64,000 nucleotides of DNA. Source: an uncultured Pelagibacteraceae bacterium. Lineage in GTDB: Bacteria; Pseudomonadota; Alphaproteobacteria; Pelagibacterales; Pelagibacteraceae. Location of the stretch: contig CACFGT010000003.1 in the NCBI GenBank assembly GCA_902565935.1, positions 1 to 64,000 on the forward strand, read 5' to 3'. A program made the position numbers and the translations under genes. A model generated the notes under the pieces. That model saw nothing but the letters and a program-made list of their open reading frames with translations, was not told where the DNA came from and did no database searches. Positions 1-64,000 of this stretch are shown here, in pieces. Position 1 is the stretch's first letter, and the number at the start of each line of letters is the position of its first letter.

Positions 1-1
1 A

Positions 2-1438
2 TTAGGAGAGAATCAGAAAGCAGTAAATTGTTATGAAAAAGCAATCCAAATAGAACCGGATAATTTCACTTCACATTGGTTATTGATGAACAACTTTCCG
101 GTTATTTATAAAAGCTTGAACGAGATTGATCATTATAGGAAAAAATTTGAAAACGGTATTAAAAAATTAAATAAATTTTTGGATACGCAATTACAGTATA
201 CAAAAAAACAATTAATTGATTCTATCAAACTATCAACAAATTTTTATCTTCATTACCAAGGAGGAGATGTTTTAGAATTACAAAAAAAATATGCTAATTT
301 GATAGAGAGAATAACTCAAAAATTTTATCATCAGTTTTATAAAGAAAGAAAAAAAAATATCTCATCAAAATTTATAAAAATTGGATTTGTTTCTTCTTTT
401 TTTAGGAATCACACAGTCTCCAAATTATTTAAAAATTGGATCCTTAAATTAGATCAAAAATACTTTGAAAGATTTGTTTATTATGATGGAACCAAGTTCG
501 ATCACATTACTAATGAAATCAAACTAAATGTTGATCATTTTTTTTGCCATACTGATGTTGATAAGTTAATTAATCAAGTATCCAAAGATAACTTAGATGT
601 GCTTATCTATTTAGATATTGGAATGAGACCAAAAATTCAAATCTTGAGTTCTTTAAGGTTAGCTCCCATACAATGTAATACGTATGGACATCCAGTGACT
701 TCAGGTTTTAAAAATATTGATTATTTTTTTTCTAGCGAATTGATGGAAAATCAAGATTCTCAAAAATATTATTCAGAAAAGTTAATTACCCTGCCTGGCT
801 TAGGGATCAATTATGAATCTCCCAATTTATCTAATATTAAAAAGCCTAAAATATCAAATAAATCAAATGCAATTATTTTTTTAAATTTTCAAAGTTTATT
901 TAAACTGCTTCCACAAGATGATCATATTTATTTGGATATACTTAAAAAATATCCAAATTGTTGTTTTTGGTTTATTCATGGAATGAACAATTCAATCACG
1001 TCTATTTTTAAAGAGAGAATTTCTAAATTATTTCAAAAAGAAGGTTACTCTTTTGAAAAATATTCTTATTTTCATCCAAGATGTGGTCAAGAAGAATTTT
1101 TTGGACTCGTTGAGGAGTCAGACATTATTTTGGATAGTCTAAATTGGTCGGGAGGCAATACTTCTTTAGAAGCTATAAGTTTAAATAAACCTATAGTTAC
1201 TTTACCTTCAAGTTTTATGAGAGGAAGATATACCTTTGGTATTTTAAAAATTTTAGGTATTGAAGAAACTATTGCCAGTTCTGAGGAAAATTACGTAGAA
1301 ATTGCAGTTAGATTAGCCAGAGACATTGATTTCAGAAATTCTATAATTAATAAAATAAAGAAGAACAAAAATAGATTATTCAATGATGACAAGCCAATTA
1401 GATTTCTTGAAGATGTGATAAGAACTAAATTGTTATAA
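2..1438 (+). CDS. TPR/O-GlcNAc transferase-like (SPINDLY-type) protein, 5' end outside window
   Basis: Frame stays open from base 2; upstream of the listed ORF it reads LGENQKAVNCYEKAIQIEPDNF (TPR-like), C-terminal part has OGT-like motifs (GHPVTSGFKNIDYFFSSELMENQ, WSGGNTSLEAISLNKPIVTLP). Confidence 0.75.
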   Translation, partial: LGENQKAVNCYEKAIQIEPDNFTSHWLLMNNFPVIYKSLNEIDHYRKKFENGIKKLNKFLDTQLQYTKKQLIDSIKLSTNFYLHYQGGDVLELQKKYANLIERITQKFYHQFYKERKKNISSKFIKIGFVSSFFRNHTVSKLFKNWILKLDQKYFERFVYYDGTKFDHITNEIKLNVDHFFCHTDVDKLINQVSKDNLDVLIYLDIGMRPKIQILSSLRLAPIQCNTYGHPVTSGFKNIDYFFSSELMENQDSQKYYSEKLITLPGLGINYESPNLSNIKKPKISNKSNAIIFLNFQSLFKLLPQDDHIYLDILKKYPNCCFWFIHGMNNSITSIFKERISKLFQKEGYSFEKYSYFHPRCGQEEFFGLVEESDIILDSLNWSGGNTSLEAISLNKPIVTLPSSFMRGRYTFGILKILGIEETIASSEENYVEIAVRLARDIDFRNSIINKIKKNKNRLFNDDKPIRFLEDVIRTKLL

Positions 1439-1483
1439 TTTATAAAGCGAATCTTAACTAAAGAGAGTAGACAATTGGTTAAC

Positions 1484-2074
1484 TTAATTTTTTGAGAACT
1501 CGTCTAAAACTTTAAATAGAGCATTTATATCATTATTATTCGAATTTAGAATTGACGCAAATTCTTCTTTTTGAGTTCTTGCTAAGCTTAAACCCTCAAT
1601 TATTAAATCTCTTATTAACGGGTTAGTTGGATCTTTTGTGTAAACTCTCCATGTAATTTTTATTTCAGGCCTCTCATTTGTTGCCTTAAGTATGCTGTTA
1701 ACAATAGTATATTTCTCATTTAGTACCTCTTTATCTTGTACGTCAATTTCTGGGTTAGTGTATTCCGATAATCTGCTTGAAAAGCTTTTTAAAAAATAAC
1801 TTTCAAAAAGTTTAGAATATTCTGTTTTTTCATTATCACTTAAATTTTTTCTTATCGCACCCAGAGTATAAAAACCAATTCCTCGAATATCGACAGTTTC
1901 TTTTGCGATTAACTTGAGTTTATCTATCTTTTCTTTTTTTGTTAAATCCTCTGATAATATTTTTGAAGCTCTATTAACAGTTGATTGAACAAAAACATCT
2001 GGCTCAATCGAATGACTAATAATGTAATTATTTAGAAAAATTAATATTAGAAAAATTAATTTACAGTTTTTCAT
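1484..2074 (-). CDS. mlaC: MlaC/Ttg2D-family phospholipid-binding protein
   Basis: Signal peptide, 196 aa, MlaC-like DIRGIGFYTLG...; adjacent to mlaA. Confidence 0.8.
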   Translation of the reverse strand: MKNCKLIFLILIFLNNYIISHSIEPDVFVQSTVNRASKILSEDLTKKEKIDKLKLIAKETVDIRGIGFYTLGAIRKNLSDNEKTEYSKLFESYFLKSFSSRLSEYTNPEIDVQDKEVLNEKYTIVNSILKATNERPEIKITWRVYTKDPTNPLIRDLIIEGLSLARTQKEEFASILNSNNNDINALFKVLDEFSKN

Positions 2075-2088
2075 AATTTAGGTAATTA

Positions 2089-2874
2089 TTAATTATCTAT
2101 TTCTTCCCAATCACTATCATTTTGAGTATTTATAGTTTTCTTGGTATTAAGAATTTTTTGCTGTCTATCTTGTAAGTATAAACTTTTTACAGATGCATAA
2201 AAATCTAAAGAATTTTCCTCTAAGTTTTCTATAGCATCATAATTTTTAGCTCTGAAATCTACCCCAGTTGTAACTTTTGAGGCATAATAATCAATTTCAC
2301 TAAAATATTGAGTGTCGTTTTTTATAGACACATTATACCATGGATCACCACCCATAAAATTTGCAACTGATGAAATAGCATCTCTTGTTGTGCTCGGTCC
2401 TAAAATTGGAAGCACGATATAACATCCTGGCCCAACTCCGTGTTTAGCTAGGGTTTGTCCATAATCCTCTTTTTCATATTCTGAAAAACCCATTAATTCA
2501 GCAACATCAAATATTCCAAAAATACCTAGGGTTGTATTAATTATTAATCTTCCAGTATTAATGCTTGCTTTTTTTAAATCGCCTTGAAGAATATTATTTG
2601 GAATTGTTATTAGATTAGAAAGATTATCCATTGAATTTCCTACTCCAGTTCTAATCGGGATAGGTAAAATATTGTATGCACTTGCAAGAGGTTTTATAAT
2701 AGCCCCATCTAAAGCTTGATTAAAAGCAAATGTCGCTCTATTAAATTTTTCGGAACAATCTTTGATGTCAGAAGGTTGATTTTTTTTTAATATTAATTCA
2801 CCATCTGTCCCCGCAACTGCATTAAAAGTTAACGCAAAAGTTGCAATTAATAGAATTATAATTTTTCTAATCAT
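2089..2874 (-). CDS. mlaA: MlaA/VacJ outer-membrane lipid asymmetry lipoprotein family
   Basis: VacJ motifs: FNRATFAFNQALD, GVGNSMDNLSNLITIPNNILQGD, YGQTLAKHGVGPGCYIVLPILGPSTTRDA. Confidence 0.88.
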   Translation of the reverse strand: MIRKIIILLIATFALTFNAVAGTDGELILKKNQPSDIKDCSEKFNRATFAFNQALDGAIIKPLASAYNILPIPIRTGVGNSMDNLSNLITIPNNILQGDLKKASINTGRLIINTTLGIFGIFDVAELMGFSEYEKEDYGQTLAKHGVGPGCYIVLPILGPSTTRDAISSVANFMGGDPWYNVSIKNDTQYFSEIDYYASKVTTGVDFRAKNYDAIENLEENSLDFYASVKSLYLQDRQQKILNTKKTINTQNDSDWEEIDN

Positions 2875-2916
2875 AATTAATTTATATTATATAAGGAATT
2901 AATGTAAATTAAGATT

Positions 2917-3663
2917 TTGTTGCAAATGATGCTTAAAAACGGCCTAAATTTGATTAGAAATTACTCTATTAATTTTGATACTCCAGAAAGAAATAATAAA
3001 GATATAAATTTTATTATTATTCACTACACTGGAATGAAAAGTGAAATAGCTGCAATTAAGAGACTATGTAATTCGAAATCAAAAGTAAGCTCACATTATT
3101 TTATAAAAAAAAATGGAGAAATATTAAATCTAATACCTGATAATTATATTGCTTGGCATGCTGGCAAGTCACGGTGGAAAAAAAAAAATTTTTTAAACAA
3201 AAATTCAATTGGTATTGAAATCCAAAACCCTGGTCATTCATTTAATTATCCAAATTTTTCAGAAAAACAAATTGTTGCACTAAAAAAATTATTAAGATTT
3301 TTAATGAAAAAATATAAAGTTTTAAAAAAAAATGTATTGGGTCATTCAGATATAGCTCCAGACAGAAAAAAAGATCCTGGTGAAAAATTTCCCTGGCATA
3401 GACTATCAAAAGGAGGATTTTGTATATGGCATAAATTAAAAAAAAAGAATTTAGAAAAGTTTAGAAAATTTAGTCTTTCAAATTTTGATAAAAAAATATT
3501 TATAAATAACTTAAATAAGATAGGATATAATTGTGACAAAGGTTACAGTAATGATATTAAGCAGAGACTATTAACAATAGCCTTTCAAAGAAGGTTTAGA
3601 CAAGAATTAGTTGATGGCAAAATTGATAAAGAATGCCTCTTAATTAGTAAGAATTTGATTTAA
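2917..3663 (+). CDS. N-acetylmuramoyl-L-alanine amidase (AmpD/AmiD type, amidase_2) with C-terminal peptidoglycan-binding-like part
   Basis: IIIHYTGM, SSHYFIKKNGEI, AWHAGKS, GHSDIAPDRKKDPGEKFPW; start may be a downstream ATG (2926/2929). Confidence 0.88.
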   Translation: MLQMMLKNGLNLIRNYSINFDTPERNNKDINFIIIHYTGMKSEIAAIKRLCNSKSKVSSHYFIKKNGEILNLIPDNYIAWHAGKSRWKKKNFLNKNSIGIEIQNPGHSFNYPNFSEKQIVALKKLLRFLMKKYKVLKKNVLGHSDIAPDRKKDPGEKFPWHRLSKGGFCIWHKLKKKNLEKFRKFSLSNFDKKIFINNLNKIGYNCDKGYSNDIKQRLLTIAFQRRFRQELVDGKIDKECLLISKNLI

Positions 3664-3707
3664 TTAGAAATTATCATTGAAATTGCAAAATTATGTTGTA
3701 CAAGTTA

Positions 3708-4068
3708 AGTGCCAGATAAATGACTTGTCGCTTTAAGAGATTAAAGAGGAAAGTCCGGGCTCCACAAGGATACAGTGCCAGATAATTTCTGGCAGGGGTA
3801 ACCCTAGGGATAGTGCCACAGAAAATAAACCGCCATAACATGGCAAGGGTGAAAAGGTGTGGTAAGAGCACACCGGTTCTATTGGTAACAATGAACGCTG
3901 GAAAACCCCACTGGGAGCAAGGCTAAGTAGAGATAACATTGTTTAAAAACTAAAAGCCATCCTTGGCTAGTTATCAGGGTTAGCCGCTTGAGCTTAAGAG
4001 TGATCTTAGGCCTAGAGAAATGATAAGTTTAAATGACAGAACCCGGCTTACAGTTTATCTGGCACATT
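3708..4068 (+). ncRNA. rnpB: RNase P RNA (class A)
   Basis: Diagnostic GAGGAAAGTCCGGGCTCCAC and GACAGAACCCGGCTTA; terminal P1 pairing AGTGCCAGATAAA / TTTATCTGGCACATT. Confidence 0.95.
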
Positions 4069-4152
4069 CTATTTAAAACTCATCCTAAATGTTCACGTTT
4101 TGACTCAATTTTAAAATGACTATCATAATTATTAAATCATAAATTGTATGTA

Positions 4153-4195
4153 TTGACTCTTTTCTTAAAAACCCATAATATCCCATAAATTCCCA
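4153..4195 (+). promoter_or_regulatory. Putative mraZ/dcw promoter with three MraZ-like boxes
   Basis: TTGACT (4153-4158), TAATAT (4176-4181), spacer 17; reverse strand TGGGAATTTATGGGATATTATGGGT = three TGGGN boxes at exact 10-nt spacing (4171-4195). Confidence 0.65.
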
Positions 4196-4225
4196 AAATT
4201 GGGAAAACAATGGATTTTATGGTTT

Positions 4226-4681
4226 ATGTTTTTATCAACCTACGAAAACAAATTAGACAAAAAAGGAAGGGTGTCAGTGCCAGCAAGTTTTAGGTCTTAT
4301 CTGTCTAATTTGGGTTATAACGGGGTAATTTGTTTTCCGTCCTTTAATAACCAATCTATTGAAGCTTGGCCGCAAGACAGAATAGAAAAAATTTCAAATA
4401 CAATAGACTCATTAAATCCTTTTGAAGAAAAAAGAGATTTTTTTGCAACATCAATTTTATCAGAAAGTACAAATTTACAATTTGATAGTGAAGGAAGAAT
4501 TTCATTATCTTCAAAATTACTAAAACATGCAAAAATTAGAAATAGCATGATTTTTGTTGGACAAGGCAAAACTTTTCAAATATGGGAGCCAGCAATTTTT
4601 GAAAAATTTAAGGTAAGTGCAAGAAAGAAAGCAAATATTAATCGTGCAAGTCTTAAATGGGAGCAACAACTAAATAAATAA
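4226..4681 (+). CDS. mraZ: MraZ transcriptional regulator (start 4226 preferred over listed 4199)
   Basis: MFLSTYENKLDKKGRVSVPASFR; second AbrB-like repeat FDSEGRISLSSKLLKHA. Confidence 0.9.
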   Translation: MFLSTYENKLDKKGRVSVPASFRSYLSNLGYNGVICFPSFNNQSIEAWPQDRIEKISNTIDSLNPFEEKRDFFATSILSESTNLQFDSEGRISLSSKLLKHAKIRNSMIFVGQGKTFQIWEPAIFEKFKVSARKKANINRASLKWEQQLNK

Positions 4682-4696
4682 CGAGGGGATAACAAA

Positions 4697-6157
4697 ATGA
4701 CAATAAACTTTAAGGTACCAGAAATAAAAGAGTTAAAACCAAGAATATTAGTTCTTGGAGTTGGAGGAGCTGGAGGTAATGCAATAAATGAAATGATCGA
4801 TGCTGGTGTAGAAGGTGTTGAATTCGTTGCTGTAAATACTGATGCTCAAGATTTAAAAACAAGTAAATCAAAAACTAGGATTCAAATTGGTTTAAATTTA
4901 ACAAAAGGCTTAGGTGCTGGAGCAAAACACGAAATTGGCTTAGCAGCAGCAAATGAGTCTTTAAATGATATTGTTGATATTCTTAAAGGTGCCAATATGG
5001 TTTTTATTACAGCTGGTATGGGCGGAGGAACTGGTACTGGCGCTGCACATGTAATTGCAAGAGCTGCTAAAGAATTAAATATTCTTACAGTAGGTGTAGT
5101 AACTTTACCATTTTTATATGAAGCACCATCAAGAATGCGAAGAGCACATGAAGGGCTTGAAGAACTAAGAAAACATGTAGATACTATTATAGTTATTCCA
5201 AACCAAAATTTATTTAAAATTGCAAATGAACAAACTACTTACAAAGAGTCTTTTCAACTATCAAACAGTATTTTAAGACATGGAGTTCAAAGTGTAACAG
5301 ATTTGATGGTAAAAGATGGTTTAGTTAATTTAGATTTTGCCGACGTAGAAACGGTAATGAGCTCTATGGGTAAAGCAATGATGGGCACAGGTGAAGCTGA
5401 GGGGGAAGATAGAGCTGAAAAGGCAACTGAGATAGCTTTAAATAACCCTCTAATTGATGACTATTCACTTAAAGGCGCTAAAGGTTTGTTAATTAACATC
5501 ACTGGAGGAAATGATCTAAAACTTTTCGAAGTAGACGAAATAGTAAATAAAATTAGATCTGAAGTTGATGCTGAAGCAGAGATTATAAATGGATCAATCA
5601 TTGATCCATCGTTAGATGGAAAAATTCGTGTATCTATAGTTGCGACTGCTTTAGATGGTCAACATCCTGAATCAAAATCAGTAATAAATATGGTTCATCG
5701 TATTCAAAATCGTAATCCAGGATATTCTGATTTTACAACAGCAACAGGAACAACCCCACATAACTTTTCTAATGCAAGTTCTAATCCGGTCTCACATGGT
5801 GCTAATGCTTTAAAACTTGAGAATGAAATAGTAAATGAAAGTTTAAACAATCAAACAGTTGATGAGGTGAACAATCAATATCATGAGGAATTACTAAAAG
5901 ATCAAGAAGCTAAAAGTATAGTTGAGAGCACATCAGATGATGAAGAGAAGTCTTTTTCTCAAGAAGCAATTAGTAATGAGACTGAACACAATGTAACTAA
6001 TGATCTAAAGGAATTTGGTGTAGATACAGATGAACCAGATTTATTTAGTAATGATAATCAAAATTTATCTTCTCAAAGTTTATTAGGATCTGAAAAAGAA
6101 GATCAAGAAGAAGATGATCTTGAGATACCTGCATTTTTAAGAAGACAAAAAAATTAA
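4697..6157 (+). CDS. ftsZ: Cell division protein FtsZ
   Basis: Tubulin signature [25 protein letters not shown]-terminal peptide [12 protein letters not shown]. Confidence 0.98.
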
Positions 6158-6175
6158 TGGTCTTCGAAAAAATAA

Positions 6176-7186
6176 ATGGAAGCCACCATGGTACTGGATA
6201 CTCCAAAACATTATCCGGTATTGCTAAATGAATTAATTAGCATTATTTCCCCTCAACATGGTGGCACATTTATCGATTGCACATTTGGGCAAGGCGGATA
6301 CACAAAAAAAATTTTAAATTTTAAAAATACAAAAGTAATTGCTATAGATAGAGATTTAAAAACTAAAGAAACAGCAGATAAATTTCTAAATAAATTCCAT
6401 GAAAGGTTTTCATTTAAAAACAAAAAATTTAGTCAGTTAGATAATCTTAAACTTAAAAATGTTGATATTAGAGCAGTTGTTTTTGATTTAGGATACTCAT
6501 TAGTCCAAATAAAAGATCCTGACAAGGGATTGTCGTTTAACTCCATTGGCGATCTAAATATGCAGATGGGGATTAATAATTTTTCTGCATCAGATGTAAT
6601 TAATAAATTAAATATTAAAGAATTGGAAAAAATTTTTAAATTTTTTGGTGAGGAGAAAGATGCAAAAAAAATTGCAAATATTATCGTAAGAGAAAGAAAA
6701 ACTAAAAAAATTGACACTCAAATTTTAGTAGCATTGATTGAAAAAATTAAAAAAAAGAAAAATTTAAAAATACATAATGCAACAAAAGTTTTTCAAGCTT
6801 TGAGAATTTTTGTAAATAAAGAAATTAGTGAATTAATATTTGGTTTAATAACTGCATCGAAAATTCTTAAAAAAAATGGAGTATTAGCTGTTGTAACCTT
6901 TCATTCTATTGAAGATAAAATAGTTAAATATTTTTTTAAAAGCTTATCCGAAAAAAAAAGTGTCTCAAGATATTTACCAAAATTAGAACAATCTGAAAAA
7001 TTATTTTATCTAAAAGAAAAAAAACCAATTTTACCATCAATTAAAGAACTAAAAGAAAATATATCTTCAAGATCTGCAAAACTCAGGTATTTAATTAAAA
7101 AAGATAATTCTTATCACTTTGAAAATGATATTTTAGATAAATTTGATTATTTATTAAAGATAGAGAGTATTGGAGATAAGTTATGA
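6176..7186 (+). CDS. rsmH: 16S rRNA m4C1402 methyltransferase RsmH (MraW); alternative start 6188
   Basis: [44 protein letters not shown]. Confidence 0.95.
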
Positions 7187-7491
7187 AAAAATTTTTAATT
7201 TTTTTCATTATACTACCCTTAATTTTATTTACCGCTTTCATTAAAAACTCAACAAAGAGAATAGATGATCAAATTTACGTGACCAAAGAAGACATTAGGA
7301 TTTTAAAAAAAGATTATGAGAGAAATAAATTGGAATATGATTATCTCAGTTCAGCAGAAAAACTTTTGGAGTTCCATCGATTATATTTTGATGACGAGTT
7401 GATAAAAAAAGATATTAATCAGATAAGTTTACTTAAGAAAATGAATAATGATCTTCATATTGAAAGATTAAAAATAAGTGTAGATAAATGA
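7183..7491 (+). CDS. ftsL: FtsL-like division protein
   Basis: Small N-terminal TM plus coiled coil, between rsmH and ftsI, overlapping both. Confidence 0.65.
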
Positions 7492-9176
7492 AAAATAAAA
7501 AACAAAATATTATTTTGGAAGATCAACAAGATGATTTTTTATTCAAAAAAACCAAATCTAACTTAAATATTTCGTTTAACAGGGTATCATTTATTTTTTT
7601 TGTTTTTTTTGTTATTTTTTTAATTTACTCAATACATTTAGCTCATCTTGGATCAAGAAAACCAAAAATTGATATAACAAATAATGTTGAGCAACCATTA
7701 AATAAACTTTATAGAGCAGATATTGTTGATAGAAATGGAAGATATCTTGTTAAAACTGTTAGTTCTATTGATATAGGTATCAGCACCAAGAAAGTAATAG
7801 ATCAAAAAAAATTATTACTAAATTTAAGATACATTTTTCCAAACAAAAATTATGAAAAAATTGAGTCTAATCTTAAAGATAAAAATTTTTTTTATTTTGA
7901 AAAAAGAATCTCAGAGGAAAAATATGAAAAAATAATGAAATTAGGAGATAAATCTATTCAATCTGAGGAGAGATTGATAAGAGTTTATCCTGAAAAAAAC
8001 TTGTTTAGTCACATAATTGGTCAAATTGATAATGATAATAATGGAATTTCGGGCCTAGAAAAATCTCTAGATAAACGTCTTAAAAATACTAATGGATCCA
8101 TTAAGTTGACCGTCGATAAAGATATTCAATTTTTAATTAGGAATGAATTAATAAAATTTAATAAAATTTTTAAAACCAAAGGAAGTGCATCTATTTTAAT
8201 GGATGTAAATAACGGTGAAATTTTTTCTTTAGTTTCTTTACCTGATTTCGATCCAAATAAAAGAAAAGATATCTCAGACATAAATTTCATTAATAGAGCA
8301 ACAAAAGGAGTTTATGAATTTGGATCTGTTTTTAAAACTTTAACTTTAGCATCTGCTTTTAATGAAAAAATTCTTGAGCCTGAAAATGAGTTTAATGATT
8401 TACCAAAGTCTTTAACTTGTGCGGGTTTTCCCATCAGAGAATATGACAAAGAAATACCTACTGATTTAACTGTTGAACAAATTTTAGTAAGATCTGGCAA
8501 CATTGGCTCTGTCAAAATTGGTCAAAAAATTGGAGAGGAAAAATTTAAATTATTTTTATCAAAACTTGGAATTCTAAAAAAAATCGAATTCGATATTGAG
8601 GAAGTGGGAAAGCCAATTAAATTTAATTGGGGCAAGTGTCCTCTGGCAACAGCGTCTTTTGGCCATGGTATTACAACGACTCTTTTACAATTGGTAAAAG
8701 CATATTCCATTATAGTTAATGGAGGGTATGAAGTAAGACCCACTTTGATTAAACAAATAGATAAAAATGAAAAGATACAAATTTTAGATGAAAGCGTGTC
8801 AGAAAAAATTCTTCCAATCTTGAGAAAAATTGTGACAACAAAGGAGGGTACAGCCTCGTTAGCAAACGTAGATGGTTACGAAATTGGTGGTAAAACTGGA
8901 ACAGCTCAAAAAAGTGTAGCTGGTAATTATTCAAGAAAGAAAATAAATTCTTTTATATCAGTCTTTCCAACTTCAAAACCGAAATTTATTTTAGCAGTTA
9001 TGTTAGATGAACCTCAAATGAATAGTGAATATGTTTATCATTATAGGGATGGTTCTAATATTAAATATAAAGGTACTCCGTTTAATACATCAGGTTGGAC
9101 CACAGTCGAGGTAACTGGTCAAATTGTTGAGAAAATTGGGCCTATTTTAGCCACAAAATACAGTGAAATTAATTAG
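7488..9176 (+). CDS. ftsI: Septal peptidoglycan transpeptidase FtsI/PBP3
   Basis: YEFGSVFKTLTL (SxxK), SGNIGSVKIGQ (SxN), GGKTGTAQKS (KTG). Confidence 0.93.
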   Translation: MKNKKQNIILEDQQDDFLFKKTKSNLNISFNRVSFIFFVFFVIFLIYSIHLAHLGSRKPKIDITNNVEQPLNKLYRADIVDRNGRYLVKTVSSIDIGISTKKVIDQKKLLLNLRYIFPNKNYEKIESNLKDKNFFYFEKRISEEKYEKIMKLGDKSIQSEERLIRVYPEKNLFSHIIGQIDNDNNGISGLEKSLDKRLKNTNGSIKLTVDKDIQFLIRNELIKFNKIFKTKGSASILMDVNNGEIFSLVSLPDFDPNKRKDISDINFINRATKGVYEFGSVFKTLTLASAFNEKILEPENEFNDLPKSLTCAGFPIREYDKEIPTDLTVEQILVRSGNIGSVKIGQKIGEEKFKLFLSKLGILKKIEFDIEEVGKPIKFNWGKCPLATASFGHGITTTLLQLVKAYSIIVNGGYEVRPTLIKQIDKNEKIQILDESVSEKILPILRKIVTTKEGTASLANVDGYEIGGKTGTAQKSVAGNYSRKKINSFISVFPTSKPKFILAVMLDEPQMNSEYVYHYRDGSNIKYKGTPFNTSGWTTVEVTGQIVEKIGPILATKYSEIN

Positions 9177-9179
9177 GCA

Positions 9180-12026
9180 ATGCAACTCAAAGATTTTATT
9201 CCAAATGTAAAAAAAGAATTTGGTAAAATATTTTTTTCTGGAATTTCTTTTGACAGTTCTAAAGTAAAAAAAAACCATATTTTTTTTGCAATTAAAGGTA
9301 ATAAATTTGATGGAAATAAATTTATTCCTCATGCAATTAAAAACGGTTCAAGAATTATAGTAAGTGAAAATAAGTCTGATAAATATAAAAATGGAATTTT
9401 ATTCATCAATAAAAAAAATATTCGAAAGTTATTAGCTGAAGTTTCATCTAAAATTTATAACAAAAAACCAAAAAACTTAATTGCAGTAACTGGAACAAAT
9501 GGTAAATCTTCAGTGTCAGATTTTTATTACCAAATATTAAGATTAAATAAAAAGAGGGTTGCTTCGATTGGGACTTTAGGGGTAAAAGCAGAAAATTTGA
9601 ATATCAAGTTATCTAACACAACTATTGATCCGATACAACTAAGCCAAATATTACAAAAAATTAAAAATCAAAAAATCGATAATGTGATAATGGAAGCCTC
9701 AAGTCATGGACTAATACAAAATAGACTAGATGGATATAAATTCAATTCAGGAATATTTACAAATTTATCACAGGATCATTTAGATTATCATAAAAATTTA
9801 GATGCTTACCTTAAAGCAAAACTTTATTTGTTTCAAAATCTTATAAAAACAAAAGGTAATGTTATAGCCGATGAAAAAATAGCACAATTCAATCAAATTA
9901 AAAGAATTACTAATAGAAAAAAATTAAAATTGATCACTTTGAATGATAAAAAAAAAAATTTTAAAATAATTTCTCACAGATACAAAGGAGATTCTCAAAT
10001 TCTCAAAATTGAGTATAAGAAATCACCAATTAAACTGAATGTTAATCTAATAGGGAAAATTCAAATAAAAAATTTATTAATGGCGATTATTGCAGCGAGC
10101 AATAGCAACCTAAATTTAAAAAAAATTTTATCTGTAATATCGAAAATTAAACCTGTGAAAGGAAGATTTGAAAAAATTAGTAAAATTAAAAACAAATCTA
10201 AGGTTATTCTTGATTATGCACATACTCCAGATGCTCTGGAAACATGTCTTTTAAATTTAAAAGAACAATTTCCAGATAAAAAAATAATTTTACTATTTGG
10301 TTGTGGTGGTAATAGAGATCAAAACAAAAGATCAAAAATGGGAAAAATTGCGAACAATTATTCTGATAAAATTTATCTCACTAATGATAACCCTAGATTT
10401 GAAAATCCAAATAAAATTAGGCATGACATTAAAAAAGGAATAAAAGATAAAAGAAAAATAATTGAGATTTCAAATAGAGCAATTGCGATTTCAGAGGCAA
10501 TCAAAAATTTAAATACAGGTGAAGTTTTATTAGTAGCTGGAAAGGGTCACGAAACAACCCAAGACATTGGTAAAAGAAAAATTAACTTTTCTGATAGAAA
10601 GTTTATTTTGAAAGCAATCAAAGTCAAGAATAAGTATCTATCAAATGATTTAAAACTAAATATTATTAAAGAGTTATCTGGTTTTAAAAATTTGCCAAAT
10701 TCTTTATTAATTAAACAAGCAAGAATTAATTCTAAAGAGGTCAAAAAAAATGATATCTTTTTTGCGATTAAGGGAAAAAAAAATGATGGAAATAAATTCG
10801 TAGAACAGTCTTTTAAAAAAAAAGCTTCACTAGCTATAGTAAGTAAAATAAAAAAAAAACTAAACTTAAGTCGTCAAATAAAAGTTAAAGATACATTAAA
10901 ATTTTTAACAAATTCCTCAAATATTTTTAGAAAAAATATTGACGCAAAAATAATTGCTATTACTGGAAGCTGTGGAAAAACTACCTTAAAAGAGTTATTA
11001 GGCGACACTTTGAGCCAAATTTCAAAAGTAAGTATTTCTCCAAAATCTTATAACAATAAATATGGAGTGCCCTTAAGTCTTTTGAATTTAGATCATGATG
11101 ATGATTATGGTGTTTTAGAAGTTGGAATGGACAAGAAAGGTGAAATTGATTTTTTATCTAAAATTGTACAACCTGATGTAAGTATTATTACGAATATAAA
11201 CTATGCACATATTAAAAATTTTAAAGATATAAAACAGATCGCGTTAGCTAAAGCAGAAATCATAGAAAATACAAAATCAAATGGTCATATAGTCTTAAAT
11301 GCAGATGATAATTTTTTTAAATTACATAAGAAAATTGCTCTTAAAAAAAATCTCAATGTGAGGTCTTTTGGTATCAAAAATAAAGGATCAGATATCAGAT
11401 TGTTAAATATAAAAAAAAATTCAAAATTTTATAAAGCTTATGTAAGAATTGATAATTCAAAAAAATATTTCGTAATTCCTAATAATTTTAAAAGTAATAT
11501 CTATAATATATTAGCAGCTTTAGCAGTAATAAGTCTTTATACAAATGTTTTTCGTTTAAAATTTAATACTTTCTTAAAATTTAAAACACCATCAGGAAGA
11601 GGTGATTTTTTAAAATTAAATATAAATAAAAAAATTATTAATTTAATTGATGAAAGTTATAATTCAAATCCGCTTTCTCTTAAATCGGCGATACTAAATT
11701 ATGATAAGTTAGATAAGAAAAATTCAAAAAAATATCTTTTGCTTGGGGATATGTTAGAACTTGGAAAATATTCAAAACACCTTCATCAATCAATTGCTCC
11801 TATTATTAATCGAACAAAAATTGATAAAATTTTTGTTAAGGGAAGAAATGTTGTTTCTATCTTTAATAAACTTTCAAAATCAAAAAAGGGTAAAATACTG
11901 GCAAATAACTCTCAAATTATTGAATTGATTAAAAGTGATTTAAATAATAATGATTACTTAATGGTAAAAGCCTCAAATGCAACAGGTTTTAATAGAATAA
12001 TTAAAAATTTAAGAGGATCTAATTAA
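9180..12026 (+). CDS. murE/murF: Bifunctional MurE-MurF ligase fusion
   Basis: One 948-aa ORF with two Mur ligase modules: TGTNGKSS...DYAHTPDALE...TNDNPRFENP, then RINSKEVKKNDIFFAIKGKKNDGNKF...TGSCGKTTLKELL...DESYNSNPLS. Confidence 0.9.
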   Translation: MQLKDFIPNVKKEFGKIFFSGISFDSSKVKKNHIFFAIKGNKFDGNKFIPHAIKNGSRIIVSENKSDKYKNGILFINKKNIRKLLAEVSSKIYNKKPKNLIAVTGTNGKSSVSDFYYQILRLNKKRVASIGTLGVKAENLNIKLSNTTIDPIQLSQILQKIKNQKIDNVIMEASSHGLIQNRLDGYKFNSGIFTNLSQDHLDYHKNLDAYLKAKLYLFQNLIKTKGNVIADEKIAQFNQIKRITNRKKLKLITLNDKKKNFKIISHRYKGDSQILKIEYKKSPIKLNVNLIGKIQIKNLLMAIIAASNSNLNLKKILSVISKIKPVKGRFEKISKIKNKSKVILDYAHTPDALETCLLNLKEQFPDKKIILLFGCGGNRDQNKRSKMGKIANNYSDKIYLTNDNPRFENPNKIRHDIKKGIKDKRKIIEISNRAIAISEAIKNLNTGEVLLVAGKGHETTQDIGKRKINFSDRKFILKAIKVKNKYLSNDLKLNIIKELSGFKNLPNSLLIKQARINSKEVKKNDIFFAIKGKKNDGNKFVEQSFKKKASLAIVSKIKKKLNLSRQIKVKDTLKFLTNSSNIFRKNIDAKIIAITGSCGKTTLKELLGDTLSQISKVSISPKSYNNKYGVPLSLLNLDHDDDYGVLEVGMDKKGEIDFLSKIVQPDVSIITNINYAHIKNFKDIKQIALAKAEIIENTKSNGHIVLNADDNFFKLHKKIALKKNLNVRSFGIKNKGSDIRLLNIKKNSKFYKAYVRIDNSKKYFVIPNNFKSNIYNILAALAVISLYTNVFRLKFNTFLKFKTPSGRGDFLKLNINKKIINLIDESYNSNPLSLKSAILNYDKLDKKNSKKYLLLGDMLELGKYSKHLHQSIAPIINRTKIDKIFVKGRNVVSIFNKLSKSKKGKILANNSQIIELIKSDLNNNDYLMVKASNATGFNRIIKNLRGSN

Positions 12027-13112
12027 ATGCTTTACCAATTTTTGTTAAATTTTGTCGATACTTTTGGTTTTTTAAATGTTTTTAAATATCTTACATTTAG
12101 AACTGGGTTATCATTTTTTACTTCTTTAATCATAGTTTTATTAATCGGAGGACCGTTTATTAAATTTTTTTCAAGTCAAAAAATTTTAAATCCTATACGT
12201 AATGACGGTCCTGAAGATCATATAGTTAAGAAGATTGGAACTCCAACAATGGGAGGTGTTATTATATTATTAGGTTTATTAATATCCGTACTGTGTTGGG
12301 GTGACTTGTCAAATATAAATATTTTATTTTGTATATTTATTGCTGTTTCTTTTGGATTATTAGGAGCTTTTGATGATTACAAGAAAATTAAGCAAAGCAA
12401 TTCATCAGGCATCTCCTCCAAATTTAAGATAATTTCTCAGATTATACTTGCAATAATTGGAATTAGTTTTTTTGTTTATCTTTCAGATTATCAAAAAATA
12501 ACAAATTTATATTTTCCATTTTTTAAAAATTTGATTTTTGATCTTGGATGGTTTTTTATTCCATTTGCTGTGTTTGTTATAACAGGTTCGTCTAATGCAG
12601 TTAATCTTACAGATGGCCTTGATGGTTTAGCCACTGTTCCAGTAATATTAGTTGCAGCGTGTTTTGCTTTTATAAGTTATGTCACTGGAAACATTGTATT
12701 TTCAAATTATTTACAAATACCCTACATAGAGGGAACAGGTGAGGTCGCAATTTTTTGTGGAGCTATCATAGGTTCATGTTTAGGTTTTTTGTGGTTTAAC
12801 GCACCTCCAGCAAAAATTTTTATGGGTGACACCGGTTCATTATCTTTAGGAGGATCTTTAGGTGCAGTAGGTATTATAACTAAACATGAAATTGTATTAG
12901 CAATTACAGGAGGTCTTTTTGTTTTAGAAGCAGTCTCAGTCATGGTTCAAGTGATTTCTTATAAACTCACCGGAAAAAGAATTTTTAAAATGGCTCCAAT
13001 TCATCATCATTTTGAAAAAAAAGGTTGGCCAGAGTCCACTGTTGTAATTAGATTTTGGATAATTTCTATAATTTTAGCAATGATTGGCTTAGCTACTTTA
13101 AAATTAAGATAA
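12027..13112 (+). CDS. mraY: Phospho-MurNAc-pentapeptide transferase MraY
   Basis: GTPTMGG, NLTDGLDGLA, FMGDTGSLSLGG, APIHHHFEKKGWPE. Confidence 0.97.
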   Translation: MLYQFLLNFVDTFGFLNVFKYLTFRTGLSFFTSLIIVLLIGGPFIKFFSSQKILNPIRNDGPEDHIVKKIGTPTMGGVIILLGLLISVLCWGDLSNINILFCIFIAVSFGLLGAFDDYKKIKQSNSSGISSKFKIISQIILAIIGISFFVYLSDYQKITNLYFPFFKNLIFDLGWFFIPFAVFVITGSSNAVNLTDGLDGLATVPVILVAACFAFISYVTGNIVFSNYLQIPYIEGTGEVAIFCGAIIGSCLGFLWFNAPPAKIFMGDTGSLSLGGSLGAVGIITKHEIVLAITGGLFVLEAVSVMVQVISYKLTGKRIFKMAPIHHHFEKKGWPESTVVIRFWIISIILAMIGLATLKLR

Positions 13113-14395
13113 TGAAACAAAATAAAAATATTTTTTTAGGTAAAAAAATATTGATATATGGACTTGGAAAAAGTGGAGTTTCAACATTTAAATTTTTAAA
13201 GAACAAAGCAAATATATACTTGTTTGATGATAATTTAAAAAAAAATCAAAAATTTATCAGCTTAGATAAAATTCCCAAAAAAAATTTTGATGCAATTATT
13301 GTAAGTCCTGGAATAGATATACATAATTGTAAACTATCAAGATTCTTAAAAAAGAATTTTGATAAAATTTATACTGATTTAGACATTTTTTATTCTTATT
13401 TTGATAATGAGAGTATTTCAATTACTGGAACTAATGGAAAATCAACAACTGCAAAAATCTTACACAATGTATTATTAGATCAAAAAAAAGATGTAAGATT
13501 AGTAGGAAATATAGGTAACCCATTATTATCTGAAAAAAAAATAAATAAAAAAACAATTTTTGTAATTGAAGCTTCCTCATATCAACTAGATTACAGTAAA
13601 ATATTTAGTTCAAAGTATGCAATGATTCTTAATATAAGTGTTGACCACATTGAGCGACATAAAAATTTAAAAAATTATGTAAATGCAAAATTTAAATTAT
13701 TAGATTCTCAAAAAAAAAACTGTGTCGCTTTTGTAAAAAAAAATGACCCCCTTATAAAGAAGAAACTAAATTCTAAAAATTTTAGGTCAAAGATTATTAA
13801 GGTAGATACAAAAAAAGGTGATAGTTTTTTTAAAGATATTAAAAATGAGTATTTTTTAACCGAAACCAATAAAGAAAATTTGTCATTTATTTTTGAAATA
13901 TCAAAAAAATTAAAACTAAAAAACAATTTGCTATTGAAAACAATTAATAAGTTAAAAGGACTCAAGTATCGTCAACAAATAATTTTAAAGAAAAAAAATT
14001 TGATTGTCATAAATGATTCTAAGTCTACCAGTTTTGCTTCATCCATAGGCATACTTAAAAATTATCAAAATATATATTGGATAATTGGAGGTATTCATAA
14101 AAAAGGTGATAAACTTAATTTACCAAAAAAATATTTTAAAAAGATTAAAGCTTTTGTATTTGGTAAAGACAAGAAATTTTTCAATAATGAACTTAAAGGT
14201 AAAATAGTTTATGAAAATTTTACAAATTTAGAATTTGCTTTTAAAAAAATAATTAGATTAATAAAAAAAGATAATTCTCCAGAAAGAACTATATTGTTCA
14301 GTCCATCTGCTGCTTCGTTTGATAGTTTTAAAAATTTTGAAGAAAGAGGTTTATATTTTAATAAATTAAGCAAAAAATATTTAAATGGAATATAA
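13112..14395 (+). CDS. murD: UDP-MurNAc-L-alanine:D-glutamate ligase MurD (start 13112 preferred over listed 13055)
   Basis: ILIYGLGKSGVSTFKFL, SITGTNGKSTTAKIL, ILFSPSAASFDSFKNFEERG. Confidence 0.93.
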   Translation: MKQNKNIFLGKKILIYGLGKSGVSTFKFLKNKANIYLFDDNLKKNQKFISLDKIPKKNFDAIIVSPGIDIHNCKLSRFLKKNFDKIYTDLDIFYSYFDNESISITGTNGKSTTAKILHNVLLDQKKDVRLVGNIGNPLLSEKKINKKTIFVIEASSYQLDYSKIFSSKYAMILNISVDHIERHKNLKNYVNAKFKLLDSQKKNCVAFVKKNDPLIKKKLNSKNFRSKIIKVDTKKGDSFFKDIKNEYFLTETNKENLSFIFEISKKLKLKNNLLLKTINKLKGLKYRQQIILKKKNLIVINDSKSTSFASSIGILKNYQNIYWIIGGIHKKGDKLNLPKKYFKKIKAFVFGKDKKFFNNELKGKIVYENFTNLEFAFKKIIRLIKKDNSPERTILFSPSAASFDSFKNFEERGLYFNKLSKKYLNGI

Positions 14396-15509
14396 AAAAA
14401 CTGTATTTAATTTTTATTACCAGTGGTGGAAAAATATTGATAAATTCATATTTTCGTTAATTGTCTTGTTATTTTGCACAGGATTATTTTTTTCATTGGT
14501 ATCAACCTCTTTAGTTGCATCTGATAAATTGAATACCAACGATTATTCTTTTTTTTTTAAACACTTTATTTTTATCCTACTTGGTATATTTATAATTTTT
14601 TTTCTTTCCTCAATAGATAAAGAAACCCTTTTAAAGTTTTCGGTAATCTTTTTTTTAATATCATTAATTTTTTTAATTTTAGTACCTTTTATAGGCGTTG
14701 AAGTAAAAGGCTCTAAGAGATGGATTGATCTTAATTTTTTACCACGATTTCAACCAATTGAATTAGTTAAACCTTTTTTGATAATGTTTATAAGTATAAT
14801 TTTAAGTAGTCAGAAATATACAAACATTTACATCAAGTATTTACTCACTTTTTTTACTACTTTAGTTATTGCTTTATTACTGGCTGTTCAGCCGGATATT
14901 GGGCAGACATTATTAATTTTTTTTAGTTGGTCAATCTTAATTTTTACATCAGGTATAAACATATTTTTTTTGATAATATTATTTTTATTTTTGATTTTCG
15001 CATTTTTGTATTTAATTTTTTTTGTAGAGAAATTCGAATATATAAAAAACAGATTAACTTCCTTTTTTGACTCTGAAAAAGGCACACATAACTTTCAAAC
15101 AGACAAAGCTATTGACTCTATTACAAGTGGGGGATTTTTTGGTAAAGGAATAGGTGAAGGAACATTAAAAAATCGTGTTCCAGAAGCTCATACAGATTAT
15201 ATTATTTCTGTTATTTCTGAGGAATTTGGAGTGATTGCCATAATTTTAATCTTATTATTGTTTTTAATATTTATCTATTCAGTATTTAAAAAAGTAAATT
15301 TTGAAAATGATGAAAAAATTAAATTAATTTTAGTTGGATGTGCAAGTCTAATTTTAATGCAAACAATGATACACATTGGTGTAAATATCAGATTGTTTCC
15401 AACTACTGGAATGACTTTACCTTTTATAAGTTATGGAGGATCATCGATAATAAGTATTTCGATATTATCAGGAATAATTTTAAATTTAACAAAGAGAAAA
15501 ATTGCCTAA
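14385..15509 (+). CDS. ftsW: FtsW, SEDS-family glycosyltransferase
   Basis: SEDS motifs: KGSKRWIDL, QPIELVKPF, AVQPDIGQT, PEAHTDYIISVISEEFG, LPFISYGGSS. Confidence 0.94.
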   Translation: MEYKKTVFNFYYQWWKNIDKFIFSLIVLLFCTGLFFSLVSTSLVASDKLNTNDYSFFFKHFIFILLGIFIIFFLSSIDKETLLKFSVIFFLISLIFLILVPFIGVEVKGSKRWIDLNFLPRFQPIELVKPFLIMFISIILSSQKYTNIYIKYLLTFFTTLVIALLLAVQPDIGQTLLIFFSWSILIFTSGINIFFLIILFLFLIFAFLYLIFFVEKFEYIKNRLTSFFDSEKGTHNFQTDKAIDSITSGGFFGKGIGEGTLKNRVPEAHTDYIISVISEEFGVIAIILILLLFLIFIYSVFKKVNFENDEKIKLILVGCASLILMQTMIHIGVNIRLFPTTGMTLPFISYGGSSIISISILSGIILNLTKRKIA

Positions 15510-16572
15510 AATGAAAAAAATATTAATTTCAACCGGTGGGTCAGGAGGACATGTAATTCCAGCAACAATTTTCTATGAACACTTAAATAAAGAATTTCAA
15601 GTTGTGATAAGTACAGATATTAGAGGTTCAAGATTTTTAAGTAAAAATAAGTATGATTTGGTAAATATTAATACACCTAAGTTAAATAATTTATTTTTTC
15701 TACCAATAAATATATTTATTATTTTATATCTGACAATTAAATCATATTTTTTTTTGAAGAGAAAAAATATTGAAAAACTTATTTCTACAGGTGGTTATAT
15801 GTCTTTACCTGTAATATTAGCTGCAAAACTACTTCAATTAGATATTTATTTGTTTGAGCCAAATCTTGTTTTAGGAAGAGCAAATAAACTTTTTCTAGGA
15901 TTTTGTAAAAAGATATTTTGTTATTCTGAAAAAATTTTAAATTTTCCAATCAAATTTAAAAATAAGATCATTATTCTTGATCCTCTCGTTAGAAAGGAGT
16001 TTTATAATCCAAATATGTCACCAACTAAAAAAAGTTTATTTCAAATTTTAGTTGTAGGGGGAAGTCAAGGTGCTAGAATTTTCGATAATGATATAAAGAA
16101 TACATTTTTAAATATCTCTAAAAAATATCCTTTAAAGATAATTCATCAAACAAGTGAAAAAAATGTTGAAAATTTAAAAAATTTTTATGCATTAAAAAAC
16201 ATTGAAAATTTTGTATTTAGTTTTGATGAAAACTTTATAAAGATTGTTCAAGGAACAGACTTTTGTATTACTAGAGCGGGTGCCTCAACACTTGCAGAGT
16301 TATCTATTCTCAACATACCGTTTTTAGCTATTCCATTACCATCATCTAAAGATAACCATCAACTCGAAAATGCAAAATTTTACAAAGATATAAATTGTTG
16401 TTGGGTATTGGATCAAAAATTCTTTAAAACTCAAATTGAGAATGTGTTAAAGGCCATATTAGTTAATAGAGTCGATTATTTACAAAAAAAAGATAATCTT
16501 AAAAAATTGAATAACAAAAACAGTTGGTTAAATGTAAATCAGAAAATAATAAAGGTAATTAATGAAAATTGA
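15502..16572 (+). CDS. murG: MurG N-acetylglucosaminyltransferase
   Basis: ISTGGSGGHVIPA, GGSQGARIFDN, ITRAGASTLAEL, PLPSSKDNHQLENAKF. Confidence 0.96.
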   Translation: MPKMKKILISTGGSGGHVIPATIFYEHLNKEFQVVISTDIRGSRFLSKNKYDLVNINTPKLNNLFFLPINIFIILYLTIKSYFFLKRKNIEKLISTGGYMSLPVILAAKLLQLDIYLFEPNLVLGRANKLFLGFCKKIFCYSEKILNFPIKFKNKIIILDPLVRKEFYNPNMSPTKKSLFQILVVGGSQGARIFDNDIKNTFLNISKKYPLKIIHQTSEKNVENLKNFYALKNIENFVFSFDENFIKIVQGTDFCITRAGASTLAELSILNIPFLAIPLPSSKDNHQLENAKFYKDINCCWVLDQKFFKTQIENVLKAILVNRVDYLQKKDNLKKLNNKNSWLNVNQKIIKVINEN

Positions 16573-17956
16573 ATTAGCAAAAAATGAGATAATTCATTTT
16601 GTAGGTATTGGTGGAATAGGAATGAGTGGTCTTTCATTAATTATGAAAGGTAAAGGCTTTAAGGTTCAAGGGAGCGATGTATCTAATAATAAAAATATTG
16701 AAAGATTAAAAAAAGAAAAAATAAAAATTTTTATAGGACAAAAAAAACAAAATTTAAAGAAAGCAACTATATTAGTCACTTCATCTGCAATAAAAAAAAA
16801 TAATCCTGAATTAATTGAAGCCAAGCGTAAAAAATTACCAGTAATAAAAAGAGGTAAGATGTTGGCACATATTGTTTCTTTATCGAAAAATGTAGTTGTC
16901 GTAGGGTCTCATGGGAAAACCACCACGACCTCATTAATAGCTTCAATTTTCCAAAAAACTAAATTAGATCCAACGATAATTAATGGTGGTGTAATTAACT
17001 CAATTAAAAATTCTGCTAAATTAGGTAAAAGTGATTGGTCTATTCTAGAGGCTGACGAGTCTGATGGTAGTTTTGTTCATATTCCACCAACTTACTCAGT
17101 GATTACAAATATTGATCGAGAACATATGGATTTTTATAAATCCATGGATGATCTTAAAAAATATTTTTTACATTTTATAAATAAAGTCCCATCATTTGGT
17201 AAATCTTTTATTTGCATAGATGATAAAGTAAATTACATGTTAGTCAAAAAATTAAAAAATCGAAATTATTATACTTATGGTCTTAATTCAAAATCCAATT
17301 TTTATATCAAAAATATAAAACAAAATAAAAAATTTTCAGAATTTGATTTAAATATTAATCTCCCAAATAAAAAAAAAATTAAAATTACAAATATAAAAAT
17401 ACCTTTAATTGGTTTACATAATATTAGAAATTCTGTTGCAGCGACTGCCGTTTCATTGACAGTTGGTATTTCTATCCAGGATATTAAAAAAGGTTTGTCA
17501 AATTTTGGAGGCGTTCAAAGAAGATTTAATAAGATTTTTACATTTAACAAAATAGACTTCTATGATGATTATGCTCACCATCCAACTGAAATTAGAAACG
17601 TATTGGACGGTGTTGAAAAAGTTTATAATGGTTTTGAAAAAGTATGTATTTTTCAGCCTCACCGATTATCAAGAGTTAAAGATTTAAAAAAAGAATTTTC
17701 TTTTGCTTTCAAAAAAGCTGACACGGTGATTTTATGTCCAATTTATACTGCTGGTGAAAAAATTAAACTAGGTTTTGGCTACACATCATTTGCTAAAGAA
17801 ATAATAAGAAATTCAAAGGTAAAATTATTTATGGTTGATAATTTAAAACAATTATCACAATTTATTAAAAAAAATATGTATGGAAAAAAAATTGTAATAG
17901 GTATGGGTGCTGGAACTATTTCCAACTGGATGAGACAACTCCCGAATTTGATGTAA
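16562..17956 (+). CDS. murC: UDP-MurNAc:L-alanine ligase MurC
   Basis: HFVGIGGIGMSGLS, GSHGKTTTTSLI, DDYAHHPTEI. Confidence 0.96.
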   Translation: MKIELAKNEIIHFVGIGGIGMSGLSLIMKGKGFKVQGSDVSNNKNIERLKKEKIKIFIGQKKQNLKKATILVTSSAIKKNNPELIEAKRKKLPVIKRGKMLAHIVSLSKNVVVVGSHGKTTTTSLIASIFQKTKLDPTIINGGVINSIKNSAKLGKSDWSILEADESDGSFVHIPPTYSVITNIDREHMDFYKSMDDLKKYFLHFINKVPSFGKSFICIDDKVNYMLVKKLKNRNYYTYGLNSKSNFYIKNIKQNKKFSEFDLNINLPNKKKIKITNIKIPLIGLHNIRNSVAATAVSLTVGISIQDIKKGLSNFGGVQRRFNKIFTFNKIDFYDDYAHHPTEIRNVLDGVEKVYNGFEKVCIFQPHRLSRVKDLKKEFSFAFKKADTVILCPIYTAGEKIKLGFGYTSFAKEIIRNSKVKLFMVDNLKQLSQFIKKNMYGKKIVIGMGAGTISNWMRQLPNLM

Positions 17957-18864
17957 TGGAAATTGGTAAATTAAAAGAAATATTAAAAGATTTTAACTCA
18001 GGTGTTAAATTTGATCATGATTTAAGAAAAAAAAATTGGTTTAATATAGGTGGAAAATCTAAAATTTTTTATCAAGCTAACACATTAAAAGATCTAATAT
18101 ATTTTCTTAAAAAGTTAGATAATAAAGAAAAAATATTTGTTTTAGGTGCAGGATCAAATACCCTTATAAGTGATAATTTATTTGATGGAGCGGTGATTAA
18201 ACTAAGCAAAAATTTTAGTAATATTTCTTTACATGGCGAAGACATTATAATTGCAGGAAGCGGGGCATCAGATAAAAAATTATCTGAATTTGCATATGAA
18301 AATAATTTAAGTGGATTTGAATTTTTATCTTGTATTCCTGGAACAGTAGGTGGCGGAATTAAAATGAATGCTGGATGTTTTGGATATGAAATTCAAGACA
18401 TATTGTTATCAATTCAAGCAGTAGATAAAACAGGAAATATAATTAATATTCAAAGAAAAGACATAAATTTTAAATATAGAGAAAGTGACTTACCAGAAAA
18501 TTTAATATTTTTAAGTGCCTCATTTAAAGGTAAAAAAGAAAGACCCAAAAGTATAAAGAACAAGATGGTGGCCTATAAATTAGAAAAAGAAAAAACTCAA
18601 CCAACAAGAATTAAAACAAGTGGCAGTACTTTTAAAAACCCGTTATCGCAAACCAAAAAAAAGGTTTGGGAATTAATAAAAGAGTCTGTTCCTCTTGATC
18701 AAAAATTTGGTGATGCTTATATTTCTGAAAAACATTGTAATTTTTTTGTTAATAAGGGAAATGCTTCTTTTAAAGATATGAAAAGACTTATTGATTTTGT
18801 ATCTAATAATGTTTTTAAAAAAACTGGTATAAAGCTAGAAAAGGAAATCAAAATTTTGGAGTAA
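17956..18864 (+). CDS. murB: UDP-N-acetylenolpyruvoylglucosamine reductase MurB
   Basis: FNIGGKS, LGAGSNTLI, GFEFLSCIPGTVGGGIKMNAGCFG, SGSTFKNP. Confidence 0.96.
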   Translation: MEIGKLKEILKDFNSGVKFDHDLRKKNWFNIGGKSKIFYQANTLKDLIYFLKKLDNKEKIFVLGAGSNTLISDNLFDGAVIKLSKNFSNISLHGEDIIIAGSGASDKKLSEFAYENNLSGFEFLSCIPGTVGGGIKMNAGCFGYEIQDILLSIQAVDKTGNIINIQRKDINFKYRESDLPENLIFLSASFKGKKERPKSIKNKMVAYKLEKEKTQPTRIKTSGSTFKNPLSQTKKKVWELIKESVPLDQKFGDAYISEKHCNFFVNKGNASFKDMKRLIDFVSNNVFKKTGIKLEKEIKILE

Positions 18865-18865
18865 T

Positions 18866-19780
18866 TTGAAAAAGAAAATATTGATAATTTCAGGAGGAAT
18901 TTCTAAAGAAAGAACAATCAGTCTTGATACTGGTAGGCAAGTTTCAAAAGAACTAAAAAAAAATGGTTACTTAACAAAAATAGTTGAACCAGATCACAAT
19001 TTAATTAAAGCAATAGACTCATATAAACCAAAAATAATTTTCAATGCATTACATGGCCAATTTGGTGAGGATGGCTATATTCAAACTATTCTAGAGACTA
19101 CTGGTATTCCATATACACACTCAGGTGTAATCTCTTCTGCAATTGCCATGGATAAAATATTATCTAAGAAAATTTTTATAAAAAATAAAATTCTTACACC
19201 AAAATTTATTGAATATTCATTTCGTGAGAATAAAAAACAAATAATAAATAAAATAAAAAAAAAATTAAAGTTTCCTGTGGTAGTGAAACCTATAAATGAA
19301 GGCTCAAGTGTAAATGTATTCATATGCACAAAATTAAATGTTTTTAAAAATTTAAAATCTTTAAAAAGTTACAAAAAGATAATTATTGAGGAATTTATAT
19401 CTGGGAGAGAAATTCAAGCTGCAATTTTAAATTTTAAAAAGCTTGGAGCAATAGAGTTAAAACCTAATAGAAAATTTTATGATTACCAAGCTAAATACAA
19501 TCCTGGAGCAAAAACTAAACATTTAATACCTGTAGATTTAACAAAAAAACAATATAGTAATTTAATGAATATTGCTCTTAAAGCTCATAAGTTAATTGGT
19601 TGTAGTGGTGTTACTCGCTCTGATTTTAAATTTAAAAATGGAAAATTTTATTTGTTGGAAATTAATACACAGCCAGGAATGACCAATTTATCTTTAGTTC
19701 CAGAAATTGCTGCATATAAAGGAATTTCTTTTATAAAACTTTTAGAATTAATTTTGAAAGATGCAGCAAAAAAAAAATAG
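18866..19780 (+). CDS. ddl: D-alanine-D-alanine ligase
   Basis: GGISKERTISLDTGRQV, NALHGQFGEDG, VKPINEGSSVNV, LEINTQPGMTNLSLVPE; start TTG. Confidence 0.95.
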   Translation: MKKKILIISGGISKERTISLDTGRQVSKELKKNGYLTKIVEPDHNLIKAIDSYKPKIIFNALHGQFGEDGYIQTILETTGIPYTHSGVISSAIAMDKILSKKIFIKNKILTPKFIEYSFRENKKQIINKIKKKLKFPVVVKPINEGSSVNVFICTKLNVFKNLKSLKSYKKIIIEEFISGREIQAAILNFKKLGAIELKPNRKFYDYQAKYNPGAKTKHLIPVDLTKKQYSNLMNIALKAHKLIGCSGVTRSDFKFKNGKFYLLEINTQPGMTNLSLVPEIAAYKGISFIKLLELILKDAAKKK

Positions 19781-20432
19781 AAAAATTTTATTATATTTTT
19801 TTCTTTTTTTACTTTTAGGTACTACTCATAATTTGTACCTTAAAAAATTAGAATTACCGAAAATTAAGAAAATTGAAATAATTGGATTAAATGAGAAAGA
19901 AAACAACGAAATAAAAAAAGATTTAAATGCTTTTTATTTGCAGAGTTTGTTTTTTTTAAACAATATAAAGATAGAAAAAATTTTATCATCACAACCAATT
20001 ATTGAGTCTTTTTCAATTTTTAGAAAATTTCCATCAACATTAAAAATTGATGTTAAAAAAACAAAAATATTAGCAAATAGATATATTGATGGTCAAAATT
20101 TTCTAATTGGCTCTAATGGCAAATTAATAACATCTAAAAAACAAATAAATGATATTCCTATAGTTTTTGGAAATTTTGATAATAAAGAATTTTTAAAAAT
20201 AAAAGAAATGATAGATGCTACTAATTTAGCTTATAAAGATATAGATAGTATTTATTATTTCGACGCAAAAAGATGGGATATTAAAATGAAAGACGGCATT
20301 TTAATAAAATTACCAAATAAAAAAGCTCTATCTGCTTTAAAATTTGCTGTCGATTTATTATCAACAAAAAAATTTGAAGATATAAAAATTATTGATACAA
20401 GAATAAATAATCAAATTATTTTAAATGAGTAG
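19761..20432 (+). CDS. ftsQ: FtsQ-like POTRA-domain division protein
   Basis: N-terminal TM, POTRA-like IKKIEIIGLNEKENNEI..., position ddl-ftsQ. Confidence 0.8.
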   Translation: MQQKKNRKILLYFFLFLLLGTTHNLYLKKLELPKIKKIEIIGLNEKENNEIKKDLNAFYLQSLFFLNNIKIEKILSSQPIIESFSIFRKFPSTLKIDVKKTKILANRYIDGQNFLIGSNGKLITSKKQINDIPIVFGNFDNKEFLKIKEMIDATNLAYKDIDSIYYFDAKRWDIKMKDGILIKLPNKKALSALKFAVDLLSTKKFEDIKIIDTRINNQIILNE

Positions 20433-21129
20433 TGATCAAAATTTTGAGACTTTTCTTTTAATTAGTTCAAAAGAATTTTTAATATTTTCAAAAGATAAAA
20501 CAAATAATAAGAAATTATTTGAAAAAAAATTAATTTTTGAAGAAATTGAAAATGAAAAGTATTTTCATACTTTAGACAAATTTCTTGAAGAAAATATTTA
20601 TAAAATTGAAAAAATTCTTAAGAATTTTATTAATAAGATTATTGTCATTGTGGACAAAAAAAACGACTTAATAGTGGGAACTTCCTATAAAAAAAAAAAT
20701 TACAATAATCTGCTAAGTAATGATGATTTACATCATCTATTAAGAGACTCAAAAAATCAAATTAGAGAAAATTACAGTGATTGGTTAATAGTACATATGA
20801 TGATTACAAAATACATGATCAATAACGAATTTTATAATCATCTACCCACAAATGTAAAAAGTGAATATATTTGTTTAGATATTAACTTTATTTGTTTTTC
20901 AAAAGATTTTACTAATAAAATAGAAAATATACTTAATAAATACCATATTCAGGTCAAACAATTTTTATGTGGCAAATACATAAGAAATTCTTTTGAAGAA
21001 GATCAGACTAATATTTTTTTGATGTGTGAGAAGATTATCGATGGGCATAATGAAAATGAAATATTTTCAGTTCCAAAATTTCAAAGAAACAAAGGTTTTT
21101 TTGAGAAATTTTTCAATTTTTTTAATTAA
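20425..21129 (+). CDS. Divergent/truncated FtsA-like protein
   Basis: Occupies the ftsQ-ftsA-lpxC position; 234 aa; EYICLDINFICFSKDFTNKIENILNKYHIQVKQFLCGKYIRNSF resembles the FtsA 1C region; C-terminal amphipathic-looking RNKGFFEKFFNFFN. Confidence 0.5.
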   Translation: MSSDQNFETFLLISSKEFLIFSKDKTNNKKLFEKKLIFEEIENEKYFHTLDKFLEENIYKIEKILKNFINKIIVIVDKKNDLIVGTSYKKKNYNNLLSNDDLHHLLRDSKNQIRENYSDWLIVHMMITKYMINNEFYNHLPTNVKSEYICLDINFICFSKDFTNKIENILNKYHIQVKQFLCGKYIRNSFEEDQTNIFLMCEKIIDGHNENEIFSVPKFQRNKGFFEKFFNFFN

Positions 21130-21194
21130 TTCTGTATTTTCTGGTAATATTTGTTGTTTTTGATCCATAGGATTTTCATATTAAAAAAGTTTTC

Positions 21195-22121
21195 ATGTCA
21201 TCGTTAAATCAGAAAACTATTAAAGCTCCAATAAGTTTTGAGGGTGTAGGATTACATACTGGAAAAAAAGTCTTAATGACTATTTATCCAGCTCAACCTA
21301 ATTCAGGGATTATTTTTAAAAGAGCAGATATTAAGAAAGATAATTTAATTGTCCCAGATGTTTATAATGTTAGTAACGCGTTATTTTGTACAACTATTTC
21401 AAACGAAAGTGGAGTTTGCGTCTCAACTATTGAACATTTAATGGGCGCCTTTTATGGACTAGGAATTGATAATGCTTTAATAGAAATTGATAGTCAAGAA
21501 ATTCCAATTATGGACGGTTCTGCAAAAATTTTTGTCGAAAAAATATTAAAAACTGGAATTGAAGTCAGCAAAACCCCAATAAAAATAATTAGGATTGAAA
21601 AAGAAATAAACTTATCAGTTGATAAAAAAAATATATTAATCAAGCCTAGCAAATTAAGTTTAGATATAGATTTCGAAATTCAGTACAAAAACACTTTTAT
21701 AGGAAACCAAAGAAATTGTATTGATGTTTATAAGTCAAATTTAAATGATATTTTTAATTCAAGAACTTTTTGCCTATATGAAGATATTGAAAAACTTAGA
21801 TCAATAAATTTAGGATTAGGTGGTTCATTAGATAATGCAATTGTTGTGAAAGATAAGGATATTTTAAATAAAGAAAAATTAAGAAATGAAAAAGAATTTG
21901 TAAATCATAAGATACTAGATTGTATGGGTGATCTATATCTTTCTGGTTATAAGATTTTAGGTAGCCTTGTATGTTCTCAAGGAGGACATAGTCTGACAAA
22001 TCAACTTCTTAGAAAAGTTTTTGCTGATGATAATAATTTCTCAATTTTAGAGGTAAGTGAAAAAACTATTCCAAATAGTTTACTTAATATAAACAGAAGA
22101 CAACTTCGATCAATAGCTTAA
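21195..22121 (+). CDS. lpxC: UDP-3-O-acyl-N-acetylglucosamine deacetylase LpxC
   Basis: GVGLHTGKKV, STIEHLMGAFYGLGIDNALIEID, EIPIMDGSA, VNHKILDCMGDLYLSG. Confidence 0.97.
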   Translation: MSSLNQKTIKAPISFEGVGLHTGKKVLMTIYPAQPNSGIIFKRADIKKDNLIVPDVYNVSNALFCTTISNESGVCVSTIEHLMGAFYGLGIDNALIEIDSQEIPIMDGSAKIFVEKILKTGIEVSKTPIKIIRIEKEINLSVDKKNILIKPSKLSLDIDFEIQYKNTFIGNQRNCIDVYKSNLNDIFNSRTFCLYEDIEKLRSINLGLGGSLDNAIVVKDKDILNKEKLRNEKEFVNHKILDCMGDLYLSGYKILGSLVCSQGGHSLTNQLLRKVFADDNNFSILEVSEKTIPNSLLNINRRQLRSIA

Positions 22122-22165
22122 CAGTTTAGTTTTATCAAAAAAACTGATAAATATTCTCATTCAAT

Positions 22166-22993
22166 ATGAAAAATATTTTTTTAATAATTTTTTTTACTTT
22201 TTTAATTTCATGTGCACAAAAGTCTGAAGAGGTTGTTACTAAAATTGAAAGTAAGGAATTAGATGAGCAAATGATTGATGCTTATAATGAGGGCCTTAAA
22301 GCTTTGGATGAAGGAGATGTTTTATTTGCTACTAAAAAATTCAATGAAGCAGAATTGCTTTACCCACAATCTGATTGGGCACCTAGAGCATCATTAATGG
22401 CAGCTTATGCTTATTGGACACAAAATTACTTTAGTAATTCAGTAGACGAATTAAATCGATTTATAAAACTATATCCAAAAAATAAAAATCTTGATTATGC
22501 CTATTATTTGTTAGCAATGAATTATTATGATAGCATTGTAGATGAAAAGAAAGATTTACGACCTCTTATACGTGCTAAAGAATATTTTACTCTTGTCATT
22601 AAAAAGTATCCAGAAACAGATTACGCACTTGATGGTAAATATAAATTAGAGTTAATAAACGAATTTTTGGCTGCGAAAGAGATGTATATTGCAAGACACT
22701 ATATCAAAAAGGAAAAATGGATTGCTGCAATAAATAGATTAAAGTTTGTAATTAACAATTATGGCACAACAATTTACGTTGAAGAGGCGCTACATAGACT
22801 AGTCGAAGTATATTATACGATAGGTTTAGAAAATGAGGCCAAGAAGTATGCTCAAATTTTAGGTTATAATTATCAATCTGGTGAATGGTATAAAAAATCT
22901 TATAAAATTTTTAATTCAAATTATGAAGTTTCCAAAAAAATTGATAAAAAGGAAAATAAGAAATTAATTGATAGAATAAGATCTTTCTTTTGA
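22166..22993 (+). CDS. bamD: Outer-membrane assembly lipoprotein BamD
   Basis: Lipobox LISCAQ, TPR repeats; AYYLLAMNYYDSIVDEKKDLRPLIRAKEYFTLVIKKYPETDYA. Confidence 0.9.
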   Translation: MKNIFLIIFFTFLISCAQKSEEVVTKIESKELDEQMIDAYNEGLKALDEGDVLFATKKFNEAELLYPQSDWAPRASLMAAYAYWTQNYFSNSVDELNRFIKLYPKNKNLDYAYYLLAMNYYDSIVDEKKDLRPLIRAKEYFTLVIKKYPETDYALDGKYKLELINEFLAAKEMYIARHYIKKEKWIAAINRLKFVINNYGTTIYVEEALHRLVEVYYTIGLENEAKKYAQILGYNYQSGEWYKKSYKIFNSNYEVSKKIDKKENKKLIDRIRSFF

Positions 22994-25023
22994 TAATGAA
23001 AAAAGAAGAAATTAAGAAATTATATAAAAAGAAAATCAATCAATTTAAAAAAAATAATTTTTTGTATTTTGAAAAAAATGCTCCAAAAATTAGCGATTCA
23101 AATTTTGATCAATTAAAAAGTGAAATCTTAGAGCTAGAAAAAAAATTTTCTTTTTTAAAAAGTCAAGATTCACCTTCAAAGGTATTAGGCTTTAAACCAT
23201 CTAAAAATTTTAACAAAGTAAGTCATAAAAAACCGATGCTTTCATTAGCTAATGCTTTTTCAGAGGAAGATTTAAAAAATTTTGAAAAAAAGATTTTTAA
23301 TTTTTTAGACCAAAGTCAAAATACAGCATTAGAGTATAGTGCAGAGCCTAAAATAGACGGAATTTCCGCCTCTCTACTTTATAAAAACGGAGAATTCGTC
23401 CAAGGATTGTCTAGAGGAGATGGAAAAGAAGGAGAGGATATCACCGCAAATTTAAAAACTATTAAAGACATACCAAAGAAAATTAACTCTAAAAATTTTC
23501 CAGAAGAAATAGATATTAGAGGAGAAGTATTCATTCAAAATAGTGATTTTGAAACTATAAAAGAAAAATTTGCAAATCCAAGAAATGCTGCATCAGGTAC
23601 ATTACGACAAAAAAATCCTGAAGATACAAAAAAAATTCCTCTAAAGTTTATTGCCTATACCTATGGTTTTGAAAAAGGGATGAAAATAGAAAACCAGTCG
23701 GAGTTTTTAAATTATTTAGATAAATGGGGCTTTAAAACAAATCCTTTTAATAAAACTTTAATTGGGATCGAAGAGTTAATGAAAAACTATATTTCAATTG
23801 AAAAGATAAGAAATGAAATTAATTTTGATATTGATGGTATTGTCTATAAAATTAATGATTTTAAAATTCAAAAGAGATTAGGTAATGTTGCAAATGCACC
23901 AAGATGGGCAATAGCTCACAAATTTTCAGCTAATAAAGGTGTATCGAAAATTTTAGATATTGATATCCAGGTTGGTAGAACAGGGGCTCTCACACCTGTT
24001 GCTAAAATTAAACCAATAAATATTGGTGGTGTAGTAGTTTCTAATGCAACATTACATAATGAAGATGAGATCAATAGAAAGGACATTAGAATAGGAGATG
24101 TAGCAATAGTTGAAAGAGCTGGTGATGTAATCCCTCACGTTGTTTCAGTCGATAAAGATAAAAGAAATAAAGACATAAAAAAATTTATTTTTCCAACGAA
24201 GTGTCCTTGTGGATTCAATACAGTAAAGGAATTTAATAAAATTACAAAAAAATATGATGCAGTAAGAAGATGTCCCGATAGAGGTTTTGATTGTGATAAA
24301 ATGGCTATAGAAAAATTAAAACACTTTGTTTCCAAAGAGGCTTTTAACATTGATGGATTAGGAAAAAAGATAGTTGAACAATTTTGGGAATTAAAATTGA
24401 TAAAGCTACCACAAGATATTTTTTCTTTAGATTATGATAAAATTGAAAAATTAGATGGATGGGGAAAATTATCAATTGCAAATCTAAAATATTCTATAAA
24501 AGAAAAAACTAAAATATCCTTTGAGAGATTCATATACTCACTTGGTATCCGACACATAGGTTTAGAAAATGCTAAATTGATTTCCAAAAACTTAAAAACA
24601 TCCTCAAATTTTCTTAATTTATTAAAAAATAAAAAATTTGAAGAGTTAGTTAATATTGATGGAATTGGTGAAACACAAATTAATTCAATTAAAAATTTTT
24701 TTTCAAATAAAACTAACCTAAATATAATTAATCAACTAAATAAAGTTCTTAAGATTAGTGATGCGTCTGTAATTAAAAAATATGGGCCTCTAGCTAATAA
24801 AACTTTCATGTTAACAGGAAAATTAAATGGTATAAGTAGAGCTGAAGCTAAATCTCTCATAGAAGAAAATTCCGGGTCAATAGTAAGTAATGTTTCAAAA
24901 AAGCTTGATTACCTTATTGTTGGTGAAAAACCTACTAAAAGAAAAGTTGAAAGTGCTAAGGAGCTTAAAATAAAAATTTTAAATCAACAAGAGTGGTCAA
25001 AAATATTAAATAAAAGTAGCTAA
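22990..25023 (+). CDS. ligA: NAD-dependent DNA ligase LigA
   Basis: AEPKIDGISASLLY, zinc finger CPCG...CP, HhH and BRCT (TFMLTGKLNGISRAEAKSLIE). Confidence 0.97.
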   Translation: MIMKKEEIKKLYKKKINQFKKNNFLYFEKNAPKISDSNFDQLKSEILELEKKFSFLKSQDSPSKVLGFKPSKNFNKVSHKKPMLSLANAFSEEDLKNFEKKIFNFLDQSQNTALEYSAEPKIDGISASLLYKNGEFVQGLSRGDGKEGEDITANLKTIKDIPKKINSKNFPEEIDIRGEVFIQNSDFETIKEKFANPRNAASGTLRQKNPEDTKKIPLKFIAYTYGFEKGMKIENQSEFLNYLDKWGFKTNPFNKTLIGIEELMKNYISIEKIRNEINFDIDGIVYKINDFKIQKRLGNVANAPRWAIAHKFSANKGVSKILDIDIQVGRTGALTPVAKIKPINIGGVVVSNATLHNEDEINRKDIRIGDVAIVERAGDVIPHVVSVDKDKRNKDIKKFIFPTKCPCGFNTVKEFNKITKKYDAVRRCPDRGFDCDKMAIEKLKHFVSKEAFNIDGLGKKIVEQFWELKLIKLPQDIFSLDYDKIEKLDGWGKLSIANLKYSIKEKTKISFERFIYSLGIRHIGLENAKLISKNLKTSSNFLNLLKNKKFEELVNIDGIGETQINSIKNFFSNKTNLNIINQLNKVLKISDASVIKKYGPLANKTFMLTGKLNGISRAEAKSLIEENSGSIVSNVSKKLDYLIVGEKPTKRKVESAKELKIKILNQQEWSKILNKSS

Positions 25024-26730
25024 CCAATTTCTCTCATTAATTGATAAAAATTTATAAAGTTTTAAGTAAACATTTAAATTGTAATCTGATAAATAATCTT
25101 TTTCAAATTTAGTAAGTTTTGTAAAATCAATAAGGTCTTTATCAATTGGTGCTAATGTAAGGTTTTCAAAAAAAAGTTTTCCTAAAGATTTTTTTACATA
25201 AACTAAATTTTCAATACGAATACCAAAATAGCCTTTTTTATAATATCCAGGTTCATTGCTCAAAATCATCCCCTCCGAAATTAATATTTTATTAAATTTT
25301 GATATTGCTTGTGGTCCTTCATGAACATTAGAAAAAAAACCAACACCGTGTCCGGTGCCATGTGAATAGTCTAAATTGCTTAAATTTAAAAATTTTCTTG
25401 CTCTTTTGTCAATTAGATTTCCAGTTTTAATCTTATTAAGATTTGTAGTTGCAACAGCGATGTGACCTTTTAAAACTTTTGTAAAAACGCTTTTTATAAA
25501 TTTTTTTGGTTTAGAAAAACATATGGTCCTTGTAACATCTGTTGTTCCAAATTTGTATTGACCACCAGAGTCACATAAAAATATTTGTTTTTTTGAGATA
25601 GTTTTAGTATTTTTTTTTGTAGCTCTATAATGAACTATCGCTCCATTGCTACCTGTGCCAGCGATTGTATTAAAACTTGGATAGAGATAATCCTTGTTTT
25701 TTTTTCTAAAACTTTCAAGTTTATTTTGCGCATCGTATTCGGTAATTTTTTTTTTATTGATGTTTTTAATCCAAAAAAGAAACTTTGTTAAAGCAGCTCC
25801 ATCAGAAATATGAGCTTTAATCATATTATGAATTTCTATCTTATTCTTAATTGCTTTAAACATGTAAATTGGATCATCTTTTTTATGAACTTTTAATTTT
25901 CTTTTAAAAAAATTTTCATAGAATAAAGAACAAGTTTTTCTATCTATAATAATCTTTTTGTAAGGATATTTTTCAACAAATGAGTCTAATTCCTTAAAAT
26001 CAATTATCTGTTTTTGAGTTAATTTTTTTTCGAGAATAAGTTTTTTGGTTTTAGTTTTGTCAGCTATTAAATAAATTTTTTTTTTATTATCTAACAATAG
26101 ATGACAATTAGGTATTGGACTGTGTGGATTATCACGACCCCTAATATTTAAAAGCCAAGCAACGTTTTCTGGAGCAGAAACAAAAATTGCCTCAGCCTTT
26201 AATTTTTTAAGTGATTTTAAAACTTTATTTATTTTGCTTGAATGACTTTCTCCACAAATATTTTTTGAAATCGAAAAAAAATATTTTTTGCTTTCTTTCT
26301 TTCTTTTTAAATTTTGTGATATTATGTCAGAATTAATCATTTTGATCTTATTATTTTTTAAAAAAAATTTTTTTATTTGATCTGAAGTAAAAAGTTTTGG
26401 ATTTAAACCAATTGTAAGTTTTTGAAATAAATTACAATTGAAAATTTTATGATAATCAGTTATTTTGAAATATTTACCAGACTCAATTTTCGCTTGAATT
26501 GTGTATCTTCCATCAACAAATAAATAATTTTTGTTTTTTAAAATAATTGCATATCCAGCAGATCCACTAAAATTGGATATAAATTTAAGTCTATCTATTC
26601 CAGCATATTCAGAAAAAAATTCATCATTTTTTGGTATGACATATCCATCAATATCAAATTCTTCAAATTTTTTTCTTAAATTTTGAATTTTTTTTTTAAT
26701 CATTTTATTCTTTTTTGATAACGTATCCAA
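25006..26730 (-). CDS. pepP: Xaa-Pro aminopeptidase (M24B)
   Basis: LCDSGGQYKFGTTDVTRT, YSHGTGHGVGFFSNVHEGP, ILSNEPGYYKKGYFGIRIENL. Confidence 0.9.
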   Translation of the reverse strand: MDTLSKKNKMIKKKIQNLRKKFEEFDIDGYVIPKNDEFFSEYAGIDRLKFISNFSGSAGYAIILKNKNYLFVDGRYTIQAKIESGKYFKITDYHKIFNCNLFQKLTIGLNPKLFTSDQIKKFFLKNNKIKMINSDIISQNLKRKKESKKYFFSISKNICGESHSSKINKVLKSLKKLKAEAIFVSAPENVAWLLNIRGRDNPHSPIPNCHLLLDNKKKIYLIADKTKTKKLILEKKLTQKQIIDFKELDSFVEKYPYKKIIIDRKTCSLFYENFFKRKLKVHKKDDPIYMFKAIKNKIEIHNMIKAHISDGAALTKFLFWIKNINKKKITEYDAQNKLESFRKKNKDYLYPSFNTIAGTGSNGAIVHYRATKKNTKTISKKQIFLCDSGGQYKFGTTDVTRTICFSKPKKFIKSVFTKVLKGHIAVATTNLNKIKTGNLIDKRARKFLNLSNLDYSHGTGHGVGFFSNVHEGPQAISKFNKILISEGMILSNEPGYYKKGYFGIRIENLVYVKKSLGKLFFENLTLAPIDKDLIDFTKLTKFEKDYLSDYNLNVYLKLYKFLSINERNWLATFI

Positions 26731-28733
26731 CCTGGACTTCTGTAATCTTCATCACTTTCAAAATCTTGATTGAATTCAAAATCATTTGCATCATCAACCA
26801 CCTCATCAAAAGAAGAATTCTTTTCTAAAAATTCCTCCGGTAATTCATCAATAAATCTTGAAGCCATACTATCTATCCAGTCTCCTTGATAAAATCTATT
26901 CATAGAAAATGATATTATTGCTTTTTTTTTTGCTCTAGTAATTCCTACATAAGCTAATCTTCTTTCTTCCTCTAAACCACTTTGACCTTTTTCCTCAATA
27001 GACTTTTGATTGGGGAAAAGCCCTTCCTCCCAACCTGGTAAAAAAATTACATCAAACTCCAAACCCTTTGAAGCATGAATTGTCATCATATTTATTTTTT
27101 CTCCATCCCAATCTTGGTCTACAGATGTAGCAAGTGAAACGTGTTCTAAAAAGCTCTCTAAATTATCAAATTCTTTCATAGCACTTAAAAGCTCTTTAAT
27201 ATTTTCTAATCTATTTTCATTTTCTAAATCTTTTTTATTTTTGAGCATTGATGAATATCCTGACTCATCTAGTACTATTTGTAGTAATTTGATATGATTA
27301 ATCTTATTTACTTTAATTTGGTTCCTCCATTTAGAGATGAGATTTAAAAAAGAGCTTAGCCCGATTTTTGCTTTTGGTTTAATTAAGTTTTCTTGAATCA
27401 TTTTCTTTGAAGACGACTCTAAATTTAAATTATTTATTTTTGAAAATTCATGTATAGATTTAATAGTACTTTCACCAATTGCACGTTTAGGATTATTTAC
27501 TATTCTCTCAAAAGCTAAATCATCTTTATCTTGGTGAATTAATCTTAAATAAGCTATACAATCTTTAATTTCGGCTCTTTCATAAAATTTTGTACCACCT
27601 AAAATTCTGTATGGAATCCCTATCTTAAGGAATCTTTCTTCAAATTCTCTAGTTTGAAAAATAGCTCTCACAAGAATTGCAATATTATTTAATGAAAATT
27701 TTTTTTTAATTTTTTCTATTTCGTCTGATACACCAACCGCTTCGTCTTTACCGTTTTTATAACAATTGAGTTTTACTAGATCACCTCCTTCCATCACAGT
27801 TTTAAGTGTTTTACCTACTCTATTTTGATTATGTGAAATAAGATTAGAGGCGACTGATAAAATATTTTGAGTTGATCTATAATTCTGCTCGAGTCTGATT
27901 ACTTTTGTATTTGTATAAATTTGATCGAATTCTAAAAAATTTTTAATTTCAGCGCCTCTCCAACTGTAAATAGATTGATCATCATCACCTACACAACAAA
28001 TATTTTGTTTATTATTTGCTAGAAGATTTAACCATTTACTTTGTATAAAATTTGTATCTTGATATTCATCGACTAAAATGTATTTAAAATTTTTCTTATA
28101 TAATTCCTGAATATCAGAATTTTTCTCTAAAATTTTAACTGTGTGTAAAATGAGATCTCCAAAGTCACAGCTATTTAACCCAACTAATTTTTGTTGATAG
28201 ATTTTATAAACAGGTAGTATAATTTTTTCATATATATCTTTATAATTAATAACAACTTCATTTGGGTAGAAACCTCGATTTTTCCATTTATCAATTATAG
28301 CAATGATGTATTTTGGTGATATTTTTTTAATATCAATATTTTCAGATTTACAAATATTCTTAATTAGTCTCATTTGATCGTCTGTATCAATAATAGTAAA
28401 ATTAGAATTAAGTCCTGCAGCTGATGCATGTTTTCTTAAAAGTTTCGCACAAATAGAATGAAAAGTCCCCAGCCAAGATAGTCCAGTCGCACTGGATCCA
28501 AGAATCTTACTTACTCTATTTTGCATTTCTTTTGCTGCTTTATTTGTAAAAGTGACAGCAAGTATTTGGTTTGGAAATGCTTTTTTTTGTTTAATGATAT
28601 TTGCGATCCGACTTGTAAGAACTTTAGTTTTGCCTGAACCAGCGCCCGCAACGATTAATAATGGTCCATCTAGATAGTTTACAGCATCTTTTTGCGATTT
28701 ATTAAGATTTTTTAGAAAATCAGAGTTTACCAT
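26700..28733 (-). CDS. uvrD: UvrD/Rep-family DNA helicase
   Basis: VAGAGSGKTKVLTSRI, DEYQDTNFIQ, GDDDQSIYSWRGA, MTIHASKGLEF, VGITRAKKKAI. Confidence 0.95.
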   Translation of the reverse strand: MVNSDFLKNLNKSQKDAVNYLDGPLLIVAGAGSGKTKVLTSRIANIIKQKKAFPNQILAVTFTNKAAKEMQNRVSKILGSSATGLSWLGTFHSICAKLLRKHASAAGLNSNFTIIDTDDQMRLIKNICKSENIDIKKISPKYIIAIIDKWKNRGFYPNEVVINYKDIYEKIILPVYKIYQQKLVGLNSCDFGDLILHTVKILEKNSDIQELYKKNFKYILVDEYQDTNFIQSKWLNLLANNKQNICCVGDDDQSIYSWRGAEIKNFLEFDQIYTNTKVIRLEQNYRSTQNILSVASNLISHNQNRVGKTLKTVMEGGDLVKLNCYKNGKDEAVGVSDEIEKIKKKFSLNNIAILVRAIFQTREFEERFLKIGIPYRILGGTKFYERAEIKDCIAYLRLIHQDKDDLAFERIVNNPKRAIGESTIKSIHEFSKINNLNLESSSKKMIQENLIKPKAKIGLSSFLNLISKWRNQIKVNKINHIKLLQIVLDESGYSSMLKNKKDLENENRLENIKELLSAMKEFDNLESFLEHVSLATSVDQDWDGEKINMMTIHASKGLEFDVIFLPGWEEGLFPNQKSIEEKGQSGLEEERRLAYVGITRAKKKAIISFSMNRFYQGDWIDSMASRFIDELPEEFLEKNSSFDEVVDDANDFEFNQDFESDEDYRSPGWIRYQKRIK

Positions 28734-28767
28734 TTAAAATTATTTATTATAACTCCTTTAAAACATT

Positions 28768-30255
28768 ATGCCTAAACATAATCAATTTATTAAAAAACTA
28801 CATTCTAAGTTTTTAGCAGCAAATAACAAATTAGAAAACTTCTTTAATGGTCTCAGGTCTTTAAAATCGAATATTAAAAAAATCAAGTTTACTAACAATA
28901 GTAAAGCAATTTTATTTCTAGGTATTTCAGTTATTTTGATATTATCTTATTTTTTAATTCCAACATTTTATGATAAAAATGAAGTTAAAGATAAAATACA
29001 GAATCAAATTTTAAAAAATTATAATATTGAAATTAAGATTAATGAAAAGATTGACTATAGTCTTCTTCCAAAACCTCACTTTGTAGCAAAAAATATAGTA
29101 ATCTTGCGGAATGAAAAAGAAATAGGTTTAGTAGAAAATTTTAAGGTTTTCATTGCTACAAACAAATTTTTTTCAAAAAATAGTTTTAAAGTAAAAGATT
29201 TAGTATTTCATAAAACAGATTTTAATTTTTACAAAGATGATTTAATTTTTTTTCAAAAACTTTTGAAAACAGAACCAAGTGATAATAAAATTATTTTCAA
29301 GAACAGTAATATATTTTTTAAAGATAGTTACGATGAAACGCTTTTTATAAATAAGATTAAAAAAAGTGAATTTTATTATGACTCAATAAATTTGGTAAAT
29401 GTTTTATATTCTGAAAATGAAATTTTTAATTTGCCTTACAAATTAGTAATTAAAAATGACAAATTTAATAAATTAGTTGACTCAAAATTTAACTCAAAAA
29501 AAATAAGACTAAATGTTGAAAACATTGTGTACTATGATGAAGAAACTAAAAATGGATTATTAGATATATTATTTATTAATAAAACTACTTCACTAAAGTA
29601 TGAACTGAAAAAAAATTCTTTAAATTTTGTTACTCAAAATCAAAAAAATATATATGACGGTCTTATAGAATTTAAGCCATTTTATTTGCAAGCTAATTTT
29701 AATTATGAGGGATTAAGCACAAAGCATTTATTCAATAACGACTCTATTTTAATTGAATTGATAAAATCTGAATTACTAAATAATCAAAATTTGAATATAA
29801 ATATTAATTTAAATGTTAAAGATATAATAAATATCGATGAACTAAATGATCTTTTTTTGAAATTAGAAATAGAGAGTGGAGATATAAATCTTTCAGATTC
29901 TTATGTAATGTGGAAAGATGATTTGATAGTTAATCTTAACGAGAGTTTAATAAGTTATGATCAAGGCGAGATTTTCCTAACGGGAAGAATCAATGTGGAT
30001 ATAAAAGATATAAATGATTTTTATAGCTCTTTTCAGGTAAATAAAAAATTCAGAAAAAAAATCAAACAAATTCAATTTGATTTTAATTATAATTTTACTC
30101 AAGAAAAAATTAACTTTGACAATTTGATAATTGATAAAAAAAAAAATGAAAACATCGAGGAATTTATTGATAATTTTAATTTAAATACTAAAGTTTTCAA
30201 TAAAGTTACTTTTAAAAATTTTATAAATGAATTCTTTAAAATTTACTTTGGATAA
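28768..30255 (+). CDS. AsmA-like protein
   Basis: N-terminal TM then IQNQILKNYNIEIKINEKIDYSLLPKPHFVAKNI, AsmA-family pattern. Confidence 0.6.
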   Translation: MPKHNQFIKKLHSKFLAANNKLENFFNGLRSLKSNIKKIKFTNNSKAILFLGISVILILSYFLIPTFYDKNEVKDKIQNQILKNYNIEIKINEKIDYSLLPKPHFVAKNIVILRNEKEIGLVENFKVFIATNKFFSKNSFKVKDLVFHKTDFNFYKDDLIFFQKLLKTEPSDNKIIFKNSNIFFKDSYDETLFINKIKKSEFYYDSINLVNVLYSENEIFNLPYKLVIKNDKFNKLVDSKFNSKKIRLNVENIVYYDEETKNGLLDILFINKTTSLKYELKKNSLNFVTQNQKNIYDGLIEFKPFYLQANFNYEGLSTKHLFNNDSILIELIKSELLNNQNLNININLNVKDIINIDELNDLFLKLEIESGDINLSDSYVMWKDDLIVNLNESLISYDQGEIFLTGRINVDIKDINDFYSSFQVNKKFRKKIKQIQFDFNYNFTQEKINFDNLIIDKKKNENIEEFIDNFNLNTKVFNKVTFKNFINEFFKIYFG

Positions 30256-31631
30256 ATCATTTTTTTTGGAACAACAATTTTATCATAATCTTTTTCATTA
30301 ATAAGACCTGATTTTAAGGCTTCAATTTTCAAAGTAGTTTTGTTCTTTAATGCTTTTTTTGCAATTTTTGCTGCGTTATCATAGCCAATTCTTGGAGCCA
30401 AAGCAGTAACTAACATTAAAGAATCATCTAAGTAGTTTTTAATTTTTTCTTTATCAGCTTTAAGTCCTTTAACACAATACAAAGAAAAATTTTTTGAACT
30501 ATCAGCCAAGAGATCTATAGATTGTAATATGTTATGAGCAATTAAAGGTTTAAATACATTTAATTCAAAGTGGCCATGTGAACCAGCCATTGTAATTCCG
30601 TTGTGATTTCCAATTACTTTTACACAGACCATAGTAACTGCTTCAGATTGCGTTGGATTTACTTTACCAGGCATAATTGATGAGCCAGGTTCGTTAGCCG
30701 GTAAGATAAGTTCTCCATATCCAGCTCTAGGTCCAGAGCCTAAAAATCTAATATCATTTGCTATTTTCATTAAACACACTGCTGTTGTGTTTAAGGTTCC
30801 AGAAAAATTCACTATTTCGTCATGAGCAGCTAGAGCAGCGAATTTATTCTTAGTAGGTTTAAATGGAATTCTTGTTATTTTTCTTATTTCATTAATAATT
30901 TTTTTATCAAAACCTTTTTTGCTATTTATTCCAGTTCCAACAGCTGTTCCACCTTGAGCCAAAAAATATATTTCATTTAAAGCATTTTTAATTCTTATAA
31001 TGCACTCTTGGAGCTGTGATTGATAACCAGAAAATTCTTGTCCAAGAGATAATGGAGTTGCATCTTGTAGGTGAGTTCTTCCAACTTTAATTATGTTTTT
31101 AAATTGAGAAACTTTTTTTTTTAGTTCTTTATTTAACAATTCTAAAGAAGGCAGCAATTTACCTCGAGTTTCCAAGGCTATTGCGATATGCATAGCTGTG
31201 GGGAATACATCGTTTGTAGATTGAGATTTATTAACATGATCATTTGGATGGACTGGTTTTTTTGTACCTTTTCTGCCTCCTAAAATTTCAATAGCTCTAT
31301 TAGCTATGACTTCATTTACATTCATATTAGTTTGTGTACCAGATCCAGTTTGCCAAACTTTAAGTGGGAAATGCTCATTTAATTTACCAGAGATAACTTC
31401 ATCAGAAGCTTTTATTATTGCTCTTGAGAGATTTGAAGCGATTTGTTTTTCTTTTGCATGAACTTTTGCAGCTGCTTTTTTGATTATAGCAATAGATTTG
31501 ATTAAAACTGGCCTTACTAAAAATTCACCTATATCAAAATATTTTTTCGATCTTTGAGTAGAAGCTCCCCAGTATTTATCATTAGGAACATTTATTGAAC
31601 CTATACTGTCGAATTCTTTTCTTAATTTCAT
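30243..31631 (-). CDS. fumC: Class II fumarate hydratase
   Basis: GSGTQTNMNVNEV, HPNDHVNKSQSTNDVFPT, GSSIMPGKVNPTQ. Confidence 0.97.
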   Translation of the reverse strand: MKLRKEFDSIGSINVPNDKYWGASTQRSKKYFDIGEFLVRPVLIKSIAIIKKAAAKVHAKEKQIASNLSRAIIKASDEVISGKLNEHFPLKVWQTGSGTQTNMNVNEVIANRAIEILGGRKGTKKPVHPNDHVNKSQSTNDVFPTAMHIAIALETRGKLLPSLELLNKELKKKVSQFKNIIKVGRTHLQDATPLSLGQEFSGYQSQLQECIIRIKNALNEIYFLAQGGTAVGTGINSKKGFDKKIINEIRKITRIPFKPTKNKFAALAAHDEIVNFSGTLNTTAVCLMKIANDIRFLGSGPRAGYGELILPANEPGSSIMPGKVNPTQSEAVTMVCVKVIGNHNGITMAGSHGHFELNVFKPLIAHNILQSIDLLADSSKNFSLYCVKGLKADKEKIKNYLDDSLMLVTALAPRIGYDNAAKIAKKALKNKTTLKIEALKSGLINEKDYDKIVVPKKMIYPK

Positions 31632-31682
31632 TGATAGATGTTATTTATATATAATAAAATTCGATTAACTTACAGGAGCAAA

Positions 31683-32057
31683 ATGACAAATTTCAAAAAA
31701 GTTGGTGTATTTATGAAAACTTTTGGACAAGAAGTTAAAAATAAACCTTCATTTAGTACTGAAAAAATCAACCAACTAAGAATTAGCTTAATTCAAGAGG
31801 AACTTGATGAATTAAAAGAAGCTATGACTAACAATGATTTGTTAGAAGTTGCTGATGCATTGACTGATTTATTATATGTAACTTATGGTGCAGGACATTC
31901 TTTTGGCATAGATTTAGACAAATGTTTTAATGAAGTTCAAAATTCAAATATGAGTAAATTAGGTGAAGATGGAAAACCTATTTACAACGAATTTGGTAAA
32001 GTTATGAAAGGACCAAATTATTTTAAGCCCGATTTAAGTAAATTTGTTAATAAATAA
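31683..32057 (+). CDS. MazG-like/phosphoribosyl-ATP pyrophosphohydrolase-like NTP pyrophosphohydrolase (listed ORF starts 31638)
   Basis: LIQEELDELKEAM...EVADALTDLLYVTYGAG: ExxE and ExxD motifs. Confidence 0.85.
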   Translation: MTNFKKVGVFMKTFGQEVKNKPSFSTEKINQLRISLIQEELDELKEAMTNNDLLEVADALTDLLYVTYGAGHSFGIDLDKCFNEVQNSNMSKLGEDGKPIYNEFGKVMKGPNYFKPDLSKFVNK

Positions 32058-32079
32058 AATTAAGATTTGTCTTTTAGTT

Positions 32080-32199
32080 TTATAGATTCATATCTGGCCA
32101 GTCTTTATCTTTATACCTTTCCAGTTCATTTTTTGAAAAGGGTCTGAAAAGTACCCAAGCAACAACTATTACAAGTGTTAAAATAATTAATGTTTGCAT
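32080..32199 (-). CDS. 39-aa putative single-TM small protein
   Basis: Read by hand on minus strand: MQTLIILTLVIVVAWVLFRPFSKNELERYKDKDWPDMNL. Confidence 0.45.
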   Translation of the reverse strand: MQTLIILTLVIVVAWVLFRPFSKNELERYKDKDWPDMNL

Positions 32200-32219
32200 T
32201 TATCTATCTTTTATTAACA

Positions 32220-32240
32220 GGGGCGTTCTGTGTCCCCCGA
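32220..32240 (+). repeat. Partial copy of the 5' end of the 33470 RNA element
   Basis: GGGGCGTTCTGTGTCCCCCGA vs GGGGCGTTCTGTTGCCAGGTGCCCCGA; preceding TTATTAACA resembles TTTAATAA. Confidence 0.6.
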
Positions 32241-32279
32241 TAACCAAATCATACCAAAATACCTAGGTTATTTAAATAC

Positions 32280-32343
32280 TTCATTGAAGACTTCATTGAA
32301 AGTTTGACCTTTTTTCAAAAACCTTGTTTCTAGACTTCATTGA
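32280..32343. repeat. TTCATTGAA repeat cluster (left copy)
   Basis: TTCATTGAA at 32280 and 32292; TTTCTAGACTTCATTGA near 32327-32343. Confidence 0.75.
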
Positions 32344-32394
32344 GAATTGGGGCAATTTCAAAAGAATGTCATAATTAGAGTTTAATATCTTATT

Positions 32395-32676
32395 ATGAAA
32401 AAAAAATTAAAAATTATATTTTTTTCATTTTTATCATTTCTTTTGCTGTTAATAATTATTTCTGGTGAAGATCCAGCATGGGTGGAATGCTCAGATGAGA
32501 ATGATTTATATAGATATGTCTATGATGGTTGGAAGGTAGATGAAGTTATGAAAAATTATAAAGGAGAATATCCTCGGATATATTTATCAAAGAACGATAG
32601 AATTAAAGCATTGAACTTTGGTTGGAGATGCTATTATCTTGAAGGCGCAGAATTGAATTATAGAAAATCAATGTAA
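32395..32676 (+). CDS. Hypothetical protein with N-terminal TM/signal
   Basis: 93-aa ORF with hydrophobic N-terminus. Confidence 0.55.
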   Translation: MKKKLKIIFFSFLSFLLLLIIISGEDPAWVECSDENDLYRYVYDGWKVDEVMKNYKGEYPRIYLSKNDRIKALNFGWRCYYLEGAELNYRKSM

Positions 32677-32789
32677 TGATTGAAAAATTAAGAACAATTA
32701 TAGCATATGTGTTAGCGTTAACTTGGAGTTCTATTGTAGTTTTATTCATGGTGCTTCCTTTTTATGCTCTTTATTTAAATAATTTTTAA
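32676..32789 (+). CDS. 37-aa putative small membrane protein
   Basis: ATG shares a base with the preceding stop (TAATG); MIEKLRTIIAYVLALTWSSIVVLFMVLPFYALYLNNF. Confidence 0.45.
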   Translation: MIEKLRTIIAYVLALTWSSIVVLFMVLPFYALYLNNF

Positions 32790-32795
32790 ATCCTT

Positions 32796-33374
32796 ATGTT
32801 GAATGAACCATCACAACAAATTAAAGAACAGATTTACAAATTTTATATTCAAATTTTTGAGTCATCTTTTGATGTTCAAAAAAAGAAAAATCTCTTAACG
32901 TCAATCGCAGGTTGGGAGGAATGGAGTTGGAGAGTAGTTGGTATATCAGTTAGAGCAGTAGGTAAAATTTTAGATCAAAAGGGTCATGCTAGAGTAAAGT
33001 CAGAACTTGTTAGAGATCATTTTTTTCAAGGTAGATCTGTGACATATAATAATATGTTAAAAACAAAACTTAACTTCGAAGATTATTGGAAAGAATTTTG
33101 GGATAATGATCGAACAATTTTAATGACAAAAGATGAACATAATAAGATTAGTACTGATAAATTTACTGGATTGTGGGAAAATATTTCAGATAAAGTGTTT
33201 GAAATTGATTGGAAATTAGGAAATTTTAAATCAAACAAAGTTGCTGGATTTCATTTCACAAAACAAAAAGAAGGATTTTTTGTATTACAGAATTTTGAAT
33301 TTAAAGTTGAAAAAAAAACAGATAATTCAAACAGTGGTGAGGAATTTTATTATGTTAAAAAAAAAGGTTATTAA
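32796..33374 (+). CDS. Hypothetical protein, no recognised family
   Basis: 192-aa ORF right after the small ORF. Confidence 0.6.
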   Translation: MLNEPSQQIKEQIYKFYIQIFESSFDVQKKKNLLTSIAGWEEWSWRVVGISVRAVGKILDQKGHARVKSELVRDHFFQGRSVTYNNMLKTKLNFEDYWKEFWDNDRTILMTKDEHNKISTDKFTGLWENISDKVFEIDWKLGNFKSNKVAGFHFTKQKEGFFVLQNFEFKVEKKTDNSNSGEEFYYVKKKGY

Positions 33375-33383
33375 TTAAATCTA

Positions 33384-33424
33384 GTTTCTAGACTTCATTG
33401 AAACTTCATTGAATCTTCATTGAA
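33384..33424. repeat. TTCATTGAA repeat cluster (right copy)
   Basis: GTTTCTAGACTTCATTGAAACTTCATTGAATCTTCATTGAA; TTCATTGAA at 33394, 33405, 33416. Confidence 0.8.
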
Positions 33425-33469
33425 CTTTATTTTTATAAAATGAGTATGGATAAGGGAATCCTTTAATAA

Positions 33470-33728
33470 GGGGCGTTCTGTTGCCAGGTGCCCCGAACCC
33501 CGTTTACTTAATTAACAAAGTTAATTAAGCAGCAAGTGCGTAACTTTCGTTAGCAATTATAAATTAGCCCGTTACGGTGGAACAATTCCGAACGAAAGAA
33601 TAGCCTTTAGTCACCCGTCGAATCTGGTTCACCCCCATAAGTTGTAAATGGTGGAGGTGGTGGGTACTGCCCCCACGTCCGCAATGGTTATTACGAAATT
33701 CGTTTATCGTCATAGTTGGAAAACCAAC
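33470..33728 (+). ncRNA. GC-rich structured RNA candidate, identity not assigned
   Basis: Strong composition contrast in an AT-rich genome and several perfect stems: CTTAATTAAC/GTTAATTAAG, CTTTCGTT/AACGAAAG enclosing GGAA-CAA-TTCC, GTGGG/CCCAC, ACGAA/TTCGT, terminal GTTGGAAAACCAAC; no long ORF. Confidence 0.7.
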
Positions 33729-33772
33729 ATGTTTAATATAAAAGTAATTGATTAAGATTCAATAAATTATTC

Positions 33773-34720
33773 ATGAAATTAACTCAAGAACAACAACAAG
33801 AAATTAAAGATCAACAGTCTCAAGAAAATAAAACTAAAAGAGTAACAGTAGCGGAACTTGAAAACATATTATATGAGGCGATACCAATTTTAGATCACGG
33901 TTTTATAAGAGTAATTGATTACATGGGAGATGACACATCAATTGTTCAAGCAGCTAGAGTTTCTTATGGTAAAGGCACAAAAAAAGTATCAACTGACTCA
34001 GGCTTAATTAAATATTTAATGAGGCACTGGCATAGTACTCCTTTTGAAATGTGTGAAATTAAGTATCACGTAAAGCTTCCAATTTTTATTGCCAGACAAT
34101 GGATCAGACATAGAACTGCAAATGTGAACGAATATTCAGCAAGATACTCTATTTTAGATAAAGAATTTTATTTACCTGCTGTTGAAAATTTAGCAGCACA
34201 ATCCCAAAGCAATCGACAAGGAAGAGGAGATATACTTACCGGAGATCAAGCAAAAAAAGTTCTAGATTTATTAAAAAAAGATGCTGAACAAACATACGAT
34301 AATTATGAAACAATGCTTAATGAAAGATACGATGGTTCAGTCATTGATGAAAAACAAGTTGGTTTAGCAAGAGAGCTTGCAAGAATGAATTTAACTCTAA
34401 ACACTTATACGCAGTGGTACTGGAAAACAGATCTTTTAAACTTAATGAATTTTTTAAGATTAAGAGCTGATCATCATGCACAATATGAAATAAGAGCTTA
34501 TGCGGATGCTATGCTTGATACAGTAAAAAAATGGGTCCCAATTACATATGATGCATTCATGGATTATAGAGTGGGTGGAACTGAAGTATCCTCAAAAGGC
34601 AAAAAGATAATTCAAAAATTGATTGGTGGGGAAGAAATTGATGCTGAAAAATCAGGATTATCTAAGCGAGAATGGAATGAGTTAATGACTGCTTTTGATC
34701 TAAAAGATAAGTTGATATAG
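33773..34720 (+). CDS. thyX: FAD-dependent thymidylate synthase ThyX
   Basis: ThyX signature [15 protein letters not shown]. Confidence 0.97.
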
Positions 34721-34747
34721 TCCGCCAAAAAAAAATATAAACTATAA

Positions 34748-36847
34748 ATGAAACTTATAAAAAAAATAACTTTCATAATCATTTTCCTCTCATTGAATTT
34801 TAATGCTTTTGGAGCTGTAAGTGGATTTGTTGACAACAAAGATATTGTTCAAAGAATTGCTCATGGGATAGCATTTAACGCAAATGGAACCAAAATGTTC
34901 ATCTCTGGCTCAAGCCAAAATAAAGTTTTGGAATTTGATTTAACAGTAGGTTTTGACGTCTCAACAGCTACGAAAAATTCTAACGAATGTACTCATTCAG
35001 ACGAAGATGAAGATGTAATTGGTTTAAAATTAAGTTCAGATGGAACTAAAATGTTTTTAATCGGTTCAGATTCTGAAGCAGAAGGAATAGAAGAGTATAA
35101 ATTAGATACTGCTTATGATGTCTCATCTTGTGACTTTGTGACTACACACTTTGAGGGAGAGATGAATATAAGAGATATTGCATTTAACAATAGTGGAACA
35201 AAATTATTTATCTATGATGGAACTGGGAATGACTTTATCAAAAAATATTCACTTACTAGCCCTTTTAATATTTCAAACGCTACTTTTGAGCAACAATCTA
35301 CCGGAACAAGTAACAAAACCTTTTCACAACTTGAAGGTAATCCACAGGGATTAGCATTCAGTTCTGATGGTTCTAAAATGTATATAACAGGACATGGAAA
35401 AGATAAAGTTCAAGAATTCAATTTAAGTACACCATTTGATTTATCTAATGTAACAAAAAAAGGGGGTTACGATGTTTCAGATGATGGAGTTGAGCAAGTT
35501 TCAGGTATAGCATTCAGTTCAGATGGTTTAAAAATGTTTGTTTTAGATTTTAAAACAGGCAATAAAACTGTTAGTGAATATAACTTAACTTGTGGTTTTG
35601 GAGTGATCAATTGTATCGATCCAACAGCAAATAAAGATGATGTTGCCTCTATTGAAACTCAGTCTGAAACTACGAAAAAACTTATACAGCATACAACTTA
35701 TCCAGTGCTCAATCGTATGGAATGGTTAAGACGAAATACTGGAAGAATAAATTTAACAAATCAAAATATAAAGTTCCAATTTAACAATGAAATTTTGAAT
35801 TCCTTATCAGATACTTTGATCCCTCTTTATCTTTCAAATGATAATTCAAATGATTTAAATGATCAAAATTCAAGCTGGTCTTTTTGGAGCGAAGGCACTA
35901 TCAGTATTGGTAAAGTTGGGGACGACTCAGCTTCCTCTGCAAAAAATATCAATACATCCGCAATCACACTTGGTGCAGATAAAAAAGGTGAAGATAATAT
36001 CATGAGAGGTATTGCATTAAGATTTGGTACTGATGATATAGATGTTGGTACTTTAGGAAGTGCACTTGATATGAGCTCTTTTGGTTTAACTTTTTACTCA
36101 AGTAAACCAAAGGGAGAACAAAGATTTACAGATCACTTATTAGGTATGAGTTTTATTAATTCTAATTTAATTAATAATAGTGGTTCTGCTTCAACAGATG
36201 GTGAAAGATACGGTGAACAATTATATGGTTCTTTAAGTTTAAGAGATACATTTTCAAAAAACCGATTAAATTTTACCCCTAAATTAAAGATTAATTATGG
36301 AATAACACATTTAGGAGCTTATAAAGAAACTGGATCTACAGGATTGAACTTAGAATATGAGGATCAATATATTGGAAACTTTACATCATCTTTAGGAACA
36401 AGTTTAGATAATACTTACGATTTTGAAGTTGGATCTTTTATTCCCTATTTTGATTTTGAGTATTATGCAGATATGAGTCCAGCTTCAAAACAAAAATTCT
36501 CTTATGTATCTAATGGTGAGAGTTTTACTTTAGAAAATATTGAGAGCTCTACTCATAATTTTTCGAGTGGTATTGGATTTGATTTTATCTCAGACAATGG
36601 ATTAACCTTAATGACGAAATATACTAGAGACCAAGCTCAAAACCATAAAAATGATAGTTTTATAATTGCTTTGGATTACAGAGGTTCTCAAAGGTCTTCT
36701 TATGCCATGTCTTTTCAAGATAGTTCAGCTCAGCTTTCACACAACAAAGAAATAGATGACTTCAAAATTAATATAGATAGCCATTATGATTTTTTTAAAG
36801 ATGACCCAGATTATGGAGTGTATTTAAAAATTTCTAATGTTAATTAA
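34748..36847 (+). CDS. Surface protein: N-terminal beta-propeller-like repeats plus C-terminal autotransporter-like beta-barrel
   Basis: Signal peptide; five repeats of the type (G)IAFssdGtKMFi...V.EydLt.pFdvsn; C-terminal SWSFWSEGTISIGKVGD... barrel-like region. Confidence 0.7.
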   Translation: MKLIKKITFIIIFLSLNFNAFGAVSGFVDNKDIVQRIAHGIAFNANGTKMFISGSSQNKVLEFDLTVGFDVSTATKNSNECTHSDEDEDVIGLKLSSDGTKMFLIGSDSEAEGIEEYKLDTAYDVSSCDFVTTHFEGEMNIRDIAFNNSGTKLFIYDGTGNDFIKKYSLTSPFNISNATFEQQSTGTSNKTFSQLEGNPQGLAFSSDGSKMYITGHGKDKVQEFNLSTPFDLSNVTKKGGYDVSDDGVEQVSGIAFSSDGLKMFVLDFKTGNKTVSEYNLTCGFGVINCIDPTANKDDVASIETQSETTKKLIQHTTYPVLNRMEWLRRNTGRINLTNQNIKFQFNNEILNSLSDTLIPLYLSNDNSNDLNDQNSSWSFWSEGTISIGKVGDDSASSAKNINTSAITLGADKKGEDNIMRGIALRFGTDDIDVGTLGSALDMSSFGLTFYSSKPKGEQRFTDHLLGMSFINSNLINNSGSASTDGERYGEQLYGSLSLRDTFSKNRLNFTPKLKINYGITHLGAYKETGSTGLNLEYEDQYIGNFTSSLGTSLDNTYDFEVGSFIPYFDFEYYADMSPASKQKFSYVSNGESFTLENIESSTHNFSSGIGFDFISDNGLTLMTKYTRDQAQNHKNDSFIIALDYRGSQRSSYAMSFQDSSAQLSHNKEIDDFKINIDSHYDFFKDDPDYGVYLKISNVN

Positions 36848-37674
36848 TTTTTAAAATAATTAGACTTAATTTTATTAGCTAAATCTAGGTATATTTTAGA
36901 AATTCTATTTTCTGGATTACTCTCTACAATTGGTTTTCCTTGATCTCCAGATTTACCAACTTCAGGATCAATAGGTATTTCACCTAAGAATTCTTTATTA
37001 AATTCTTCTGCTGTTCTTTTAACTCCACCTTCACCAAAAATTGCATATTTTTTTCCATCCTCTCCAGTAAAAGAACTCATATTGTCAATTAATCCTAAAA
37101 TTTGAACTCCAAGTTTATCAAACATTTTAATTCCTCTTTTAACATCTAATAAAGCTACTTCTTGAGGGGTTGAAACTATAATTGCACCATCCATTTTTAT
37201 CTCTTGTGAAAATGTTAATTGGGTATCACCTGTGCCTGGAGGCATATCAACAATTATAAAATCCAAATCTTTCCAATTTACTTTTTGAGTGAATGTTTTA
37301 ATTGCACTTGTTACCATAGGACCTCGCCAGATCATGGGAGTTTGTTGATCAGCTAAAAATCCAATCGACATACATTGAATATCATATTTCATAATAGGCT
37401 CTAACTTTTGACCATCACTTTTAGGTTTTTCATTAATACCAAACATTTTTGGTATTGATGGTCCATATATATCAGCATCTAAAAGACCAACTTTGCATCC
37501 AATTTTTTTTAAAGCCAAAGCTAAGTTAGTGGCAAATGTAGATTTACCCACTCCTCCTTTAGCACTTGAGATTGCTATGGTAAATTTCGTTCCAATGATC
37601 GGATTTTTTTTAAAAACCTTAGGTTCTAGCTTACTTTTCATTGCGGCACTAAGTTCAGGCTTTTTATCGGTCAT
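36844..37674 (-). CDS. mrp: Mrp/ApbC-family Fe-S carrier P-loop ATPase
   Basis: SSAKGGVGKSTFATNLALAL, DADIYGPSIPKMFG, DMPPGTGDTQLT. Confidence 0.95.
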   Translation of the reverse strand: MTDKKPELSAAMKSKLEPKVFKKNPIIGTKFTIAISSAKGGVGKSTFATNLALALKKIGCKVGLLDADIYGPSIPKMFGINEKPKSDGQKLEPIMKYDIQCMSIGFLADQQTPMIWRGPMVTSAIKTFTQKVNWKDLDFIIVDMPPGTGDTQLTFSQEIKMDGAIIVSTPQEVALLDVKRGIKMFDKLGVQILGLIDNMSSFTGEDGKKYAIFGEGGVKRTAEEFNKEFLGEIPIDPEVGKSGDQGKPIVESNPENRISKIYLDLANKIKSNYFKN

Positions 37675-37724
37675 AAATTGATCTTAACTTGTTTTTAGTA
37701 AATTAGACACTATATAGATAGTGT

Positions 37725-38828
37725 ATGTCGGACGATTTTCAACAAAGAGGCGGAAGTCCCTGGGGAAGACCACCAGGAGGAGGAGGCGGTAATGGTTCCG
37801 GCAGAGGACCAACTCCACCTGATATCGATAAAATCATAAGAGAATTTCAAGAAAAAATAAAAAAATTTTTACCAGGTGGTAGTTCATCTGGAGGAAAACA
37901 AGCAATATTAGTTTTATTAATTTTAGGTTTTGTGTGGTTAGCAAGCGGTCTTTATAGAGTGTTACCAGACGAGCAAGGTGTAGTTTTAAGGTTTGGAAAA
38001 TTTGTCAAGACAACACAACCAGGATTAAATTATCATATTCCTTTTCCAGTAGAGTCAGTTTTAACTCCTAAAGTAACAAAGGTTAATAGAATTGATATTG
38101 GTTTTAGATCTGAGAGAGATAGTGGATTTTCTTCATCTGGTGGAGTAGCTGATGTACCACAAGAAAGTTTGATGTTAACTGGTGATGAAAATATTGTGAA
38201 CATAGATTTTTCAGTTTTTTGGGTAATTAAAGATGCAGGTAATTTCTTATTTAAAATTCAAGATCCTGAAGGTACAGTAAAAGCAGCTGCTGAAACTGCA
38301 ATGAGAGAAGTTATTGCAAGATCAGATATTCAACCTATTTTAACTGAAGGAAGATCATTAATTGAAACTGACACTCAAGAAATTATTCAAAAAATTTTAG
38401 ATGAATACACTAGTGGTATTCAAATCACTCAAGTTCAAACCCAAAAAGCTGACCCACCAGATCAAGTTATTGATGCATTTAGAGATGTGCAAGCAGCAAG
38501 AGCTGATATGGAGCGATCGAAAAATGAAGCTGAGGCTTACGCTAACGATGTAATTCCAAGAGCACGGGGTGAAGCTGCAAAAATATTACAAGCTGCAGAA
38601 GCGTATAAGAAAGAAGTTGTAGCAAAGGCTGAAGGTGAAGCTAGCAGGTTCCTCGCAATTTATAATGAATATAAAAATGCAAAATCTGTAACACAAGAAA
38701 GAATGTACTTAGAGACAATGGAAAAAGTTTTAGCTGATATTGATAAGGTAATTATTGAAAAAAATGCGGGTTCAGGTGTTGTACCATATTTACCATTACC
38801 TGAATTAAAAAAGAAAGTGACTAACTAA
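37725..38828 (+). CDS. hflK: HflK
   Basis: Gly-rich N-terminus SPWGRPPGGGGGNGSGRGPTPPDID, SPFH/band-7 domain. Confidence 0.95.
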   Translation: MSDDFQQRGGSPWGRPPGGGGGNGSGRGPTPPDIDKIIREFQEKIKKFLPGGSSSGGKQAILVLLILGFVWLASGLYRVLPDEQGVVLRFGKFVKTTQPGLNYHIPFPVESVLTPKVTKVNRIDIGFRSERDSGFSSSGGVADVPQESLMLTGDENIVNIDFSVFWVIKDAGNFLFKIQDPEGTVKAAAETAMREVIARSDIQPILTEGRSLIETDTQEIIQKILDEYTSGIQITQVQTQKADPPDQVIDAFRDVQAARADMERSKNEAEAYANDVIPRARGEAAKILQAAEAYKKEVVAKAEGEASRFLAIYNEYKNAKSVTQERMYLETMEKVLADIDKVIIEKNAGSGVVPYLPLPELKKKVTN

Positions 38829-38829
38829 A

Positions 38830-39708
38830 ATGAATAATATTAGTAAAGTAATAGCTGGTTTAATAGTTGCAGTTTTGGTTGTTGCATTCTTCTCGATCTT
38901 TATAGTAAAAGAGGTCAACCAAGCTATTGTACTACAATTTGGTGATCCAAAAAGAATAATTTTAAAACCAGGATTAAATTTTAAAATTCCATTTATTCAA
39001 AACGTAGTCTACTTAGATAAAAGAATTTTAAATCTTGATACTCCTCCAGAAGAGGTTATTGCTTCAGATCAGAAAAGATTAATTGTTGATGCGTTTGCAA
39101 GATTTCAAATTGTAGACCCTCTAAAGTTTTATATTTCAGTTGGAAATGAAAGAGTTGCGAGATCAAGATTAGCAACAATTATCAATTCAAGAATAAGAAA
39201 TGTACTTGGTCAGCAAGAATTACAAACATTATTATCAGAGGATAGAACTAAACAAATGGCTCTAATTCAAGAGGGAGTTAATACCGAAGCTGAAAATTTT
39301 GGAATTAAAATTGTAGATGTAAGAATTAAAAGAGCAGACCTTCCTCAAGCTAACAGTGATGCAATTTTTAGAAGAATGCAAACTGAAAGGGAGCGAGAAG
39401 CAAAAGAATTTAGAGCAAGAGGAGCAGAGATGGCAGTCACCATAACATCAACTGCTGATAAAGAAGTAACAGTCATATTGGCGGATGCTCAAAAAAAATC
39501 AGAGATTATGAAAGGTGAAGGAGATGGTAAAAGAAATAATATCTTTGCTGCAGCGTTTGGACAGGATCCAGAATTTTTTGCATTTTATAGAGCAATGCAA
39601 GCTTATGAAAAAGCTCTGATAGGTGGAGAGACGTCTTTAATATTATCACCTGATAGTGAATTTTTTAAATTTTTTGGAAACATAAAACAGCCTACTAAAC
39701 CAGAGTAA
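38830..39708 (+). CDS. hflC: HflC
   Basis: Band-7 domain, adjacent to hflK. Confidence 0.95.
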   Translation: MNNISKVIAGLIVAVLVVAFFSIFIVKEVNQAIVLQFGDPKRIILKPGLNFKIPFIQNVVYLDKRILNLDTPPEEVIASDQKRLIVDAFARFQIVDPLKFYISVGNERVARSRLATIINSRIRNVLGQQELQTLLSEDRTKQMALIQEGVNTEAENFGIKIVDVRIKRADLPQANSDAIFRRMQTEREREAKEFRARGAEMAVTITSTADKEVTVILADAQKKSEIMKGEGDGKRNNIFAAAFGQDPEFFAFYRAMQAYEKALIGGETSLILSPDSEFFKFFGNIKQPTKPE

Positions 39709-39715
39709 TTTTTAT

Positions 39716-39901
39716 ATGAAGGAGCTGATCATAGCCTTCGGTCTATTCTTATTTATAGAAGGCATTTTATATGCCATATTTCCATCAAAAATGAAAAGTA
39801 TGTTGAAAAAGTTAGAATTAATACAAGCTAATCAGTTAAGAATAGGTGGATTAATTTTTGCAATAATTGGATTTGTTATAATTTATTATACAAAAAATTA
39901 A
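39716..39901 (+). CDS. DUF2065-like small membrane protein
   Basis: 61 aa, FIEGILYAIFPSKMKSMLKKL, position after hflC. Confidence 0.75.
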   Translation: MKELIIAFGLFLFIEGILYAIFPSKMKSMLKKLELIQANQLRIGGLIFAIIGFVIIYYTKN

Positions 39902-39902
39902 G

Positions 39903-41312
39903 ATGTATATGATCAAAAGATTAATATTTACTTTTATTCTAATTTTCGCTTTTCCTGTAAATTCCTTCTCAAAAAGTGTTCCTGCATCTTTTGCAGATCT
40001 AGCTGAAAAATTAATGCCATCAGTTGTAAACATTTCAACAACTCAAACTGTTGTTACTAGAAGTAATCCATTTCCTGGTTTTCAATTTCCACCAGGATCT
40101 CCTTTTGGGGACATGTTTAAAGAATTTGGTACACCACAAGAGAGACAAACATCTGCTTTAGGATCTGGATTTATAATAGATGCAAAAGGTTTAGTAGTAA
40201 CAAACAATCATGTAATTCAAGATGCAGAGGATATAATTGTTAGAGTTAATGGTGATAAAGAATACGAGGCAAAAGTAATTGGTGCTGACCCTTTATCAGA
40301 TATTGCAGTTTTACAATTACAAACTAATGAAAAGTTTACTCCAGTAAAATTTGGAGACTCTGATAAAGCAAGAATTGGTGATTGGGTGATTGCAATTGGA
40401 AATCCTTTTGGCTTAGGTGGAACAGTAACTTCTGGAATAATTTCAGCAAGAAATAGATCAATAGGATTATCAAGATATGAAGATTATATTCAAACTGATG
40501 CCTCTATAAATTCTGGAAACTCAGGGGGGCCACTGTTTGACATGAATGGAGATGTAATTGGAATCAACACTGCCATATTGGGTAGAAGTGGTTCAATAGG
40601 TATTGGTTTTTCAATACCAGCTAATAGTGCAAAAATTGTAATAGATCAATTAATTGAATTTGGTGAAACTAAAAGAGGTTGGCTGGGAGTTAGAATTCAA
40701 GATGTTACAAAAGAAATAGCTGAAGTAGAAAAATTAGACAAAGCCAGAGGAGCTTTAGTAGCAAGTGTCGCTGAAAATAGTCCATCAGATAAAGCGGGTG
40801 TAAAAGCTGGCGATATTATTCTTGAGTTTGATGGAGAACCAATTCAACAAATGAAAGAACTTCCGATTATTGTAGCAAGAACAGAAGTTGGAAAAAAAGT
40901 GAAAGTAAAAATTTGGAGAGATAAAAAAGAAATTGAAAAAAAAATTACACTTGGAAGATTGGAAACATCTGAAGATTTTAAAGTTGCTGATCAAAAACAA
41001 CCTTCAAAAGAAACTGAAATTAAAGAATTAAAGATCTCTGTGAAAAAATTATCAAAAGAAGATATACAGTCACGAAATTTACCAAATCAAACTACTGGTC
41101 TAATTATAACAAAAATTGAAAACGACAGTCCGTTAGCAAACTCTATTGAAGTAAATAGTATTATTTTGGAAGCTCAGAAGAAAAAAATAAGATCAATAAA
41201 TGATTTTACTCAAGTTATAAAACAGGTTTTAAATAGCAATCAAAAAACCATTTTATTGGTAATCTACAACAGTCAAAATCAAAGAAGATATATAGGTATT
41301 AAATTAGATTAA
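39903..41312 (+). CDS. degP: Do-family periplasmic serine protease (DegP/DegQ)
   Basis: TNNHVIQDA, DIAVLQ, INSGNSGGPLFD, PDZ domains. Confidence 0.94.
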   Translation: MYMIKRLIFTFILIFAFPVNSFSKSVPASFADLAEKLMPSVVNISTTQTVVTRSNPFPGFQFPPGSPFGDMFKEFGTPQERQTSALGSGFIIDAKGLVVTNNHVIQDAEDIIVRVNGDKEYEAKVIGADPLSDIAVLQLQTNEKFTPVKFGDSDKARIGDWVIAIGNPFGLGGTVTSGIISARNRSIGLSRYEDYIQTDASINSGNSGGPLFDMNGDVIGINTAILGRSGSIGIGFSIPANSAKIVIDQLIEFGETKRGWLGVRIQDVTKEIAEVEKLDKARGALVASVAENSPSDKAGVKAGDIILEFDGEPIQQMKELPIIVARTEVGKKVKVKIWRDKKEIEKKITLGRLETSEDFKVADQKQPSKETEIKELKISVKKLSKEDIQSRNLPNQTTGLIITKIENDSPLANSIEVNSIILEAQKKKIRSINDFTQVIKQVLNSNQKTILLVIYNSQNQRRYIGIKLD

Positions 41313-41314
41313 TT

Positions 41315-42223
41315 ATGGATTTTAAATCCAAAATTGTTTTAATTTATGGACCAACAGCATCAGGTAAATCAATTTTTTCTGTAAGACTTGCAAAAAAAAT
41401 TAATGGTGAAATTATTAATGCAGACAGCATGCAAGTTTATAAAGATCTTAAGATCTTATCTGCAAGACCATTAAAAAAGAATTACCAAAAAATAAAGCAT
41501 CATTTGTATGGTTTTATAAGCGCAAAAAAAAATTTTTCTTCAGGAGATTGGCTAAAATTAACAAAGAAAAAAATTTTCGATATAAGAAAAAGAAAAAAAA
41601 TACCAATTCTTGTTGGTGGAACAGGTCTATATTTTAAAGCCTTAACTGACGGTCTAGTTAATATTCCAAATATTCCAATAAAACATAGAAAACAGATAAG
41701 AATTTTATATAAAAAACTAGGATCTAAAAAGTTTTATTCAAAATTAATAAAATTAGACCCTTTAGTAAGAGGTAAAATTAATCCATCAGATCCGCAAAGG
41801 GCTATACGCGCTTATGAAATAAAATTATTTACTAAAAGATCTATGTATGAATGGTTTAAAAATACTAAGTCAGACTATGAAAAAGATGACTTTTATAAAA
41901 TTTATATAGACTTTCCGAGAGATAGGCTCATTAAGAGAATTCATGCTCGAACAACAGATATGATAAATCGAGGAGCAATAATGGAGGTAAAAAAATTTTT
42001 AAAATTAAAAATTCAGTCATCAAAAACTGCTCATAAAGCAATTGGGATCCAAGAAATTAGGGAATTTCTTAATAAAAAGATCGAGATTTCAGAGGTTATT
42101 GAGAGAATATCAATTAAGACCAGACAATATGCTAAAAGACAGGTTACCTGGGCAAGGGGGAACATGTTTGATTGGAACAAAATTAACTCAAACGCTCTCA
42201 ATAAATTTTTAAAAAAAATTTAG
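41315..42223 (+). CDS. miaA: tRNA dimethylallyltransferase MiaA
   Basis: IYGPTASGKSIFSVRLA, INADSMQVYKDL, VGGTGLYFKAL. Confidence 0.95.
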   Translation: MDFKSKIVLIYGPTASGKSIFSVRLAKKINGEIINADSMQVYKDLKILSARPLKKNYQKIKHHLYGFISAKKNFSSGDWLKLTKKKIFDIRKRKKIPILVGGTGLYFKALTDGLVNIPNIPIKHRKQIRILYKKLGSKKFYSKLIKLDPLVRGKINPSDPQRAIRAYEIKLFTKRSMYEWFKNTKSDYEKDDFYKIYIDFPRDRLIKRIHARTTDMINRGAIMEVKKFLKLKIQSSKTAHKAIGIQEIREFLNKKIEISEVIERISIKTRQYAKRQVTWARGNMFDWNKINSNALNKFLKKI

Positions 42224-42276
42224 ATATTACTCACTTAGCCTTGACCAATCAGCACAACTTCAGCTAGATTGGATGA

Positions 42277-44043
42277 ATGTCTAAATTATTTACAGGAGCT
42301 GAAATCGTATTTAAATGCCTTGAAGATCAAGGAGTAGATTTTATTTTTGGATATCCTGGGGGTGCAGTTTTACCTATTTATGATGAGTTAAAAAATCATA
42401 GTTCAATAAAACATATTTTAGTTAGACACGAACAAGGTGCAGGTCATGCAGCAGAAGGGTATGCAAGATCATCAGGAAAACCTGGTGTAGTTTTAGTTAC
42501 TTCTGGTCCAGGAGCAACAAATGTTGTAACTGCTTTAACAGATGCTTACATGGATTCAGTTCCATTGGTATGTATTTCAGGACAAGTACCAACACATTTA
42601 ATTGGCACAGACGCTTTTCAAGAATGCGACACTACAGGAATAACTAGACCGTGTACAAAACATAATTGGTTAGTAAAAGATATCAAAGATTTATCAAAAA
42701 CTCTTCACGAAGCTTTTCGAGTTGCCACAACAGGAAGACCCGGTCCAGTTCTTGTCGACATTCCAAAAGATATACAGTTTGCAAAAACAAATTATTCAAA
42801 ACCCAAACCTGTAAAAAAACTTAATGGGAAATCAATTAACTATTTTTCTCAAAGAGACATAGATGAATTAATTAATCTAATGAATAAATCAAAAAGACCA
42901 ATTATTTATTCTGGTGGTGGTGTAATAAATTCAGGTCCAGAGGCAAGCGATGTATTGAGAGAGTTAGTTCAATTAACTGGGTTTCCAATTACTTCAACCT
43001 TACAAGGCTTAGGTGCATATCCTGGTGATGATAATCAATTTTTAGGAATGTTAGGAATGCATGGAACTTATGAAGCTAATAACGCTATGCATGATTGTGA
43101 TTTACTTATTAATATTGGAGCAAGATTTGATGATAGAATAACAGGTAAGATCGATGAGTTTTCCCCGAAATCGAAGAAAGTACATATCGATATAGATCCA
43201 TCATCAATAAATAAAATTATTAAAGTTGATTTATCACTTGTGGGTGATGTTAAAGATGTTTTGAAAGGCATTAATAAAACATTAAAAAAGAAAAATATGA
43301 ATTTGAATAAATCAAACAAACATCAAATATCAAAGTGGTGGGAACAAATTCAAAAATGGCGAACTAAAAACTCTCTACACTTCAATAACAGTGATGAAAC
43401 AATTAAACCACAACATGCAGTGCAGAGACTGTATGAACTTACCAAACATAAAGATACATTTGTTACCACTGAAGTCGGTCAACATCAAATGTGGGCTGCC
43501 CAACATTATAAATTCAATAAACCAAACCGTTGGATGACTTCTGGCGGCTTAGGAACTATGGGATACGGCCTTCCAGCAGCTGTTGGGGTTCAAATAGCTC
43601 ATCCTAAAAAATTAGTTATTGATATCGCTGGGGAAGCATCTGTTTTGATGACAATGCAAGAAATGTCGACTGCGGTCCAATATAATCTACCAATTAAAAT
43701 TTTCATTTTGAATAATCAATACATGGGAATGGTAAGACAATGGCAAGAATTACTTCATGAAAAAAATTATTCAGAAAGTTATTCAGAAGCTTTACCAGAC
43801 TTTATTAAATTAGCTGAAGCTTATGGTTGCAAAGGTATAAAAGCTGAAACACCGAGTGAGCTTGATGAAAAGATTAATGAAATGGTTCAATTTGATGGAC
43901 CTGTGATTTTTGATTGTCGTGTAGATCCTAATGAAAATTGTTTTCCAATGATCCCTTCGGGAAAACCTCACAATCAAATGATATTAGGACCTTCTGAAAA
44001 AGAAGAGAACAAAATTACAGGCAAAGGCAAAGCTTTAGTTTAG
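42277..44043 (+). CDS. ilvI: Acetolactate synthase large subunit
   Basis: IFGYPGGAVLPIYDEL, RHEQGAGHAAEGYARSSGKPGV, TSGPGATN; followed by small subunit. Confidence 0.96.
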   Translation: MSKLFTGAEIVFKCLEDQGVDFIFGYPGGAVLPIYDELKNHSSIKHILVRHEQGAGHAAEGYARSSGKPGVVLVTSGPGATNVVTALTDAYMDSVPLVCISGQVPTHLIGTDAFQECDTTGITRPCTKHNWLVKDIKDLSKTLHEAFRVATTGRPGPVLVDIPKDIQFAKTNYSKPKPVKKLNGKSINYFSQRDIDELINLMNKSKRPIIYSGGGVINSGPEASDVLRELVQLTGFPITSTLQGLGAYPGDDNQFLGMLGMHGTYEANNAMHDCDLLINIGARFDDRITGKIDEFSPKSKKVHIDIDPSSINKIIKVDLSLVGDVKDVLKGINKTLKKKNMNLNKSNKHQISKWWEQIQKWRTKNSLHFNNSDETIKPQHAVQRLYELTKHKDTFVTTEVGQHQMWAAQHYKFNKPNRWMTSGGLGTMGYGLPAAVGVQIAHPKKLVIDIAGEASVLMTMQEMSTAVQYNLPIKIFILNNQYMGMVRQWQELLHEKNYSESYSEALPDFIKLAEAYGCKGIKAETPSELDEKINEMVQFDGPVIFDCRVDPNENCFPMIPSGKPHNQMILGPSEKEENKITGKGKALV

Positions 44044-44045
44044 AT

Positions 44046-45631
<1,586 letters not shown>

Positions 45632-45707
45632 TAAAATAGTTTTTTTTATAAATATTTTGCAATTTCTAATATAGATTGTATTATACTTTTTCCAAATTTA
45701 TAAAGTT

Positions 45708-47282
45708 ATGGCAAGCAAAGATAGAGTTTTTATATTTGATACTACGATGCGAGATGGTGAGCAATCGCCTGGTGCTTCAATGAGTTTAGAGGAAAAAATT
45801 TCAATCTCTCGAGTATTCGATGAATTAGGTATAGATATTATTGAGGCAGGTTTCCCAATTGCTTCACCTGGAGATTTTGAAGCTGTATCAGCAATAAGTA
45901 AAGTTTTAAAGAAATCGATTCCTTGTGGATTAGCAAGACACTCAAAAAAAGATATAGATAGATGTTATGAAGCTTTAAAACATGCTCCAAGATTTAGAAT
46001 TCATACTTTTATTTCAACGAGTCCACTTCATATGAAACATAAACTTAATAAAACACCTGAGCAAGTTTATGAGTCAATTAAAGAACATGTTACTTATGCT
46101 AGAAATTTAACTGATGATGTTGAATGGTCTTGTGAAGATGGCACAAGAACAGATATGGATTATATGTGTAAGACAGTTGAACTAGCAATAAAATCTGGGG
46201 CAAAAACAATTAATATCCCAGATACAGTTGGTTATACAGTTCCATCTGAGTTTACAAAAATTATAGAAACTTTATTAAATAAAGTACCAAATATTGATAA
46301 AGCAATTTTATCAACACATTGCCATAATGATTTAGGTTTAGCAGTTGCAAATTCTTTAGCTGGCATACAAGCAGGTGCAAGACAAATAGAATGTACAATT
46401 AATGGAATAGGAGAAAGAGCTGGAAATGCTGCTTTAGAGGAAGTTGTAATGGCAATTAGAACTAGAAATGATTTAATGCCATATGAAACAGGAATAAATA
46501 CAACTTTGTTAAGTAAAGCATCAAAATTAGTATCAAATGTTACTGGTTTTCCAGTTCAATTTAATAAAGCAATTGTTGGAAAAAATGCGTTCGCTCACGA
46601 GTCAGGTATTCATCAGGATGGGATGTTAAAAAATAGAAACACCTATGAAATAATGACTCCTGAAAGTGTTGGAGTAAAACAAACATCATTGGTAATGGGA
46701 AAACATTCAGGACGTCACGCATTTAAAGATAAATTGATTAGTCTTGGTTATGCAGACTTAATGGACGATGTTATAGAAAATGCCTTTGGAAAATTTAAGA
46801 TTTTAGCTGACAAAAAAAAGCATATATACGATGAAGATATAATTGCTTTAGTTGATGACAGTTTGGTTTTAGATAACAAAGCTAATACTATTATATTAAA
46901 ATCATTAAAAGTGTTTGCAGGAACTGGAGAACCTCAGAAAGCAGAGATGACATTGGATGTTAATGGTCAAATTAAGTCAGCTTCTGAGACCGGAGATGGA
47001 CCTGTTGACGCAATCTTTAAATGTATTAAGAATTTGTATCCGCACGAAGTTAAACTTCAATTATATCAAGTGCATGCTGTGACAGAAGGAACTGACGCTC
47101 AGGCAACAGTAAGTGTTCGTATTGAGGAAAATGGAAAAACTACAGTTGGTCAAGCTGCAGATACAGATACATTGGTTGCATCAGCAAATGCATATATTGC
47201 TGCATTAAATAAAATGGTTATTAAAAGAGAAAAAACAGCTCCAGCCATGGAGATAGAAAAAGAAAAAATGAGAGGTATTTAG
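45708..47282 (+). CDS. leuA: 2-isopropylmalate synthase
   Basis: FDTTMRDGEQSPGASM, STHCHNDLGLAVANSLAGIQAGARQIECTINGIGERAGNA. Confidence 0.96.
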   Translation: MASKDRVFIFDTTMRDGEQSPGASMSLEEKISISRVFDELGIDIIEAGFPIASPGDFEAVSAISKVLKKSIPCGLARHSKKDIDRCYEALKHAPRFRIHTFISTSPLHMKHKLNKTPEQVYESIKEHVTYARNLTDDVEWSCEDGTRTDMDYMCKTVELAIKSGAKTINIPDTVGYTVPSEFTKIIETLLNKVPNIDKAILSTHCHNDLGLAVANSLAGIQAGARQIECTINGIGERAGNAALEEVVMAIRTRNDLMPYETGINTTLLSKASKLVSNVTGFPVQFNKAIVGKNAFAHESGIHQDGMLKNRNTYEIMTPESVGVKQTSLVMGKHSGRHAFKDKLISLGYADLMDDVIENAFGKFKILADKKKHIYDEDIIALVDDSLVLDNKANTIILKSLKVFAGTGEPQKAEMTLDVNGQIKSASETGDGPVDAIFKCIKNLYPHEVKLQLYQVHAVTEGTDAQATVSVRIEENGKTTVGQAADTDTLVASANAYIAALNKMVIKREKTAPAMEIEKEKMRGI

Positions 47283-48317
<1,035 letters not shown>

Positions 48318-48322
48318 GAGCA

Positions 48323-49546
48323 ATGGCATCAAGCAGAGATGATTTTATAATTGCGATTAGATCTGCTTTTTTAAAAAAAAGTACTCAGCAAAAATTTTCA
48401 TTATTAACATTAGCTTCTATATCTGTTTTTATAATTGTTCTCTCTAGTTTAGATTTTAAAGCTGTGAAATATCTTAAAGCAGCAATAAGTGAAATTGTTT
48501 ATAGATCATCATTTGTTGTATCGATCCCTGAAAATATAGCCAAAAGTGCTTTTACAGAAGTAGTTGAATACACAACTTTTTTTAATAGTTTTAAAAAAAA
48601 TAGAATGGAATTAGAAAGTTTAAAATCAGATTATGTATCAAATGAAATTATTCAATATGAAAATAAGGAATTAAAAGAATTAATTAATGATTATGTGTCG
48701 AGTTCAGATAAAATATTAGCAAAAATTATTGTTGATCATGATAGTCCTTTTTTAAAAAGTATTATTATAAATAAGGGCAGTAAAGATAATATCAAAATTG
48801 GAACAAATGTTTATGACCAATCGTATTTAGTTGGAAGAGTTATTGAAGTAAACTATAAAACCTCAAGAGTTTTATTGTTATCTGATTTGAATTCAAATGT
48901 TCCAGTTACAATCGCCCCTCAAAATATTCAAGCGATAGTCACAGGAACTGGAAGTGATTATGGTCAAATCAAATATATAAAATCTGGTCTCACAGAAGAT
49001 TTAGTAAATGAAAGTATAGTTTATACATCAGGAACTGGTGCAATTTTTAAAAGTGGCGTCCCAATAGGGATATTACAATCTTTTAAAGAAAATTCTGTAA
49101 ATGAATATAAAGTAGAATTTTACACTGATTTTTCTCAACTAAAATATGTTTTTGTTGAAATAGTTACTAAAAAAGAAATTTCCCAAGCAGTTGAAAATAA
49201 CAATAGCAATGAGATTAACAACCCTATTGATGCAAAACTAAAAATTTTAGAGGATGAATTAGAGATTATTGAAGATTCAAATCAAAAATTTCAAGTTGAA
49301 AATGAAAATTTAAAAAATGAAATAAATAATTTAAATTTTAAAATTTCAAATTTAAATAATGAGATATCATCAAAAGAAAGAACAATTAGTCAGTTTAATT
49401 TAGATAATAAGGAATTAGAGTTTTTAAGATTAAATTTAGAATATGGTCATAAATGTAGAAAATCATTTTTAAATAATAAAGGCTATATTGTTGGTAGTGA
49501 GAATTATAAAGCATGTGTTCTAAACAAAGGAAAAATTGATGGCTAG
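48323..49546 (+). CDS. mreC: MreC
   Basis: TM + coiled coil + IINKGSKDNIKIGTNVYDQSYLVGRV; adjacent to mreB. Confidence 0.88.
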   Translation: MASSRDDFIIAIRSAFLKKSTQQKFSLLTLASISVFIIVLSSLDFKAVKYLKAAISEIVYRSSFVVSIPENIAKSAFTEVVEYTTFFNSFKKNRMELESLKSDYVSNEIIQYENKELKELINDYVSSSDKILAKIIVDHDSPFLKSIIINKGSKDNIKIGTNVYDQSYLVGRVIEVNYKTSRVLLLSDLNSNVPVTIAPQNIQAIVTGTGSDYGQIKYIKSGLTEDLVNESIVYTSGTGAIFKSGVPIGILQSFKENSVNEYKVEFYTDFSQLKYVFVEIVTKKEISQAVENNNSNEINNPIDAKLKILEDELEIIEDSNQKFQVENENLKNEINNLNFKISNLNNEISSKERTISQFNLDNKELEFLRLNLEYGHKCRKSFLNNKGYIVGSENYKACVLNKGKIDG

Positions 49547-50045
49547 TTTAAGAGCAAAAGGATCATTTAAGAAATTATACTCTTGGTTACCAATATTAAT
49601 TTTGTATATTTCTGTATTAAATGAGTTTGATTTAAATTATTTAAATCTAAAATATTTTTCTTTTAATTTTCCATTTATTTTAATTTTTTTCTTTACGCTA
49701 AAAGATTTTAAACATTTTGATTATATATTGGTATTTATTGCTGGTCTATTTAATGACACAGTTGTAGGTTTGCCTTTAGGATTAAGTAGTTTATCATACA
49801 CATTAATATGTATCTCTGCAGCCTACATAAGGAATATTACAATCAGACCTAATCCTGTTAAAGATTGGTTTTATTTTTTGTTTATCATAAGTTTGATTAA
49901 TTCTTTAAATTACTCTCTATTGTCACTATTCTTTGAATTTGAATTAATTTTGATGAACTTTATAGTAAATACATTTTTTACATTTTTGTTTTATATAATT
50001 TTTGTGTCCGTTTTTAAATATTATCTAAAAGGTTTAAATGATTAA
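49536..50045 (+). CDS. mreD: MreD-like membrane protein
   Basis: Multi-TM, 169 aa, AGLFNDTVVGLPLGLSSLSY, position in mre cluster. Confidence 0.8.
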   Translation: MMASLRAKGSFKKLYSWLPILILYISVLNEFDLNYLNLKYFSFNFPFILIFFFTLKDFKHFDYILVFIAGLFNDTVVGLPLGLSSLSYTLICISAAYIRNITIRPNPVKDWFYFLFIISLINSLNYSLLSLFFEFELILMNFIVNTFFTFLFYIIFVSVFKYYLKGLND

Positions 50046-51912
50046 TTCCTCAAGTGACAATGTAAAAAAACTTAATTCCATTAATAGAAGAATGTTTATA
50101 ACTGGTTCTTTAAAATTTTTTATAATGGTAGGTATAATCAGCAGGTTATTTTTTTTACAAGTTAAAGAAAACAAAAAATACTTAACACTTTCAGATAAAA
50201 ACAGAATTAGAGAGTGGAAACTTGCTCCAATAAGAGGTGAATTTCATGATTACTTTGGAAATGTTATTGCTGGTAATTTTGAAGCTTATCAACTTCATAT
50301 AATTCCTGAACAAGTTGATGATTTTAGATATGTGATTTATCGAATAAAAGATTTGTTAGAATTGTCAGATAAAGAGTTTAAAAAAGTATTAAAAAAGAAA
50401 AATGAAATAAAGCCATGGGAAACTCTAATTGTTTCAGATAATTTAAGTTGGCAAAAGTTTTCTAAAATTAATAATCATTTATATGATTTAAATGGAGTAA
50501 AGCCTGTTATTTCAATTTCAAGAAGTTATCCGTTTAAAGAAAACTTTACTCATTTAATTGGTTATGTAAGTCAAGCAAATCAGAATGATATTGAGACAAC
50601 TGAGTCTATCAAAAAAAATTTTGTTCCTGGTCTTAAAGTTGGAAAAGTTGGTTTAGAGAAAACATTTGAAGAAAAGCTTATTGGTACTAATGATATTGAG
50701 AGATATGAAGTTAATGCTTATGGCAGAAGAATAAGTCAATTAGAGTTTCAAAAAGGTGAAAAAGGCCAAACTTTAAGGTTAACTATCGATACAGAAGTTC
50801 AAAAATTAGCTAATGAACTATTAAAAGATCAAGCTGGCTCAATATGTGTAATGGATATTTATACAGGAGCAATAATAGCGATGCACTCTTCTCCATCATT
50901 TGATCCAAATTTATTTGTTTTTGGGATTAGTAAAGATGATTGGCAATTAATTCGGAATGATCCAATGAAACCTTTAGTTAACAAAACTTTACAAGGTAAT
51001 TACTCTCCAGGTTCAACAATTAAACCAATTGTGGCTCTCTCAGCTTTAGAGAATGGAATAATTGACACTAATTTTACAGTTAAGTGTACTGGTAAAAATG
51101 AAATGTATGGTCAAACTTACCATTGCTGGAAAAAGAAAGGTCATGGCTTTGTCAGTTTAAGAAATGCGATGAAACAATCATGTGATACTTATTTCTATGA
51201 AATTGCTCGTAAACTTGGTGTTGATAGATTAAGTGAGACAGCAAAGAAATTTGGATTAGGAGAAAAAGTTTTTGGAGATTTATTTGATATTGAAAAAAAA
51301 GGATTGATACCGAATACACAATGGAAAAAAAATGCATTAGGCAAGGGATGGTTATTGGGAGAAACAATTATTACAGGGATTGGTCAAGGTTATATCCAAA
51401 CTACACCAATTCAATTATGTTTAATGACTGCTCAAATTGCAAACGGTGGTTATAAGATTTATCCATATATTGTTGCTGGAGATGAACAAAAAAATCAACC
51501 TGCTGATAAGTACACACCTTTGTATGAGAATTCAAAAAATATAAGAATTATAAAGGATGCAATGTTTGGTTCAACCAATGAAGTTATGGGTACATCTTAT
51601 AAGTCGAGGATTGATAATCCGAAATACCGATTTGCTGGAAAAACTGGTACTGCCCAGGTTAAAAAAATTACAGAGCGAGATAGAGAATTGGATCTTAAAA
51701 CTTTTGAAATTCCTTATGAAGAAAGAGATCACGCTCTGTACGTAGCTTTCGGTCCATATAAAAACCCAAGATACGCATTAAGTGTAATAGTTGAACATGG
51801 AGGAAATGGTAGTACTACAGCTGCTCCTATGGCAAAAAAATTATTTAAACTGATTATTGATAGACACAATTTAAGACAATCTATGGATGATAAAAGATAT
51901 TTGGAGATTTAA
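50038..51912 (+). CDS. mrdA: Penicillin-binding protein 2
   Basis: YSPGSTIKPIVAL (SxxK), SCD motif, AGKTGTAQVKK. Confidence 0.95.
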   Translation: MINSSSDNVKKLNSINRRMFITGSLKFFIMVGIISRLFFLQVKENKKYLTLSDKNRIREWKLAPIRGEFHDYFGNVIAGNFEAYQLHIIPEQVDDFRYVIYRIKDLLELSDKEFKKVLKKKNEIKPWETLIVSDNLSWQKFSKINNHLYDLNGVKPVISISRSYPFKENFTHLIGYVSQANQNDIETTESIKKNFVPGLKVGKVGLEKTFEEKLIGTNDIERYEVNAYGRRISQLEFQKGEKGQTLRLTIDTEVQKLANELLKDQAGSICVMDIYTGAIIAMHSSPSFDPNLFVFGISKDDWQLIRNDPMKPLVNKTLQGNYSPGSTIKPIVALSALENGIIDTNFTVKCTGKNEMYGQTYHCWKKKGHGFVSLRNAMKQSCDTYFYEIARKLGVDRLSETAKKFGLGEKVFGDLFDIEKKGLIPNTQWKKNALGKGWLLGETIITGIGQGYIQTTPIQLCLMTAQIANGGYKIYPYIVAGDEQKNQPADKYTPLYENSKNIRIIKDAMFGSTNEVMGTSYKSRIDNPKYRFAGKTGTAQVKKITERDRELDLKTFEIPYEERDHALYVAFGPYKNPRYALSVIVEHGGNGSTTAAPMAKKLFKLIIDRHNLRQSMDDKRYLEI

Positions 51913-51915
51913 AAA

Positions 51916-53049
51916 ATGTACATGTACCAACATTCGAGATTAAAAACTAACAGATTAGGTTTTTTTCAAAAATTTAGAAATTTTGATTACATTTTACTAT
52001 TTTGTATAATTATATTGGGCTTTGTCAGTTTGGTAACAATGTACTCCACTGATGGTGGTCAAGTATTATTTCATACTAAAAGTCATTTTACAAAATTAAT
52101 TGTTTTTACAATTATGATGTTAATAATTTCATTTATTAATATAAAATATTGGTTTGCATTAGGTTATCTATCATACTTGGTAGTTATTGGTTTGTTAGTA
52201 GGCACCTACCTATTTGGAATTACATCATCTGGTTCACAAAGGTGGATAAACCTTTATTTTATAAATCTGCAGCCATCTGAATTAATGAAAGTGTTTATAA
52301 TTTTGTGTCTTGCGAAATATTTTCATCGAATGAAATTAGAAAATGTTAACTCTATCTATACCATTTTAACCTCTTTAATAATAATTATGTTGCCAATGGG
52401 TTTAGTAATTGTACAACCAGACTTAGGAACATCTGTTCTTATTGGAATAAGTGGAATAGCAGTTTTATGGTTTGCTGGAGTTAATCACAAATATTTTATT
52501 TACACTATGTTAGGTTTTGTAATTTCATTACCGTTTATAATTGCTTTTTTAAAGCCGTATCAAAAGCTAAGAGTATTAACTTTTTTGAATCCTGACAGAG
52601 ATCCTTTAGGAGCTGGTTATCAAATTATACAATCAAAAATTGCTGTTGGTTCAGGAGGAATTTTTGGAAAAGGATTTTTAAAAGGAACACAAAGTTATTT
52701 AGAATTTTTACCTGAAAAGCATACAGATTTTATATTCACACTTTTTTCTGAAGAGTTTGGATTTGTTGGCTCAGCTATACTATTGATAATTTATGCAATT
52801 ATAATTTATAGAATTGTTGTAATCGGAGCTAGCTGCAGAAGTTATTTTGCTAAAATATTTTGTTACAGTTTTGGTGCTGCAATTTTTGTATTTATAACAA
52901 TAAATATGAGCATGGTATTGGGTTTACTACCTATAGTTGGCTCTCCTCTTCCTATTATGTCTTATGGAGGATCCTCGATGTTAGCAACAATGATTGGTTT
53001 TGGAATAGTAATGAGTGCTAGAGTTCATAATCAACAATTAATTGCTTAA
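51916..53049 (+). CDS. mrdB: RodA, SEDS glycosyltransferase
   Basis: GSQRWINLYFINLQPSELMKV, VQPDLGTS, PEKHTDFIFTLFSEEFG, LPIMSYGGSS. Confidence 0.95.
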   Translation: MYMYQHSRLKTNRLGFFQKFRNFDYILLFCIIILGFVSLVTMYSTDGGQVLFHTKSHFTKLIVFTIMMLIISFINIKYWFALGYLSYLVVIGLLVGTYLFGITSSGSQRWINLYFINLQPSELMKVFIILCLAKYFHRMKLENVNSIYTILTSLIIIMLPMGLVIVQPDLGTSVLIGISGIAVLWFAGVNHKYFIYTMLGFVISLPFIIAFLKPYQKLRVLTFLNPDRDPLGAGYQIIQSKIAVGSGGIFGKGFLKGTQSYLEFLPEKHTDFIFTLFSEEFGFVGSAILLIIYAIIIYRIVVIGASCRSYFAKIFCYSFGAAIFVFITINMSMVLGLLPIVGSPLPIMSYGGSSMLATMIGFGIVMSARVHNQQLIA

Positions 53050-53098
53050 GTATAATTTGTCGCTTAACTTATTTTAAAGATAAATTGTATAAATTTTT

Positions 53099-54340
53099 AT
53101 GAGCGAAAAATTAAATGTTGGAATTGTGGGAGCTGGTATTCAAGGAATATCTAATGCATTATTCTTACAAAAAAAAGGTTTTGAAGTAACAATTTTCGAC
53201 AGAGATGAACCAGGCAGTCCTGCTGCATCCTATGGAAACGCAGGTCATTTTTCACCTTATGCATCTTTATCATTAAATAGAACTGATGTACTAGCAGATG
53301 TGCCAGCAATGTTATTAAGTTCAACAGGACCTTTGGCACTCAAATGGAACTATGTACCAAAAATGTTACCGTGGTTTTTCAAATTCATTTTGAATACCAG
53401 TAAAAATAAAATGATGCATACTGCTAAAAATATGCACCAAATTTTAGATTTGGCCTTACCTGCATATGATGAGTTATTTGATGAAATTAAACTAGATGGC
53501 TTAGTAGAAAATAAAGGAATTTTATATATTTGGAATGATAAAGATTTAAAAAGTAGAGAACTAGAAATCAGGGTAAGAGATGAGTTAGGAGTTAAACAAC
53601 AATTAGTTAACAAAGATGAGATCCGTGATTTAGAACCAAATATTAAACCATTTTATCATGCAGGGGTGTATTATCCTTATGCAAGACATGCAAGAAATCC
53701 AAAAAAAATTTTATTAAAGTTTTTTGAACTATTTTTGAAAAAAGGTGGAAAATTTGAAAAGAAAAATATCAATGATATCCAATTTAATTCTGAGAAGCCA
53801 ATTTTTGTCACTGATAATGAAAGATATAGTTTTGATAAAATTGTAATTGCTTGTGGGGCTTTCTCAAAAAGATTAACAGACAATTTAGATGAAAAAATAC
53901 CTCTTGATACTGAAAGAGGTTATCATGTTCATTTTAAAAATTGTGATCATCTTTTAAGCAGACCAGTAATTTTTTCTAACAGAGGTTTTGGTATTACCCC
54001 TATGGAGCAAGGACTAAGAGTAGTTGGTACAGTTGAATTTGGTGGGTTAGATAATCCTTTATCAAAATCAAGAATAAAAAATTTGATCGATAATGCAAAG
54101 TATATGTTGGGCGATCTTCCTGAACATGAGGATGAGTGGTTAGGTTTTAGACCAACATTACCTGATTTCTTGCCTGTTATGGGCCCGTCAAAAAAATATA
54201 AAAATGTATTCTATTGTTTTGGCCATCATCATTTAGGATGGACTTTAGGACCGATATCTGGAAAGATCGTTTCTGGAATGATAGCTAAAGAAAATACAAA
54301 TTTAAATTTAGACCCCTATAGCTCAACAAGATTTAATTAA
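53099..54340 (+). CDS. FAD-dependent D-amino-acid dehydrogenase (DadA-like)
   Basis: NVGIVGAGIQGISNALFLQKKGFEVTIFDRD; DAO fold C-terminal GWTLGPISGKIVSGMI. Confidence 0.85.
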   Translation: MSEKLNVGIVGAGIQGISNALFLQKKGFEVTIFDRDEPGSPAASYGNAGHFSPYASLSLNRTDVLADVPAMLLSSTGPLALKWNYVPKMLPWFFKFILNTSKNKMMHTAKNMHQILDLALPAYDELFDEIKLDGLVENKGILYIWNDKDLKSRELEIRVRDELGVKQQLVNKDEIRDLEPNIKPFYHAGVYYPYARHARNPKKILLKFFELFLKKGGKFEKKNINDIQFNSEKPIFVTDNERYSFDKIVIACGAFSKRLTDNLDEKIPLDTERGYHVHFKNCDHLLSRPVIFSNRGFGITPMEQGLRVVGTVEFGGLDNPLSKSRIKNLIDNAKYMLGDLPEHEDEWLGFRPTLPDFLPVMGPSKKYKNVFYCFGHHHLGWTLGPISGKIVSGMIAKENTNLNLDPYSSTRFN

Positions 54341-54344
54341 TAAA

Positions 54345-55238
54345 ATGCAAAATACTAAGGCATATATAATGCTAGTATGTGCAACATTATTTTGGGCAGG
54401 AAACTTTACATTAGCAAAGCTTGCTTACTTAGAAAATATACCTCCAAACTCACTCGCATTTTTAAGGTGGTGCCTAGTATGGATAATATTACTTCCCTTC
54501 ACCTATAAAGAGATATTAAAATTAAAAAATCAAATTAAAGGAAATTTATCGTTATTTCTTATTCTAGGTTCTACTAGTGTATGTATATTTACTTCTTTTA
54601 CTTATAACGCTTTAAATTACACTCAAGTAATTAATGCATCACTTTTCAATACCGCAATACCTGTAACAATAATTTTAGTTTGTTTTTTATTAAAAATTGA
54701 AAAAACAAATATTTTTCAAATATCTGGATTACTTATTTCAGTTTTAGGAATTTTAGCTATTATTACTAAACTTGATCTAAATATTTTACTTACATTAAAT
54801 TTTAACAAAGGAGATTTATTTATGGTCGGAGCAATTATTTCTTGGGGAATATATTCTGCGTATTTGAGAAAAAGAACCTTCGAAGTATCTTTACTTGCTC
54901 TTATCCAAATAATTTGCACATTTGGATTAATTTTTCTTTCGCCTCTATTTATTTTAGATATGACACAAGGCAAAATTATTGTGATGAGTAGTAATTTTTT
55001 TTATATTTTAGCTTATGTTGCAATATTTCCAAGTATTGGATCTTATTATTGTTGGGCAGGAGCTGTTTCTATCATTGGAGCAAATAGAGCTGGGATATTC
55101 TTATCTTTAATTCCATTATTTAGCACTTTGATGGCAATATTCTTTTATAGTGAACAATTTCAATTTTTTCACTTGATTGGAGCGATTTTAATTATATTAG
55201 GTTTATTTTTATCAAATAAGGAAATTAAAAATGCTTAA
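54345..55238 (+). CDS. EamA/DMT-family transporter
   Basis: Ten-TM type; FWAGNFTLAKLA, PPNSLAFLRW; duplicated EamA unit. Confidence 0.88.
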   Translation: MQNTKAYIMLVCATLFWAGNFTLAKLAYLENIPPNSLAFLRWCLVWIILLPFTYKEILKLKNQIKGNLSLFLILGSTSVCIFTSFTYNALNYTQVINASLFNTAIPVTIILVCFLLKIEKTNIFQISGLLISVLGILAIITKLDLNILLTLNFNKGDLFMVGAIISWGIYSAYLRKRTFEVSLLALIQIICTFGLIFLSPLFILDMTQGKIIVMSSNFFYILAYVAIFPSIGSYYCWAGAVSIIGANRAGIFLSLIPLFSTLMAIFFYSEQFQFFHLIGAILIILGLFLSNKEIKNA

Positions 55239-56181
55239 AGTTGCAATTTTAGACGATTATCAAAAAGTTTCTGAACAATTTATAAATATTGAAAAACTTT
55301 CAGGAAAATATGAGATAAAAATCTTTAGTGAACCATTTGTTGATGAAGCTGATGCTCTTGAAAAATTATCTGGTTTTGAAGCTTTATTAGTTATGAGAGA
55401 AAGAACTCCTATTACTAAAAATTTAATAGAAAATTTAACTAAATTAAAATTTATTATTACAAGTGGATTAAGAAACAAATCTATTGATTTAGATACTGCA
55501 AAAAAAAGAAAAATTATTGTAAGTGGAACAGAAAGTAATTTAAACCCAACACCAGAATTAACTTGGGCATTAATATTAGGTTTAGCTAGAAACTTGAAAG
55601 AAGAAATAGATAATATGTATCAAGGATATTGGCAAACAACCATTGGCGTTGAATTGAAGGGCAAAATTCTTGGATTGATTGGTCTTGGTAGAGTTGGATC
55701 TCAGGTTGCAAAAATTGGAAAAGCATTTGGTATGGAAGTTATGGCATGGAGCGAAAATTTAAACTTAGATAAATGTAAGGAGTTAGAGGTTTTACCGTGT
55801 AGCAAAGAGGATTTAATTAAAAATTCTGATTTTTTATCTATTCATGTTCAAGGGGGTGAGAGATATAAAAATTGTATAACTTTAAAAGAATTAGATAAAA
55901 TGAAAAAGTCAGCCTATTTAATTAATACATCAAGAGGTCCAGTTATAAATGAAGATGATTTAATCATTGCTTTATCTACTAATGAAATTGCAGGTGCTGG
56001 TCTTGATGTTTATGAAAAAGAACCTTTACCTGAAAATAACAAGTTAAGGTTTTTACCCAATGTGTTACTGACACCTCATATAGGTTACGTGACTGCAGAA
56101 AATTATAATATTTATTATACTCAAATGATCGAGTCACTAGAAGCCTGTGTAGAGGGAAAGCCAATTCGTATAATTGAGTAG
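55231..56181 (+). CDS. D-2-hydroxyacid dehydrogenase family
   Basis: LGLIGLGRVGSQVAKIGKAFGM, INTSRGPVINEDDL, GAGLDVYEKEPLP. Confidence 0.9.
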   Translation: MLKVAILDDYQKVSEQFINIEKLSGKYEIKIFSEPFVDEADALEKLSGFEALLVMRERTPITKNLIENLTKLKFIITSGLRNKSIDLDTAKKRKIIVSGTESNLNPTPELTWALILGLARNLKEEIDNMYQGYWQTTIGVELKGKILGLIGLGRVGSQVAKIGKAFGMEVMAWSENLNLDKCKELEVLPCSKEDLIKNSDFLSIHVQGGERYKNCITLKELDKMKKSAYLINTSRGPVINEDDLIIALSTNEIAGAGLDVYEKEPLPENNKLRFLPNVLLTPHIGYVTAENYNIYYTQMIESLEACVEGKPIRIIE

Positions 56182-56183
56182 AT

Positions 56184-57077
56184 ATGAATTTATCTGTTGT
56201 AAATCATGAAGATTATTTTGCTAAAATTGGAGATGATCACAAATTTCCTATAAATAAATTTGGTGAACTTGCAAATTACCTATTAAAAAAAAAGATAGTA
56301 GATAAGTTTTATAAACCATACGCTTGTTCTGATGAGACTTTAAAAAGAGCACATTCAGAAAGTTATATTAGAAGTGTAAAAAATAAAACTTTAGATGAAA
56401 GTATTATAAGAAAAATTGGTTTTCCATTGATTGATAGCGTGGTTCAAAGATCCTTAGTTGCAACAGGGGGTACAGTGCTTGCATCAAAACTTGCAATTAC
56501 AAATGGTATTGCATGTAATACTGCTGGAGGAAGTCATCATGCAAATTTTGAGGGCGGAGCTGGTTATTGTGTATTTAATGATGTAGCAGTAGCAGCCCAA
56601 TATTTACTTGATAGAGGGTTAGCAGGAAGAATTTTGATTGTTGATTTAGATGTTCATCAAGGAAATGGCAGTGCAGATATTTTTAAAGATAACAAAAATG
56701 TATTTACATTTAGTATGCATTCTAAATCTAATTACCCAGCCAAGAAATCAGTGAGTGATCTTGATGTTGAGCTTGAAGATAACATGGAAGATGTTCAATA
56801 TATCAAGTTACTTAAATTTTATTTACATCAATTAAATGATGAAAATTTCGATTATGTTTTTTATGTAGCAGGTGTAGATATTCATTTTAATGATCGATTA
56901 GGAAAATTAAAGATTTCAGATGAAGGTATCAAAAAAAGAGATGAGATTGTTACAGAAAATTTCTTCTCAAAAGGAATTCCCTTATGTGGTGTTTTAGGAG
57001 GTGGTTATAATAAAGATTTTAATAAATTAGTTGAGTTACATTCATATTTACATCAATCATCTGCTAAATTATTATAA
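56184..57077 (+). CDS. Histone deacetylase-like amidohydrolase family
   Basis: TAGGSHHANFEGGAGYCVFNDVAVAAQYLL, VDLDVHQGNGSADIF. Confidence 0.88.
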   Translation: MNLSVVNHEDYFAKIGDDHKFPINKFGELANYLLKKKIVDKFYKPYACSDETLKRAHSESYIRSVKNKTLDESIIRKIGFPLIDSVVQRSLVATGGTVLASKLAITNGIACNTAGGSHHANFEGGAGYCVFNDVAVAAQYLLDRGLAGRILIVDLDVHQGNGSADIFKDNKNVFTFSMHSKSNYPAKKSVSDLDVELEDNMEDVQYIKLLKFYLHQLNDENFDYVFYVAGVDIHFNDRLGKLKISDEGIKKRDEIVTENFFSKGIPLCGVLGGGYNKDFNKLVELHSYLHQSSAKLL

Positions 57078-57081
57078 AAAG

Positions 57082-57453
57082 ATGAGTAAGAAAAACCCAA
57101 ATCTTTCTGCTGAGCAAAAATTAGTTATGTTTGAAGATGGTACGGAACCACCAGGTTCAAGTGAATTAAACAATGAGAAACGAAAAGGAAGTTATCACTG
57201 TGCTAATTGTGGAATAAAATTATTTGAGTCTGAAGCAAAATATGAAAGTGGATCAGGCTGGCCATCTTTTTATGAGTCATTGCCTGATGTATTTGAGACA
57301 AAAACTGATCACTTAATAGGTTATGCTAGAACAGAATATCATTGTAAAAATTGTAACGCCCATCATGGACATATATTTGATGATGGACCAATGCCAACTG
57401 GTAAAAGATATTGTAATAATGGTGTTTGTTTAGTTTTTAAGGAAATTGAATAA
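57082..57453 (+). CDS. msrB: Methionine-R-sulfoxide reductase MsrB (start 57082 preferred)
   Basis: CANCGIKLFES..YESGSGWPSFYE, CKNCNAHHGHIFDDGP, KRYCNNG. Confidence 0.93.
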   Translation: MSKKNPNLSAEQKLVMFEDGTEPPGSSELNNEKRKGSYHCANCGIKLFESEAKYESGSGWPSFYESLPDVFETKTDHLIGYARTEYHCKNCNAHHGHIFDDGPMPTGKRYCNNGVCLVFKEIE

Positions 57454-57459
57454 TTAGTT

Positions 57460-57804
57460 ATGAGTAAAATTAAAATAGTATTCTACTTAGTTTTAATTTT
57501 TATTGGATATAAAGGATTTGTTGCTTTTAAAAATTTTGAAATTGGTGTTGGTGATAGAGTAGCGCAGTTAGAAGAGGCTGCAGATTTTGAGAGAGAAGGT
57601 GAAGTCATTGGTTTAATGATGTACCTAGGAGACCCTCCAGAATTAAAAGAGCACTTATTAACCCCAGGTAGATCTAAGTGTTTGGAAATGAAAAAAAATG
57701 CAGAAGAAAGCTCTTTTGCATATTATGAATGTGCACGAGTTAATGCTGTACTTGTAGGTAAAAAAATTGTGAGTATCATAGACGAAATTGAGGTTATTAA
57801 TTGA
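57460..57804 (+). CDS. Hypothetical protein
   Basis: 114-aa ORF, N-terminal hydrophobic segment, tight spacing. Confidence 0.6.
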   Translation: MSKIKIVFYLVLIFIGYKGFVAFKNFEIGVGDRVAQLEEAADFEREGEVIGLMMYLGDPPELKEHLLTPGRSKCLEMKKNAEESSFAYYECARVNAVLVGKKIVSIIDEIEVIN

Positions 57805-58142
57805 TAATAAAGTATATAACTTTCTTAACAGGAATCATTTGGTCTTATTCAATTATAAAAACTCAGTCAGTATTTAGTAAAAAAGCCGGTTTAATTTTTA
57901 AAGTTTTTGTTTCAAAGGTTTCTTGGCTGACATTAATTGCAGCTTGTTATTTTGGATATAAAAATTTTTCAATTCAATATACAATAATTGGTATCGCATG
58001 CGGGATTATACTAGTTCATTTAGGTTTTTATTTTTTGAAGAAATTATTAATATCGAAGTTTAGTGAAAAAAATATTTTGTTATTTAAATCTTTTTTTGAA
58101 TACACTTTAATTGGTTGGGTAATTTATTATATATTTTTTTAA
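57801..58142 (+). CDS. Hypothetical multi-TM membrane protein
   Basis: 113-aa ORF overlapping the previous stop. Confidence 0.55.
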   Translation: MIIKYITFLTGIIWSYSIIKTQSVFSKKAGLIFKVFVSKVSWLTLIAACYFGYKNFSIQYTIIGIACGIILVHLGFYFLKKLLISKFSEKNILLFKSFFEYTLIGWVIYYIFF

Positions 58143-58152
58143 GAAGAACCTC

Positions 58153-58485
58153 TTAATTAAGCTTACCGGTAAAGCTATTTACTAATACTACTCCTATAAC
58201 AATTAAAAATAATCCTAATATTGCCTGCCAAGCAAGGGTTTGTTTAAAAAAGATATACCCAAGTATTGCAATTGTAAATATACCAAGACCACTCCATGTT
58301 GCATAAACTATAGCTATTGGAAGTTTATTAACCACAAAAGTAAGCAAATAGAATGCTGTTAAATAAAATATTGCAAGCAAAGTTGTAGGAATTACTTTTG
58401 TAAAATTCTGTGAAACAGGCAAGAGCATTGTTCCAGCTACTTCACAGAATATTGCTCCTATAAGAAAAAGATAAGTTTTAAGCAC
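58153..58485 (-). CDS. Small multidrug resistance (SMR/EmrE-like) transporter
   Basis: 110 aa, four TM; FLIGAIFCEVAGTMLL (EmrE Glu14 context), AIVYATWSGLGI. Confidence 0.92.
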   Translation of the reverse strand: MLKTYLFLIGAIFCEVAGTMLLPVSQNFTKVIPTTLLAIFYLTAFYLLTFVVNKLPIAIVYATWSGLGIFTIAILGYIFFKQTLAWQAILGLFLIVIGVVLVNSFTGKLN

Positions 58486-60379
58486 TTTTTAGAATATTAT
58501 TTTTGATCAGATCTTCTTTAATTTCATCTAAAATTGCAGGATCATCAATTGTGGGAGGCATTTTATATTCTACATTGTCTGCAATTTTTCTTATTGTACC
58601 TCTTAAAATTTTACCTGATCTTGTTTTTGGGAGACGTTTAATTACTATTGCAACTTTAAATGCAGCAACAGGTCCAATTTTATCTCTGACCATTTGAATA
58701 CATTCTTTTGATATTGTTTCATTGTTTTTATCAACACCAGCTTTTAACACAATTAATCCTATTGGTAATTGACCTTTTAATTTATCTGCTATTCCTAAAA
58801 CAGCACATTCTGCAACTGATTGATGTTCAGACAAGACTTCTTCAATTGCACCGGTAGATAATCGGTGACCAGCTACATTAATAATATCATCAGTTCTAGA
58901 CATTATCCAAATATAACCATCATTATCTATGTGGCCTGCATCGTAAGTTTGATAATAACCTTTATAATTACTCATATAATTTTCTTCGTATCTTTTATCT
59001 GCATTCCAAAGAGTTGGAAAAGTTCCTGGGGGCAGTGGTAGTTTAACAACTATATCTCCCATCTCATTAGGTTTTGCTAAAGTCTGATCTGATTTTATGA
59101 TCTTAACATCATAACCTGGAACTGCTTTACACGCAGATCCATATTTTGTTTGCATCATTTCAATTCCTGTACAATTTGAACTTATCGCCCAACTTGTTTC
59201 AGTCTGCCACCAATGATCAATTACAGGAACATTCAATAAATTTTCTGCCCATTTAATTGTATCAGGGTCAGCTCTTTCTCCAGCAAGAAACAAACTTTCA
59301 AATTTACTTAAATCATATTTTGAGAAAAATTTACCTTCAGGATCTTCCTTCTTAATAGCTCTAAAAGCAGTTGGAGCTGTAAATAAAGATTTTACTTTAT
59401 AGTCAGAAATTATTTTCCAAAAAGCCCCAGCATCAGGTGTACCAACAGGTTTACCTTCAAATAATACAGTTGTGCATCCTTTAAACAATGGCGCATAAAC
59501 AATATAAGAGTGACCAACAATCCATCCAATATCACTTGCTGACCACCAAATATCGTCTTCGTCTATGTTGTAAATATTCTTCATTGTCCACTTCAGAGCA
59601 ACAATATGTCCACCAATATCTCTAACAATGCCTTTTGGTGTTCCAGTAGTTCCTGATGTATAAAGTATATAGGCAAACTCATTCGAATTCATTTCAACAC
59701 AATCAGCATCTTTTGCATTTGCTAAAGCTTCATCCCAACTTATCTCCACTGGTGCATTTAATTTTACTTCATGACCAGATCTTTGAAATAAAATCATTTT
59801 ATTAATCTTATGTTTTGCTTGTTTAATGGCTTCATCCACTAAAGGTTTGTACTCAACTGTTCTTCCTGGTTCAAAACCACACGAGGCAGTTATCAATAAA
59901 TTTGCTTTACTATCATCAATTCTGCTTGCAAGTTCATTAGAGGCAAATCCCCCAAAGACTACTGAGTGAATTGCTCCAATTCTTGCGCATGCAAGCATTG
60001 CAATAACAGCTTCAGGTATCATTGGCATGTATATAATTACTCTGTCGCCTTTATTTGTTCCTTGTTCTTTTAAGGCACCCGCAAATTTTGATACTTTTGA
60101 TTTTAATTCTTCGTAAGTAAATTTACTTTTGTTACTTGTGATTGGACTATCGTAAATTAAAGCTGTTTTTTTCCCTTTACCCTGGTCAATGTGAAAATCT
60201 AGAGCATTATAACAAGTATTTGTTACTCCATCTTCATACCATTTATAAAAAGGTGGATTAGTTTTGTTTAAAATTTTCGAGGGTTTTTTAAACCAAAATA
60301 TATCGTCAGCTGCTTTTTGCCAAAAAACTTCAGGATTTTGAATAGACTCATTGTAAATTCTATTAAATTTGTCAGACAT
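58478..60379 (-). CDS. prpE: Propionyl/acetyl-CoA synthetase-like AMP-forming ligase
   Basis: YTSGTTGTPKGIVRDIGG, WWQTETSWAI, GQLPIGLIVLK, KTRSGKILRGTIRKIA. Confidence 0.85.
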   Translation of the reverse strand: MSDKFNRIYNESIQNPEVFWQKAADDIFWFKKPSKILNKTNPPFYKWYEDGVTNTCYNALDFHIDQGKGKKTALIYDSPITSNKSKFTYEELKSKVSKFAGALKEQGTNKGDRVIIYMPMIPEAVIAMLACARIGAIHSVVFGGFASNELASRIDDSKANLLITASCGFEPGRTVEYKPLVDEAIKQAKHKINKMILFQRSGHEVKLNAPVEISWDEALANAKDADCVEMNSNEFAYILYTSGTTGTPKGIVRDIGGHIVALKWTMKNIYNIDEDDIWWSASDIGWIVGHSYIVYAPLFKGCTTVLFEGKPVGTPDAGAFWKIISDYKVKSLFTAPTAFRAIKKEDPEGKFFSKYDLSKFESLFLAGERADPDTIKWAENLLNVPVIDHWWQTETSWAISSNCTGIEMMQTKYGSACKAVPGYDVKIIKSDQTLAKPNEMGDIVVKLPLPPGTFPTLWNADKRYEENYMSNYKGYYQTYDAGHIDNDGYIWIMSRTDDIINVAGHRLSTGAIEEVLSEHQSVAECAVLGIADKLKGQLPIGLIVLKAGVDKNNETISKECIQMVRDKIGPVAAFKVAIVIKRLPKTRSGKILRGTIRKIADNVEYKMPPTIDDPAILDEIKEDLIKNNILKSA

Positions 60380-60524
60380 ATTAATTTGATTCGATAGTTA
60401 AATTTCTTGTGGTTTTTAAATCACAAATTGTATTTAATTTTAAAAAATGAGGAAAATCAATGAAAATTAACCAAATTTAAGCCTTCTATAAACTGTTTTT
60501 ATTTGGTATCTAACCACAACTTTT

Positions 60525-60560
60525 GCTTAGTGAAAGCTAAGCTTAGTTTATATAAACTAA
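60525..60560. promoter_or_regulatory. Nested palindromes upstream of proteorhodopsin
   Basis: GCTTAG-TGAAAG-CTAAGC (60525-60542), CTAAGCTTAG (60537-60546), TTAGTTTATATAAACTAA perfect 18-nt palindrome (60543-60560). Confidence 0.5.
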
Positions 60561-60589
60561 ATAAAAACTAACTAAAGAGGGAGTTTTTT

Positions 60590-61363
60590 ATGAAAAAACT
60601 TAAATTGTTTGCTCTAGCAGCTGTTGCCCTAATCGGGATCACAGGTGTAGCAAACGCAGCTTCTGCTACTATGTTAGCTCAAGATGACTTCGTTGGAATA
60701 TCTTTTTGGATAATTTCAATGGGTATGTTGGCTGCTACAGCATTTTTCTTTATGGAGAGAAATACTGTTGCTCCTGGCTGGAAAACGTCAGTAACTGTTG
60801 CAGGGCTAGTAACTGGTATTGCATTCATCCACTATATGTACATGAGAGAAGTATGGGTGATGACTGGCGATTCACCAACAGTATACAGATATATTGACTG
60901 GTTAATTACTGTACCATTACAGATGATAGAGTTTTATTTAATTCTAGTAGCTGTAAGAAAAGCAAATTCTGGAATTTTCTGGAGATTGTTAATTGGTTCA
61001 TTAGTAATGTTAATCGGTGGATATTTAGGAGAGGCTGGATACATCAACGCTACACTTGGTTTCGTAATCGGTATGGCAGGTTGGGTATACATTCTTTATG
61101 AAATATTCTCAGGTGAAGCTGGAAAAGCTGCTGCTAAGAGCGGAAACAAAGCTCTAGTAACTGCGTTCGGTGCAATGAGAATGATTGTAACTGTAGGTTG
61201 GGCTATTTACCCATTAGGTTATGTATTTGGTTACCTAACAGGTGGTGTAGATGCAAACTCATTAAACGTAGTTTACAACTTAGCTGACTTTATAAACAAA
61301 ATTGCATTCGGTCTAGTAATCTGGGCTGCTGCAGTAAGTTCAGCTGGTGCAAGAAGCAGATAA
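60590..61363 (+). CDS. Proteorhodopsin, predicted blue-absorbing H+ pump
   Basis: RYIDWLITVPLQMIEFYLIL (D/T/E at 97/101/108 equivalents, Q at 105 equivalent), Schiff-base Lys in NLADFINKIAFG, signal peptide, RBS GAGGGAG. Confidence 0.98.
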   Translation: MKKLKLFALAAVALIGITGVANAASATMLAQDDFVGISFWIISMGMLAATAFFFMERNTVAPGWKTSVTVAGLVTGIAFIHYMYMREVWVMTGDSPTVYRYIDWLITVPLQMIEFYLILVAVRKANSGIFWRLLIGSLVMLIGGYLGEAGYINATLGFVIGMAGWVYILYEIFSGEAGKAAAKSGNKALVTAFGAMRMIVTVGWAIYPLGYVFGYLTGGVDANSLNVVYNLADFINKIAFGLVIWAAAVSSAGARSR

Positions 61364-61383
61364 TTACTGTTTAAATTAAATTT

Positions 61384-61425
61384 ATAGGGCGAGTATGTTT
61401 TTACATACTTGCCCTATTTTTTTTT
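61384..61425 (+). terminator. Rho-independent terminator after proteorhodopsin
   Basis: ATAGGGCGAGTATG-loop-CATACTTGCCCTAT followed by T run. Confidence 0.93.
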
Positions 61426-61443
61426 AAGCCTATATATAACTCA

Positions 61444-61764
61444 ATGGCTAAAATTACTTATATAACTGATGACAATAAAGATCATACTATTGAAGTTCAA
61501 AATGGACTTACAGTTATGGAAGGTGCTGTTCAAAATGATATTCCAGGTATTGATGCTGATTGTGGAGGAGGCATGGCGTGTGCAACTTGCCATGTTTACG
61601 TCAAAGATGAATGGTTTAATAAAATTCCAAAAAAAGAAGACGGTGAAGAAGATATGTTAGATATGGCATTTGAACCAAAAAAAAATAGTAGATTAAGTTG
61701 CCAGATAGTAGTTTCAGATGAATTAGATGGTTTGACTGTAAATATTCCGTCCAAACAAGGATAA
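61444..61764 (+). CDS. 2Fe-2S ferredoxin (adrenodoxin type)
   Basis: [17 protein letters not shown]...RLSCQI. Confidence 0.95.
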
Positions 61765-61765
61765 G

Positions 61766-62785
61766 ATGATCAAGACAGATGCACTTATAATTGGAGCAGG
61801 TCCGACAGGTTTATTCACTGCACATCAACTTAAATTAATAGGTTTAAGTTGTGAGATAGTAGATAATTTAGATAAAATTGGTGGACAATGTATCGAGCTC
61901 TATCCTGATAAACCGATATATGACATTCCAGCTGTGCCAGAATGTACTGGTGAAGAATTAACTAATAATCTAATTGATCAAATAAAACCCTTTAATATAA
62001 AATTTCATTTAGGTGAAAGAGTGGATCAAGTTAAAAAAGAGGCCGATAATTGGAATGTAAAAACAAGTAATGGTACAATATTTCAAACTCCTAATGTAAT
62101 TATTGCTGGTGGTGTTGGCTCATTTGAACCAAGAAAATTTCCTGTAAAAGAATGTGAAAAATTCGAAAATCAATCATTATTTTATTCAATTAAAGACAAA
62201 AAGATATTTGAAGGTAAAACTGTTAGTATTTTTGGTGGCGGTGATAGTGCTTTAGATTGGGCAGTTGAATTGTCAAAAAATTCAAAAGTAAATCTAATTC
62301 ATAGAAGAGATGAATTTAGAGGAGCTCAGGCGACTGTAGATAAAGTACATCAGCTAGCAAAAGAGGGAAAAATAAATCTTTTAACCAAATATCAAATGAC
62401 CGCAATAAAAGGAGAAAATAGATTAGAAAGCATAGATATCAAAAGTGATGATAAAGAATTTAAAACACTTAAAACTGATTATGTGTTAGGTTTTTTTGGT
62501 TTAATAATGCAGCTTGGTCCCATAGCTAATTGGGGGCTAAACATGGATAAAAAAACTATAGAAGTTGATACAGAAAAATTCGAAACTAACCAAAAAGGTA
62601 TTTATGCTGTAGGTGATATATGTAGTTATCCTGGAAAATTAAAATTAATTCTTTCAGGTTTTCACGAGGGTGCCTTAGCAGCAAGAGCTTGCTTCAAATT
62701 GGCAAGGCCAAATGAGAAATATCGATTTGAATTTACAACTTCATCAAAAACTATCAAAGAGCGTCTTGGTGTGAAAAGTGATTGA
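61766..62785 (+). CDS. Ferredoxin-NAD(P)+ reductase type 2 / thioredoxin-reductase-like flavoprotein
   Basis: IIGAGPTGLFTAHQLKLIGL, SIFGGGDSALDWAVEL, GIYAVGDICSYPGK. Confidence 0.92.
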   Translation: MIKTDALIIGAGPTGLFTAHQLKLIGLSCEIVDNLDKIGGQCIELYPDKPIYDIPAVPECTGEELTNNLIDQIKPFNIKFHLGERVDQVKKEADNWNVKTSNGTIFQTPNVIIAGGVGSFEPRKFPVKECEKFENQSLFYSIKDKKIFEGKTVSIFGGGDSALDWAVELSKNSKVNLIHRRDEFRGAQATVDKVHQLAKEGKINLLTKYQMTAIKGENRLESIDIKSDDKEFKTLKTDYVLGFFGLIMQLGPIANWGLNMDKKTIEVDTEKFETNQKGIYAVGDICSYPGKLKLILSGFHEGALAARACFKLARPNEKYRFEFTTSSKTIKERLGVKSD

Positions 62786-63404
62786 ACTTTTTTCAGCAAA
62801 TACTCCTAACGGAAAAAAAATTAGTATTATGCTTGAGGAGATTGGTTACAATTTCAAGGTAACCAAAGTAAGTATTGATAAAGGTGAACAGTTTAAAGAA
62901 AGTTTTAAAAAAATTAGTCCTTTCAGTAAAATACCAGTTATTATCGATCACAAAAACAATACGTCTATTTTTGAATCTGGAGCAATTCTTATTTATTTAG
63001 CAGAACAAAGCGGAAAATTTTACGACAAAAAAGATCGAACAATAATAAATCAGTGGTTGATGGCACAGATGGGCTATATTGGACCAATGTTGGGTCAGCA
63101 TCATCAATTTCATCATTACAACCCTGGTAAAAGTGAATTTGGAGAAGAAAGATATTTTAAAATTTCAAAAAGAATTTATCAAGAACTTGATGAAGTTTTG
63201 TCAAAGACAAAATTTTTATCAGGAAGTGATTATACAATTGCAGATATTGGAACTTTTCCATGGATTGCACGTCATGAATGGCATGATATAGGTCTTAAAA
63301 AATATGAAAATTTAACTAGATGGTATTTAGAAGTATCTAAAAGGGAAGCTGTAAAAAAAGGTTTTTCTTTTATGAATAAAGATGAATTTCCACCTTTGCC
63401 CTAA
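62778..63404 (+). CDS. Glutathione S-transferase family
   Basis: ELFSANTPNGKKISIMLEEIGY, KIPVIIDHKNNTSIFESGAILIYLAE. Confidence 0.92.
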   Translation: MIELFSANTPNGKKISIMLEEIGYNFKVTKVSIDKGEQFKESFKKISPFSKIPVIIDHKNNTSIFESGAILIYLAEQSGKFYDKKDRTIINQWLMAQMGYIGPMLGQHHQFHHYNPGKSEFGEERYFKISKRIYQELDEVLSKTKFLSGSDYTIADIGTFPWIARHEWHDIGLKKYENLTRWYLEVSKREAVKKGFSFMNKDEFPPLP

Positions 63405-63509
63405 TTAATTCATAGAATTTAGTAATCTAAACAAAGAAGCAAAAATTCCATGCCCTGAAAGCTCAATAGCTATGATGGCAATGATTATTAAGATAAATTT
63501 TTTATTCAT
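63405..63509 (-). CDS. 34-aa putative small membrane protein
   Basis: Read by hand: MNKKFILIIIAIIAIELSGHGIFASLFRLLNSMN. Confidence 0.35.
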   Translation of the reverse strand: MNKKFILIIIAIIAIELSGHGIFASLFRLLNSMN

Positions 63510-63626
63510 CTAGTAAATACAAAAACTAACAAAAGTATCCAAAAAAAAGCATAATAAAAATAAATATATTTTTTTGTAAAGTTATAAGTTATTGGGTTAT
63601 GTACTTTTTTACTTTTTCTTTTTTTT

Positions 63627-64000
63627 TTAGTCATCAGCGTGAACTTTCTCGTCTTTCTCGTGTTTTTCTTGAGCAGCAATTGTATATTTTGCTACAGGTC
63701 TTGCCATTAGTCTTTTTAGCCCAATTGGTTCAGCTGTATCTAAACAATAACCATATGTATCTTCTCTTATTCTGGCTAAGGCTTTATCTATCTCAGAAAT
63801 TAACTTTATTTGTCTATTGATTGCTTTCATTTCGACATTTTTATCTGTGTATGAACTTGCTTGGTCCACTATATCTGCTGAAATACTGTTATCATCCATG
63901 CTGCCATTATAAAGCGCTTCATTATTAGATTTTACTAATTCTTTTTTCCATTCCTGTAACTTCATTCTGAAAAAAACTTTATGTTTTTCACACATATATT
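63627..64000 (-). CDS. dksA: DksA/TraR-family protein, N-terminus beyond window
   Basis: FFRMKLQEWKKEL...ALARIREDTYGYCLDTAEPIGLKRLMARPVAKYTIAAQEKHE; frame stays open to the window end. Confidence 0.85.
   Translation of the reverse strand, partial: YMCEKHKVFFRMKLQEWKKELVKSNNEALYNGSMDDNSISADIVDQASSYTDKNVEMKAINRQIKLISEIDKALARIREDTYGYCLDTAEPIGLKRLMARPVAKYTIAAQEKHEKDEKVHADD

Follow-up and report, generated by a model that had tools for sequence, protein, structure and literature searches.

A tmRNA, as is well established, is charged, enters stalled ribosomes in an SmpB-dependent manner and adds a tag. The closest described relative of the locus treated here is the tmRNA of 'Candidatus Pelagibacter ubique', which is both split and permuted and is encoded between thyX and COG4696 (Meyer et al. 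2009, PMC2704228). This form made the P. ubique tmRNA hard to recognise (PMC2704228), and permuted tmRNAs are easily overlooked by eye because the tRNA halves stand in swapped order. At the level of the family, permuted transcripts are cleaved into two pieces by tRNA-processing enzymes (PMC11915505).

Identification of the tmRNA gene

The window, a stretch of 64,000 nt from an uncultured Pelagibacteraceae bacterium (contig CACFGT010000003.1 of assembly GCA_902565935.1), contains a non-coding block at 33470-33728, upstream of thyX, with a GC content of 45.6% against 28.5% for the window; only 0.05% of 259-nt stretches are equally GC-rich. The original prediction, made from the letters alone, described the block as an unassigned structured RNA, and the GC-rich non-coding sequence that it reported is real. 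When the entire window was scanned against Rfam, three matches were obtained: an RNase P RNA (3712-4066) and two models of tmRNA, both of the latter on the minus strand. The alpha_tmRNA model (RF01849) matches in its complete length at 33466-33766 with 229.4 bits (E=3.2e-65), exceeding the curated gathering threshold of 50 bits. The tmRNA_permuted model (RF04321; PMC11915505), which comprises the tRNA-like domain and tag only, matches at 33525-33711 with 128.8 bits over 213/213 positions, with no notable difference. ARAGORN, an independent method, reports a permuted tmRNA at 33434-33743 with the tag ANESYALAA*. Almost certainly, the minus strand at 33466-33766 is the only ssrA gene of a SAR11-type alphaproteobacterium, and the tmRNA that it encodes is circularly permuted and made of two pieces.

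The original prediction is borne out in part by this assignment. The RNA is a stable non-coding RNA, it is neither RNase P RNA, SRP RNA nor a tRNA, and the impression that the string was familiar from other alphaproteobacteria agrees with its membership of the alphaproteobacterial family RF01849. The label 'unassigned' has to be dropped; a confident match to a known family refutes it in the prediction's own terms. The appropriate annotation of the block is ssrA, minus strand, and a false lead is thereby removed.

The neighbourhood points the same way. The gene is divergent from thyX (33773-34720, PF02511), and a PRA-PH/MazG-like (COG4696-like) gene lies at 31638-32057, so that the order in the window is COG4696-like gene, tmRNA, thyX. 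Together with the base composition and the small size of the assembly (1.09 Mb), this order indicates that the genome is probably SAR11-type. As the same order has been published for P. ubique, the structured RNA of the window is an already known tmRNA (cf. P. ubique 2009). The two loci share a split permuted tmRNA divergent from thyX, a GC-rich intergenic region and the thyX/COG4696 flanks (P. ubique HTCC1062; PMC2704228), but in the window the tmRNA is separated from the COG4696-like gene by ~1.3 kb that contains two ORFs (93 and 192 aa). The two-piece tmRNAs of RF01849, as in Caulobacter, likewise agree with the window in the complete model, the permuted order and a tag ending in LAA, and the T-loop GGCAGTA is also found in other members of the class. 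The window has a 12-nt spacer and a 9-residue tag, whereas in many others the tag is longer and the spacer reaches up to 58 nt.

The original prediction gave no strand and offered a long leader of thyX as a second reading. A structured 5' leader or riboswitch of thyX would have to lie on the plus strand, and the position of the block directly upstream of that gene is what speaks for it. No plus-strand Rfam match was found up to E=1 within 33350-33850, the matches of the two tmRNA models and the ARAGORN call are all on the minus strand, and the conserved CCA and the tag frame make sense on that strand only. In view of this strand and family evidence we reject the leader as exceedingly improbable.

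The assembly (1.09 Mb) has one copy of ssrA and a single copy of smpB (G000:C2, PF01668, E=5.8e-56), which bears on whether the tmRNA gene could be a pseudogene or a phage-derived copy instead of a working host gene. Permuted tmRNA genes are carried by marine phages (PMC9004378), and a mobile island seems to lie next to the locus. Against this, the gene is the sole ssrA of the assembly in a conserved host neighbourhood, its CCA, acceptor stem and tag frame are intact, smpB is retained, and its score is comparable to those of SAR11-type relatives, whereas viral copies score lower (88-156 bits). The phage collection gave no match, phage origin was rejected, and decay or phage descent has a negligible chance of being correct for what we take to be the host ssrA gene.

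Structure of the gene and comparative analysis

All features of the ssrA gene are on the minus strand. Within the RF01849 limits (33466-33766) is included a probable promoter at 33735-33762, read from the sequence as TTGAAT (33762-33757), a 16-nt spacer and TATATT (33740-33735), and partly conserved among the aligned relatives. By model alignment and helix counts, the acceptor piece is placed at 33649-33728 and comprises a leader hairpin (33728-33715), the 5' strands of P2, the T-arm GTGGG-GGCAGTA-CCCAC (33660-33676), the 3' acceptor strand CACCTCC (33659-33653), the discriminator A and CCA (33651-33649). Within the acceptor strand and its 3' end (33649-33659 in all), CACCTCC pairs with 33636-33630, all seven pairs, among them the one corresponding to G3-U70 (33634 with 33655), being invariant among 21 aligned SAR11-type sequences. 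The intervening sequence TTTACAACTTAT (33637-33648), 12 nt long, is presumably absent from the mature RNA. The coding piece (33470-33636), delimited in the same way as the acceptor piece, comprises the 5' acceptor strand GGGGGTG, the TTCGACG motif, the 3' strands of P2, a pseudoknot region, the tag frame and a 3' terminal helix GGGGC/GCCCC. The pseudoknot region is predicted from the alignment of its sequence to the RF01849 model. The tag reading frame, GCT...TAA at 33525-33554, translates as ANESYALAA*, a short frame with a hydrophobic -AA end, and its stop codon is overlapped by the hairpin CTTAATTAAC-TTT-GTTAATTAAG (33507-33529). The permuted order is confirmed by the positions of the parts: CCA at 33651-33649 comes first, then the spacer at 33648-33637 and the coding piece from 33636.

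By analogy with the known family, the transcript would run from the acceptor piece (T-arm, acceptor strand, CCA) through the 12-nt spacer to the coding piece (5' acceptor strand, pseudoknot region, tag frame). The spacer would be removed by tRNA-processing enzymes, and the acceptor stem and P2 pairing would hold the two pieces together. The RNA would be charged with alanine (G3-U70). With SmpB, the tmRNA may then enter ribosomes stalled on broken mRNAs and swap templates, adding the degradation tag (A)ANESYALAA before a normal end of translation.

Matches to RF01849 were found in 51/60 genomes of the family and 52/58 of the class. The SAR11-type relatives that were fetched have spacers of 10-13 nt and the tags ANESYALAA, ANESYAIAA, ANDKFALAA and ANEQFALAA; a scripted tag search found none in one such relative (L027). 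In the alignment of 21 sequences, pairing in the tmRNA helices reaches 93.2%, compared with 38.6-51.3% when the partners are slid, and nine pairs have changed on both sides, although these helix counts were scored against the family-model structure, which favours the tmRNA reading somewhat. The covariation score is 0.140 against 0.065 in shuffles and lies above all 500 of them. The tRNA-like domain is complete (acceptor stem, G3-U70, T-arm and CCA), and its elements are invariant or covarying. Pairing in the T-arm is 100%, with two pairs changed on both sides, and in the tag-stop hairpin 94.4% of cells are paired, with three such pairs. Within P2b two adjacent cells (33697 with 33602, 33696 with 33603) are non-standard pairs, and one other P2 pair is non-standard in most cells.

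The inverted repeats listed in the original prediction exist as written, except that GTTGG/CCAAC shifts by 1 nt to 33715-33728, but as structure they fared unevenly. Three are conserved parts of the tmRNA, namely GTGGG/CCCAC (the T-arm), GTTGG/CCAAC (the leader hairpin of the acceptor piece) and CTTAATTAAC/GTTAATTAAG (the tag-stop hairpin). Three others, CTTTCGTT/AACGAAAG, GGAA/TTCC and CCAT/ATGG, were rejected as structure; they are broken in many relatives and probably fortuitous, since only 81-84% of their cells are paired and the set shows no covariation beyond that of shuffles. ACGAA/TTCGT is conserved in sequence, yet it shares positions with one strand of helix P2 in the tmRNA model. 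When four of the predicted stems were tested as a set, their covariation was no higher than in shuffles, and three of the four are broken in many relatives.

A 49-aa ORF lies within the tmRNA gene (33564-33713, minus strand) and recurs in seven other loci, presumably owing merely to conservation of the RNA. It could be wrongly annotated as a protein.

Repeats of the tmRNA end and small islands

The nearest published pattern that we found to the arrangement downstream of these tmRNA genes is the tRNA-Lys repeat island of the Methylophilaceae (PMC10872708); no description of a SAR11 tmRNA-end repeat array was found in the open-licence literature. In relatives, the 3'-terminal ~22 nt of the tmRNA (CACCNGGCAACAGAACGCCCCT) are found again as direct repeats with at most two mismatches, and CACCNGGCAACAGAACGCCCC is the tmRNA-end repeat where island joins would fall. 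One to seven further copies lie less than 10 kb downstream, on the same strand as the tmRNA, in 22 of 60 genomes, 37 downstream copies in all by a hand tally of repeat against tmRNA positions. No copy was seen within 10 kb upstream of the tmRNA in the 60 genomes, and a reversed control pattern gave zero matches in any of them. Further copies are in other places or on different contigs.

In the loci fetched (L062-L085), adjacent repeats are separated by 159-4174 bp. Between them, ORFs of at least 70 aa run 53 against and 13 with the tmRNA strand, a descriptive count only, which includes overlapping opposite-strand ORFs and comes from loci mostly chosen for having repeats. The cargo matches are diverse, including methyltransferases, SelR, trypsin-like proteins, MrcB_N/NOV_C, a superinfection-immunity family and some hits to defence models; no integrase is present in the best 25 of 40 Pfam families among the island cargo. 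By eye, pairs or triplets of short direct repeats, differing in sequence between islands, follow ~45-75 bp downstream of many tmRNA-end repeats. Similar ~70-bp stretches with paired short direct repeats, e.g. GGGCACACATAGGGCACAG and GACGCACTATGGACGCAG, again recognised by eye, occur immediately downstream of the tmRNA-end repeats in L063, L064, L067-L070, L076, L077 and L079, and look like recombinase arm sites.

Phage_integrase-family proteins are single, and not near the tmRNA, in nine of ten genomes checked; the tenth has two. The only match to this family in the genome of the window is at G000:C1:101872-102411 (325-aa frame), and most relatives checked have a similar single protein, which contrasts with the report that P. 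ubique is without dif/Xer (PMC2731167). Eight viral contigs (L087-L094) carry complete permuted tmRNA genes of alphaproteobacterial type, scoring 88-156 bits, in agreement with PMC9004378. A search for a phage attachment site (attP) equal to the tmRNA end found none: all eight viral contigs with an exact match hold complete phage tmRNA genes rather than attP, so that no agent that would move the islands was found.

On balance, we favour the view that very small cargo islands (~0.2-4 kb), apparently lacking a recombinase and presumably mobilised in trans, attach in tandem arrays at the 3' end of SAR11-type tmRNA genes. The window would then contain a single island of this kind, now decayed, at ~32219-33490, to which the 93-aa and 192-aa ORFs would belong. 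If true, this would point to a constant site at which accessory genes enter some of the most streamlined genomes of free-living organisms.

The window itself fits the repeat pattern in part, and approximately 32219-33490 is probably one decayed island. An exact 13-nt piece of the tmRNA 3' end, ACAGAACGCCCCT, lies at 32231-32219; it is weak alone (E=0.65 by blastn against the window), and the piece was picked after the repeats had been seen in relatives. The two ORFs within 32219-33490, at 32395-32676 (93 aa) and 32796-33374 (192 aa), gave no Pfam match. Each has a blastp match to a comparably placed ORF in another genome; for the 192-aa ORF this match is no more than a 53-aa fragment, which lies just past the last repeat. 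Six of the ten copies of TTCATTGA in the window are near the two island ends, at 32280, 32292 and 32336 and at 33394, 33405 and 33416.
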